This document shows, in pieces, positions 1-43,032 of a stretch of DNA of 43,032 nucleotides. Origin of the DNA: Actinomycetota bacterium (GTDB taxonomy: Bacteria > Actinomycetota > Thermoleophilia > Gaiellales > F1-60-MAGs149). The DNA is taken from the NCBI GenBank assembly GCA_009885805.1, contig VFJZ01000013.1, positions 1 to 43,032 of the forward strand. The letters run 5' to 3'. Within the stretch, counting starts at the first letter, position 1. Every line of letters begins with the position of its first letter. The position numbers and the translations under genes are program-made. The notes beneath the pieces were generated by a model, which was not told where the DNA came from, did not search any database, and saw only the letters and a list, made by a program, of their open reading frames with translations.

Positions 1-1
1 C

Positions 2-1153
2 CAGGTCGGCCGCGATCACGTCATCTACGTCCACGTGACGCTGGTACCGATGATCGAGGCGGCCGGCGAGCTGAAGACGAAGCCGACCCAGCACTCGGTG
101 AACGAGCTGCGGCGGATCGGCATCACGCCCGACGTCGTCGTCTGCCGCTCGTCGCAGCCGCTCTCGCGCGACCTGCGCGCCAAGATCGCCCTGTTCGCCG
201 ATCTCGATCCGGCAGCCGTGATCGCAGCCGAGGACTCGGCGAACATCTACCGCGTCCCGCTCGCGCTCCACGCCCAGGGGTTCGACGACCTCGTCGTCCG
301 GCGCTTCGGTCTCGCTGTGCCGGCCCCCGACCTGACCGAGTGGACGGCGCTCGCCGACCAGGTCGACGCGCTCGACGGCCCGGTCCGCATCGCCGTCGTC
401 GGCAAGTACGTCCAGCTGCAGGACGCCTACAAGTCCGTCGTCGAGGCGCTGCGCCACGGCGGCATCCACCACGGCCACGCGGTCGACCTCGACTTCGTCG
501 ATGCGGAGGCGCTGTCGCGCGCCGAGGCCCGTGAACGACTCGCGCAGGCGCACGGCGTGCTGATCCCGGGTGGGTTCGGCGTCCGCGGCATCGAGGGCAA
601 GATCATGGCCGCGCGGTACGCCCGTGAGCGCGGCGTGCCGTTCCTCGGCGTCTGCCTCGGGATGCAGGTCGCGGTGATCGAGTACGCCCGCCATCTCTGC
701 GGTATGGACGGCGCCAACTCGACCGAGTTCGACCTCGAGACGCCGTACGCGATCGTCGACCTGTTGCCGGAGCAGAAGGAAGTGGCGGAGAAGGGCGGCA
801 CGATGCGCCTCGGCGCCGAGCCGGTTCAGCTGCGCGCCGGCACCCGCGCCTACGCCGCCTACGGCACCGAACTGGTGCACGAGCGCCACCGGCATCGCTA
901 CGAGGTCTCGAATGCGCTGCGCCCGCAACTCGAGGCGGCCGGCCTGGTCATCTCGGGGATCTTCGCCCGGCGCGACCTCGTCGAGGTGATCGAGCTGCCG
1001 GGGCATCCCTTCTACGTCGCGAGCCAGTTCCATCCGGAGTTCAAGTCCCGGCCGCAGCGTCCGGCGCCGCTGTTCCGCGACTTCATCGGTGCCGCCGTCG
1101 ACCGCCTGCGATCCGGTGCCGCGAGTGGCGCCGCGACGTCGGTCGTCGGATGA
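2..1153 (+). CDS. pyrG: CTP synthase, C-terminal part (5' end outside window)
   Basis: CTP synthase makes CTP from UTP, ATP and glutamine, the last step of de novo pyrimidine nucleotide synthesis in the cytoplasm. The reading frame is open from base 2, so the N-terminus lies outside the window; about 384 residues of a usual 530-560 remain. The fragment starts near the end of the synthetase domain ([14 protein letters not shown], typical of PyrG) and then carries a complete class I glutamine amidotransferase domain. That domain shows the oxyanion-type glycine loop (IPGGFGVRG), the nucleophile Cys in GVCLGMQ (codon at 653-655) and the His/Glu pair in HPEFKSRP. The stop codon overlaps the ATG of the next gene (ATGA at 1150-1153), so the two are probably translated together. 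The identification is very secure. Confidence 0.97.
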
Positions 1154-2292
1154 CGACCGCAACCGCGCCGGCGGCGCTCTCCCTCTTCCTGGAGCTCGCA
1201 GCGCTTGTTACGCCGTCGCGGCAGGAACGCGCCGCGGCCGATCGCTGCGCGGCGTACCTGCGTGACCTCGGCCTCGCGGTCGACGAGGACGACGCCGGCG
1301 TGCGCACCGGCGGCGACACCGGCAACCTGTACGCGTGGGCCGAGCCGACGGCGCCCGGGGGCGTGCCGATCTTCCTCTGCGCGCACACCGACACGGTGCC
1401 GGCCGAGGGGCCGATCGAGCCCCGGGTCGAGGGCGACTGGGTCGTCAGCGGCGGCGACACGATCCTCGGCGCCGACAACAAGGCGACGGTCGCAGGCATG
1501 CTCGACGGCGTCCGCCGCGTCCTCGCCGACGGCCTCCCGCACGCCGGGATCGAGATCATCCTGACCGCCCAGGAGGAGACGGGGCTGCAGGGCGCAAAGG
1601 CGTTCGATCACACCCGCCTGCGCGCGTGCACCGGCTTCGTCTACGACCACGCCGGGCCGCTCGGCGGCATCGTGATGGCGGCGCCGGGGCAGAACACGAT
1701 CTCGCTGCGCTTCGCCGGACAGGCGGCGCACGCCGGCATCGCGCCGGAGGAGGGGCGGAGCGCCATCGTGGCCGCGGCCCGCGCCATCGCCGGTATCCGG
1801 CACGGGCGCATCGACGACGCCACGACGGCCAACGTCGGCTTGATCGAGGGCGGGTCGGCCCGCAACATCGTCCCCGCTTCGTGTGTGGTCGAGGCCGAGG
1901 TGCGCAGCCGCGACGCCGGCCGATTGGCGCAGGAGACGGCACACGTCCTCGAGGTGGCCGCCGCGGCTGCGACGGCCGAGGGCTGCAGCGTGACCACCCG
2001 CGTGCATCCCGAGTACGCGCCCTACCGCCTGCGGCGCTCCGATCTGCCGGTGCGCATCGCGCGCGTCGCCCTCGCCGCCGCCGGCATCGCGTCGCGCGAG
2101 GAGGAGGTCGGAGGCGGTGCCGACGCCCACGTCTTCAACGGGCACGGACTGCCCTGCGTCGTCCTGACGAGCGGGATGGACCGCATCCACGGGCCAGGCG
2201 AGCGGATCCTCGCCGCCGATCTCGACCGCATGTCCGACATCACCGTGGAGATCGTCCGGGCTGCCGCGGCGGCCGGGGAGGAAGCGGGATGA
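1150..2292 (+). CDS. M20-family metallopeptidase (tripeptidase T-like)
   Basis: A predicted cytoplasmic zinc aminopeptidase of the M20 family, closest in layout to the PepT/YqjE group that trims small peptides. The 380-residue protein shows the family landmarks: HTDTVP (His79, Asp81), GADNKA with the bridging Asp109, the catalytic Glu pair in QEETG (142-143), an inserted dimerisation domain around residues 185-290, and a late metal-binding His in DRIHG. It starts within the stop codon of pyrG and its own stop overlaps the ald start (ATGA at 2289-2292), which places it in a tight pyrG-peptidase-ald operon. The exact substrate (tripeptides or other N-acyl amino acids) cannot be read from the sequence. 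Confidence 0.88.
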   Translation: MTTATAPAALSLFLELAALVTPSRQERAAADRCAAYLRDLGLAVDEDDAGVRTGGDTGNLYAWAEPTAPGGVPIFLCAHTDTVPAEGPIEPRVEGDWVVSGGDTILGADNKATVAGMLDGVRRVLADGLPHAGIEIILTAQEETGLQGAKAFDHTRLRACTGFVYDHAGPLGGIVMAAPGQNTISLRFAGQAAHAGIAPEEGRSAIVAAARAIAGIRHGRIDDATTANVGLIEGGSARNIVPASCVVEAEVRSRDAGRLAQETAHVLEVAAAAATAEGCSVTTRVHPEYAPYRLRRSDLPVRIARVALAAAGIASREEEVGGGADAHVFNGHGLPCVVLTSGMDRIHGPGERILAADLDRMSDITVEIVRAAAAAGEEAG

Positions 2293-3413
2293 AGGTCGGC
2301 GTCGTCCGCGAGGTGAAGACGGACGAGTACCGTGTCGCCCTGACACCGGCCGGCGCCCGCGAACTGGAGGCGCACGGCCACGAGGTACTGGTCGAGCGCG
2401 GCGCCGGTGAGGGCAGCGCGATGGCCGATGCCGACTACGCCGCTGCGGGCGCGCGACTCCTGGACGCGCCCGACGTCTGGGCCGAGGCCGAACTGCTGCT
2501 GAAGGTGAAGGAGCCGCTGCCGTCCGAGTACGGCCTGATCCGTTCCGGCCAGACGCTGTTCACCTACCTGCACCTGGCACCGGCGCCGGATCTGACGCGC
2601 GCGCTGATGGCGTCGGGGGCGACGTGCATCGCCTACGAGACGGTCGAGACGGATGACCATCGTCTGCCGCTGCTCGCGCCGATGAGCGAGGTCGCCGGGC
2701 GGCTCGCGCCGCAGATGGGCGCGATGAGTCTCGAGAAGCCGAAGGGCGGCCGCGGCATCCTGCTCGCCGGCGTGCCGGGCGTACCGCCCGCCAGGGTGGT
2801 CGTGCTCGGTGGCGGCATCGTCGGCTACAACGCGGCGCTGATCGCCGTCGGCATGCAGGCCGACGTGTGGGTGCTGGAGCGGTCGGTCGATCGCATGCGC
2901 GAACTCGACAACATGCTCGGCGGCCGCATCACCGTCTCGATCTCCAACCGTCAGACCGTCGAGGATGCCATTCGCGGCGCCGATCTGGTGATCGGCGCGG
3001 TCCTCGTGCACGGCGCGAAGGCGCCGCGGCTCGTGACCCGCGAGATGCTGCTGCTGATGAAGCCGGGTTCGGTGCTGGTCGACGTCGCGATCGACCAGGG
3101 CGGCTGTTTCGAGACGTCACGGCCGACGACGCACTCCGATCCGGTCTACGAGGTCGACGGCGTCGTCCACTACTGCGTCGCGAACATGCCCGGGGCGGTG
3201 CCGATCACCTCCACGCAGGCGCTGACGAACGTCACGCTGCCGTATGTCGAACAGATCGCCCGCCACGGAGCGGTCGAGGCGATGCGCCGGTCGAAGCCGC
3301 TCGCGCGGGGGCTGAACGTGATGGCTGGCCGCGTCACGAACGAGGCTGTCGCCGAGGGTGTCGGCGAGACGTACACGCCGGTCGGCGAGGTCGCCGACGG
3401 TGTCATGACCTGA
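2289..3413 (+). CDS. ald: Alanine dehydrogenase
   Basis: Catalyses NAD-dependent interconversion of L-alanine with pyruvate and ammonia. The ATG at 2289 overlaps the stop of the preceding peptidase gene. From this start the protein has 374 residues, the usual family size. It begins with the typical MKVGVVREVK, has Lys74 (in LKVKEP) and His95 (in TYLHLAP) at the catalytic positions of the family, and a Rossmann glycine motif VVLGGGIVGYNAA for NAD. The C-terminal region NMPGAVPITSTQAL is also characteristic. The frame is open far upstream, but that extension only overlaps the peptidase gene and has no family resemblance. Confidence 0.96.
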   Translation: MKVGVVREVKTDEYRVALTPAGARELEAHGHEVLVERGAGEGSAMADADYAAAGARLLDAPDVWAEAELLLKVKEPLPSEYGLIRSGQTLFTYLHLAPAPDLTRALMASGATCIAYETVETDDHRLPLLAPMSEVAGRLAPQMGAMSLEKPKGGRGILLAGVPGVPPARVVVLGGGIVGYNAALIAVGMQADVWVLERSVDRMRELDNMLGGRITVSISNRQTVEDAIRGADLVIGAVLVHGAKAPRLVTREMLLLMKPGSVLVDVAIDQGGCFETSRPTTHSDPVYEVDGVVHYCVANMPGAVPITSTQALTNVTLPYVEQIARHGAVEAMRRSKPLARGLNVMAGRVTNEAVAEGVGETYTPVGEVADGVMT

Positions 3414-4464
3414 GCCAGAGAACGCCGAGCGTCTCGCCGGGCAGGAGCGTCTGCGGCGCGAGCGTGGTGGCGTCGATGAAGAGGATGCCGGCTCGGGTGG
3501 CAGCCGCGATCGTGCGGCCGTCCGGCGAGAACGCGACGTCCTCGAAGTTCGTCCCGCCGGGTCGCACGAGGCGCCGCCCGTTCGTGAGGTCGACGATCTC
3601 GAAGCCGGCCTCGCTGCGCAGCGCGAGCAGCGCACCCCCGGGCGCGAGCAACGCCTTGCGGATCCGCGCTCCCTGGCCGGTCGGGACGGCGACCGCGCCG
3701 GCGCTGGACGTCGCGGCCGGCGCTCCGTTACGGAGCTCGCCCACGACCACGACGTCGCCGGCCGACACGAGCGCCGTCGCCTGCCCCTCGATGCGCGCCG
3801 GCAGGATCGCCAGCGTCTCGTCGGTGAGGAGGTCGACGACGGCGGTGCGGTCGTCGCTCAGCCCGGCGGGCCGGCCGCGCACGAATCCTGCGACGCAGCG
3901 CTGGTCGAGGAATCCGGCCGACCGGGTGAAGGCCCGGACGACGCGGACGTCGTTGCCGGGGACGAGCAGGCGGATGCCGTCCTCTCCGCACACGAGCAGC
4001 GAGCCGTCATCCGCCACGGCCGGCGTGCCCGCGCCTGTCGGTGCGACGAGCTGGCCGAGCACTGCCGTCCGGCCGGTCGCGCGATCGGTGAGGCGCAGCG
4101 GCAGGCCCTCGGGCGAACGATCGCCCCGGACCCAGGCGACGACGGTCGCCGAGGGCGAGGCCCACGCGGTGCACATCTGTGGCGTCGCTCCGCCGGTCGA
4201 GCGGGTCAGGGTCGCAAGGTCGATCTCCTCCGGCCGGCAGCTCGGGCCGCCGACGAGTAGCACGCCGGCGTACGCTCCCGGTTCGGGCGCCGGTAACCGT
4301 CGGACATCGCCGAGGGCGGGCAACGCGGGGGCCGGTGCGGAGGTCGTCGGCTCGGCGCTCGGCACGGGGTCGGCGACCTCGTCGCCGCGGAGCGCCGTGA
4401 CGACGGCGGCGGCGGCGACGCCGAGGCAGACGACGACGATCACGGCCGTTCCCAGGCGGATCAC
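3403..4464 (-). CDS. Membrane-anchored hypothetical protein, paralogue of the next gene
   Basis: No function recognised. The GTG at 4464 overlaps the stop of the upstream gene (GTGA), giving 353 residues. An N-terminal hydrophobic stretch (roughly residues 3-24) should act as an uncleaved membrane anchor. A Pro/Ser/Thr/Ala-rich linker follows, then an all-beta, repeat-like extracytoplasmic region. Short segments such as FSPDGRTIAAAT and LLALRSEAGFEIVDL resemble WD40/TolB-type blades, so a propeller fold is plausible. Paired cysteines (PSCRPEE, PQMCTAW, LLVCGEDG, QRCVAG) could form disulfides outside the cell. It is a tandem paralogue of the gene at 4461-5531: both share the block RRLPxPEPGxxAGVLL after the linker. 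Its 3' end overlaps the 3' end of ald by 11 bp. Confidence 0.8.
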   Translation of the reverse strand: MIRLGTAVIVVVCLGVAAAAVVTALRGDEVADPVPSAEPTTSAPAPALPALGDVRRLPAPEPGAYAGVLLVGGPSCRPEEIDLATLTRSTGGATPQMCTAWASPSATVVAWVRGDRSPEGLPLRLTDRATGRTAVLGQLVAPTGAGTPAVADDGSLLVCGEDGIRLLVPGNDVRVVRAFTRSAGFLDQRCVAGFVRGRPAGLSDDRTAVVDLLTDETLAILPARIEGQATALVSAGDVVVVGELRNGAPAATSSAGAVAVPTGQGARIRKALLAPGGALLALRSEAGFEIVDLTNGRRLVRPGGTNFEDVAFSPDGRTIAAATRAGILFIDATTLAPQTLLPGETLGVLWLRS

Positions 4465-5531
4465 GGGCGCCCCGGTGAACGCTCGAGCCAGGCGACTGCG
4501 CGGACGGACGCCGGGATCGCAAACAGCGGCGAGAGCGTCGCCGCCTCGACGATGACGATCGCGGTCGTGGTCGCAACCGCGACGGACGCGCCGTCCGGCG
4601 CCACCGAGGCGGCGACGATGGCCGTTGATCCGACCTGCCGCAGGCGGTCGCCGGTGCGCAGGTTGTGTACCTCCCAACCTCCCTCGGTGCGCAACGTCAG
4701 CGCGACGCCATCGTCGCCGAGCTCCGCCTGCCGGACGCGGATCCCGTTGGTGAGGCGCCGGCGCGGCAGCGCCACTGCGCCGGTCCGGTCAAAGACGGTC
4801 ACGTACGTGAAGGCCCGCTCGACGTCGTAGGCGAACGCGGCGATCAGCCCGCCGTGCCGGCTCGCGATCAGCGCGGGCAGCTCGCCGCTGACACGGCGAG
4901 CGAGCCGGATCACGGCACGGCCGGTGCGGGCGTCGCGCAGCGTGCGCCGGTCGCGCGCGAGCACCAGGACGCGCGGGCCGTCGGCAACACGGGCGCAGAC
5001 GCCACGTGTCGTGCGGTCGCGGCGGCCGTCGTCGACGTGGACGCCGTCGACGTCGCAGAGCGCGACCGAGCCGCCGTCTGTCACGACCGGCGGGCCGGCA
5101 CCGGCCGAGCCGTGGACGCGCCGTGCGGTCCGCGTTTGCCCGGAGGCGGTGTCGAGCACGACCACCGGCAGCCCCTCGGGATCGACGCCCGTCGCGCCGA
5201 CAAGCTGGCTGCCAGACGGTGTCGTGACGACCGCGCAGGCGGGTGTCCCGATCGCCAGGCGCCCGGGCGCGGCGGGTGCGGCGAGGTCGACGATCGACGG
5301 CGCACAGGCGCCGTCGGCGGTCAGCAGGACGCCGGCGAGCGATCCGGGCTCCGGTAGCGGGAGCCGGCGCGCGTCGCCGATCGGGAACTCCGGTGTCGTC
5401 GCGACCGCGGGGGCGCTGACCGTCGGTGCCGTCGTCGCCGCCTCGTCGTCCGCGAGGGAGACGGTGAGCGCCGCCCCCGCGACGAGCACCGCCGCCGCGA
5501 TGGCGAGCGGCGTCGCGAGGCGTCGACTCAT
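4461..5531 (-). CDS. Membrane-anchored hypothetical protein, first of a tandem pair
   Basis: No function recognised. About 356 residues from ATG 5531; an in-frame ATG at 5540 is an alternative. Residues 3-25 form a hydrophobic signal-anchor, followed by a Thr/Ala/Pro-rich linker and a beta-rich domain with repeated VAPDGASVAVAT-like blades, suggestive of a WD40/TolB-like propeller outside the membrane. It shares its plan and the block RRLPLPEPGSLAGVLL with the downstream gene (3403-4464), and the two overlap by four bases, so they look like a duplicated co-translated pair. A TACCAT hexamer on the minus strand (5539-5544) lies 7 nt before the ATG, suggesting a leaderless transcript. The promoter is shared back to back with xerD. 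Confidence 0.8.
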   Translation of the reverse strand: MSRRLATPLAIAAAVLVAGAALTVSLADDEAATTAPTVSAPAVATTPEFPIGDARRLPLPEPGSLAGVLLTADGACAPSIVDLAAPAAPGRLAIGTPACAVVTTPSGSQLVGATGVDPEGLPVVVLDTASGQTRTARRVHGSAGAGPPVVTDGGSVALCDVDGVHVDDGRRDRTTRGVCARVADGPRVLVLARDRRTLRDARTGRAVIRLARRVSGELPALIASRHGGLIAAFAYDVERAFTYVTVFDRTGAVALPRRRLTNGIRVRQAELGDDGVALTLRTEGGWEVHNLRTGDRLRQVGSTAIVAASVAPDGASVAVATTTAIVIVEAATLSPLFAIPASVRAVAWLERSPGRP

Positions 5532-5538
5532 CCCGCGC

Positions 5539-5548
5539 ATGGTAGAAC
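5539..5548. promoter_or_regulatory. Overlapping divergent -10 elements for the paralogue pair and xerD
   Basis: On the minus strand TACCAT (5544-5539) lies 7 nt from the ATG at 5531. On the plus strand TAGAAC (5543-5548) lies 8 nt from the ATG at 5557. The two hexamers overlap, so transcription in one direction should exclude the other. The plus-strand match is imperfect (final C instead of T). Confidence 0.45.
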
Positions 5549-5556
5549 TGACCGCC

Positions 5557-6480
5557 ATGGACGCGCGGATCACGAGCTTCCTGGAGGCGATCGAGGTGGA
5601 ACGCGGGGCGTCGCGCCACACCGTCGCGGCGTACCGGCGCGATCTGATCGACCTCGAGGCGTATCTCGTCGCGACCGATCTCGATCCGGACACCCTGACC
5701 GGCGACGACCTCGTGCCGTACGCGAACGGCCTCGCCGAGCGCGGTCTGGCACCGGCGAGCGTCCGCCGTCGGCTCGCAGCTGTGCGCTCGTTCCTGCGGC
5801 ATCGGGCCGCCGAGGGTGCGCGCTCGGCGGGCGTCCGGGACGTGCCGCTGCCGCGGGAGCGGCGGCGCGTGCCGCGTGCGCTGACCGCGGAGCAGGCGAT
5901 CGCGCTCGTCGAGCAGCCCGACGCGACGCCGCTCGGGCTGCGTGACCGCGCCGCCCTGGAGCTGCTGTACGGCGCGGGTCTGCGTGTGTCGGAACTGGTC
6001 ACGCTGAGGCCACAGGACGTCGATCTCGCGGACGGTCTCGTCCGCTGCGTCGGCAAGGGTGATCACGAGCGGATCGTCCCCTGCGGCGCGCAGGCGGTCG
6101 CGGCGGTGGAGCGGTACCTTGCGCGCGGCCGGCCGCTCCTCGGACGTGTCCAGCAGCGCGATGCGCTGGTCCTGAACGCGCACGGGCGGCGGCTCTCCCG
6201 GCAGGGCGTGTTCGACCTCGTCCGGCGGCACGCCGCGGCGTCGGGCGCACCCGACTGGGTGTCGCCGCACAGCCTGCGGCACGCGTTCGCCACGCACCTT
6301 GTGGAGGGCGGCTGTGATCTGCGCACCGTCCAGGAGCTGCTGGGGCATCGGCGGATCGCGACCACCGAGGTCTACACGCACGTCGCCGGAACGCACCTGC
6401 GGGAGACGTTCGAGGCGGCGCACCCGCGGGCTACGCTGCGGTCATGTACACCGTCAACGTCAAGCCCCAGGGCCCCCTGA
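5557..6480 (+). CDS. xerD: Tyrosine recombinase XerD
   Basis: Site-specific recombinase expected to resolve chromosome dimers at dif together with XerC. The 307-residue protein has an N-terminal SAM-like core-binding domain (about 1-95) and a C-terminal catalytic domain with all active-site residues visible: Arg143 (GLRVSEL), Lys167 (GKGDHER), His238 and Arg241 (HSLRH), His264 (GHRRI) and Tyr273 (VYTHV). The ATG at 5557 is preferred; an in-frame ATG at 5539 would add six residues. The last 37 bp overlap the CDGSH gene. In many actinobacteria xerD lies near ald, recombination or segregation genes, which fits here. Confidence 0.95.
   Translation: MDARITSFLEAIEVERGASRHTVAAYRRDLIDLEAYLVATDLDPDTLTGDDLVPYANGLAERGLAPASVRRRLAAVRSFLRHRAAEGARSAGVRDVPLPRERRRVPRALTAEQAIALVEQPDATPLGLRDRAALELLYGAGLRVSELVTLRPQDVDLADGLVRCVGKGDHERIVPCGAQAVAAVERYLARGRPLLGRVQQRDALVLNAHGRRLSRQGVFDLVRRHAAASGAPDWVSPHSLRHAFATHLVEGGCDLRTVQELLGHRRIATTEVYTHVAGTHLRETFEAAHPRATLRSCTPSTSSPRAP
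6432..6437 (+). promoter_or_regulatory. -10 element (TACGCT) of the CDGSH gene
   Basis: TACGCT lies 6 nt before the ATG at 6444, inside the 3' end of xerD. The spacing predicts a transcript that begins at or next to the start codon. Confidence 0.5.
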
Positions 6481-6680
6481 TCATCGCCGGCCCCGCGCTC
6501 ATCACCGACCCGCAGGGCAACGAGTGGGAGCTCGAGGACGGCAAGTCCGTGGGGCTCTGCCGGTGCGGGCAGTCGAAGCGCAAGCCGTTCTGCGACCGGA
6601 CGCACTTCGAGATCGGGTTCGACCACCCCGAGGCGATCAACCCGGAGACGGTGCCCGACGGCGTCCGGCCGCGCGCGTAG
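6444..6680 (+). CDS. CDGSH-type iron-sulfur protein
   Basis: A 78-residue protein of the CDGSH iron-sulfur family, which binds a redox-active 2Fe-2S cluster through three Cys and one His. All four ligands are present: Cys39 and Cys41 (LCRCGQS), Cys50 and His54 (PFCDRTH). The CDG of the family signature is CDR here, a substitution also common in bacterial members. The N-terminal half (MYTVNVKPQGPLIIAGP) is typical of small bacterial CDGSH proteins. Its role is unknown in most bacteria; electron transfer or redox sensing is likely. The first 37 bp lie within xerD. Confidence 0.9.
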   Translation: MYTVNVKPQGPLIIAGPALITDPQGNEWELEDGKSVGLCRCGQSKRKPFCDRTHFEIGFDHPEAINPETVPDGVRPRA

Positions 6681-6683
6681 CCT
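6678..6683 (+). promoter_or_regulatory. -10 element (TAGCCT) using the upstream stop codon
   Basis: The TAG stop of the CDGSH gene is the first half of TAGCCT, which lies 7 nt before the GTG of the methyltransferase at 6691. The arrangement recurs at 13720 and 41384. Confidence 0.45.
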
Positions 6684-6690
6684 TCGCGTC

Positions 6691-7815
6691 GTGGCGACCC
6701 AGGAAGAGGTCTACGGTGGCCTCGAGCGGCCCGACCTCGACCGCGAGCTGTCCTGGGCCGAGCACGAGCTGAAGGAGCGCGAGCGGACGAAGCACGTCCA
6801 TCGCCTGCATCCGTACCTCGGGAAGTTCGTGCCGCAACTCGTGGAGGTGTGCCTGCGGCGGCACTTCGTGTCGGGCGGCCTCGTGCTCGACCCGTTCGCC
6901 GGGTCCGGCACGACGCTCGTCGAGTGCACGACCTTCGGTGCCCACGCGGTCGGCGTCGACATCTCCGCGTTCAACGCGCTGCTGTGCCGGGTCAAGACCG
7001 GCCGGCACGACCTCGATCGCCTCGCCGTGCTGCTGGCCGACGCGCTCGCCGGACTCGACGACGTCACGCCGGACGGCCCGGTCTCCGAGTACCTGGCCGA
7101 CTGGTTCGCGCCGGAGGCGCTCGCCGACCTCCTGCGGTTCCGCGCGTTGATTCCGGTGGCGGGCGACGAGGCCGACGTGATGCGCGTCGTACTCAGTCGC
7201 GCAGCCCGGTCTGCGCGCCGCGCGCCCCACCACAACCTCGAGTCGCCGCGGGTACCGGTGACCGGCCCCTACTGGTGCCACAAGCACCGTCGGACGTGTA
7301 CACCGACCACGGACGCGCGCCAGTTCCTCGTTCGTTATGCGCGCGACACGGTGAAGCGGCTGGCGGAGTACGCCGCGATCCGGGGCGAGGTCGAGGTGGA
7401 CGTCATCCACGGCGACGCGCGCCTGGCGTCGCTGCCGTCCGGAATCGACGGGCTGATCACGTCGCCGCCGTACCCCGGCCGGATCGACTACCACGGCCAG
7501 CACCGGTACGCCTACGAGCTGCTCGGCCTCCAGGACCGGCGGCCCGAGGAGATCGGCAACCCCTCGCGCGGCCTGTCGCGGGCGGCGTTCGCCGCCTACT
7601 GCGATGACGTCGCCGCCGTCTTCGCCAACGCCCGCGCATACCTGCAGCCGGGTGCGCCGGTCGTGATCGTGATCGACGATGTGCGTGATCTCTACACAAC
7701 GATTCTGGAGCAGGCCGGTCTCGAGCTCGTGACCCGCCACGTGCGGCACGTCAACCGCCGAACCGGACGTCGCGACGAGGGTTACTTCGAGGCCGTGCTC
7801 GTCGCGCGCGCCTGA
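6691..7815 (+). CDS. Orphan site-specific DNA methyltransferase (N4/N6 amino type)
   Basis: A predicted S-adenosylmethionine-dependent DNA amino-methyltransferase of 374 residues. The SAM motif LDPFAGSGTT (66-75) and the catalytic motif TSPPY (257-261) are clear, and HPYLGKFVPQLVE before motif I is typical of this group. About 180 residues separate motif I from motif IV, room for the target-recognition domain; this order (I, recognition, IV) fits the alpha class, although the DPFAGSGTT form is more usual in beta-class enzymes. A Cys/His cluster at 196-203 (WCHKHRRTC) may bind zinc. No restriction endonuclease is nearby, so it is likely an orphan enzyme with an epigenetic role. RNA as substrate cannot be excluded. 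Its 3' end overlaps recO by 34 bp. Confidence 0.85.
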   Translation: MATQEEVYGGLERPDLDRELSWAEHELKERERTKHVHRLHPYLGKFVPQLVEVCLRRHFVSGGLVLDPFAGSGTTLVECTTFGAHAVGVDISAFNALLCRVKTGRHDLDRLAVLLADALAGLDDVTPDGPVSEYLADWFAPEALADLLRFRALIPVAGDEADVMRVVLSRAARSARRAPHHNLESPRVPVTGPYWCHKHRRTCTPTTDARQFLVRYARDTVKRLAEYAAIRGEVEVDVIHGDARLASLPSGIDGLITSPPYPGRIDYHGQHRYAYELLGLQDRRPEEIGNPSRGLSRAAFAAYCDDVAAVFANARAYLQPGAPVVIVIDDVRDLYTTILEQAGLELVTRHVRHVNRRTGRRDEGYFEAVLVARA

Positions 7816-8513
7816 TCGAGCGTCTTCAGGCTGCCGCCGCTGTGCTCGGCGACGCTGTCGGCGACGATCCGCCGGACCTGGGCCAGTGCGGCGGCGGGCG
7901 GCGCGCCGGCCTCGCCGAGGGGCCGGCCGACGAGGTCTCGCAGTGCGTGCAGTGCCGCCTCGCTGAGTGAGGAGCCGCCGCAGCTCGCGCAGACGGCCCC
8001 GCCCGCGGTCACCGAGTAGCCGGTGAGGGGCCCGGCCGAGCCGCAGCTCGCGCACGCGTCGAGGTGCGGCGCCCAGCCGGCGAGGGCGACGAGCTTGAGG
8101 ATGAAGCCGAGCGCGAGGTCCTCCCGCGGCTCCTCAGCGGCGACGACGCCGAGGAAGCGCACGAGGCCGTCGAACAGCCGCTCGTTGCCGGCCTGCTCGG
8201 GAAACAGCCGCAGGACCGCCTCGGCGCCCGCGAGCGCGATCCCGAGCCGCCGGGCGTCGGCGCGGATCTCGTCGAAGCTCGTGAGCAGGTCGGCGCCGTT
8301 CACGGTCTGCATCTCGCCGCTCCCCGGCCGGAGGCGCAACTCGACGTGCGACAGCGGCTCGACCCGTGCCCCCTGACGTGACCGCGTGCGCCGCGCGCCC
8401 TTCGCGATCGCCGACACGCGTCCGTGGTGGCGTGTCTGCAGGTGCAGGATGCGGTCGGCCTCGCCGAACCGCATCGAGCGCAGCACGACCGCCTCGTCCC
8501 GGTACGGCCTCAT
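7782..8513 (-). CDS. recO: DNA repair protein RecO
   Basis: RecO anneals single-stranded DNA and loads RecA together with RecR in recombinational repair. The 243-residue protein has the N-terminal OB-fold region (DEAVVLRSMRFGEADRI...), the helical middle and a C-terminal zinc-binding block with four Cys (154, 157, 175, 178 in CASCG ... CASCG). Its 3' end converges on the methyltransferase and overlaps it by 34 bp. CATGCT, 6 nt upstream of the ATG on the minus strand, is a weak -10 candidate. In Firmicutes and many actinobacteria recO lies close to glyQ/glyS and the dikinase regulator; here these genes are about 7 kb away, consistent with an interrupted ancestral neighbourhood. Confidence 0.94.
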   Translation of the reverse strand: MRPYRDEAVVLRSMRFGEADRILHLQTRHHGRVSAIAKGARRTRSRQGARVEPLSHVELRLRPGSGEMQTVNGADLLTSFDEIRADARRLGIALAGAEAVLRLFPEQAGNERLFDGLVRFLGVVAAEEPREDLALGFILKLVALAGWAPHLDACASCGSAGPLTGYSVTAGGAVCASCGGSSLSEAALHALRDLVGRPLGEAGAPPAAALAQVRRIVADSVAEHSGGSLKTLDQARATSTASK

Positions 8514-8561
8514 GCCGGCAGCATGCCAGCCGAAGTCGGTACGGCCGCGACGACCAATTTG

Positions 8562-8602
8562 ATCTATTTGACTAGATAGGTCAGAGTGGCTAGGATGGGG
8601 CC
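8562..8602 (+). promoter_or_regulatory. Promoter and likely operator of the 8603-9492 module
   Basis: The region contains TTGACT (8568-8573), a 17-nt spacer and TAGGAT (8591-8596), 6 nt from the ATG. This is the best full -35/-10 pair in the window. The perfect inverted repeat ATCTA-N6-TAGAT (8562-8566 and 8573-8577) overlaps the -35 box, as expected for an autorepressing antitoxin operator. The stretch is strikingly A/T-rich compared with its surroundings. AGGA inside the -10 could also serve as a ribosome-binding site if transcription starts further upstream. Confidence 0.6.
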
Positions 8603-9070
8603 ATGAGTTCCATGATCGAGACGCTTCCGTTCAGCGAGGCCAAGGCTCACCTGTCGGACCTGATGACCTCGGTCGTGCACGGCTTCCAGCCGAAGGCCAT
8701 CCAGCGCCATCGGGGCAAGGAGGAGATGTTCCTCGTCCCACAGGCGCTGATGTTGGCGATGGTCGAGAACATCGCATTCCAGCCTCGAGTGTCGGTGGCC
8801 CCTGGTGAGTTCGTCGTGCGCCTGCCCGAACTGAACCTGATCGGCGGGGGCGACACGCTCGATGCCGCCATGGATGAACTCGTCGACGTCGCATCCGCCT
8901 TCGCGAAGCAGTATCTCGAGCGGCTTCGCTTCTACCAGGAGTCGGAGCATCTCGCGCGTTTCCCGTGGATCGCGAAGATCGCCTTCACTCCCGCCGAGGC
9001 CAGGCGGGGCCTGTTCGAGTCGAACCGGAAGCCGCACGAGCCACAGAAGCCGCTGGCCACGGCGTCGTGA
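8603..9070 (+). CDS. Putative chimeric antitoxin (Phd/YefM-like N-terminus, HicB-like C-terminus)
   Basis: The 155-residue protein begins like a Phd/YefM DNA-binding antitoxin: residues 5-27 (IETLPFSEAKAHLSDLM...) match the start of that fold, and 31-47 (KAIQRHRGKEEMFLVP) resemble its beta-hairpin. Residues 64-110 (VAPGEFVVRLPELNLIGGGDTLDAAMDEL with a following helix) resemble the partial RNase H-like fold of HicB antitoxins, which cover their toxin. The C-terminal 40 residues are unassigned. Translation is coupled to the next gene by a GTGA overlap, and an operator-like inverted repeat lies upstream. This is the usual antitoxin-first layout. The domain reading rests on motif resemblance only; a plain Phd-family protein with an extended tail is the alternative. 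Confidence 0.65.
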   Translation: MSSMIETLPFSEAKAHLSDLMTSVVHGFQPKAIQRHRGKEEMFLVPQALMLAMVENIAFQPRVSVAPGEFVVRLPELNLIGGGDTLDAAMDELVDVASAFAKQYLERLRFYQESEHLARFPWIAKIAFTPAEARRGLFESNRKPHEPQKPLATAS

Positions 9071-9492
9071 CGCCGGCCTCACCAACGTGGGCCGACAGCA
9101 AGCGATTTCTTGCTGCCGACGGCTGGCGTGAGATTCCGGGCAATGAGCGCGGCGGATCACGCCAGCGGCACGTCTTCTACGAGAAAGTGCTCGACGACGG
9201 GCGGGTGCTTGGAACCAGCGTCTCCCATACCGACGACAAGACCATTTCGGCAGGTCGCTTCGGCGGGATCCTGGGAACCCAGCTCGAGGTGTCCCGTCAC
9301 GACTTCTGGGGGTGCGTTCGCACGCAGACGCCGGTCGATCGGCCGGTTACCGTCGAGCCGGCTCCCGTCGAGCACGACCTCTGGGTGGTGCAGGTGCTTG
9401 TCGGAGAACTCCACCTGACGCCCGAGCAGATCTCCGAGCTCAGCGCTGAAGAAGCGGTCGAGCGCGTCCACAAGCATTGGCAGGGCGGCTGA
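9067..9492 (+). CDS. Putative HicA-like toxin with C-terminal extension
   Basis: A 141-residue protein starting at GTG 9067 inside the stop codon of the putative antitoxin. Residues 10-85 have the pattern of a HicA-like dsRBD fold: helix (SKRFLAADGWREI), a Gly-Ser loop with a following His (GGSRQRHVFYEK), strands (GRVLGTSVSH), and a final segment (GGILGTQLEVSRHDFW) resembling the helix that closes HicA. HicA toxins are mRNA interferases; here His35 is the best candidate for the catalytic His. Residues 86-141 form an acidic extension not found in classical HicA (about 60-80 residues). No other toxin family was recognised. The pair has lower GC content than its neighbours, which suggests horizontal acquisition. 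Confidence 0.6.
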   Translation: MTPASPTWADSKRFLAADGWREIPGNERGGSRQRHVFYEKVLDDGRVLGTSVSHTDDKTISAGRFGGILGTQLEVSRHDFWGCVRTQTPVDRPVTVEPAPVEHDLWVVQVLVGELHLTPEQISELSAEEAVERVHKHWQGG

Positions 9493-9516
9493 GCGGGTGC
9501 TCGGCTGCCCAACGCC

Positions 9517-10392
9517 TCAACGCGCCGCCACCGCGTCCCTGATCGCCGCCGCCGTCACCTCGGCCGCCGCGGTCTCGAGGACGAGCTGGGACGGGGCCGG
9601 GACGGCGCGGGTAGCGAGCGCGAAGGCGACATCGCCGTCGAACGCGGTCGCAGCCGGACTCGTCGCGCGGACGATCCCGGCGTGCGCGGCCCGCGCGAGG
9701 CGGTGACAGGCGAGCTTCGTGATGTCGGCATCGGTGACGAGGCAGACGAGCGTCGTCGCCTCGCCCGGGGTGGGCTCGGGAGCGTCACCGCGGAGGATCG
9801 CGGCGGTCGTATCCGCACCGGCGAGCACGGAGCCGTCGGCGGCGAAGATGTCACCGAACGCGTTGACCACCGCGATCGCTGCGATCCGGCCTCGGCCCGG
9901 CAGGTCGAGGACGGCGGCGCCGACGCCGCCGGGTACGCCGCCGCCGAGCGTCGCGACGGTCGCGCCCGTCCCCGCGCCGACCGGCCCGCGCGCGGGCCAG
10001 CCGCCGGCCGTGGCGGCGAACGCCGCCTCCAGCGCGGCGCGACCCTCGGCGGGGCCGGGCGCCACGGGCTTGCCGACGGCGCGGTCGAAGATCACCGCCG
10101 TGGGCACGATCGGCACCGGGCCGGCGGCCGTGGCGAACCCGATGCCGCGCTCCGCGAGGCCCGCCATCACGCCGTCCGCCGCCGCGAGGCCGAAGGCGCT
10201 GCCGCCGGTCAGCAGGACCGCGTCGACGCGGTCGACCGTGGCGACGGGGTCGAGCAGGGCGGTTTCGCGCGTCCCGGGCGCGAGGCCGCGCACCTCGCAC
10301 GAGCCGGTGGTGCCGGGGGGCGGCAGGATCACGGTGCAGCCGGTGCGACCCTCGGCGTCGGTGTACTGCCCGATGCGCAGCCTGCCGATCAC
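9517..10392 (-). CDS. P1-family (S58) peptidase, short form
   Basis: A member of the DmpA/P1 family of self-processing N-terminal-nucleophile hydrolases (COG3191 type), whose members include aminopeptidases and amidases. The GTG at 10392 overlaps the stop of mutM (GTGA), giving 291 residues, shorter than classical DmpA (about 370). It shows LLTGGSAFGLAAADGV (61-75), the glycine-rich GAGTGATVATLGGG (139-152), VVNAFGD (175-181) and TTLVCLVTDADITK (213-226). By analogy with the family, one of Thr213/Thr214 would be the nucleophile exposed by autocleavage. The substrate is unknown. Coupling to mutM is conserved by overlap only and gives no functional hint. A second, longer family member is at 35490-36605. 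Confidence 0.82.
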   Translation of the reverse strand: MIGRLRIGQYTDAEGRTGCTVILPPPGTTGSCEVRGLAPGTRETALLDPVATVDRVDAVLLTGGSAFGLAAADGVMAGLAERGIGFATAAGPVPIVPTAVIFDRAVGKPVAPGPAEGRAALEAAFAATAGGWPARGPVGAGTGATVATLGGGVPGGVGAAVLDLPGRGRIAAIAVVNAFGDIFAADGSVLAGADTTAAILRGDAPEPTPGEATTLVCLVTDADITKLACHRLARAAHAGIVRATSPAATAFDGDVAFALATRAVPAPSQLVLETAAAEVTAAAIRDAVAAR

Positions 10393-11219
10393 GCCCGCGG
10401 CCGCCGCTGGCAGCGAGGGCAGAGGTGCGTGCCACGCCCCGCGACCCGCGTCTTGACGATCGCGGCGCCACAGTGCGGGCACGGCTCGCCGGTACGGTCG
10501 AACACCTGGAATCGTTCCTGCATCGAGCCGTAGCCTCCCTCGGGCGTACGGTAGTCGCGCAGCGTCGCTCCCTGGGCGGCGATGCCGATCTCGAGCACGT
10601 CTCGGACCGCGGTCGCGAGCCGTGCGAGCGCTGGCCGCGTCACGGCGCCTGCGGGCGTCTCGGGATGGATCCGGGCGGCGTGCAGCGCCTCGTCGGCATA
10701 GATGTTGCCGACCCCCGCCACGAGCCGCTGGTCGAGCAGCAGCGCCTTGACAGGCGCACGCCGGCCCGCGAACGCACGGCGCAGCGTTCCGGCGTCGAAG
10801 TCGGGATCGAGCGGTTCGGCGCCGAGCCGCGCGTCGAGGAACTCCGCGAGCTCCGGCGCGCCTTCGAGGAGCTGCCAGGTGCCGAAGCGCCGCAGGTCGG
10901 TGTAGTCGACGCGGCTGCCGTCGTCGAGGTGCAGGACGGCTCGCCGGTGCGCCGGGACGGTGTCGGCGCCGACGAGGAGGTTGCCGGTCATCCGCAGGTG
11001 GACGGCGAGCGTCGAGGTGTCATCGAGGTGGACGAGCAGGTACTTTCCTCTCCGGCCGAGCCCGACGATGCGAGCGCCGCCGAGGCGCGCGGCGACCGCG
11101 GCGGGATCCTCTGGTCGGACGAGCCGTGCGTCGTCGACCTCGGCCATCGCGATAGTGCGTCCTTCGAGGAACGGCGCCAGCCGGCGTCGGACGGTCTCGA
11201 CCTCGGGCAATTCGGGCAC
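10389..11219 (-). CDS. mutM: Formamidopyrimidine-DNA glycosylase
   Basis: A base-excision repair enzyme that removes oxidised purines and nicks the site by its lyase activity. The GTG at 11219 is chosen because the mature protein must begin Pro-Glu-Leu: Pro2 is the catalytic imino nucleophile and Glu3 the acid (MPELPEVETV). Lys59 (RRGKY), the helix-two-turn-helix segment (GVGNIYADEALHAARIHP) and a C-terminal zinc finger with Cys247, Cys250, Cys267 and Cys270 are all present in 276 residues. The minus-strand hexamer TACACT, 6 nt upstream, supports the start. The gene follows deoA with about 20 bp between and overlaps the next gene by four bases. Confidence 0.95.
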   Translation of the reverse strand: MPELPEVETVRRRLAPFLEGRTIAMAEVDDARLVRPEDPAAVAARLGGARIVGLGRRGKYLLVHLDDTSTLAVHLRMTGNLLVGADTVPAHRRAVLHLDDGSRVDYTDLRRFGTWQLLEGAPELAEFLDARLGAEPLDPDFDAGTLRRAFAGRRAPVKALLLDQRLVAGVGNIYADEALHAARIHPETPAGAVTRPALARLATAVRDVLEIGIAAQGATLRDYRTPEGGYGSMQERFQVFDRTGEPCPHCGAAIVKTRVAGRGTHLCPRCQRRPRA

Positions 11220-11225
11220 GCCGTG

Positions 11226-11231
11226 AGTGTA
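11226..11231 (-). promoter_or_regulatory. -10 element (TACACT) of mutM
   Basis: TACACT on the minus strand ends 6 nt before the GTG at 11219 and lies between deoA and mutM, so mutM probably has its own leaderless promoter. Confidence 0.5.
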
Positions 11232-11239
11232 CGGCGCTG

Positions 11240-12531
<1,292 letters not shown>

Positions 12532-12550
<19 letters not shown>

Positions 12551-13713
12551 AGGAACGGGATCGGGGTGCCGGGGATGTCGTCGCCCGCGGCGCCCGTCAG
12601 CCACGCCCGCGCGGTCGCGCCGACGTCGGAGAAGACGCCGTCGTGCCGGATCGGCGCGGCCGGGAGGCGACCGGGCGCATGGGCGACGAGCAGCGCGTGC
12701 TCGCGCGAGTGGTCGGTCGACGCCGTCGTCGGATCGCAGCCGTGGTCCGAGCAGAGGATCAACAGGTCATCCGGCCCCAGCGCGCCGAGAATCTCCGGCA
12801 GCGCGCGGTCGAACTCCTGCAGGCAGCGATGGAAGCCGACCGGGTCGTTGCGGTGCCCGTACTCCGAGTCGGTCTCGACGAGGTTCGTGAAGATCAGGCC
12901 GCTCGGGATCTCCCGCAGCAGCCGGAGCGTGTTCGCGATGCCGTCGGCGTTCGACTTCGACGGCGCCGATGTGTCGACGTCGCAGCCCGCGAAGATGTCG
13001 GCGATCTTGCCGACACCGTGCACGTCGAAGCCGGCCTCCCGGATCCGAGTCAGGTGGTTCGGGCGGGATGGCCGCAGCGAGTAGTCGTGGCGGTTCGACG
13101 TGCGCCTGTAGCTTCCGGACGCGCCGGTGAAGGGCCGCGCGATCACACGGGCGACGGCGTGCGGGGCGACGAGCAGCGCCCGCGCCGTCTCGCACGCGGC
13201 GTACAGCTCGGCGAGCGGCACGACGTCCTCGTGCGCGGCGATCTGGAACACGGAATCGGCCGACGTGTAGAGGATCCAGTCGCCGCTCGCGACGTGCGCG
13301 TCGCCGAGCCGCGCGATGATCTCGGTGCCCGACGCCGGCTCGTTGCCGAGCACGCCCCGGCGCGTGGCCGCGGAGAAGGCCGCGACCAGATCCTCGGGGA
13401 AGCCGTGCGGGTAGGTCGGCATCGCGACCGGCGTGATGACACCGGCCAGCTCCCAGTGCCCGGTCGTCGTGTCCTTGCCCTGCGAGCGCTCCACGAGGCG
13501 CCCGACGACGGACGGCGGCGTCTGCAGCGGCGCGCAGCCCGCCAGGTCGAGGACGCTGCCGAGCCCCAGCGCCTGCAGGTTCGGCAGATCGAGTCCACCG
13601 ACGGCCTCCGCGACGTGGGCGAGGGTGGACGACCCGGCGTCGCCGTACTCGGCCGCGTCCGGAAGCTCGCCGGCGCCGACGGCGTCGAGCACGATGATGC
13701 AGGCGCGCGCCAT
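12532..13713 (-). CDS. deoB: Phosphopentomutase
   Basis: Moves phosphate between C1 and C5 of (deoxy)ribose, linking nucleoside breakdown to central metabolism. The 393-residue protein has the alkaline-phosphatase-superfamily metal site: Asp10 in IIVLDAVGAGELPDA, the phosphorylatable Thr in GKDTTTGHWE (80-88), and the C-terminal cluster LCSDHGCDPTT and TDHSREHAL. GKIADIF, typical of the family, is also present. The start ATG has the minus-strand hexamer TAGCAT 6 nt upstream; its TAG is the stop codon of the preceding aminotransferase gene. Confidence 0.95.
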
Positions 13714-13719
13714 GTCCGG

Positions 13720-13725
13720 ATGCTA
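13720..13725 (-). promoter_or_regulatory. -10 element (TAGCAT) of deoB using the upstream stop codon
   Basis: The TAG stop of the aminotransferase gene (13723-13725) and the following CAT form TAGCAT, 6 nt before the deoB ATG at 13713. Confidence 0.5.
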
Positions 13726-14754
13726 CGCCAGGGCCTCGGCCGCGCGGTCCGCGTCGGCCTCGTCGTTGTAGAGGTGGAACGAGATGCGGGCCGCACCGGC
13801 GCGGGTGGCGGCGATGAGGCCCGCGGCGGCCAGGCGCTCCGCCGCGCCGTCGGCTGCGACCGAGACGATCGGGCTCGCCGCTGCCTCCAGCCCGAGATGG
13901 CTGCGCAGTCGGTTCGCGAGCGCGAGGTCGTGCGCGCCGATCCGTCCCGCGCCGATCGCCGCGATCAGTTCGATTGCCGGCAGCGTCGCGACCCACGCGA
14001 GCCACCCGGGGGAGATGTCGAAGCGCCGCGCGTCGTCCGCGAGTCGCAACGGGCTGCCGTAGATCGAGGTCCAGACGTCGGCGCCCGCGTACCAGCCGGC
14101 GGCGTGGGGGAGGAGCCCCTCGGCGGCCTCTGGACGCACCGCCATGAACGCGGTTCCACGCGGCGAGAGCAGCCACTTGTAGGCGCTGCAGACGACGTAG
14201 TCGAAGGGCGAGGCGTCGAGATCGAGCCAGCCCGTCGCCTGCGTCGTGTCGAGCAGCACGCGCGCGTCGCAGTCGCGCGCGGCGGCGCGGATCGCGGCGA
14301 AGTCGGCGACCGCGCCGTCGGCCGATCGCACCGCCTCGACGGCGATCAGGCTCGTCGATGCCGTGACGGCGTTCGCGACCTCGTCGAACGGCACCTCGCG
14401 CACGCTGACGCCGCGCGGCTGCTGCACGAGGAACGGGAACAGCGTCGACGTGAACTGGCCGGCGGCGACCACGACCTCGGCGCCGTCCGGTAGTGCGGCG
14501 GCGACGAGGCCGATGAAGGGCGACGCCTGCGGGCCGACCGCGACCCACGAGGTCGGCACGTGGAGGAGCGCTGCGAACGCCGCCCGCGCCGCCGTGATGC
14601 CGTCGTCGTAGTCGGCCGGCTGCGCCCGCCCGATTCGCCAGCGCTCGGTCGCCTCAGCGAACGCGGTCATCGCCGTGTCCGGCGGCAGCCCGTAGCTCGC
14701 GGTGTTCAGGTAGCCGCGCGCGTCCGCGAAGCGCCCGGCGAGGCCGTCGATCAC
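13723..14754 (-). CDS. Class V aminotransferase-family PLP enzyme
   Basis: A fold-type I PLP enzyme of the class V aminotransferase/cysteine desulfurase-like family, 343 residues from GTG 14754. The cofactor Lys is Lys193 in CSAYKWLLSPRG, and Asp169 (VLLDTTQATG) should hold the PLP ring nitrogen. RGYLNTASYGLPP near the N-terminus is typical of the isopenicillin N epimerase-like branch. No Cys-containing desulfurase loop is evident, so sulfur transfer is unlikely. The GTG overlaps the stop of the upstream dehydrogenase gene (GTGA), giving a two-gene operon. The amino acid substrate is unknown. A distant paralogue is at 32043-33158. Confidence 0.82.
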   Translation of the reverse strand: MIDGLAGRFADARGYLNTASYGLPPDTAMTAFAEATERWRIGRAQPADYDDGITAARAAFAALLHVPTSWVAVGPQASPFIGLVAAALPDGAEVVVAAGQFTSTLFPFLVQQPRGVSVREVPFDEVANAVTASTSLIAVEAVRSADGAVADFAAIRAAARDCDARVLLDTTQATGWLDLDASPFDYVVCSAYKWLLSPRGTAFMAVRPEAAEGLLPHAAGWYAGADVWTSIYGSPLRLADDARRFDISPGWLAWVATLPAIELIAAIGAGRIGAHDLALANRLRSHLGLEAAASPIVSVAADGAAERLAAAGLIAATRAGAARISFHLYNDEADADRAAEALA

Positions 14755-15821
14755 CGGACGATCCGGTAGATGCCGCCGGACGTGCAGGCGTAGACGTTGC
14801 CGCGACCGTCCTCGCCGAAGCTCGTGATCCCGGACGGCGCACCGCGCTTCTCCAGCCGCAGCGGGCGTCCGGTCCGGGTGAGCTTGATGCCGCGGATCCA
14901 CGTCGCCCCGTAGTCGGCGTACAGGTAGTAGCCACGCAGCGCCGGGACGTCGCGGCCGCGGTAGACGAAGCCGCCGGTGACGGAGACGCCGGCGGCGTGC
15001 GAGTAGACCGAGAGCGGGCGGACGAGCGTGCCGCCGCCGAGCTGCTTCGCCGGCTCGAAGTCGGCGCGGCCCTCGTAGCGCGGCCAGCCGAAGTTGCGCA
15101 ACGCCCGCGTGTGCGGCCGCGCGACGCGGTCGATCTCCTCCCATGCGCCCTGACCGACATCGCCGATCCAGAGCGTGCCGCTCGCGCGGTCGAACGAGAA
15201 CCGCCACGGGTTGCGCAGGCCGATCCCCCACATCTGCGGCGCCGACCCGGCGCGGTCGACGTTCAGGCGAAGCATCTTGCCGAGCCGCGAGCGCCGGTTC
15301 TGGGCGTGGCCGAACTGGTCGCCGCCGCCACCGCCGTCCCCGGTGCCGATCCAGAGCCGGCCGTCCGGCCCGAAGGCGACTTGCCCGCCGTTGTGGTTCG
15401 TGGCGTCGCGGTGCCGGATTGTGAGCAGGACGCGGCGGAACGTGCCGGTATCGCCGTTCGCGCGACCCTCCGCGATCGTCACGTCACCGTTCGGCCGCGA
15501 CGTGTAGTAGACGAAGAAGCGCCGGTTCGTCGCGAACTTCGGGTGGAACGCGATCGAGAGCAGCCCCTGCTCGCCGCCGGCGGCAACGCGGTCCTGGAGG
15601 TCGATGAACGTCGTCAGCTGCCCGTCGTGCAGCACGCGGACGATGCCGACCTGGTCGACGACGAAGATGCGAGCGTCGCCCTTCGGTGACGCTAGGTGGA
15701 CGGCCTGGCCGGCGCCGTCGAGGGCTGCGACCCGCCGGAGGTTGAAGCTCGGTGCGGCGACCGCCGCGGCCGGCAGGGCCAGGAGCGCCACCGCCGCCCC
15801 CAGTGCGATACGGCTCCTCAT
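14751..15821 (-). CDS. Secreted glucose/sorbosone dehydrogenase-family beta-propeller protein
   Basis: A 356-residue protein of the soluble PQQ-dependent sugar dehydrogenase (GSDH) family, a six-bladed beta-propeller. The N-terminus has a clear signal peptide (MRSRIALGAAVALLALPAAAVA, cleavage about residue 23), so the protein acts outside the cytoplasm. Family landmarks include GEQGLLSIAFHPKF, the probable base in NHNGGQVAFGPDG, LWIGTGDGGG and GIGLRNPWRFSFD. Many members, especially in actinobacteria, have not been shown to bind PQQ, so the activity (aldose oxidation) is inferred from the family. It is the first gene of an operon with a class V aminotransferase, an unusual partner. Confidence 0.87.
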   Translation of the reverse strand: MRSRIALGAAVALLALPAAAVAAPSFNLRRVAALDGAGQAVHLASPKGDARIFVVDQVGIVRVLHDGQLTTFIDLQDRVAAGGEQGLLSIAFHPKFATNRRFFVYYTSRPNGDVTIAEGRANGDTGTFRRVLLTIRHRDATNHNGGQVAFGPDGRLWIGTGDGGGGGDQFGHAQNRRSRLGKMLRLNVDRAGSAPQMWGIGLRNPWRFSFDRASGTLWIGDVGQGAWEEIDRVARPHTRALRNFGWPRYEGRADFEPAKQLGGGTLVRPLSVYSHAAGVSVTGGFVYRGRDVPALRGYYLYADYGATWIRGIKLTRTGRPLRLEKRGAPSGITSFGEDGRGNVYACTSGGIYRIVR

Positions 15822-15828
15822 GCGGGGC

Positions 15829-15841
15829 AGGGTAATAGGCT
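15829..15841. promoter_or_regulatory. Divergent -10 elements for the GSDH-like gene and glyQ
   Basis: On the minus strand TACCCT (15834-15829) lies 7 nt from the ATG at 15821. On the plus strand TAGGCT (15836-15841) lies 6 nt from the GTG at 15848. The whole divergent promoter fits in 26 bp, so both transcripts should be leaderless. Confidence 0.5.
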
Positions 15842-15847
15842 TCGAGC

Positions 15848-16697
<850 letters not shown>

Positions 16698-16705
<8 letters not shown>

Positions 16706-18677
16706 CCTGCTGATCGAACTCGGCTGCGAGGAGCTGCCGGCCGGCGCCTGCCGCGTCGCCGACGAGGTCGCCGGGTCGGTGCTGGAGCGACTGCTCGCCG
16801 AGCGTCGCCTGCCGGCCACCGGCGTCGAGACGTTGGTTTCGCCGCGGCGGATCGCCGTCGTCGCGCACGACGTCCCGGCGCAGCAGGCCGCCGACCGGAT
16901 CGAGCACCGCGGCCCGCCCGAGGCGGTCGCGCGCGACGGGGACGGCTGGTCGAAGGCGGCCGAGGGCTTCGCGCGCAAGCACGGCGTGACGGCCGCTGCG
17001 CTGGAGCTGCGCGACGGGTTCGCCTGGATCGTCGTTGACGCGGCGACCGGATCGCTCGCGGCGGTCGCCCAGGAGGTCGTCGACGGGCTGATCGACGGCC
17101 TGCAGGTGCCGAAGAACATGCGTTGGGGTCACGAGGCGCTGCGCTTCGCGCGCCCGATCCGCACGCTCTGCGTCGTCCACGGCACGGAACTCCTTGACGC
17201 GCAGGTCGCCGGGGTCGCGTCGAGCGCCGTCGTCGCGGATGCCGCGACGTACGCCGCGCAGGTCGCCGCGGCTGGCGTGACGGTGCCGACCGCCACGCGC
17301 CGCGCGCAGATGGAGGCCGGGCTCGACGCGGCTGCTGCGACGCTCGGGACGAGCTGGAGCGATCCGGCCGGCGTCCTCGACGAGGTGCAGTACCTCGTGG
17401 AGCGCGTCAACGTCGTTGCGGGGCGATTCGACGAGCGATACCTCGCGCTCCCCGACCGCGTCCTCGTGACGGCGATGCAGTCGCACCAGCGCTACCTGCC
17501 GCTCGATCGTGACGGCGAGCGGTTCGCAGGCTTCCTCACGGTCGTCAACTCACCGCCCGCGAACGACACCGTCGTCCGCGCCGGCAACGAGCGCGTCCTG
17601 GTCGGCCGGCTCGACGACGCCGTCTTCTCGCTCGAACAGGACCGTGCGCGCGGCCTCGAGGCGATGGCCGCCGAGCTGCACCGGATCGCGTTCCACGCGA
17701 AGGCGGGGTCGCTCGCCGACAAGACCGCGCGCCTCGTCGCGCTCGTCGGAGCGCTCGGCGGCGGGCCGGCGGCGCTCGAGGCGGCGCGGCTCGCGAAGGC
17801 CGACCAGGCCTCGACGATGGTGCAGGAGTTCGCCGCGCTCGAGGGCTACGTCGGCGAGCAGTACGCGCGCGCCGCCGGGCTCGACGAGCAGGTCTGCCGC
17901 GCGATCGGCGAGCAGTTCCTCCCCGACGCCGCGGGCGGCGCCCTCCCGGAGACCACGGCGGGCGCTGTCCTCGCGGTCGCCGACAAGCTCGACACGCTCG
18001 TCACGGCGCTCGCGATCGGCGAGAAGCCGACGGGCTCGCGTGATCCGTACGGGTTGCGTCGTGCTGCCGCGGGGATCGTCGCGATCGTCCTCGAGCGCGG
18101 TCTGGCGCTCGGGCTCGCCGACCGGGTCGCAGCGGTGCACGCGCTGCTAACCGCGCAGGGCGCGAAGCTCGCCCTCGACGCGGCCGCCACCGAGCAGGTC
18201 GTGGCCGCGTTCATCGGCGACCGTGTCGATGCGGTCCTCGACGGCGAGGGGATCGAGGTCGACCTCGTCCGTGCCGCTCGTGGCGCCGACGGGACGCCCG
18301 ACATTCTCGCGCACGCCGAGCGTGCCCGGCTGCTTCAGACTGCCGTCGACAGCGAGGCGTTCGCGGCGGCGTTCGCGGCGTTCACGCGCTGCCACCGGCT
18401 GGCGGCGAAGGGCGGGGTGGAGGCTGCGCCCGCGTTCGATCCGGCCCGCGCCGAGCATCCGTCGGAGAACGCTCTCGCCTCGGCGCTCGCAGTCGCCGCG
18501 ACCGAGCCGGATCCACTCGTCGCCGCCGCGTCGCTGCGCGCGCCGGTCGACGCGTTCTTCGACGCCGTGCTCGTGATCGCCGATGATGCAGCCGTGCGAG
18601 CCAATCGTCTCCGACTCCTCGCTGACGTCGTCGCGGTTTGCCGGCGACTCGGCGACCTCTCCCAGGTGCAGCGCTGA
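16698..18677 (+). CDS. glyS: Glycyl-tRNA synthetase beta subunit
   Basis: Beta subunit of glycyl-tRNA synthetase, which binds tRNA-Gly and is required for charging. The 659-residue protein starts with the standard [12 protein letters not shown] and contains [21 protein letters not shown], the HD-like region [16 protein letters not shown] and the KLDTL segment, all family hallmarks. The C-terminal region ends with the helical anticodon-binding-like domain. It overlaps glyQ by 8 bp, and its stop TGA shares a base with the ATG of the next gene, so the three genes form one translationally coupled unit. Confidence 0.97.
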
Positions 18678-19498
18678 TGCCGGCTTCCGACCCGATCGAG
18701 ATCCACCTCGTCTCCGACTCGACCGGAGATACGGCGGCCCGTGTGGCGCGCGCCGCGCAGGCGCAGTTTTCGAAGCACCCGACGCAACTCGTCCGTCACC
18801 CGCGCGTGACGACGATCGAGGGGCTGTCGCGCGCGTTCGAGCGGATCGCCGAGCGAAAGGGCGTAGCCGTCTTCTTCACGCTGATCGACCGCGAACTGCG
18901 CCGTCTGACGACCGAGTTCTGCCAGCGGGAGGGGATCGCGCACTGCGACCTCCTCGGCCCGCCGCTCGAGGCCCTGACGGCGGCGTCCGGCGACGAGGCG
19001 GAGCTGGTGCCGGGCCGGCCGCTGGCCTTCGACGCCGACTACTTCAAGCGCGTCGCGGCGATGGAGTTCGCCGTCAAGCACGACGACGGCCTGTCGGGGG
19101 AGGGTCTCGAGGACGCCGAGATCGTCCTGATCGGCGTCTCCCGCACCGGCAAGACGCCGCTGTCGATGTACCTCGGCTACCTCGGCTACAAGACCGCGAA
19201 TGTGCCGCTCGTCCGTGGTATCCAGCCGCCCGCGAACCTGTTCCGGATCGACTCCTCCCGCGTCGTCGGGCTGACGATCGACCCCGAGCGGCTGGCGAAG
19301 ATCCGCGGTCGGCGGCTGCGGGCGATCGGCGGCTCGGGCGTCCGCGACGGGTATGCCGAGCTGAACCGCATCTTCGAGGAGTTGGAGGAGGCGGGGAACG
19401 TCCACCGCCGCCTCGGCTGCCCCGTCGTCGACGTGACGCACATCGCGCTGGAGGAGGCCGCGAACCGCATCATCGACCTCGTCGAGCAGCGCGTCTGA
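18677..19498 (+). CDS. Pyruvate phosphate dikinase regulatory protein (DUF299 kinase/phosphorylase)
   Basis: A bifunctional serine/threonine kinase and phosphorylase that inactivates pyruvate phosphate dikinase by ADP-dependent phosphorylation of a Thr next to the catalytic His, and reactivates it by Pi-dependent removal. The 273-residue protein has the family N-terminus (IHLVSDSTGDTA) and the P-loop GVSRTGKTPLS (153-163). The ATG at 18677 shares its A with the glyS stop (TGATG). Its target is ppdK at 21488 in this window, whose GGMTSHAA motif contains the target Thr. The toxin-antitoxin and channel genes lie between regulator and target. Confidence 0.92.
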   Translation: MPASDPIEIHLVSDSTGDTAARVARAAQAQFSKHPTQLVRHPRVTTIEGLSRAFERIAERKGVAVFFTLIDRELRRLTTEFCQREGIAHCDLLGPPLEALTAASGDEAELVPGRPLAFDADYFKRVAAMEFAVKHDDGLSGEGLEDAEIVLIGVSRTGKTPLSMYLGYLGYKTANVPLVRGIQPPANLFRIDSSRVVGLTIDPERLAKIRGRRLRAIGGSGVRDGYAELNRIFEELEEAGNVHRRLGCPVVDVTHIALEEAANRIIDLVEQRV

Positions 19499-19531
19499 TC
19501 GTTGCCGTCAGTACAGACGTCTGCCCCTGCC

Positions 19532-19921
19532 TCACGGGTCGGCGAACCCCTCGTCGGCGAAGTGACGGTCGAACGAGAACGCGCGATCGATGCCGCGCCG
19601 GCGCATGAACTCGAAGCTGAGGCGATCGACGAGCGACGGGCCGCCGGGATCGATCAGCAGGTCGGTGGTGGCGGCGGCGACCTCATCCGGCGCCGGGCGC
19701 GCCACCGCGACGATCGAGAGCAATCGTCGGTGGAGATCGCGCAGGGCCTCGCCGCCGAGGCGTCGCTGGACGAGCGCCGAGGACTCGACGACGACGTAGT
19801 CGTGCGTGGTGAGGTCGTCGTCGCCCGCCAGGCGCGTCAGCACGGCGCGCGCCTCCGCGTGTCGTGCGTCGTCGGCGTCGAGCAGCGCGTACAGCGCCGA
19901 CGTGTCGACGAACACGGTCAC
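19532..19921 (-). CDS. vapC: VapC-type PIN-domain toxin
   Basis: A 129-residue PIN-domain ribonuclease toxin, expected to cut tRNA or rRNA in a magnesium-dependent way. All four acidic active-site residues are visible: Asp6 (FVDTSAL), Glu46 (VVVESSAL), Asp99 (SLVDRLSF) and Asp118 (FSFDRHF). The GTG start at 19921 overlaps the vapB stop (GTGA). The gene appears intact. It converges on the dikinase regulator gene with 33 bp between. Confidence 0.9.
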   Translation of the reverse strand: MTVFVDTSALYALLDADDARHAEARAVLTRLAGDDDLTTHDYVVVESSALVQRRLGGEALRDLHRRLLSIVAVARPAPDEVAAATTDLLIDPGGPSLVDRLSFEFMRRRGIDRAFSFDRHFADEGFADP

Positions 19922-20160
19922 CAGGTGCCGGAACCCGCGGTCAGGTGGCGGTCGTGCTCCGTGGCGCCGTCGCTCGAGCCGGAGCGGTGCTTGCCGACGA
20001 CGGTCAGCGCGACGGCGTGGCGCTGCCCGCGGCTCGCCGTGGCGATGGCGTCGTCGACGAGGCCGCGGATCACCGCCGCCATCGAGACGCCGCGCCGCAT
20101 GGCGAGTTCGCGCACCGTCTCGGCCTGCTCGTCGGTGAGTTGGATCTGCGTGCGAACCAT
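19918..20160 (-). CDS. vapB: VapB-type ribbon-helix-helix antitoxin
   Basis: An 80-residue antitoxin. Residues 1-45 form a ribbon-helix-helix DNA-binding domain (MVRTQIQLTDEQAETVREL followed by two helices, GVSMAAVIRGLVDDAI), and the C-terminal tail (EHDRHL) is the usual toxin-binding segment. It is translated before vapC with a 4-base overlap. A TGCGTGC-N7-GCACGCA inverted repeat covers the start codon and the adjoining upstream bases, and TATCAT lies 6 nt upstream. This suggests a leaderless mRNA repressed by the VapBC complex. Confidence 0.88.
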   Translation of the reverse strand: MVRTQIQLTDEQAETVRELAMRRGVSMAAVIRGLVDDAIATASRGQRHAVALTVVGKHRSGSSDGATEHDRHLTAGSGTW

Positions 20161-20172
20161 GCACGCATGATA
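20147..20172 (-). promoter_or_regulatory. vapBC promoter and operator-like inverted repeat
   Basis: The -10 TATCAT occupies 20172-20167 on the minus strand, 6 nt from the ATG at 20160. A perfect 7-bp inverted repeat TGCGTGC / GCACGCA (20147-20153 and 20161-20167) with a 7-nt spacer brackets the start codon, so a bound VapBC complex would block transcription start. Confidence 0.5.
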
Positions 20173-20256
20173 TCAGTTCGCGGCCGCATGCTTACACCAG
20201 GCGCAGCGATGCCGGTCGTGCAGCCGGAGGATGCGCGCGACAGACGGCCGCACGCC

Positions 20257-21447
20257 TCACGCCGCGGCGCGATGGTCTTCGTCGGCTTCGACCTCACCGA
20301 CCGCCTCCGCCGCGAAGGCGGACGCCGTCAGGCTCGCGACACTGAACGACCGCAGCCCCAGTTGGGCCTCGACACGTGCGGCCAGATCGACGTCATAGAT
20401 CCGTAGGACGAGGGGGATGTCAGAGCTCGCCGAGCGCGCGTTCAGACCGGCCTCGAGGTTCGCGACGTCGGAGTCCGAGACGCACAGCAGGCAGCGTGCG
20501 CGGTCGATCCGGGCTTCGTCGAGCGTCTCCGGGATCGCGATGTCACCGATCACGATCGGGATCCCGAGCGAACGCGCGGCGGCGACGAACCGTCCGTCTC
20601 CCGCGAGCGAGATCGCGACGACCCGTTCGCCCGACTCGACGAGCTGCTCCGCGATGCGGAATCCGAGCGTGCCGAATCCGGCGACGACGGCGTGGTCACT
20701 GATGTCGCGCGGGACGTTGCCGAGCGCCGCCGCGATCCGCGCGGTCACGAGCACCTCAGTGACGAGCGCGAGCAGGGTGGCGAGTGCGGCGGCGCCGGTC
20801 AGCATCAGCGCAACCGCGTACGCCTTGAGCGGCCAGGCGGCCTCGCCGACGCTGATGTCCCCGAACCCGGTCGTCGTCACGACGGTGACGGTGAAGTAGA
20901 GGGCGTCGATCGGCGAGAGGTCGTGGAACACGCCGAAGACGACGGCGGAGATCGCGATGATGCCGGTGACGACGGCGCCGAGCAGCTGCACGAGGCGGTC
21001 GCCTGCGAGATCGAGCGCAAACCCGACAGTGCCTCTCTGCCGACGTCTCTGCGCCGGTGCCGGGCCGGCCGTCGCGGTCGCGGCCGCGATGAACGCGGGC
21101 GCCGCGACCTGCGATGCCGAGACGAGGCGCACGCCGGGCAGCAACGACTCGAGCTGCCGCAGCAGCCCGACGTTGAACGTCCGCAGGACGATCCGCAGAT
21201 CCGGGTTGTGGTCGCGTGCGGCGAGCGCGGCAGAGAGGTTTCCGACGTCGTTGTCGGCCGTCAGGATCAGCGAGGCGGCGGAGTCGATGCCGGCGGCGAC
21301 CAGCGCCTCGCGGTCGACCGACGCGCTCTCGGTCACCTCGACGCCCTGATCGCGGAGTACGGCGGCGACGCGCGGTCGCAGGCGTTCGCCGCCGGCGACG
21401 ATCACGTGACCGCCCGTCTTCGTCGCCTCCCTCACTGCGAACCTCAT
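20257..21447 (-). CDS. Potassium channel with RCK (TrkA-N) domains on both sides of a 2-TM pore
   Basis: A predicted K+-selective membrane channel of 396 residues. Residues 12-125 form a first Rossmann-like RCK domain whose glycine motif is degenerate (VAGGERLRPRV). TM1 is about 152-174, the pore helix and selectivity filter TTTGFGD are at 191-197, and TM2 is about 206-234. A second RCK domain follows with an intact nucleotide motif (VVAGFGTLGFRIAEQL, from about 254) and ends near 390. Most bacterial RCK channels carry only the C-terminal domain, so the RCK-pore-RCK order is uncommon. No clear TANNNT hexamer or Shine-Dalgarno sequence precedes the ATG, so the start is less certain. Confidence 0.85.
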   Translation of the reverse strand: MRFAVREATKTGGHVIVAGGERLRPRVAAVLRDQGVEVTESASVDREALVAAGIDSAASLILTADNDVGNLSAALAARDHNPDLRIVLRTFNVGLLRQLESLLPGVRLVSASQVAAPAFIAAATATAGPAPAQRRRQRGTVGFALDLAGDRLVQLLGAVVTGIIAISAVVFGVFHDLSPIDALYFTVTVVTTTGFGDISVGEAAWPLKAYAVALMLTGAAALATLLALVTEVLVTARIAAALGNVPRDISDHAVVAGFGTLGFRIAEQLVESGERVVAISLAGDGRFVAAARSLGIPIVIGDIAIPETLDEARIDRARCLLCVSDSDVANLEAGLNARSASSDIPLVLRIYDVDLAARVEAQLGLRSFSVASLTASAFAAEAVGEVEADEDHRAAA

Positions 21448-21475
21448 CGGCAGCGGAAACCGCCGCCCTGAGACC

Positions 21476-21481
21476 TATGCT
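21476..21481 (+). promoter_or_regulatory. -10 element (TATGCT) of ppdK
   Basis: TATGCT lies 6 nt before the GTG at 21488, in the 40-bp gap divergent from the channel gene. Confidence 0.5.
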
Positions 21482-21487
21482 CCCGTT

Positions 21488-24120
<2,633 letters not shown>

Positions 24121-24121
<1 letters not shown>

Positions 24122-24777
24122 TGGGGATCCTCGCGCTCGGTGGGCTCGCGCTCGATCCGGCGGTGTGCGACTGGGTCGTGGGGCGCCTCACGCGCGAGCG
24201 GCCGCGCGTCGTGATCCTGCCGACCGCCTGCGGCGACCTGCCTGAGATCGTCGTCCGTTTCCACGAGCGGTTCCCGGGCAGCCGGTTCGACGCCTCGCAC
24301 ATCCTGCTGCACGGCGTGCCGCCGGATGACGCGCGCGACCGCGTCGCGACCGCCGACGCAGTGCTCGTCACCGGCGGCAACACCGCCAACATGCTTGCCG
24401 TCTTCCGGCTGCACGGCATCGACGTGGCGCTGCGGACGGCGTGGGAGCGCGGCGCGCTGCTGTGGGGCTCGTCGGCCGGGATGATCTGCTGGTTCGAGGC
24501 TGGCGTGACGGACTCGTACCGGGCGGCGTTGGACGGCATGCGCGACGGGCTCGGCTTCCTGCCCGGCTCGGCCTGTCCGCACTACGACCGCGAGGAGCGC
24601 CGTCGCCCGGTCTACACGGGCCTGGTGCGCGACGAGGGCTTCCCCGCCGGCGTCGCCGCGGACGATGGCTGCGGGCTGTGGTACGAGGGAACCGGGCTCG
24701 CCGAGGTGGTGGCGTTCCGCGACGGCGCAGGCGCCTACGCCGTCTCGGCGGCCGGCGAGTCGCCGCTCGTCGCCTGA
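24121..24777 (+). CDS. S51-family serine peptidase (cyanophycinase/peptidase E-like)
   Basis: A 218-residue protein of peptidase family S51, related to peptidase E and cyanophycinase. The nucleophile elbow is GSSAGM with Ser118, preceded by the typical VLVTGGNTANM (82-91). The segment PHYDREERR supplies a conserved His region. The family uses a class I amidotransferase-like fold and cleaves Asp-containing dipeptides or cyanophycin; the substrate here is not evident. The ATG overlaps the ppdK stop by one base, so it is probably co-transcribed with ppdK. Its last 43 bp overlap the flotillin remnant on the other strand. Confidence 0.85.
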
Positions 24778-25577
24778 TCGGCGACGAGATCCCTGCGACC
24801 GTTGACGACCATCGGCAGCATCGCGAGCGCGGCAGCGACGTTGCCGCCCGCCATCCCCTGCAGCGAACGGACGTCGAGCAGGTTGATCTGCCCGGCCGCG
24901 GCGATCGGCTCCGCGGCGGCGCGGACGATCTCGGGCATCTTCTCGGCCAGGATCTGCTGGAGCACGGCGTCCGAGTTCTGCTCCAGCGCGCCCGCGCGCG
25001 CCTCGCCATCCGCGCGCACCCGGGACGCGTCAGCGATCGCAGCCAACTCGACCCGGATCTGCGCCGCTTCGGCGTCGAGCTGCGTCTTCTCGCGGTCCGC
25101 CTTCGCCGCCAGCACGAGCGACTGCGCGGCCCCGTCCGCGCGACGCACGGCTGCGTCCCGCTCCGCCTCGGCGGGCTTGATCACGTCGACCTGCATCTGC
25201 TGCTCCTTCTGTGCCGCCTCGAGCTGCGCGTTGCGCGTCCCCGCCTCGATCACCTTGGCCTGCTCGCGCTGGCGCCACGCCTGCAGGAACTGGCCGCCGG
25301 CAGCGTCCTCGACGTCCCTGATCTGGACCGAGTCGATCTTCAGGCCGAGGTCCGACATCTCCTGCCCTGATGCCTCACTGACCAGCCGTGCGAGCCCGTC
25401 GCGGCCGACAGTGACCTCCTCGCCGGTCATCCCGCCGATGATCGCCCGCAGGTGGCCTGCGAAGACGGTGTGGACGAAGTCGGTCATCGTCTCCGGCTGC
25501 CGGGAGAACCGCTCGATCGCGTTGCCGACGACGGTTGGCGCGGTGTCGATCTTGAAGGCGATAACGGCGTCGGTGGG
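24735..25577 (-). pseudogene. Flotillin (SPFH-domain) gene, 5' part deleted
   Basis: The remaining frame matches the C-terminal two thirds of a flotillin/FloT membrane-scaffold protein: SPFH end (FVHTVFAGHLRAIIGGMT), KIDSVQIRDVED, then a long Ala/Glu-rich coiled coil and a tail ending in QINLLDVRSLQGM. The N-terminal membrane segment and the first half of the SPFH domain are missing; similarity stops at about 25577, where IS30-like DNA begins. An ATG at 25595 inside the IS could still start a 286-residue protein, but it would lack the membrane anchor. In the intact state this gene probably followed wecB and a small NfeD-like gene on the same strand. Confidence 0.75.
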
Positions 25578-25897
25578 TTCAGCCCGCGATCGCAACGCTC
25601 CGTCTCGGAGGGTCGGGTCACGGGAGGTGGCGGATGGCGAAGACGCGGCGGGATTACTCGCCGGCGGAGCGGCCGGAGTTGTGGGCGCGCTGGTCGGCGG
25701 GCGAGTCGGTCAGTGATATCGCGCCGGCGCTTGATCGGGCGCCGGGCACGATCCATCGCACGCTGCGGGAGCGGGGCGGGATCGCCCCGCCGGGGCGGCG
25801 CCGGCGATCGTCGGCGTTGACGGTGGCAGATCGCGAGGAGATCAGTCGCGGTGTCGCGGCGGGCTTGTCGATGCGGGCGATCTCGGTGCGGTTGCCG
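25578..25897 (+). mobile_element. IS30-family insertion sequence remnant (5' end only)
   Basis: The plus-strand frame 25634-25924 begins with a typical IS30 transposase N-terminus: a helix-turn-helix (MAKTRRDYSPAERPELWARW, then SVSDIAPALDRAPGTIHRTLRERGG) and a second helix-turn-helix start (LTVADREEISRGVAAGLSMRAISVRL). Similarity then stops abruptly and the last residues come from neighbouring DNA read in a foreign frame. Only about 320 bp of a normal 1.0-1.2 kb element remain, so the catalytic DDE domain is gone. Boundaries are estimated from where the flanking gene remnants lose similarity. The element separates the flotillin remnant from the NfeD-like remnant. Confidence 0.65.
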
Positions 25898-25983
25898 AGC
25901 CCGACCACGACCTCGCCCGTCTGATCCAGTGCGATCCGCGCGGTGACCCGGGCGAGGTGCCCGGTCGGGTCGTCATCGTCCAT
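25897..25983 (-). pseudogene. Remnant of a small NfeD-like gene, N-terminal part
   Basis: From ATG 25983 the minus strand reads MDDDDPTGHLARVTARIALD then QTGEVVVGLG before entering antisense IS30 sequence. The pattern (G-ARV-TARI--DQTGEVVV) resembles the OB-like beta barrel of NfeD-type partners that often sit beside flotillin genes. The start overlaps the wecB stop by 11 bp, so it was probably the middle gene of a wecB / NfeD-like / flotillin operon. About 30 codons remain. The family assignment is tentative. Confidence 0.4.
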
Positions 25984-27025
25984 GGCGCGACATGCTATCG
26001 ATCAGCGTTGCGATGCGGGCGGCGGCGTGCCCGTCGCCATACAGGGACGGCCGCACCGGAGGCGGGGCCAGGGTGGCGACGGCGGCGCGGATCGCATCGG
26101 CGTCGTCCGCGACCAGGACGTTCCACCCAGCCGCGACCGTCTCGACCCACTCCGTCGTGTCGCGCAGCGTGACGCAGGGAATACCGTGGAAGTACGCCTC
26201 CTTCTGCGCACCGCCCGAGTCGGTCAGCAGCAGACGCGCGCCCCGCAGGTACGCGGTGAACTCCAGGTAGCCGAGCGGGTCGACCACCTCGACGGCTGGG
26301 CCGAAGGCGAGGCCGTACCGGTCGAGGGCGGCCCGCGTGCGCGGGTGGAGCGGGAGGATCACGCGCTCCCCGAGGCTGGACAGCGCCTCGACGATGCGGC
26401 CGAGGCTCGCTGCCGCCGTGTTCGACTCGCGGTGGATGGTCGCGAGCAGATACGAGCCCGACGGCCGCGGTCGACCGTCGGCGCGTGGGCCGTGGAGTCG
26501 CGCTGCGTCCGCCATCACGTCGCCGACCTCGTGGACACCGGCTGTGATGCCTTCGGCCGTGAGGTTCGCGACCGCGACTGCCGATGGGCACAGCAGGAGC
26601 GTGGCGAGCGTGTCCGTGAGGACGCGGTTCACCTCCTCCGGCATCGTCCGGTCGAATGAGCGCAGCCCGGCCTCGACGTGCGCCACCGGGAGGCCGAGCT
26701 TTGCGGCCGCGAGGGCTGCGGCGAGCGTCGAGTTCGTGTCGCCGTAGACGACGACGACGTCCGGGCGTTCCGCTGCGAGGACCGGCTCGATTCGCTCCAG
26801 CACGCGCCCGGTGGTCTCGGCATGCGTCCCCGAGCCGACGGCGAGGCGGTGCGTCGGCGCCGCGATCCCGAGTTCGTCGTAGAAGACGCCGGCGAGCCCG
26901 TGATCGTAGTGCTGGCCCGTGTCGACGAGCACGACGGTCGCGCCGGCGTCGACGAGGGCGGCATGGACCGGCGCGGCCTTCACGTACTGCGGCCGGTTGC
27001 CGACGACCGAGACGACCCTGCTCAC
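25973..27025 (-). CDS. wecB: UDP-N-acetylglucosamine 2-epimerase (non-hydrolysing)
   Basis: Interconverts UDP-GlcNAc and UDP-ManNAc for surface polysaccharide synthesis. The 350-residue protein has the family hallmarks VVGNRPQYVKAAP, VDTGQHYDHGLAG, VYGDTNSTLA, HVEAGLRSFDRTMPEEVNR and LTDSGGAQKEA. GTG 27025 is preceded by GAAGGAG on the minus strand with about 8 nt spacing. This is one of few clear Shine-Dalgarno sites in the window and fixes the start. A longer frame extends upstream to 27073 but lacks family similarity. It heads the damaged wecB / NfeD-like / flotillin unit. Confidence 0.94.
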   Translation of the reverse strand: MSRVVSVVGNRPQYVKAAPVHAALVDAGATVVLVDTGQHYDHGLAGVFYDELGIAAPTHRLAVGSGTHAETTGRVLERIEPVLAAERPDVVVVYGDTNSTLAAALAAAKLGLPVAHVEAGLRSFDRTMPEEVNRVLTDTLATLLLCPSAVAVANLTAEGITAGVHEVGDVMADAARLHGPRADGRPRPSGSYLLATIHRESNTAAASLGRIVEALSSLGERVILPLHPRTRAALDRYGLAFGPAVEVVDPLGYLEFTAYLRGARLLLTDSGGAQKEAYFHGIPCVTLRDTTEWVETVAAGWNVLVADDADAIRAAVATLAPPPVRPSLYGDGHAAARIATLIDSMSRHGR

Positions 27026-27065
27026 GCCGTGCACTCCTTCGGAGGATCGCACGGCGTTCGCCACC

Positions 27066-27104
27066 GCACGCAAGGGCCGCCGCTTCGCTCCGGCCGTTGC
27101 GTGC
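27066..27104 (-). terminator. Hairpin directly after the metB-like gene, probable terminator
   Basis: A 14-bp stem with one mismatch (27066-27079 with 27091-27104) and an 11-nt loop begins right after the stop codon of the gene at 27105-28268. No T-run follows in the minus-strand direction, as is usual for actinobacterial terminators. It lies between two same-strand genes and would separate their transcripts. Confidence 0.5.
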
Positions 27105-28268
27105 TCAAGCCAGGGCCTGGGCGAGGTCGGCGATCAGGTCGTCAGCGTGCTCGATGCCGACGCTGAGCCGGACGAGGGCCTCGGGGATCCCCATCGCGGC
27201 ACGCTCCTCGGCCGTGCACTCGACGTGGCTCGTGGTCGCCGGAATGCCGACGATTGTCTCGACGGCGCCGAGGTTTGCGGCCCGGTGCGCCAGGCGCAGG
27301 CGCGGCAACATCGCCCGGACCGCGTCGAAGCCGCCATGGAGCGAGAACGACAGCATCCCACCGAACCCCGTCATCTGCCTGGCGGCGATCGCGTGGCCGG
27401 GGTCGGACGCGAGACCGGGGTAGAAGACGTCCTCGACACCGGAATGCGCGGCGAGCCACGCGGCGATGCGCAGCGCCGAGGCGTTCTGCCGCTCGATCCG
27501 CAGGGCGAGCGTCTTCATCCCGCGGAGCAGCATGTACGCGTCCCGGGGGCCGAGCGCGGCACCGGTGATCTCCCGGAAGTGGTAGACGCGTTCGACGAGG
27601 TCACGACGCCCCGCGAGCGCGCCGCCGAGGGCGTCGGCGTGGCCGCCGAGGAACTTCGACGCCGAATGCACGACGAGGTCGGCGCCGAGCGCGAGCGGCT
27701 GCTGGTTGATCGGTGTCGCGAAGGTGTTGTCGACGATCACGACTGCCCCGCGCTCGTGCGCCGCCGCCGTCAGCGACGCGATGTCGACCACCTTTAGCGT
27801 CGGGTTCGTCGGCGTCTCCAGGTAGAGGACGTCGCAACCGCGTGCGATCGCCTGCTCGATCGCCTCGTGGTCGGTCGTGTCCCGCAGGTCGACATCGATC
27901 TGCTGGCGCGGGAGGATGTCGATGAAGAGCTGATTCGTGCCGCCGTAGGTGTCCTTGACCGACACGACACGCGTGCCGGGTGCGAGGAGCGTGAGGAGCG
28001 CGTTCGAGACCGCCGCCATGCCCGACGCGAAGCCGATCGCGTGCTCGGCTCCCTCGAGGTCCGCGACCTTTCGCTCGAAGGCGCGCACCGTGGGATTGGT
28101 GTTGCGCGAGTAGATATCGCCGGGCGCGTCGCCGAGGGCGACGGCGAGCCAGTCGTCCACGCCCTCGTAGCCGAACGCGATCGAGTGCTGTACCGGCACC
28201 TGGGTGCCGCGGTGCGCGAGCTCAGCCTGCTCGCCCGCCCAGACGGCGCGCGTATCGAGGTGATCCAT
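27105..28268 (-). CDS. Cystathionine gamma-synthase / gamma-lyase family PLP enzyme
   Basis: A Cys/Met-metabolism PLP enzyme of 387 residues. The cofactor Lys is Lys205 in SASKFLGGHAD, Asp180 (VIVDNTFATP) binds the ring, and YSRNTNPTVRAFE, GFASGMAAVS, ETPTNPTLKVVDI and LGAVETIVGIPATTSH are diagnostic of the family. It could be a cystathionine gamma-synthase (trans-sulfuration towards methionine) or a gamma-lyase, and the sequence alone does not decide. The minus-strand hexamer TACGAT, 7 nt from the ATG, suggests a leaderless monocistronic mRNA, and a hairpin follows the stop codon. Confidence 0.9.
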   Translation of the reverse strand: MDHLDTRAVWAGEQAELAHRGTQVPVQHSIAFGYEGVDDWLAVALGDAPGDIYSRNTNPTVRAFERKVADLEGAEHAIGFASGMAAVSNALLTLLAPGTRVVSVKDTYGGTNQLFIDILPRQQIDVDLRDTTDHEAIEQAIARGCDVLYLETPTNPTLKVVDIASLTAAAHERGAVVIVDNTFATPINQQPLALGADLVVHSASKFLGGHADALGGALAGRRDLVERVYHFREITGAALGPRDAYMLLRGMKTLALRIERQNASALRIAAWLAAHSGVEDVFYPGLASDPGHAIAARQMTGFGGMLSFSLHGGFDAVRAMLPRLRLAHRAANLGAVETIVGIPATTSHVECTAEERAAMGIPEALVRLSVGIEHADDLIADLAQALA

Positions 28269-28275
28269 GGCGGGG

Positions 28276-28281
28276 ATCGTA
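28276..28281 (-). promoter_or_regulatory. -10 element (TACGAT) of the metB-like gene
   Basis: TACGAT on the minus strand lies 7 nt from the ATG at 28268. Confidence 0.5.
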
Positions 28282-28298
28282 CGGGCGACGACCGACCG

Positions 28299-28652
28299 TC
28301 AGGCCGGCAGATGGAGCGGCACGCCGAACCGGCCGAAGTCACGGTCGTACGTGACGACTGTCGCGCGCAGTTCGATCGCGATGGCGGCCAGGTGCGCATC
28401 GTTCGCGAGGTTCCCTGCCGTGCCCGAGCCGGCGATCAGGCGCTCGAGGATCTCGAGGTGGCGCGGGCCGGGTTCGGCGACGCTCGCCGTCGGCGCGCTG
28501 AGCCAGGTACGGGCCACCCCGACGGCGGTCGGCGCGTCGAGCGGTCGCGGGAAGATGCCGGCCCGCGTCGAGAGGCGGAGGTAGCCGACGAGGACGATCC
28601 ACGCGGAGCCGACGCGTCGCAAACGACCGAACGCGTCAGCGTCCGGCCGCAA
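28299..28652 (-). pseudogene. vapC: VapC-type toxin gene with an N-terminal deletion
   Basis: The C-terminal two thirds (117 residues from TTG 28652) match PIN toxins of the VapC43-like group: GYLRLSTRAGIFPRPL, EPGPRHLEILERLI, and the late acidic residues in NLANDAHLAAIAIEL and VVTYDRDFGRFG. The first PIN motif (a hydrophobic Asp-x-Asn/Ser strand) and about 30-40 residues that normally follow are not present. Instead a short Arg-rich stretch leads straight into SAWIVLVGYLRL. Loss of the first catalytic Asp would abolish nuclease activity. It lies directly behind an intact vapB. A genuine short variant with an altered start is possible but less likely. Confidence 0.6.
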
Positions 28653-28887
28653 GTTCTCGCGCGGTGTCGCCGTCCTCCAGTTCGCCGGCCAGGCGAAGAG
28701 CCTGGTCGAGGGGGACGGTGGCCGCGCCGAGGTCGAACACGGGCGCGCGGAACGGTGTTGTCGCCGTCGGCGCCAGTCCGGCGCGGATTGCCTCGTTCAC
28801 CGGCGCCTTGAACGTAAGCCGGCGCGCCCGCATCGATTGGCGAACGAGCTCCTCGACGTCCGGTTCCAACGTGATCGTGGTGCGCAC
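28636..28887 (-). CDS. vapB: VapB-type antitoxin
   Basis: An 83-residue antitoxin with a ribbon-helix-helix start (MRTTITLEPDVEELVRQSM), followed by the segment RLTFKAPVNEAIRAGL typical of the VapB43-like group, and a hydrophobic toxin-binding tail. It overlaps the damaged vapC by 17 bp. GTG 28887 has TACGAT 6 nt upstream on the minus strand. With its toxin inactivated it may persist as an autoregulator or a cross-protecting antitoxin, but this is speculation. Confidence 0.82.
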   Translation of the reverse strand: MRTTITLEPDVEELVRQSMRARRLTFKAPVNEAIRAGLAPTATTPFRAPVFDLGAATVPLDQALRLAGELEDGDTARELAAGR

Positions 28888-28893
28888 GGACGG

Positions 28894-28899
28894 ATCGTA
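28894..28899 (-). promoter_or_regulatory. -10 element (TACGAT) of the second vapB
   Basis: TACGAT on the minus strand lies 6 nt from the GTG at 28887. Confidence 0.5.
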
Positions 28900-28933
28900 G
28901 TCTCCGCGGAACTGCGGGGATTGGCCATGATCG

Positions 28934-29782
28934 CTAGGCGGCGAGCGAGAGGCTGTCGTCGCCGTGGCCGATCTCGGCGATCACCACCGGCAGGGTGTCG
29001 CTGTTCAGCCGACACGACTCGGCCGAGCGCGGGTCGGGCCAGGCGGGATGGCCGAACGGCACCAGGCCGCGGCCAACCTCCGCCGCGAGCCAGTCGGCGC
29101 AGTGCAACAGGTCGGGCAGGGTACGGTCACGCGACAGTCCCGGCTGGTGCTGGTGCCTGATCGCATCACAGAGCGCCTCGGGGAAGCGCCACTGCTCGGC
29201 GAGGCGGGCGCCGAGCTCCGCGTGGTCGAAACCGAACTGCTCGCGTTCGACGTCGGCGAAGGAGCGGTTCTCGGTCCTGGCCGTGACGTGGCAGTGGAGG
29301 AACTCCGACTTCGCGACGCGGGTCAGGGCGATCGAACCGAGCTCGTGGATGAGGCCGCAGAGGAAGGCGCGGTCGGCCGGCTGCTTGCTCCGCGCTGCGA
29401 GTGCCTTGGCGGCGACGGCCGTTGCGACGGAGTGGGCGAGGAGATCGCGACGGAGCAGCGTCAGCCCGTCGTTGTCGACGACCAGGAAGCGCAACGCGGC
29501 GTTCGTCAGCGCGAGCGTGCGGATGCTCCCGATGCCGAGCAGAACACACGCGTCCGGCAGCGTCTCGACGCGCCGGCCGTAGCCGTAGTACGCGGAGTTC
29601 GCCTGCCGCATGACGATGGCGGCGAGCGCAGGCTCGCCACCGACGCGGTCGGCGACATCCCCCATCGTCGAGTAGCTCGCGTCGCAGGCCTCCACGATCT
29701 CCTCGATCGCGCCGTCGTGCGACAGCGGCAGGGAGCGGACGCGGTCGAGGATCTCCTCGAGGGTTGCGGCGGCGGGAGCCAC
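28934..29782 (-). CDS. HDOD-domain signalling protein
   Basis: A 282-residue protein made almost entirely of an HDOD domain, a non-catalytic relative of HD phosphohydrolases used in signal transduction. Recognisable segments are VMRQANSAYYGYGRRVETLPDA-like helices, LLGIGSIRTLALTNA, and a partly preserved metal-site region (HSVATAVAAKALA ... FLCGLIHELGSIAL, then HAELGARLAEQWRFPEALCDAIRHHH-like sequence). The GTG start at 29782 is chosen because similarity begins there; a long upstream frame is antisense to comB. It diverges from comB with 72 bp between. The output of the signal is unknown. Confidence 0.85.
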   Translation of the reverse strand: MAPAAATLEEILDRVRSLPLSHDGAIEEIVEACDASYSTMGDVADRVGGEPALAAIVMRQANSAYYGYGRRVETLPDACVLLGIGSIRTLALTNAALRFLVVDNDGLTLLRRDLLAHSVATAVAAKALAARSKQPADRAFLCGLIHELGSIALTRVAKSEFLHCHVTARTENRSFADVEREQFGFDHAELGARLAEQWRFPEALCDAIRHQHQPGLSRDRTLPDLLHCADWLAAEVGRGLVPFGHPAWPDPRSAESCRLNSDTLPVVIAEIGHGDDSLSLAA

Positions 29783-29840
29783 CCTTCGCCTATCGGCAGG
29801 CGACCGAGGATTGCCATCACCCGTTCGGGGGAGGGTGGCG

Positions 29841-29846
29841 TACGCT
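29841..29846 (+). promoter_or_regulatory. -10 element (TACGCT) of comB
   Basis: TACGCT lies 8 nt before the GTG at 29855. Confidence 0.45.
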
Positions 29847-29854
29847 CTCCGATC

Positions 29855-30562
29855 GTGCAGATCCACGTCGCGCTCACCCCTGCCGACGCGGCGCCCTGTC
29901 GGGTGCAGGTGGTCGTCGACTGCATCCGCGCGACCTCGACGATCGCGCAGGCGCTCGCCGCCGGGTACCACGAGGTCGTCTGCGTCGCGGAGATCGCCGA
30001 CGCGCGGGCGCTGAGCGGACCCGGGACCGTGCTCGGGGGCGAGCGCATCGGCGTCCGTATCGAGGGCTTCGACCTCGGCAACTCGCCGGCCGAGTACACC
30101 GAACCGCGTGGGCGGCGTCTCGTCCTCACCACCACCAACGGGACGCGGGCGATCCTCCGCGCCGTCGGTGAGGCCGAGGTCGTCCTCGTCGGATCGTTGA
30201 CGTGTCTGGACGCCGTCGCGCGAGCGGCCGTCGCTGCGGCTGCCGGCGGCGACGTGGCTGTGAGGTGCGCGGGTGTCCGCGGCGAGGTGGCGCTGGACGA
30301 CGCGTACGTCGCGGGCCGGATCGTGGAGCGGATCGCCGCGGTGATCGCCGGTGCGCACCTCACCGACGGCGCTCGCGCCGCCTGCGCGATCGCGCAGGCG
30401 TATCCGGATGCCCTCGCCGCGCTGCGCGCGTCGCAGAGCGCGCGTGACCTGGACGGCACCGGCCACGAAGCGGACGTCGAGCGGTGCGCGGCCGAGTCCG
30501 TCCTCGAGGTGGCGCCGCGCGTGGCGGCGTACGAGCCGGGCCGCGCGACGGTGCGGAACTAG
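29855..30562 (+). CDS. comB: 2-phosphosulfolactate phosphatase family protein (ComB)
   Basis: A 235-residue member of the ComB family. In methanogens ComB removes phosphate from 2-phosphosulfolactate in coenzyme M synthesis; many bacteria carry homologues of uncertain role. Family segments are VVVDCIRATSTIAQALAAG, GGERIGVRIEGFDLGNSPAEY, LVLTTTNGTRAI and GEVALDDAYVAGRIVERI. No other coenzyme M or sulfolactate gene is seen nearby, so the substrate here is open. The GTG start is supported by TACGCT 8 nt upstream. The 3' end overlaps the SDR gene by four bases tail to tail. Confidence 0.88.
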   Translation: MQIHVALTPADAAPCRVQVVVDCIRATSTIAQALAAGYHEVVCVAEIADARALSGPGTVLGGERIGVRIEGFDLGNSPAEYTEPRGRRLVLTTTNGTRAILRAVGEAEVVLVGSLTCLDAVARAAVAAAAGGDVAVRCAGVRGEVALDDAYVAGRIVERIAAVIAGAHLTDGARAACAIAQAYPDALAALRASQSARDLDGTGHEADVERCAAESVLEVAPRVAAYEPGRATVRN

Positions 30563-31302
30563 ACGGGGAAGGTCGAGCGCGCCATCCCGCCGAAGTCGGC
30601 GACCAGCGCCGTGCCATTCATCCCGCGGGCCGCGTCCGAGCAGAGGTACAGCAGGTGGCCGGCGATCTCGTCAGCCGTGTGCCAGTCGGGCACGCCGAAC
30701 TCGGACAGCGGGCGGTCGCCCGCGCCGAGCGTCAGCCGGGGCATCGGCGTGTCGACGATGCTCGGCGCGACGCCGTTGATACGGATCCCCTCCGGCCCGT
30801 GGTCCGTGGCGAGCGACCTGATCAGCATCAGCACCGCGCCCTTGGAGGCGCAGTAGGCGCCGATGCCCGGCGCGGCGACGAACGACGAGTCCGACGCCAT
30901 GATCGCGATCGCCCCGCCGCGGCCGCCCTCCCGCATGGCGCGGATCGCGTGCTTGCAGGTCAGCCAGACGCCCTTCACGTTGACGTCGAAGACGTTGTCC
31001 CAGTCAGCGACGGTCACGTCAGCGAGCGGTGCGACCGGGCCGGGGTGGCCGGCACAGGCGACGACGGCATCCAGGCGGCCGAGTTCGCGTACGACCTCGG
31101 CGGTCGCCGCCACCACGGATGCCTCGTCGGTGACGTCGCAGCGGACGGCGAGCGCGCCGCCGGCCGAGGCGGCCGTGTCGAGATCGAGGTCGAGCGCCGC
31201 TACGCGCGCGCCGGCTGCGGTGAAGCGCGCGACCGCGGCCCGTCCGATCCCCGATCCTGCTCCAGTGACGAGGGCGACGCGGCCCTCCAGCACTCCGCTC
31301 AT
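30559..31302 (-). CDS. Short-chain dehydrogenase/reductase
   Basis: A classical SDR oxidoreductase of 247 residues. The cofactor motif TGAGSGIG (13-20), Asp38-Asp40 at the end of the second strand (suggesting NAD rather than NADP), the NVKG motif (108-111) and the catalytic Ser139 or Ser140, Tyr150 and Lys154 (YCASK) are all present. The substrate cannot be inferred. ATG 31302 is supported by the near-consensus minus-strand hexamer TAGAAT 7 nt upstream. It is divergent from a decayed GST gene that would start only 18 bp away. Confidence 0.92.
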   Translation of the reverse strand: MSGVLEGRVALVTGAGSGIGRAAVARFTAAGARVAALDLDLDTAASAGGALAVRCDVTDEASVVAATAEVVRELGRLDAVVACAGHPGPVAPLADVTVADWDNVFDVNVKGVWLTCKHAIRAMREGGRGGAIAIMASDSSFVAAPGIGAYCASKGAVLMLIRSLATDHGPEGIRINGVAPSIVDTPMPRLTLGAGDRPLSEFGVPDWHTADEIAGHLLYLCSDAARGMNGTALVADFGGMARSTFPV

Positions 31303-31309
31303 GACCGCG

Positions 31310-31315
31310 ATTCTA
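31310..31315 (-). promoter_or_regulatory. -10 element (TAGAAT) of the SDR gene
   Basis: TAGAAT on the minus strand lies 7 nt from the ATG at 31302. It is one of the closest matches to the consensus TATAAT in the window. Confidence 0.55.
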
Positions 31316-31320
31316 CCTCG

Positions 31321-31689
31321 GTGTCGATCCTCTACGACGGCTCGGGGTGGGGAACTGCTACAAGGCGAGCGTCGCACGCTCGACGTCGCCGACCGCTCCG
31401 ATCGTCCGGCGGCTCTCGGTGGCCTGAACCCGGCGCGATCCTCTGAGCTCTCGGCGAGGGAACGCGCTTCGTCCCGGCCGATCCGTTCCGTCGCGCCCTG
31501 GCTGGCCTACTCGGGCCGCCCCGAGGCGTTCGCGGATCGCGTCGGTGAACGGCAGGAGGCCGGTCGGCGTGTTCTCGCGATCATCGATCGCCATCCCAGG
31601 GTGGGATCGAGCTCGAGCCGCACGCGGCCGTCCTGGCGTGGCTCGCGCGTGTCGCAGCGGAGCCCGGCCACGTGCCGATCGACGCCTGA
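31321..31689 (+). pseudogene. Decayed glutathione S-transferase-like gene
   Basis: This 370-bp gap has no intact gene, but its plus strand reads as GST pieces in three frames. VSILYDG starts at 31321; after a frame change come GNCYK (the SGNCYK motif of the thioredoxin-like GST N-terminus), RRTLDVADRSD and ALGGLNPAR, then a shortened middle with RVLAIIDRHPR. In a third frame LEPHAAVLAWLARVAAEPGHVPIDA precedes TGA at 31687-31689, a typical GST C-terminal end. At least two frameshifts and a loss of the central region are needed to explain it; the remaining length is about half a normal GST gene (about 200 codons). Confidence 0.6.
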
Positions 31690-31692
31690 GCG

Positions 31693-32016
31693 TCAGTCCA
31701 CGTCGCCGGACTCGACGGCGTTCGCGAGCGCGCCGTAGCGGCGCCGTACGCCGCGGACGTACGCGCGGCGGTAGGCGACCGCTGTCTCGTCTTCGAGGCC
31801 GGCGGCGTACGCATCGCGCAGCGCGATCAGGTCCTGCGCGGCCCAGTCGACGCGGTCCTGCAGGTCGCCGTACGTCGCCTCGACCTCGTCGTGGTCGGCC
31901 GCCCGGTGCGCACGGATCGCGTCCGCGAGAGCGGCGAGCTCGGCCTGGCTGTCAACCGCGAACAGGTCGAGCTGGCGGGAGACGAGGTCGTCGAAGCGGC
32001 GGCGGAACAGACCCAT
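31693..32016 (-). CDS. Small helical hypothetical protein
   Basis: A 107-residue protein (ATG 32016; a GTG at 32019 is equally possible) with no recognised family. It begins MGLFRRRFDDLVSRQLDLFA and is almost wholly alpha-helical, rich in Ala, Asp, Glu and Arg, with a regular heptad-like spacing that suggests a helical bundle or coiled coil. No signal peptide or membrane segment is seen. TACCGT on the minus strand lies just upstream and overlaps the divergent -10 of the aminotransferase gene. The good start and promoter context argue for a real gene. Confidence 0.65.
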   Translation of the reverse strand: MGLFRRRFDDLVSRQLDLFAVDSQAELAALADAIRAHRAADHDEVEATYGDLQDRVDWAAQDLIALRDAYAAGLEDETAVAYRRAYVRGVRRRYGALANAVESGDVD

Positions 32017-32024
32017 CACGCCGA

Positions 32025-32034
32025 ACGGTAGCCT
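32025..32034. promoter_or_regulatory. Overlapping divergent -10 elements
   Basis: Minus-strand TACCGT (32030-32025), 8 nt from the ATG at 32016, and plus-strand TAGCCT (32029-32034), 8 nt from the ATG at 32043, share the central TA. The two leaderless transcripts would compete for the same 10 bp. Confidence 0.45.
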
Positions 32035-32042
32035 GCACGGCG

Positions 32043-33158
32043 ATGATCGATCTGGAACGGATCCGCACCGACCTGCCCTCGACGGTCGAGAACGCCTATC
32101 TCAACGCGGGCACCTTCGGCCCACTGCCCCGGCCGGCTGCCGCTGCCATGCAGGCGCATCTCGCCGAGGCACTCGAGCTCGGGCGCATCGGCACCCGCGG
32201 CTACGCCAACTGGGACGGCTTCACCGAGGCCGCCCGCGACGGCTTCGCCCGCGCGGCCGGGTCACCGCCGGGTGAGATCGCCCTCATGCACTCCACCACC
32301 GAAGGCTGCAACACCGTCGTCGCGGGGCTCGATTTCGAGCCGGGCGACGAGGTGGTCACCACGAGCCACGAGCACCCGGGACTGACCGAGCCGCTCCACG
32401 AGCTCGCGCGGCGCCACGGCGTGGTCGTCCGCGTCGTCGAGCCCGACCGCGGCTCGATCGCCGCCGCGCTCGGCCCGCGCACCCGCCTTGTTGCGATCTC
32501 GCACGTCCTCTGGACGACGGGTGAGGTGCTCCCCGTCGCTGACATCAGCGACGACGCGCACGCGGCCGGCGCGCTCGTCCTCGTCGATGGCGCGCAGGGC
32601 GGCGGCGCCGTACCGTTCCGCGCCGCCGACCTGCGCTGCGACTTCTACACCTACTCCGGCCAGAAGTGGCTGCTCGGTCCGTCAGGGACCGGCGCGCTCT
32701 GGGTCGCCCCGGCTTCCCTCGACCGGCTCGCGACGCCCTGGCCGTGGTACCTGTCCCGTGATCGGCGCTCCGGCCCGGAGGTTCAGGACTGGCCCGACGC
32801 CCGCCGGCTCGACGCGGGGACGGTGACGCTGACGGCGATGACCGGCATCGCCGCTGCGATCGCCTGGCACCGCGATGTCGGCGGCGACGACGGCCTGCGG
32901 CACGCCGCGACCCTGGCGGCGTCGCTGCGCGGTCTCCTCGAGGATGCCCGCGGGATCGAGGTCGTCGCGTGCGCCGCGCCGTCGACCCTCGTCGCATTCC
33001 GCACGCCGGGACGGGAGCCGGCGCAGGTCGTCGCTGACCTCGAGGAGCGTGGCGTCCTCGTCCGGCAGGTGCCGTCAGCCGGCGTCGTCCGTGCTTCCGT
33101 CGGCTTCTGGAACGACGAGCGCGACCTCGACCGGCTCGTCAGCGGCGTCTCAGCCTGA
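32043..33158 (+). CDS. Class V aminotransferase-family PLP enzyme
   Basis: A 371-residue fold-type I PLP enzyme of the class V aminotransferase family. Lys208 in YSGQKWLLGPSGTGAL binds the cofactor, and Asp182 with Gln185 (LVDGAQGGG) contact the PLP ring. STTEGCNTVVAGLDF and SHEHPG are also typical. The N-terminus AYLNAGTFGPLPRP marks the isopenicillin N epimerase/selenocysteine lyase-like branch, like the paralogue at 13723-14754. No catalytic desulfurase Cys loop was identified, so the reaction remains open. Its 3' end overlaps the rhodanese gene on the other strand by 9 bp. Confidence 0.85.
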   Translation: MIDLERIRTDLPSTVENAYLNAGTFGPLPRPAAAAMQAHLAEALELGRIGTRGYANWDGFTEAARDGFARAAGSPPGEIALMHSTTEGCNTVVAGLDFEPGDEVVTTSHEHPGLTEPLHELARRHGVVVRVVEPDRGSIAAALGPRTRLVAISHVLWTTGEVLPVADISDDAHAAGALVLVDGAQGGGAVPFRAADLRCDFYTYSGQKWLLGPSGTGALWVAPASLDRLATPWPWYLSRDRRSGPEVQDWPDARRLDAGTVTLTAMTGIAAAIAWHRDVGGDDGLRHAATLAASLRGLLEDARGIEVVACAAPSTLVAFRTPGREPAQVVADLEERGVLVRQVPSAGVVRASVGFWNDERDLDRLVSGVSA

Positions 33159-33572
33159 GCCCTGGCGCAGGTCGACGGCCTCGTCGAAGGGGCGGATGGG
33201 AAGCCCTGCCTCCCGCCACCCGGCGAACCCGTCGACAACGTCCGTGGCCCGCTCGAAGCCGAGGTCGTGCAGCGTGGCCGCCGCCAGGCTCGTCTGGTAG
33301 CCCTCGGCGCAGAGCAGCATCGCCGGCGTCGCGCGGTCGACCAGCGCCGGGTCGGCGTGGCCCGACGCCGCGTCGAAGCGCCACTCGAGGACGTTCCGCG
33401 GATACCAGATCGCGCCGTCGATCACCCCGTCGACGCGGCGCTGGTCGCTCGAGCGGATGTCGACGAGCGGCGTGCCGGCCGTCATCGCCTCGCGCGCCTC
33501 CGCCGGTGTCAGGCGCCGGAGACGGGCGCGCGCCTCGGCGACGAGCTGGTCGATCGTCCGGGGTGGGCTCAC
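33150..33572 (-). CDS. Rhodanese-like domain protein
   Basis: A 140-residue single-domain rhodanese-like protein. LTPAEAREAMTAGTPLVDIRSSDQR matches the N-terminal half of the fold, and the active-site loop is LLCAEGYQTSLAA with Cys88, which would carry persulfide sulfur. A conserved end (VVDGFAGWREAGLPI) follows. The GTG start overlaps the stop of the upstream HD-domain gene (GTGA), so the two are co-translated. The lack of a linked sulfur-transfer operon leaves the acceptor unknown. Confidence 0.88.
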   Translation of the reverse strand: MSPPRTIDQLVAEARARLRRLTPAEAREAMTAGTPLVDIRSSDQRRVDGVIDGAIWYPRNVLEWRFDAASGHADPALVDRATPAMLLCAEGYQTSLAAATLHDLGFERATDVVDGFAGWREAGLPIRPFDEAVDLRQGSG

Positions 33573-34141
33573 GCCGTTCGCAGACCGAGGTCGGCGGCGA
33601 TCGGACGCAGCGCCGCGATCACATTGGTGACGTGCTCGTCCAGTTCCAGCCCGATCAGTGCGAGCCCGTCGTGCACGTCGTCGCGGTTGACGCCGGCTGC
33701 GAATGACTTCTGTTTCAGCTTCTTCTTCACGGACGACGGCTCCAGCGTGGTGATGCCGTCGGGCCGCACGAGGCCGCAGGCGTGGACGAAGCCGGCCAGT
33801 TCGTCGCAGGCGAACAGCGTGCGCTCGAGCGGCGTCTCGCGGGCCAGGTCGAGGTGGTTGGCGTGCGACAGGATGGCGCGGACGAACCACTCCGGGTACC
33901 GGCGTTCGCGGAGAATCGGGGCGCCGTCCTGGGGATGCTTGTCGAGCGTCGGGTGGATCTCGTAGTCGAAGTCGTGCAGCAGCGCGACGCAGCCCCAGGC
34001 TGCCTCGTCGGCACCCTGCTGCCGCGCATAGAAGCGGACGGCGGCGTCGACGGCGAGCGCGTGACGGATCAGCGCCTCGCTGGTCGTGAACTCGCGCAGC
34101 AGGGCCAGCGCGGCGTCGCGGTCGTGCTCGGGTGCGGTCAT
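33569..34141 (-). CDS. HD-domain phosphohydrolase
   Basis: A 190-residue HD-superfamily protein. The metal-binding His-Asp pair is His56-Asp57 in ALLHDFDYEIHP, with further ligands probable in SHANHLDL. A short basic patch (VKKKLKQKS) is present near the middle. Such HDIG-like proteins hydrolyse nucleotide or phosphate substrates, but the target is not evident. ATG 34141 is preferred over the longer frame because MTAPEHDRD is preceded by minus-strand TACCAT at 8 nt. It forms a two-gene operon with the rhodanese. Confidence 0.82.
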   Translation of the reverse strand: MTAPEHDRDAALALLREFTTSEALIRHALAVDAAVRFYARQQGADEAAWGCVALLHDFDYEIHPTLDKHPQDGAPILRERRYPEWFVRAILSHANHLDLARETPLERTLFACDELAGFVHACGLVRPDGITTLEPSSVKKKLKQKSFAAGVNRDDVHDGLALIGLELDEHVTNVIAALRPIAADLGLRTA

Positions 34142-34149
34142 CGCGCCGG

Positions 34150-34155
34150 ATGGTA
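34150..34155 (-). promoter_or_regulatory. -10 element (TACCAT) of the HD/rhodanese operon
   Basis: TACCAT on the minus strand lies 8 nt from the ATG at 34141. Confidence 0.45.
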
Positions 34156-34171
34156 GGCGAGAGGCGGGTGA

Positions 34172-34177
34172 TAGCAT
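34172..34177 (+). promoter_or_regulatory. -10 element (TAGCAT) of murA
   Basis: TAGCAT lies 8 nt before the GTG at 34186 and supports that start over in-frame upstream and downstream alternatives. Confidence 0.45.
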
Positions 34178-34185
34178 GGCGGCCC

Positions 34186-35499
34186 GTGGCCACGATCTCG
34201 GCACGGCAGGCAGTGACGGAGTACTTCCTCATCGAAGGCGGGCGGCCCCTCGAAGGGCGCATCGCCGTCGAGGGAAACAAGAACGCCGCGCTGCCCCTGA
34301 TCGCCGCCGCCCTCCTCACCGACGGCACGGTGCGGCTGTCGAACGTCCCCCGCATCCGTGATGTCGAGGTGATGTGCGAACTGGTCGCCGACCTCGGCGC
34401 CACCGTCGAGTGGACCGCGCAGAACGACCTCGAGATCACGGCCTCGTTCGTCGCGAAGACGACGCTGGATCGCGCCCTCGTCAGCCGCATCCGTGCGTCG
34501 ATCCTCCTTGCCGGGCCGCTGCTCGCGCGCTGCGGGCAGGTGACCGTGCCACCGCCCGGCGGCGACGTGATCGGCCGCCGGCGCATCGACACCCACATGC
34601 TCGCCTTCGAGGCGCTCGGCGCGGACGTCAGCGTCGACCGGTCGATCGAGATCAGCGCCCCGACCGGGCTGCGCGGCGCCGAGGTCTTCCTCGACGAGCC
34701 GAGCGTCACCGGCACGGAGAACGCGATCATGGCCGCCGTCCTCGCGCCTGGCCGCACCTGTTTGATCAACGCGGCGTGCGAGCCGCACGTACAGGACCTC
34801 TGCCGGCTGCTCGTCAAGATGGGCGCCCAGATCGACGGCATCGGCTCGAACCGGCTCCACATCGACGGCGTCGAGCGTCTCTCTGGCTGCGACTACCGCG
34901 TCGGGCCCGACTACATCGAGGTCGCCTCGTTCGTCGGCCTCGCCGCCGTCACGGGCGGCGACGTGACGATCGCGGACGTGGCGCACGACGACCTGCGCGC
35001 GATCCTCCACGTCTTCGGCCGCCTCGGCATCCGCACGGAGGCCGTCGGGAACGATCTGCGCGTGCCGCCGGGGCAGGTGCTTCAGATCGCGAACGACCTC
35101 GGCAACCAGGTGCCGAAGATCGAGGACGGACCGTGGCCGCAGTTCCCGGCCGACCTGACGTCGATCGTCGTCGCCGTCGCAACGCAGGCGTCCGGGACGG
35201 TGCTGGTGCACGAGAAGATGTTCGAGAACCGTCTCGTCTTCACCGACAAGCTCGTCACCATGGGCGCGCGGATCGTCCTCTGCGACCCGCACCGCTGCGT
35301 GATCACGGGCCCGGCGAAGCTGTACGGCGAGCGCGTCGAGTCGCCCGACATCCGCGCCGGCATGGCGATGCTGATCGCCGGCCTCTGCGCCGAGGGGTCG
35401 ACGGTGATCGGCAACATCGGCCAGATCGACCGCGGCTACGAGCGCATCGACGAGCGCCTCCGCGGCCTCGGCGCCGCGATCGAGCGCGTTCAGGCCTGA
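34186..35499 (+). CDS. murA: UDP-N-acetylglucosamine 1-carboxyvinyltransferase with Asp at the fosfomycin site
   Basis: MurA transfers enolpyruvate from PEP to UDP-GlcNAc, the first committed step of peptidoglycan synthesis. From GTG 34186 the protein has 437 residues. GNKNAALPLIAAALL near the N-terminus carries the conserved Lys and Asn, and RASILLAGPLLAR precedes the active-site loop. The loop reads PPPGGDVIGRRRIDTHM: the Cys of most MurA enzymes (Cys115 in E. coli) is Asp127 here (codon at 34564-34566). This is the same change as in mycobacteria and chlamydiae, where it makes the enzyme insensitive to fosfomycin. GTG 34213 is an alternative start. The 3' end overlaps the P1 peptidase gene by 10 bp. 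Confidence 0.95.
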   Translation: MATISARQAVTEYFLIEGGRPLEGRIAVEGNKNAALPLIAAALLTDGTVRLSNVPRIRDVEVMCELVADLGATVEWTAQNDLEITASFVAKTTLDRALVSRIRASILLAGPLLARCGQVTVPPPGGDVIGRRRIDTHMLAFEALGADVSVDRSIEISAPTGLRGAEVFLDEPSVTGTENAIMAAVLAPGRTCLINAACEPHVQDLCRLLVKMGAQIDGIGSNRLHIDGVERLSGCDYRVGPDYIEVASFVGLAAVTGGDVTIADVAHDDLRAILHVFGRLGIRTEAVGNDLRVPPGQVLQIANDLGNQVPKIEDGPWPQFPADLTSIVVAVATQASGTVLVHEKMFENRLVFTDKLVTMGARIVLCDPHRCVITGPAKLYGERVESPDIRAGMAMLIAGLCAEGSTVIGNIGQIDRGYERIDERLRGLGAAIERVQA

Positions 35500-36605
35500 C
35501 CGATCAGCGCGCGGACGCGGTCGCGCGGCAGCGCCGGCGAGCGGTGCCCGTCGCGGCCGATCATCTCCGCGTTGGCGCAGAGGGCGTTCAGGACCGCCTC
35601 CTCGACGCACCGCACGGTCGCCTCGTAGAAGAGATCCAGCCACTGCCAGCTGACGAACCGCAGCGAGCCGTACGAGCTCGCGTCGGGCTCGGGGCCGGGG
35701 AATCCGAAGACCAGCTCGCCCGCGTTGGCGGTCGATAGCGCGAGGAAGATGTCGCCGGAGTAGTGCGAGCCGGTCGTGCCCGTGCGAGCGAGACCGAGCG
35801 GCACCCGCCGCGCGAGCGCCTTGCACTGGCCCGGCAGCATGGGCGCGTCGGTCGCGATGATGGCGATCACGGAGCCGGCGCCACTCGCGGCGGCGAACCA
35901 GTCGCCGAGCGGATCGTCGTCCGTGAGGTCGCGGCCGACGGGGACACCGGCGATGCGCAACTCCGAGCGCGAGCCGAAGTTGCACTGCAGGAACGCGGCC
36001 ACGGTGTAGGACTCGGCGCCGTAGCCGACGACGCGCGAGGCGGTGCCGCTGCCGCCCTTGTACGAGTAGCAGTTCATTCCGGTGCCGCCGCCGACGGAGC
36101 CCTCCTCGATCGGCCCGCCGCGGGCGGCGTCGAGCGCCTGCAGCACGACGTCGCGCGTGACATGCCCGCCGTTGATGTCGTTCAGGTAGCCGTCCCAGGT
36201 CTCGGCCGCGACCGGCAGCATCCACTGGTCGGCGAGGTGCGGGTGGCGCGTCGTCGTCCAGTTGATGATCGCCTCGTGGGCGACACCGACCGCGTGCGTG
36301 TTCGTGATCGCGATCGGCAGCGCGACCGCGCCTGACTCCTCGATCCACGTCACGCCGGTCATCTCGCCGTTGCCGTTCAGGGAGTAGGTGGCGGCGGCGC
36401 AGGGCTGGCCGGGGTTGGCGCGGCCGCGCGGGTGGATCGCGGTGACGCCGGTGCGGACGCGGTCGCCCTCGATCAGCGTCGCGTAGCCGACCTCGACCCC
36501 GGGGACGTCCGTGATCGCGTTCGACGGCCCGGGCTCGCCGTCGAAGAGGATGCCGAGCGAGCGGGCGCGCGGCTTGCCGGCCGGGGTGGCGAGGTGCGGG
36601 TTCAT
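35490..36605 (-). CDS. DmpA-type L-aminopeptidase/D-esterase (S58, P1 family)
   Basis: A 371-residue protein of the DmpA family, self-cleaving N-terminal-nucleophile hydrolases that remove L- or D-amino acids or beta-amino acids from small peptides. The length matches DmpA. NAITDVPGVEVGYATL, ALPIAITNTHAVG, GSVGGGTGMNCYSYKGG and FGSRSELRIAGVPVG are typical. The predicted autocleavage site is before Ser245 in AGSVIAIIATDAPM, by analogy with DmpA and BapA where the nucleophile Ser precedes the same hydrophobic strand. ATG 36605 gives the normal N-terminus. It is divergent from ridA with 29 bp between. No TANNNT hexamer was found at the usual distance. Confidence 0.9.
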   Translation of the reverse strand: MNPHLATPAGKPRARSLGILFDGEPGPSNAITDVPGVEVGYATLIEGDRVRTGVTAIHPRGRANPGQPCAAATYSLNGNGEMTGVTWIEESGAVALPIAITNTHAVGVAHEAIINWTTTRHPHLADQWMLPVAAETWDGYLNDINGGHVTRDVVLQALDAARGGPIEEGSVGGGTGMNCYSYKGGSGTASRVVGYGAESYTVAAFLQCNFGSRSELRIAGVPVGRDLTDDDPLGDWFAAASGAGSVIAIIATDAPMLPGQCKALARRVPLGLARTGTTGSHYSGDIFLALSTANAGELVFGFPGPEPDASSYGSLRFVSWQWLDLFYEATVRCVEEAVLNALCANAEMIGRDGHRSPALPRDRVRALIGQA

Positions 36606-36621
36606 GGGGTGGATCTTGAAG

Positions 36622-36627
36622 TACGGT
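36622..36627 (+). promoter_or_regulatory. -10 element (TACGGT) of ridA
   Basis: TACGGT lies 7 nt before the ATG at 36635. Confidence 0.5.
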
Positions 36628-36634
36628 TTCCCGC

Positions 36635-37021
36635 ATGTCCAAGACTCCCGTTCGAACCTCCGCGGCACCCGCGCCGTTTCAGGGCGCTCCGTACAACCAG
36701 GCGATCGTCGCCGGCGGCTTCGTCTACGTCTCCGGCCAGGGCGGGCTCGACGCCGCCACCGGCGCCGTCGTCGAGGGCGGCGTCGTCGCCGAGACGGAGA
36801 AGACGTTCGACAACATCGCCGCGATCCTCGAGGCGGCCGGCTCGTCGCTGGCGAACATCGTCCGCGCCGGCGTCTTTTTGCTCGACCTGGACGAGTTCGG
36901 GGCGATGAACGACGTCTACAAGCGGCGGATGGCGGAGCCGTTCCCCGCGCGCACGACCGTCCAGGCGGCGCGGCTGCCCGGCGGCCTGCGCGTCGAGATC
37001 GACGTCATCGCAACGGTGTGA
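36635..37021 (+). CDS. ridA: RidA-family enamine/imine deaminase
   Basis: RidA proteins hydrolyse reactive enamine/imine intermediates released by PLP enzymes such as threonine dehydratase. The 128-residue protein has the trimeric RidA fold signature: PYNQAIVAGGFVYVSGQ, FDNIAAILEAAGSSLANIV, the catalytic Arg106 in PFPARTTVQAARLP, and the terminal VEIDVIATV with Glu121. The window contains several PLP enzymes, but none adjacent. It is followed by the nucleotidyltransferase gene with a GTGA overlap. Confidence 0.94.
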   Translation: MSKTPVRTSAAPAPFQGAPYNQAIVAGGFVYVSGQGGLDAATGAVVEGGVVAETEKTFDNIAAILEAAGSSLANIVRAGVFLLDLDEFGAMNDVYKRRMAEPFPARTTVQAARLPGGLRVEIDVIATV

Positions 37022-38148
37022 GCCTCGCGGCCGATCTCGACCGCCACCCCGAGGTGGCGCGCCTGCGCGGGCCGCTCAGCCGCGCGGCGCAGGGATCGGC
37101 CGTGCATCTCGTGGGCGGCGCCGTGCGGGATCTCCTGCTCGGCGCCGACCACGTCGACGTCGACCTGGTCGTCGTCGGCGATGCGGTGGCGGTCGCGCGG
37201 CGGCTGGCGCGCGAGACCGGCGAGCGGCTCGTCGTCCACACGGCGTTCGGGACGGCGGTGGTCGGCACCGTCGATCTCGCCGGTGCGCGGGCGGAGCGCT
37301 ACGACCGGCCGGGTGCTTTGCCGGCGGTACGGCCCGCGTCGCTGACCGAGGATCTCGCGCGGCGCGACTTCACGGTCAATGCGATGGCGGTCTCGCTCGG
37401 CGAGGCCGATTACGGAGCGCTGGTCGATCCGCACGGCGGGCGCGCCGACCTCGACGCGGGCCTGATCCGGACGCTCCACGACGCGTCGTTCCTCGACGAC
37501 CCGACGCGTCTCGTCCGTGCGGCGCGGTACGCCGCGCGGCTCGGCTTTGTGCTCGATGCCGGGACGGCGGCACAGGCGCGGGCGGCGGCGGGGACGGTGC
37601 GCGCGGTCGGCGGGCCGCGGCTGCGGGAGGCGCTGCTCCTGCTGCTCGCCGAGCCGACGGCGGCGCTCGCCCTCGGCGTGTTGGACGACCTCGGCGCGCT
37701 CGCGCCGCTCGGACTCGTCGCGGACCGCGGTGCGCTCGATGGCCTCGACGCGCTCGCCGCACTGGCGCCCGATGTGGACGTCGTCCGCGCCCGGCTCGCG
37801 CTGCTGGTGCGCCCGCTGCCGGTTGCGGAGCGGCGCGCGCTGCTCGACTGGCTCCGCGTGCGGCGAGTCGATGCGCGCGTCGTCCTCGCGGCAGCCGCGG
37901 CGACCGATCCGGTCGGCGCGCCGGACGAGGCGGCGCTTCTGCTCGGCGGCGCGGCGAGTGAGGACTGGCTGCGGCGCGGCCGGCATGTGCGTCCGGAGCT
38001 GACGGGCGACGACCTGCAGCGCGAGTTCGGGCTCGCGCCGGGGCCCGAGCTCGGGCGGGTGTTGCGGGCGCTGCTCGACGCGAAGCGGGCGGGGGAGCTG
38101 CCAGATCGAGCGGCGGAAGTGCGGTTCGCCCGGTCGCTACTGCCCTGA
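37018..38148 (+). CDS. CCA-adding enzyme / poly(A) polymerase-family nucleotidyltransferase
   Basis: A class II nucleotidyltransferase of the CCA-adding/PcnB family, 376 residues from GTG 37018 (overlapping the ridA stop). The head has VGGAVRDLLLG (32-42), the catalytic Asp47/Asp49 (VDVDLVVVG) and RRDFTVNAMAVSL (115-127). The neck has DDPTRLVRAARYAARLGF. The C-terminal part is Ala/Leu-rich and helical, without the HD domain seen in some actinobacterial CCA enzymes. It may repair tRNA 3' ends, or add A or C residues only; the sequence does not settle this. Confidence 0.86.
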   Translation: MSLAADLDRHPEVARLRGPLSRAAQGSAVHLVGGAVRDLLLGADHVDVDLVVVGDAVAVARRLARETGERLVVHTAFGTAVVGTVDLAGARAERYDRPGALPAVRPASLTEDLARRDFTVNAMAVSLGEADYGALVDPHGGRADLDAGLIRTLHDASFLDDPTRLVRAARYAARLGFVLDAGTAAQARAAAGTVRAVGGPRLREALLLLLAEPTAALALGVLDDLGALAPLGLVADRGALDGLDALAALAPDVDVVRARLALLVRPLPVAERRALLDWLRVRRVDARVVLAAAAATDPVGAPDEAALLLGGAASEDWLRRGRHVRPELTGDDLQREFGLAPGPELGRVLRALLDAKRAGELPDRAAEVRFARSLLP

Positions 38149-38241
38149 GCCGGCCACGAGACCGAACCCGGCGAACAGGACGGCGATCGCGAGCGCGACG
38201 ATGGCGGCGGCGAGGAGCGAGCGCTGGGCGGGTGTCCGCAT
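38137..38241 (-). CDS. Possible small single-span membrane protein
   Basis: A 34-residue frame in the short gap between the nucleotidyltransferase and the M50 peptidase. It begins MRTPAQRSLLAA and has one hydrophobic segment (about residues 9-29, rich in Ala, Val, Ile, Leu and Phe) that could span the membrane, with a positively charged N-terminus. It overlaps the end of the nucleotidyltransferase gene by 12 bp. No clear -10 or ribosome-binding site was found, so expression is uncertain. It is the only coding signal in this gap. Confidence 0.4.
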   Translation of the reverse strand: MRTPAQRSLLAAAIVALAIAVLFAGFGLVAGSGQ

Positions 38242-38260
38242 GTCGGCATGGTCGCACGGC

Positions 38261-38266
38261 TACGGT
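38261..38266 (+). promoter_or_regulatory. -10 element (TACGGT) of the M50 peptidase gene
   Basis: TACGGT lies 6 nt before the GTG at 38273. Confidence 0.5.
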
Positions 38267-38272
38267 GCGAGG

Positions 38273-38926
38273 GTGACCCGTGCAGAGCTCGGCGCGTTCG
38301 CCCTCGTTCTGCCGGTGCTCGTCATCGCGATGGTCCTGCACGAACTGGCGCACGGCGTCGTCGCGAACCGGCTGGGCGATGCGACGGCGCGGCTGCTCGG
38401 GCGGCTGACGCTGAACCCGCTGCGCCACCTCGACCCGCTCGGCACGGCGATGTTCGCGATCACCTACCTCGGCGGGATCGCCGCGGGGATCGAGGGCTTC
38501 GCGATCGGCTGGGCGCGGCCGGTGCCGGTGGTGCCGGGGAACTTCCGCCGTCCCCAGCAGGCGATGGCGCTCGTCGCGCTCGCCGGGCCGGCGGTCAACT
38601 TCGCGGTCGCCCTCGTGTTCGCGTTCGTCTGGTTCCACGTCGATCTCGGCGGCAGCGGCGTGCTGGCCGACGCGGTCCTGCTGACGGTGCTCGTCAACGT
38701 CGTGCTCGGCGTCTTCAACCTCCTGCCGGTGCCGCCGCTCGACGGCTCACGGGTCGTCGGCGCCTTCCTCGGCCGCGACGCCTGGCTGCGCTGGCTGTCG
38801 TTCGACCGCTACGGCCTGTTCGTGATCATCGGCGTCGTGCTGATCTTCAACCGGCAGTTCCAGGAGATCCTGACGCCGTTCACCGACGGTGCGCTGCGGG
38901 TGCTGGCGACGGTGCTGGGCGGATAG
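38273..38926 (+). CDS. M50-family (site-2 protease-like) membrane metallopeptidase
   Basis: A 217-residue integral membrane zinc peptidase of the M50B group. HELAHG (His23, Glu24, His27) lies in the first membrane helix and NLLPVPPLDGSR (149-160, Asp157) in a later one; together they form the intramembrane zinc site. Four to five hydrophobic segments are visible. There is no PDZ domain, as in the small minimal members of the family. Substrates, typically membrane-bound anti-sigma factors or signal-peptide remnants, are unknown. Confidence 0.9.
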   Translation: MTRAELGAFALVLPVLVIAMVLHELAHGVVANRLGDATARLLGRLTLNPLRHLDPLGTAMFAITYLGGIAAGIEGFAIGWARPVPVVPGNFRRPQQAMALVALAGPAVNFAVALVFAFVWFHVDLGGSGVLADAVLLTVLVNVVLGVFNLLPVPPLDGSRVVGAFLGRDAWLRWLSFDRYGLFVIIGVVLIFNRQFQEILTPFTDGALRVLATVLGG

Positions 38927-38932
38927 TCCGGC

Positions 38933-39028
38933 GTCTGGCGCAGCGTGTCGCAATCGTGCCGCACACCTTCGCGACACGGCACTGTCGCAAAGGCGTGCGG
39001 CACGATTGCGACAGTCAGGCCGCCAGAC
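38933..39028. repeat. Long imperfect palindrome (31-bp stem, 6-bp loop) with outer 8-bp inverted repeat
   Basis: The core 38946-39013 is a 68-bp palindrome. The arms 38946-38976 and 38983-39013 are complementary except at two positions, and the loop is CGGCAC. The first 19 bp of each arm pair perfectly (TGTCGCAATCGTGCCGCAC and its complement). In a minus-strand transcript the two mismatches become G-U pairs, giving a continuous stem. TGTCGC/GCGACA recurs inside the arms, so alternative smaller hairpins are possible. Outside lies a perfect inverted repeat GTCTGGCG / CGCCAGAC (38933-38940 and 39021-39028). The size and internal symmetry suggest a REP/MITE-like mobile or protein-binding element rather than a simple terminator. 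Confidence 0.85.
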
Positions 39029-39290
39029 CGCCCTCGAACACGCAGGAGACGAGGCGTCGGTCACCCACGAGCGGTGGCACGACGACGACGCGCGCCGGCG
39101 GCCCGGACCGCGGCGGTCGTGACGCGCAGGCGCTTGCCCGGCCGCACGTCGTCGTTCGTCGCAAAGGCGACGCGGGAGGTGGAGAGGTCGTGCAGGTCGC
39201 CGCGCAGCGCAGCCGCATCGGCACGGGTTGCCGTCAGGACGCGGCGGGGGAGGGGGAAGAAGGCACGGCCCCGATATCGGCGCCACGTGC
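39015..39290 (-). pseudogene. Frameshifted PilZ-like domain remnant
   Basis: The 390-bp gap upstream of pgeF has no intact gene. On the minus strand one frame reads LRGDLHDLSTSRVAFATNDD then VRPGKRLRVTTAAVRAAGAR, resembling the first half of a PilZ domain (DLS-x-GV-F and PG-x-x-L-V). After a single frameshift near 39090 another frame reads ARVVVVPPLVGDRRLVSCVFEG to a stop at 39015-39017, resembling the second half (RVVxVxP-GDR-LV-CxFEG). No convincing start or N-terminal Arg motif is visible. The stop abuts the palindrome. The assignment rests on motif pattern only. Confidence 0.4.
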
Positions 39291-39302
39291 AATCTCCTTG
39301 AG

Positions 39303-39308
39303 TACGCT
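39303..39308 (+). promoter_or_regulatory. -10 element (TACGCT) of pgeF
   Basis: TACGCT lies 7 nt before the GTG at 39316. Confidence 0.5.
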
Positions 39309-39315
39309 GGCTCGC

Positions 39316-40089
39316 GTGCTGGTCTGGACTGACGAGGCGGCGGTCACCCTGCTTCGCTGGACGCGGGTCCCCGGCGTCGTGGCCGCCTTCTCGAGCCGCC
39401 TCGGCGGCGTCTCCGGTGGGCCGTACGCGAGCCTCAACCTCGGCCTGCGCAGCGGCGACGACCTCGGCCGCGTGACCGAGAACCGGCGCCGCCTCTGCGC
39501 CGCCGTCGGCGTCGAGCCGGCGCGGACAAGTTCCTGCCACCAGGTGCACTCGGCCGTCGTCCACGACGCGGACGACGACCCGGCGCGCGCCTTCGACGAT
39601 CCTGCGGTCGCCGCGCCGAACGGTGACGGCCTCGTGACGCGAACGCCGGAGCGCGGGATCGTCGCCTTCGGCGCCGACTGCCTGCCGCTCGTCATCGCGC
39701 GCAGCGACGGCACGGCCGTCGCCGTCTGTCACGCCGGCTGGCGCGGCCTGCTCGAGGGGATCGTCGCCACCGCCGCGGGGACGCTCGGAGCCGGCGTCCG
39801 CGTCGCCGCGATCGGCCCCGGCGCCGGGCGCGCCGCCTACGAGGTCGGCGTCGAGGTCGCCGACCCGCTCCGCGACCGCTTCGGCCCGCAAGCGATGAAC
39901 GGCCGCCACGCCGACCTCGCGGCCTGCGCCGTCATCGCGCTCGCGGAGGCGGGCATCGACACCGTCGACGTCGCCCCGCACTGCACGATTCTCGAGGCCG
40001 ACCGCTTCTACTCTCACCGCCGGGACGGCGCGCCGAGCGGCCGCCAGGCCGTGATCGCCTACCTTGAGAGCCGTCATGGTCGACCCTGA
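39316..40089 (+). CDS. pgeF: Peptidoglycan editing factor / multicopper-oxidoreductase-like YfiH-family protein
   Basis: A 257-residue protein of the DUF152/YfiH family. In E. coli the homologue removes misincorporated serine from peptidoglycan precursors; related proteins act as purine nucleoside phosphorylases or polyphenol oxidases. The metal-site residues are visible in SSCHQVHSAVV, FGADCLPLVIA and CHAGWRGLLEGI, and the Cys/His near the C-terminus in APHCTILEADRFYSHRRDG. The frame is open for 1 kb upstream, but family similarity begins at GTG 39316, 7 nt behind TACGCT. It overlaps the next gene by 14 bp, in the usual pgeF-yggS-sepF order of the division cluster. Confidence 0.9.
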   Translation: MLVWTDEAAVTLLRWTRVPGVVAAFSSRLGGVSGGPYASLNLGLRSGDDLGRVTENRRRLCAAVGVEPARTSSCHQVHSAVVHDADDDPARAFDDPAVAAPNGDGLVTRTPERGIVAFGADCLPLVIARSDGTAVAVCHAGWRGLLEGIVATAAGTLGAGVRVAAIGPGAGRAAYEVGVEVADPLRDRFGPQAMNGRHADLAACAVIALAEAGIDTVDVAPHCTILEADRFYSHRRDGAPSGRQAVIAYLESRHGRP

Positions 40090-40750
40090 TGTGATCCGCG
40101 CGAACCTCGCCGAGGCCCGCCGCGCCATCGATGAGGTCGCCCACGGCCCGGTCGAAATCCTCGCCGCCGTCAAGTACGTCGGCCGGGATGACCTGTCGGC
40201 GCTCGTCGCTGGCGGTGTCGCCGTCGTCGGCGAGAACCGCACCGACGCCCTGCTCGAGAAGCAAGCGGGGTTCGAGGATGCGTTCCGCTGGGACTTCATC
40301 GGCCACCTCCAGAGCCGGAAGGCGCGCGACGTCGTCGGGCGCGTCGCGCTGATCCACGCGCTCGAGGCGGAGTCGACCGCACGGCAGATCGACGAGCGCG
40401 CGACCGCACCGCAGGACGTGCTGGTCGAGGTCAACATCGCTGCCGATCCGGCCAAGAACGGCGTCGCGCCCGCCGACCTCGACGCCTTCCTCGACCTCCT
40501 CGCCGGTCTGGCCAACGTCAGTGTCCGCGGCCTGATGACGATGCCGCCGCTCGCCGACGACCCCGAACGCTCACGCCCTGCGTTCGCCGCCCTGCGGGCG
40601 CTCGCGGCCGACTGCAGCGAGCGCTGGACCGGCACCCACGCCTTCGACGTGCTCAGCATGGGAACCAGCCAGGACTACCTCGTGGCGGCCGCCGAAGGCG
40701 CGACGATCGTCCGGCTCGGGGCGGTTCTCTATGGCGGTCGTCCGGGTTGA
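40076..40750 (+). CDS. YggS-family pyridoxal phosphate homeostasis protein
   Basis: A 224-residue PLP-binding protein of the YggS/PLPBP family, a fold-type III barrel without known enzymatic activity that buffers free PLP. Features are VEILAAVKYV with the PLP-binding Lys, VVGENRTDALLEK, WDFIGHLQSRKARDV, LVEVNIAADPAKNGV, VRGLMTMPP and LSMGTSQDYLVAAAEGATIVRLG. The ATG at 40076 overlaps pgeF by 14 bp; an in-frame TTG at 40064 is a less likely alternative. It is followed by sepF, the standard neighbour. Confidence 0.93.
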   Translation: MVDPDVIRANLAEARRAIDEVAHGPVEILAAVKYVGRDDLSALVAGGVAVVGENRTDALLEKQAGFEDAFRWDFIGHLQSRKARDVVGRVALIHALEAESTARQIDERATAPQDVLVEVNIAADPAKNGVAPADLDAFLDLLAGLANVSVRGLMTMPPLADDPERSRPAFAALRALAADCSERWTGTHAFDVLSMGTSQDYLVAAAEGATIVRLGAVLYGGRPG

Positions 40751-40754
40751 CCGG

Positions 40755-40760
40755 TAACAT
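40755..40760 (+). promoter_or_regulatory. -10 element (TAACAT) of sepF
   Basis: TAACAT lies 8 nt before the ATG at 40769, directly after the yggS stop codon. Confidence 0.45.
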
Positions 40761-40768
40761 GGCGCAAC

Positions 40769-41386
40769 ATGGGCGTCCGAGACCTGTGGCACCGCTCGCT
40801 CGTCTACTTCGGCCTGGCCGAGGACGAGTCGTTCTACGACGATGACGACGAGCGCGGCTCGTCGCACGCTGACGACCGTTCGCATCGCGACCGCGGTGAG
40901 CGCGGCGACCGCGAGCGGGGGGAGCGCGGAGGAGTCCGGCGTCTCGATCGTGATCGCCCCCGACGTTCCACGCGCGGGCACGACACCGACGACATGTTCG
41001 CCGGCGAGCCCGCCGTGGTCCGGCGCACGCACCGGCCGGAACGCGGGTACGGCGACGACGGCGCTACGACCTCGGTGCTACGCCGCGAACGGCAGGAGGC
41101 GCCGGCACCCGTGAAGGTTCACCTGATCGCACCGCGCTCGTTCAACGACGCACAGCAGATCGCCGACCGCTTCAAGAACGACGTGCCGGTCATCATCAAC
41201 CTGCAGACGGCCGAGCCCGAGCTGTCGAAGCGGCTGATCGATTTCGGGTCCGGGCTCACGTATGCGCTCGACGGCGGCATGTCCCGCATCGCCGAGAAGG
41301 TCTTTCTCCTGACGCCCCAGAACGTCGAGGTGTCGGCCGAGGATCGTGCGCGCCTGGTGGAGCAGGGCTTCTTCAACCCCGCGTAG
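40769..41386 (+). CDS. sepF: Cell division protein SepF
   Basis: SepF anchors FtsZ filaments to the membrane in bacteria that lack FtsA. The 205-residue protein begins with an amphipathic membrane-binding helix (MGVRDLWHRSLVYFGLAED), followed by an acidic and then Arg/Asp/Gly-rich disordered linker (about 22-110). The C-terminal SepF domain (115-205) has VKVHLIAPRSFNDAQQIAD, VPVIINLQ and LIDFGSGLTYALDGGMSRI. The linker is longer than in Bacillus, as in other actinobacteria. The stop TAG forms part of the -10 hexamer of the next gene. Confidence 0.95.
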   Translation: MGVRDLWHRSLVYFGLAEDESFYDDDDERGSSHADDRSHRDRGERGDRERGERGGVRRLDRDRPRRSTRGHDTDDMFAGEPAVVRRTHRPERGYGDDGATTSVLRRERQEAPAPVKVHLIAPRSFNDAQQIADRFKNDVPVIINLQTAEPELSKRLIDFGSGLTYALDGGMSRIAEKVFLLTPQNVEVSAEDRARLVEQGFFNPA

Positions 41387-41389
41387 CCT
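41384..41389 (+). promoter_or_regulatory. -10 element (TAGCCT) of the GS-like gene using the sepF stop
   Basis: The sepF stop TAG is the first half of TAGCCT, 6 nt before the ATG at 41396. Confidence 0.45.
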
Positions 41390-41395
41390 TTCTGC

Positions 41396-42739
41396 ATGCT
41401 GACGATGGAGGAGCTCGAGGCCGACGTCGCGGCCGGGCTGATCGATACGGTGGTCATCGCGATCACCGACATGCAGGGGCGGCTGCAGGGAAAGCGGATC
41501 ACTGCCCGTGCGTTCCTCGCCGAGATCGCGGAGCATGGCGCGGAGGGCTGCCACTACCTCCTCGCGGTCGACATCGACATGAACACGCTGCCGGGCTTCG
41601 AGATCTCCGGCTGGGACTCCGGTTACGGCGACTTCGTGTTCCGTCCCGACCTCGCGACGCTTCGCCGCTGCAGCTGGCTCGAGGGCACCGCGATGGTGCA
41701 GTGCGACATGACGTGGCACGACGGCTCGCTCGTGCGTCAGTCGCCGCGATCGATCCTGAAGGCCCAACTCGCCCGTCTCGCGGAACGCGGGTGGACGGCG
41801 AAGATCGGCTCCGAGCTCGAGTTCATCCTCTTCCGCGAGACGTACGAGGACTGCCGGGGGAAGGGCTACCGCGGCCTTGTCCCGGCCAACGCCTACAACA
41901 TCGACTACTCGATCTTCGGCACGACGATCGTCGAGGACGTGGTCGGGCCGATCCGCCGGCACATGGCGAACGCGGGCCTCGTCGTCGAGGATTCGAAGGG
42001 CGAGTGCAACTTCGGGCAGCACGAGGTCAACTTCCGCTACGCCGACGCGCTGAAGATGGCGGACGACCACGCCGTCTACAAGAACGCCGCGAAGGAGATC
42101 GCCTGGCAGCACGGCGCCGCGCTCACCTTCATGGCGAAGTTCAACGAGCGGGAGGGCAACTCGTGCCACATCCACTGCTCGTTCTGGGACGGTGACGAGA
42201 GCCTCTTCCCCGGACCGGACGGCGAGGGCCGCACCGACCTGTTCCGCTCGTTCGTCGCGGGGCAGCTCGCGCACACGGCCGAGCTCGCCTACCTGTTTGC
42301 GCCGAACGTCAACTCCTACAAGCGCTTCGCCCACGGCTCGTTCGCGCCGACGGCGCTCGAGTGGGGCGACGACAACCGCACCTGCGCCTTCCGCGTCGTC
42401 GGGCACGGCAAGGGGCTGCGGCTGGAGTCCCGGCTACCCGGCGGCGACTGCAACCCGTACCTCGCCTTCGCCGCGACGATCGCGATGGGCCTGGAAGGCA
42501 TCGATCGCGGCCTCGTCTTGCCGCCGCCCTACACCGGCAACGCCTACGACTCCGACGGCGCTCGCATCCCCGGGAGCCTCCACGCGGCGATCCGCGAACT
42601 GGAGGGCTCCGCCTTCGCGCGCCGCGCGTTCGGCGACGACGTCGTCGAGCACTACCTGAACGCGGCGCGACTCGAACAGCGCGCGTTCGAGTCGTCCGTC
42701 ACCGACTGGGAGCTGCACCGCTCCTTCGAGCGCATGTAG
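41396..42739 (+). CDS. Glutamine synthetase-family ligase (gamma-glutamylpolyamine synthetase-like)
   Basis: A 447-residue ATP-dependent ligase of the glutamine synthetase family. Metal and substrate motifs are present: GSELEFILF, GQHEVNFRYADAL, SCHIHCSFWDGDESLF, NVNSYKRFAHGSFAPTALEWGDDNRTCAFRV and RLPGGDCNPYLAFAATIAMG. The length and the absence of the adenylylation-loop Tyr fit the PuuA/GlnA3-like branch, which joins glutamate to polyamines or other amines, rather than housekeeping GlnA. The next gene, 2 bp downstream, is a PuuD-like gamma-glutamyl hydrolase. This supports a role in amine or polyamine use. The exact amine is unknown. Confidence 0.88.
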   Translation: MLTMEELEADVAAGLIDTVVIAITDMQGRLQGKRITARAFLAEIAEHGAEGCHYLLAVDIDMNTLPGFEISGWDSGYGDFVFRPDLATLRRCSWLEGTAMVQCDMTWHDGSLVRQSPRSILKAQLARLAERGWTAKIGSELEFILFRETYEDCRGKGYRGLVPANAYNIDYSIFGTTIVEDVVGPIRRHMANAGLVVEDSKGECNFGQHEVNFRYADALKMADDHAVYKNAAKEIAWQHGAALTFMAKFNEREGNSCHIHCSFWDGDESLFPGPDGEGRTDLFRSFVAGQLAHTAELAYLFAPNVNSYKRFAHGSFAPTALEWGDDNRTCAFRVVGHGKGLRLESRLPGGDCNPYLAFAATIAMGLEGIDRGLVLPPPYTGNAYDSDGARIPGSLHAAIRELEGSAFARRAFGDDVVEHYLNAARLEQRAFESSVTDWELHRSFERM

Positions 42740-42741
42740 CC

Positions 42742-43032
42742 GTGCGACCGCGTATCGGCATCAGCGCCTACTGGCGCGCGGCGAGCTGGGGCCCGTGGAC
42801 GGGCATGCCGGCGTGCATGGTTCCGCAGGGGTACGTGGATGGTGTGATCGGTGCGGGCGGGCTGCCGTTGCTGCTCCCGCCCGACCCGACGTTCTCCGAG
42901 GACGCCAGCGACGTCATCGACGTCCTGGATGGCCTGATCCTCGTCGGTGGGGAGGACATCGGCCCGGCGACGTACGGCGCCGACGCGCACGTGGAGACCG
43001 ACCCGCCGAACACCCGTCGCGACCGCGCCGAG
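42742..43032 (+). CDS. Gamma-glutamyl-GABA hydrolase-like peptidase C26 (PuuD-like), 3' end outside window
   Basis: The first 97 codons of a class I amidotransferase-like hydrolase, starting at GTG 42742 only 2 bp after the GS-like gene and running off the window. RPRIGISAYWRAASWG, MVPQGYVDGVIGAGGLPLLLPP and the motif VLDGLILVGGEDIGPATYGA are typical of PuuD/C26 peptidases that release glutamate from gamma-glutamyl amines. The catalytic Cys and His lie downstream of the window. No separate promoter is visible. Confidence 0.85.
   Translation, partial: MRPRIGISAYWRAASWGPWTGMPACMVPQGYVDGVIGAGGLPLLLPPDPTFSEDASDVIDVLDGLILVGGEDIGPATYGADAHVETDPPNTRRDRAE

What the first reader, a model, noticed from the sequence alone, without database searches (positions are those of the whole stretch)
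8562..9492. Candidate chimeric toxin-antitoxin module: Phd/HicB-like antitoxin with extended HicA-like toxin
The first protein joins a Phd/YefM-like start (residues 5-47) to a HicB-like segment (64-110). The second resembles HicA (10-85) with an extra acidic tail. They overlap by GTGA. An operator-like inverted repeat (ATCTA-N6-TAGAT) covers the -35 of a good promoter. The module is visibly richer in A/T than its surroundings. Mixed Phd DNA-binding and HicB neutralising parts in one antitoxin would be an unusual combination.
Basis: inference. Interest (0 to 1): 0.65.

Follow-up and report, generated by a model that had tools for sequence, protein, structure and literature searches.

The report
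Phd-type HicB antitoxin with HicA toxin
The two overlapping genes are a toxin-antitoxin pair of a layout catalogued in 2024 (an RNA-cutting HicA-type toxin with a small extra tail, kept in check by an antitoxin that joins a Phd DNA-binding end to a HicB neutralising part), so it is a real but already recognised kind of system that has probably inserted between two housekeeping genes.

Summary
At 8603-9070 and 9067-9492 lie two genes overlapping by GTGA. Protein 1 matches Pfam PHD_like (PF12910) over most of its length; residues 6-45 match Phd/YefM, and residues ~66-106 align with HicB by profile comparison and predicted fold. Protein 2 has a HicA fold (its four best matches are solved HicA toxins; Z 8.7 to 1whz), an invariant histidine aligned to the HicA catalytic His, and a three-helix C-terminal tail behind a Pro-containing linker. 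All 16 of 299 class genomes with PF12910 carry the toxin gene adjacent. A sister genome lacks the module between recO and the S58 peptidase gene, and the module is the most A/T-rich ~940 bp of the window, so it was probably acquired. This is what Gerdes (mBio 2024, PMC10865869) called Class 6 hicBA: HicB with an N-terminal Phd/YefM domain, and HicA with a C-terminal 'Shared Domain'. The combination is therefore not new; this is a new member of a known kind. One correction: the ATCTA-N6-TAGAT palindrome is no better than chance and is not conserved. What is conserved upstream across 19 loci is a run of tandem 9-bp direct repeats (TGACYAR-type here) overlapping the promoter. Function is inferred; nothing was tested experimentally.

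The parts
8551..8577 (+). Operator-like array of three tandem 9-bp repeats: CGACCAATT / TGATCTATT / TGACTAGAT
   Evidence: Upstream alignment with seven relatives; lag-9 self-similarity summed over 19 loci is 225, against a shuffle mean of 145 and maximum of 161, and no other lag from 5 to 15 exceeds 152; window alone p=0.03
8562..8577 (.).
   Evidence: 25% of shuffles contain an equivalent repeat; not shared by relatives
8568..8596 (+). Promoter-like TTGACT-17-TAGGAT; the -10 ends 6 bp before the ATG, so the transcript would be leaderless or nearly so (inference)
   Evidence: Only promoter-like site in 7800-10500, 0.1 expected
8603..9070 (+). Antitoxin: PHD_like (PF12910); N-terminal Phd/YefM DNA-binding and dimerisation part (~1-53), HicB-like partial RNase H part (~60-111), C-terminal helices
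   Evidence: Pfam 59 bits against a cut-off of 27; predicted fold matches 3k6q, Z 14.0 over 129 residues; HicB profile P=8e-7
9067..9492 (+). Toxin: HicA-type dsRBD fold (residues ~6-85, invariant His35) plus C-terminal three-helix tail (residues ~88-141)
   Evidence: Predicted fold matches HicA structures 1whz, 5yrz, 4p78, 6hpb; profile P=1.7e-7 to HicA; helices 105-113, 119-123, 127-140
9067..9070 (+). GTGA overlap of toxin start and antitoxin stop (likely translational coupling)
   Evidence: the same 4-bp overlap in L024-L029

Best explanation
A chromosomal type II toxin-antitoxin operon of the hicBA 'Class 6' layout. The upstream gene makes a HicB-type antitoxin whose N-terminal Phd/YefM domain dimerises and binds the 9-bp repeat operator over the promoter (autorepression), while its HicB-like part binds and blocks the toxin. 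The downstream, translationally coupled gene makes a HicA-type RNA-cleaving toxin (catalytic His35) carrying a three-helix C-terminal domain of unknown role. Shown here: gene layout, both folds as predictions, conserved His, near-exclusive pairing, conserved repeats, and absence of the module from a sister genome. Inferred from known HicAB and Phd systems: RNA cleavage, neutralisation, repression and any phage-defence role.
For: Antitoxin is PF12910 over most of its length, with Phd/YefM homology in 12 of 13 relatives and YefM/Phd/3k6q hits. HicB part: profile-profile P=8e-7, against 0.16 for the antitoxin-versus-HicA control; HicB structures 6g1c, 6u0i, 6g1n, 6hpb at Z 4.8-5.5. Toxin: top four structural matches are all HicA (Z 8.7, 5.8, 5.8, 3.6); profile P=1.7e-7 with His35 aligned to the HicA GSH histidine, against 0.017 for the HicB control; 6 of 14 relatives hit PF07927, best 1.3e-5. 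Pairing: 16 of 16 PF12910 genomes in 299 have the toxin gene adjacent (Fisher p about 1e-24). Same architecture described as Class 6 in PMC10865869.
Against: The window toxin alone has no Pfam hit, and of the HicA GSH motif only the His is invariant in this family. HicB structural Z-scores (about 5) are not far above dsRBD and other alpha-beta matches at 4-4.8; the sequence profile carries that step. No PADLOC or NCBIfam model matches. The complex was not modelled.
Confidence: 0.9

Rival explanations
1. PHD_like antitoxin with a RelE/ParE-type toxin, as the Pfam description of PF12910 implies.
For: PF12910 is described as 'Antitoxin of toxin-antitoxin, RelE / RelB'; Gerdes reports RelE toxins with a Shared Domain next to Phd/YefM antitoxins.
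Against: The partner matches HicA by profile and fold, and no member hits a RelE family.
Confidence: 0.03
2. The pair has drifted from toxin-antitoxin function: a PHD_like repressor and a HicA-fold RNA-binding partner that regulates without toxicity.
For: Beyond the His, the GSH motif is not kept; no toxicity data for Class 6 were found in the held library.
Against: Invariant His35, retained overlap, operator and pairing across the class, and patchy presence like a mobile module.
Confidence: 0.07

Closest known systems
Class 6 hicBA modules (Gerdes 2024, mBio, PMC10865869)
   Same: Antitoxin gene first, overlapping genes, HicB with N-terminal Phd/YefM domain, HicA with a C-terminal ~55-60 aa three-helix Shared Domain behind prolines; mostly in Actinomycetes
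   Different: Relatives here are Solirubrobacterales/Thermoleophilia-type genomes; direct sequence comparison with the published examples was not possible; the conserved 9-bp repeat operator is not mentioned in the passages read
PHD_like family PF12910 / PDB 3k6q (SWOL_0700 antitoxin, Syntrophomonas wolfei)
   Same: Whole antitoxin in sequence and predicted fold (Z 14.0)
   Different: About 14-15% identity; Pfam names RelE/RelB as the system, whereas the partner here is HicA-like
Classical hicAB (E. coli, T. thermophilus TTHA1913)
   Same: Toxin fold, catalytic-His position, HicB-type neutralising part
   Different: Gene order reversed, DNA-binding domain is Phd/YefM at the N-terminus rather than HTH/RHH at the C-terminus, toxin has a tail

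Membership tests
Class 6 hicBA (Gerdes 2024) | Antitoxin gene upstream, genes overlapping or closely linked | tested here: met
   8603-9070 then 9067-9492, GTGA overlap; conserved in L024-L029
[quoted passage not shown]
   PF02604 in 12 of 13 relatives; YefM 2a6q 1.7e-5 and Phd 4zlx 6.7e-5 with the family profile
Class 6 hicBA (Gerdes 2024) | Antitoxin has a HicB partial RNase H part | tested here: met
   Profile-profile P=8e-7; HicB structures among the best matches
Class 6 hicBA (Gerdes 2024) | Toxin has a HicA dsRBD fold | tested here: met
   1whz Z 8.7, 70 residues, 2.3 A; 5yrz, 4p78, 6hpb next
Class 6 hicBA (Gerdes 2024) | C-terminal domain of about 55-60 aa, three helices, prolines at the junction | tested here: met
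   Residues 88-141 (54 aa), three helices, low-confidence Pro-containing linker; tail aligned in 15 members
Class 6 hicBA (Gerdes 2024) | Tail homologous to the Shared Domain of the published HicA and RelE examples | not tested
   Published sequences were not compared; a tail profile found only this toxin family above noise in 299 class genomes
HicA toxins | Catalytic histidine | tested here: met
   His35 invariant in 14 toxins, aligned with the GSH His of 35 HicA sequences
HicA toxins | RNA cleavage and growth inhibition | not testable with these tools
   Needs expression and RNA assays

The most novel reading that the evidence does not exclude
The conserved array of 9-bp direct repeats is the operator of Phd-type HicB antitoxins and differs from the palindromic operators of classical hicAB systems: antitoxin dimers would line up along tandem sites over the -35 and spacer.
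Probability: 0.35. Interest if true: 0.3.

Novelty: new member of a known kind. Interest (0 to 1): 0.2.

Why it matters
It gives an independent check that PF12910 antitoxins pair with HicA-type toxins (16 of 16 in this class), although Pfam labels the family RelE/RelB, and it supplies a conserved candidate operator for a class of module that, in the papers found, has only been described by bioinformatics.

Tried and rejected
Palindromic operator ATCTA-N6-TAGAT: chance level and not conserved. A 10-bp repeat model scored no better than shuffles for most loci; the period is 9. Foldseek alone gave no significant PDB match for the toxin (best E 0.4); the VIA-align second look found HicA. Direct PDB sequence search with the toxin profile found nothing significant. 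No relatives in viral contigs or in phage records; one distant plasmid hit, Arthrobacter. Tail profile on other proteins such as RelE in the class: only weak, chance-like hits.

Full report
Checking the observation. The 943 bp from the operator to the toxin stop has the lowest G+C (0.638) of any such stretch in the window (mean 0.725). A sigma-70-like site TTGACT-17-TAGGAT at 8568-8596 is the only one in 7800-10500, with 0.1 expected. Its -10 ends six bases before the ATG, so a leaderless transcript is likely (inference). The inverted repeat ATCTA-N6-TAGAT exists at 8562-8577, but a perfect repeat of that sort (5-bp arms, gap 0-10) appears in 25% of shuffles of the same 60 bp.

The antitoxin. 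The protein matches Pfam PHD_like (PF12910) over residues 4-128 at 59 bits against a cut-off of 27, and its first 45 residues match PhdYeFM weakly. All 13 family members match PF12910 and 12 match PhdYeFM. The family profile hits the solved antitoxin 3k6q along its length (2.5e-18) and the N-terminal part of YefM and Phd structures (1.7e-5 and 6.7e-5). The AlphaFold2 model (mean pLDDT 81) matches 3k6q at Z 14.0 over 129 residues, followed by HicB structures over residues 51-147 at Z about 5, not far above other small alpha-beta folds. A profile of ordinary HicB proteins gathered from the same class aligns with the antitoxin profile at residues 66-106 with P=8e-7; the mismatched controls gave 0.16 (antitoxin against HicA) and 0.017 (toxin against HicB). 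The chimeric reading is thus supported, but the chimera is one established family.

The toxin. Alone it has no Pfam hit, but 6 of 14 relatives hit HicA_toxin (best 1.3e-5). Its profile aligns with 35 HicA sequences (gathered) at P=1.7e-7, with His35, invariant in the family, on the GSH histidine; the importance of that histidine for HicA toxins is reviewed in PMC11594946. The model (mean pLDDT 86.5) has an alpha-beta-beta-alpha core, a low-confidence linker and three C-terminal helices. The four best VIA-align matches are all HicA: 1whz, 5yrz, 4p78 and 6hpb (Z 8.7, 5.8, 5.8, 3.6); Foldseek alone did not rank them significantly. One relative, in G033, has a toxin that stops right after the core and so lacks the tail.

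Pairing and distribution. PF12910 is found in 16 of 299 genomes of the class and the toxin in 17. Fifteen genomes are shared, and inspection of the sixteenth PF12910 genome (G295) showed an adjacent toxin too, so 16 of 16 antitoxins have the partner (Fisher p about 1e-24, computed after that inspection). Of the two toxin-only genomes, one match (G097) lies at a contig edge and one (G224) is marginal. Six close relatives were fetched from public genomes, mostly Solirubrobacterales or Thermoleophilia assemblies, and all keep the 4-bp overlap.

The upstream region. Aligning eight promoters showed TGACYAR-type units in a row. A model-free test over 19 loci gives a summed lag-9 self-match of 225, against a shuffle mean of 145 and maximum of 161 in 300 trials; no other lag from 5 to 15 exceeds 152. 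The 19 loci are related, so they are not fully independent. The window itself is among the weaker examples (p=0.03). More distant members have GTACAA-type units; by eye several also keep the 9-bp spacing, but individually not all reach significance. In L003, L024, L025 and L026 the second unit reads as the -35 with a 17-bp spacer to a -10-like hexamer (read). Repression by occlusion is the natural inference.

Location and origin. The module lies between recO (7782-8513, minus) and a peptidase S58 gene (9517-10464, minus), with mutM beyond (Pfam). In sister genome G001 the recO and S58 matches lie about 60 bp apart with no module between them, so the module was gained here or lost there; its low G+C favours gain. 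The same genome also carries an ordinary hicBA pair on another contig.

Comparison with what is known. Gerdes (mBio 2024, PMC10865869) defined Class 5 and 6 hicBA: reversed gene order, HicB with an N-terminal Phd/YefM domain, often overlapping genes, and in Class 6 a HicA with a 55-60 aa three-helix C-terminal Shared Domain behind prolines, mainly in Actinomycetes. Every structural feature that could be tested here is met; sequence homology of the tail to the published Shared Domains was not tested. Full-text searches found no experimental study of this class in the held library, which lacks most subscription journals. Conclusion: new member of a known kind; mechanism well supported by analogy, toxicity and neutralisation untested; the main addition is the conserved 9-bp repeat array as candidate operator.

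Noticed in passing
G000 contig C60:311-732 (L049 311-732): The same genome has a separate, ordinary hicBA pair (HicB 76 aa, HicA 64 aa, 4-bp overlap), both matching Pfam below the cut-offs.
   Followed up: partly
L002 1908-2156: In G033 the toxin ends right after the HicA core (stop at 2156), so this member lacks the C-terminal tail; a natural comparison for what the tail does.
   Followed up: partly
L016-L020, L022 upstream regions: Distant members carry GTACAA-type units, by eye often 9 bp apart, in place of TGACYAR, suggesting that the operator sequence diverged while the spacing was kept.
   Followed up: partly
L028: The record carrying one close relative is titled Bifidobacterium breve, but its toxin and antitoxin are identical to those of G141 (L009), a genome placed in this class; the title is probably a mislabelled or mixed assembly.
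   Followed up: no
L026 (same module as L008): A HicB-like ORF lies a few hundred bases downstream of the module in this relative, so a second hic locus may sit next to it.
   Followed up: no
window 6691-7815: A DNA methylase gene (PF01555 N6_N4_Mtase) lies next to recO; no restriction partner was looked for.
   Followed up: no
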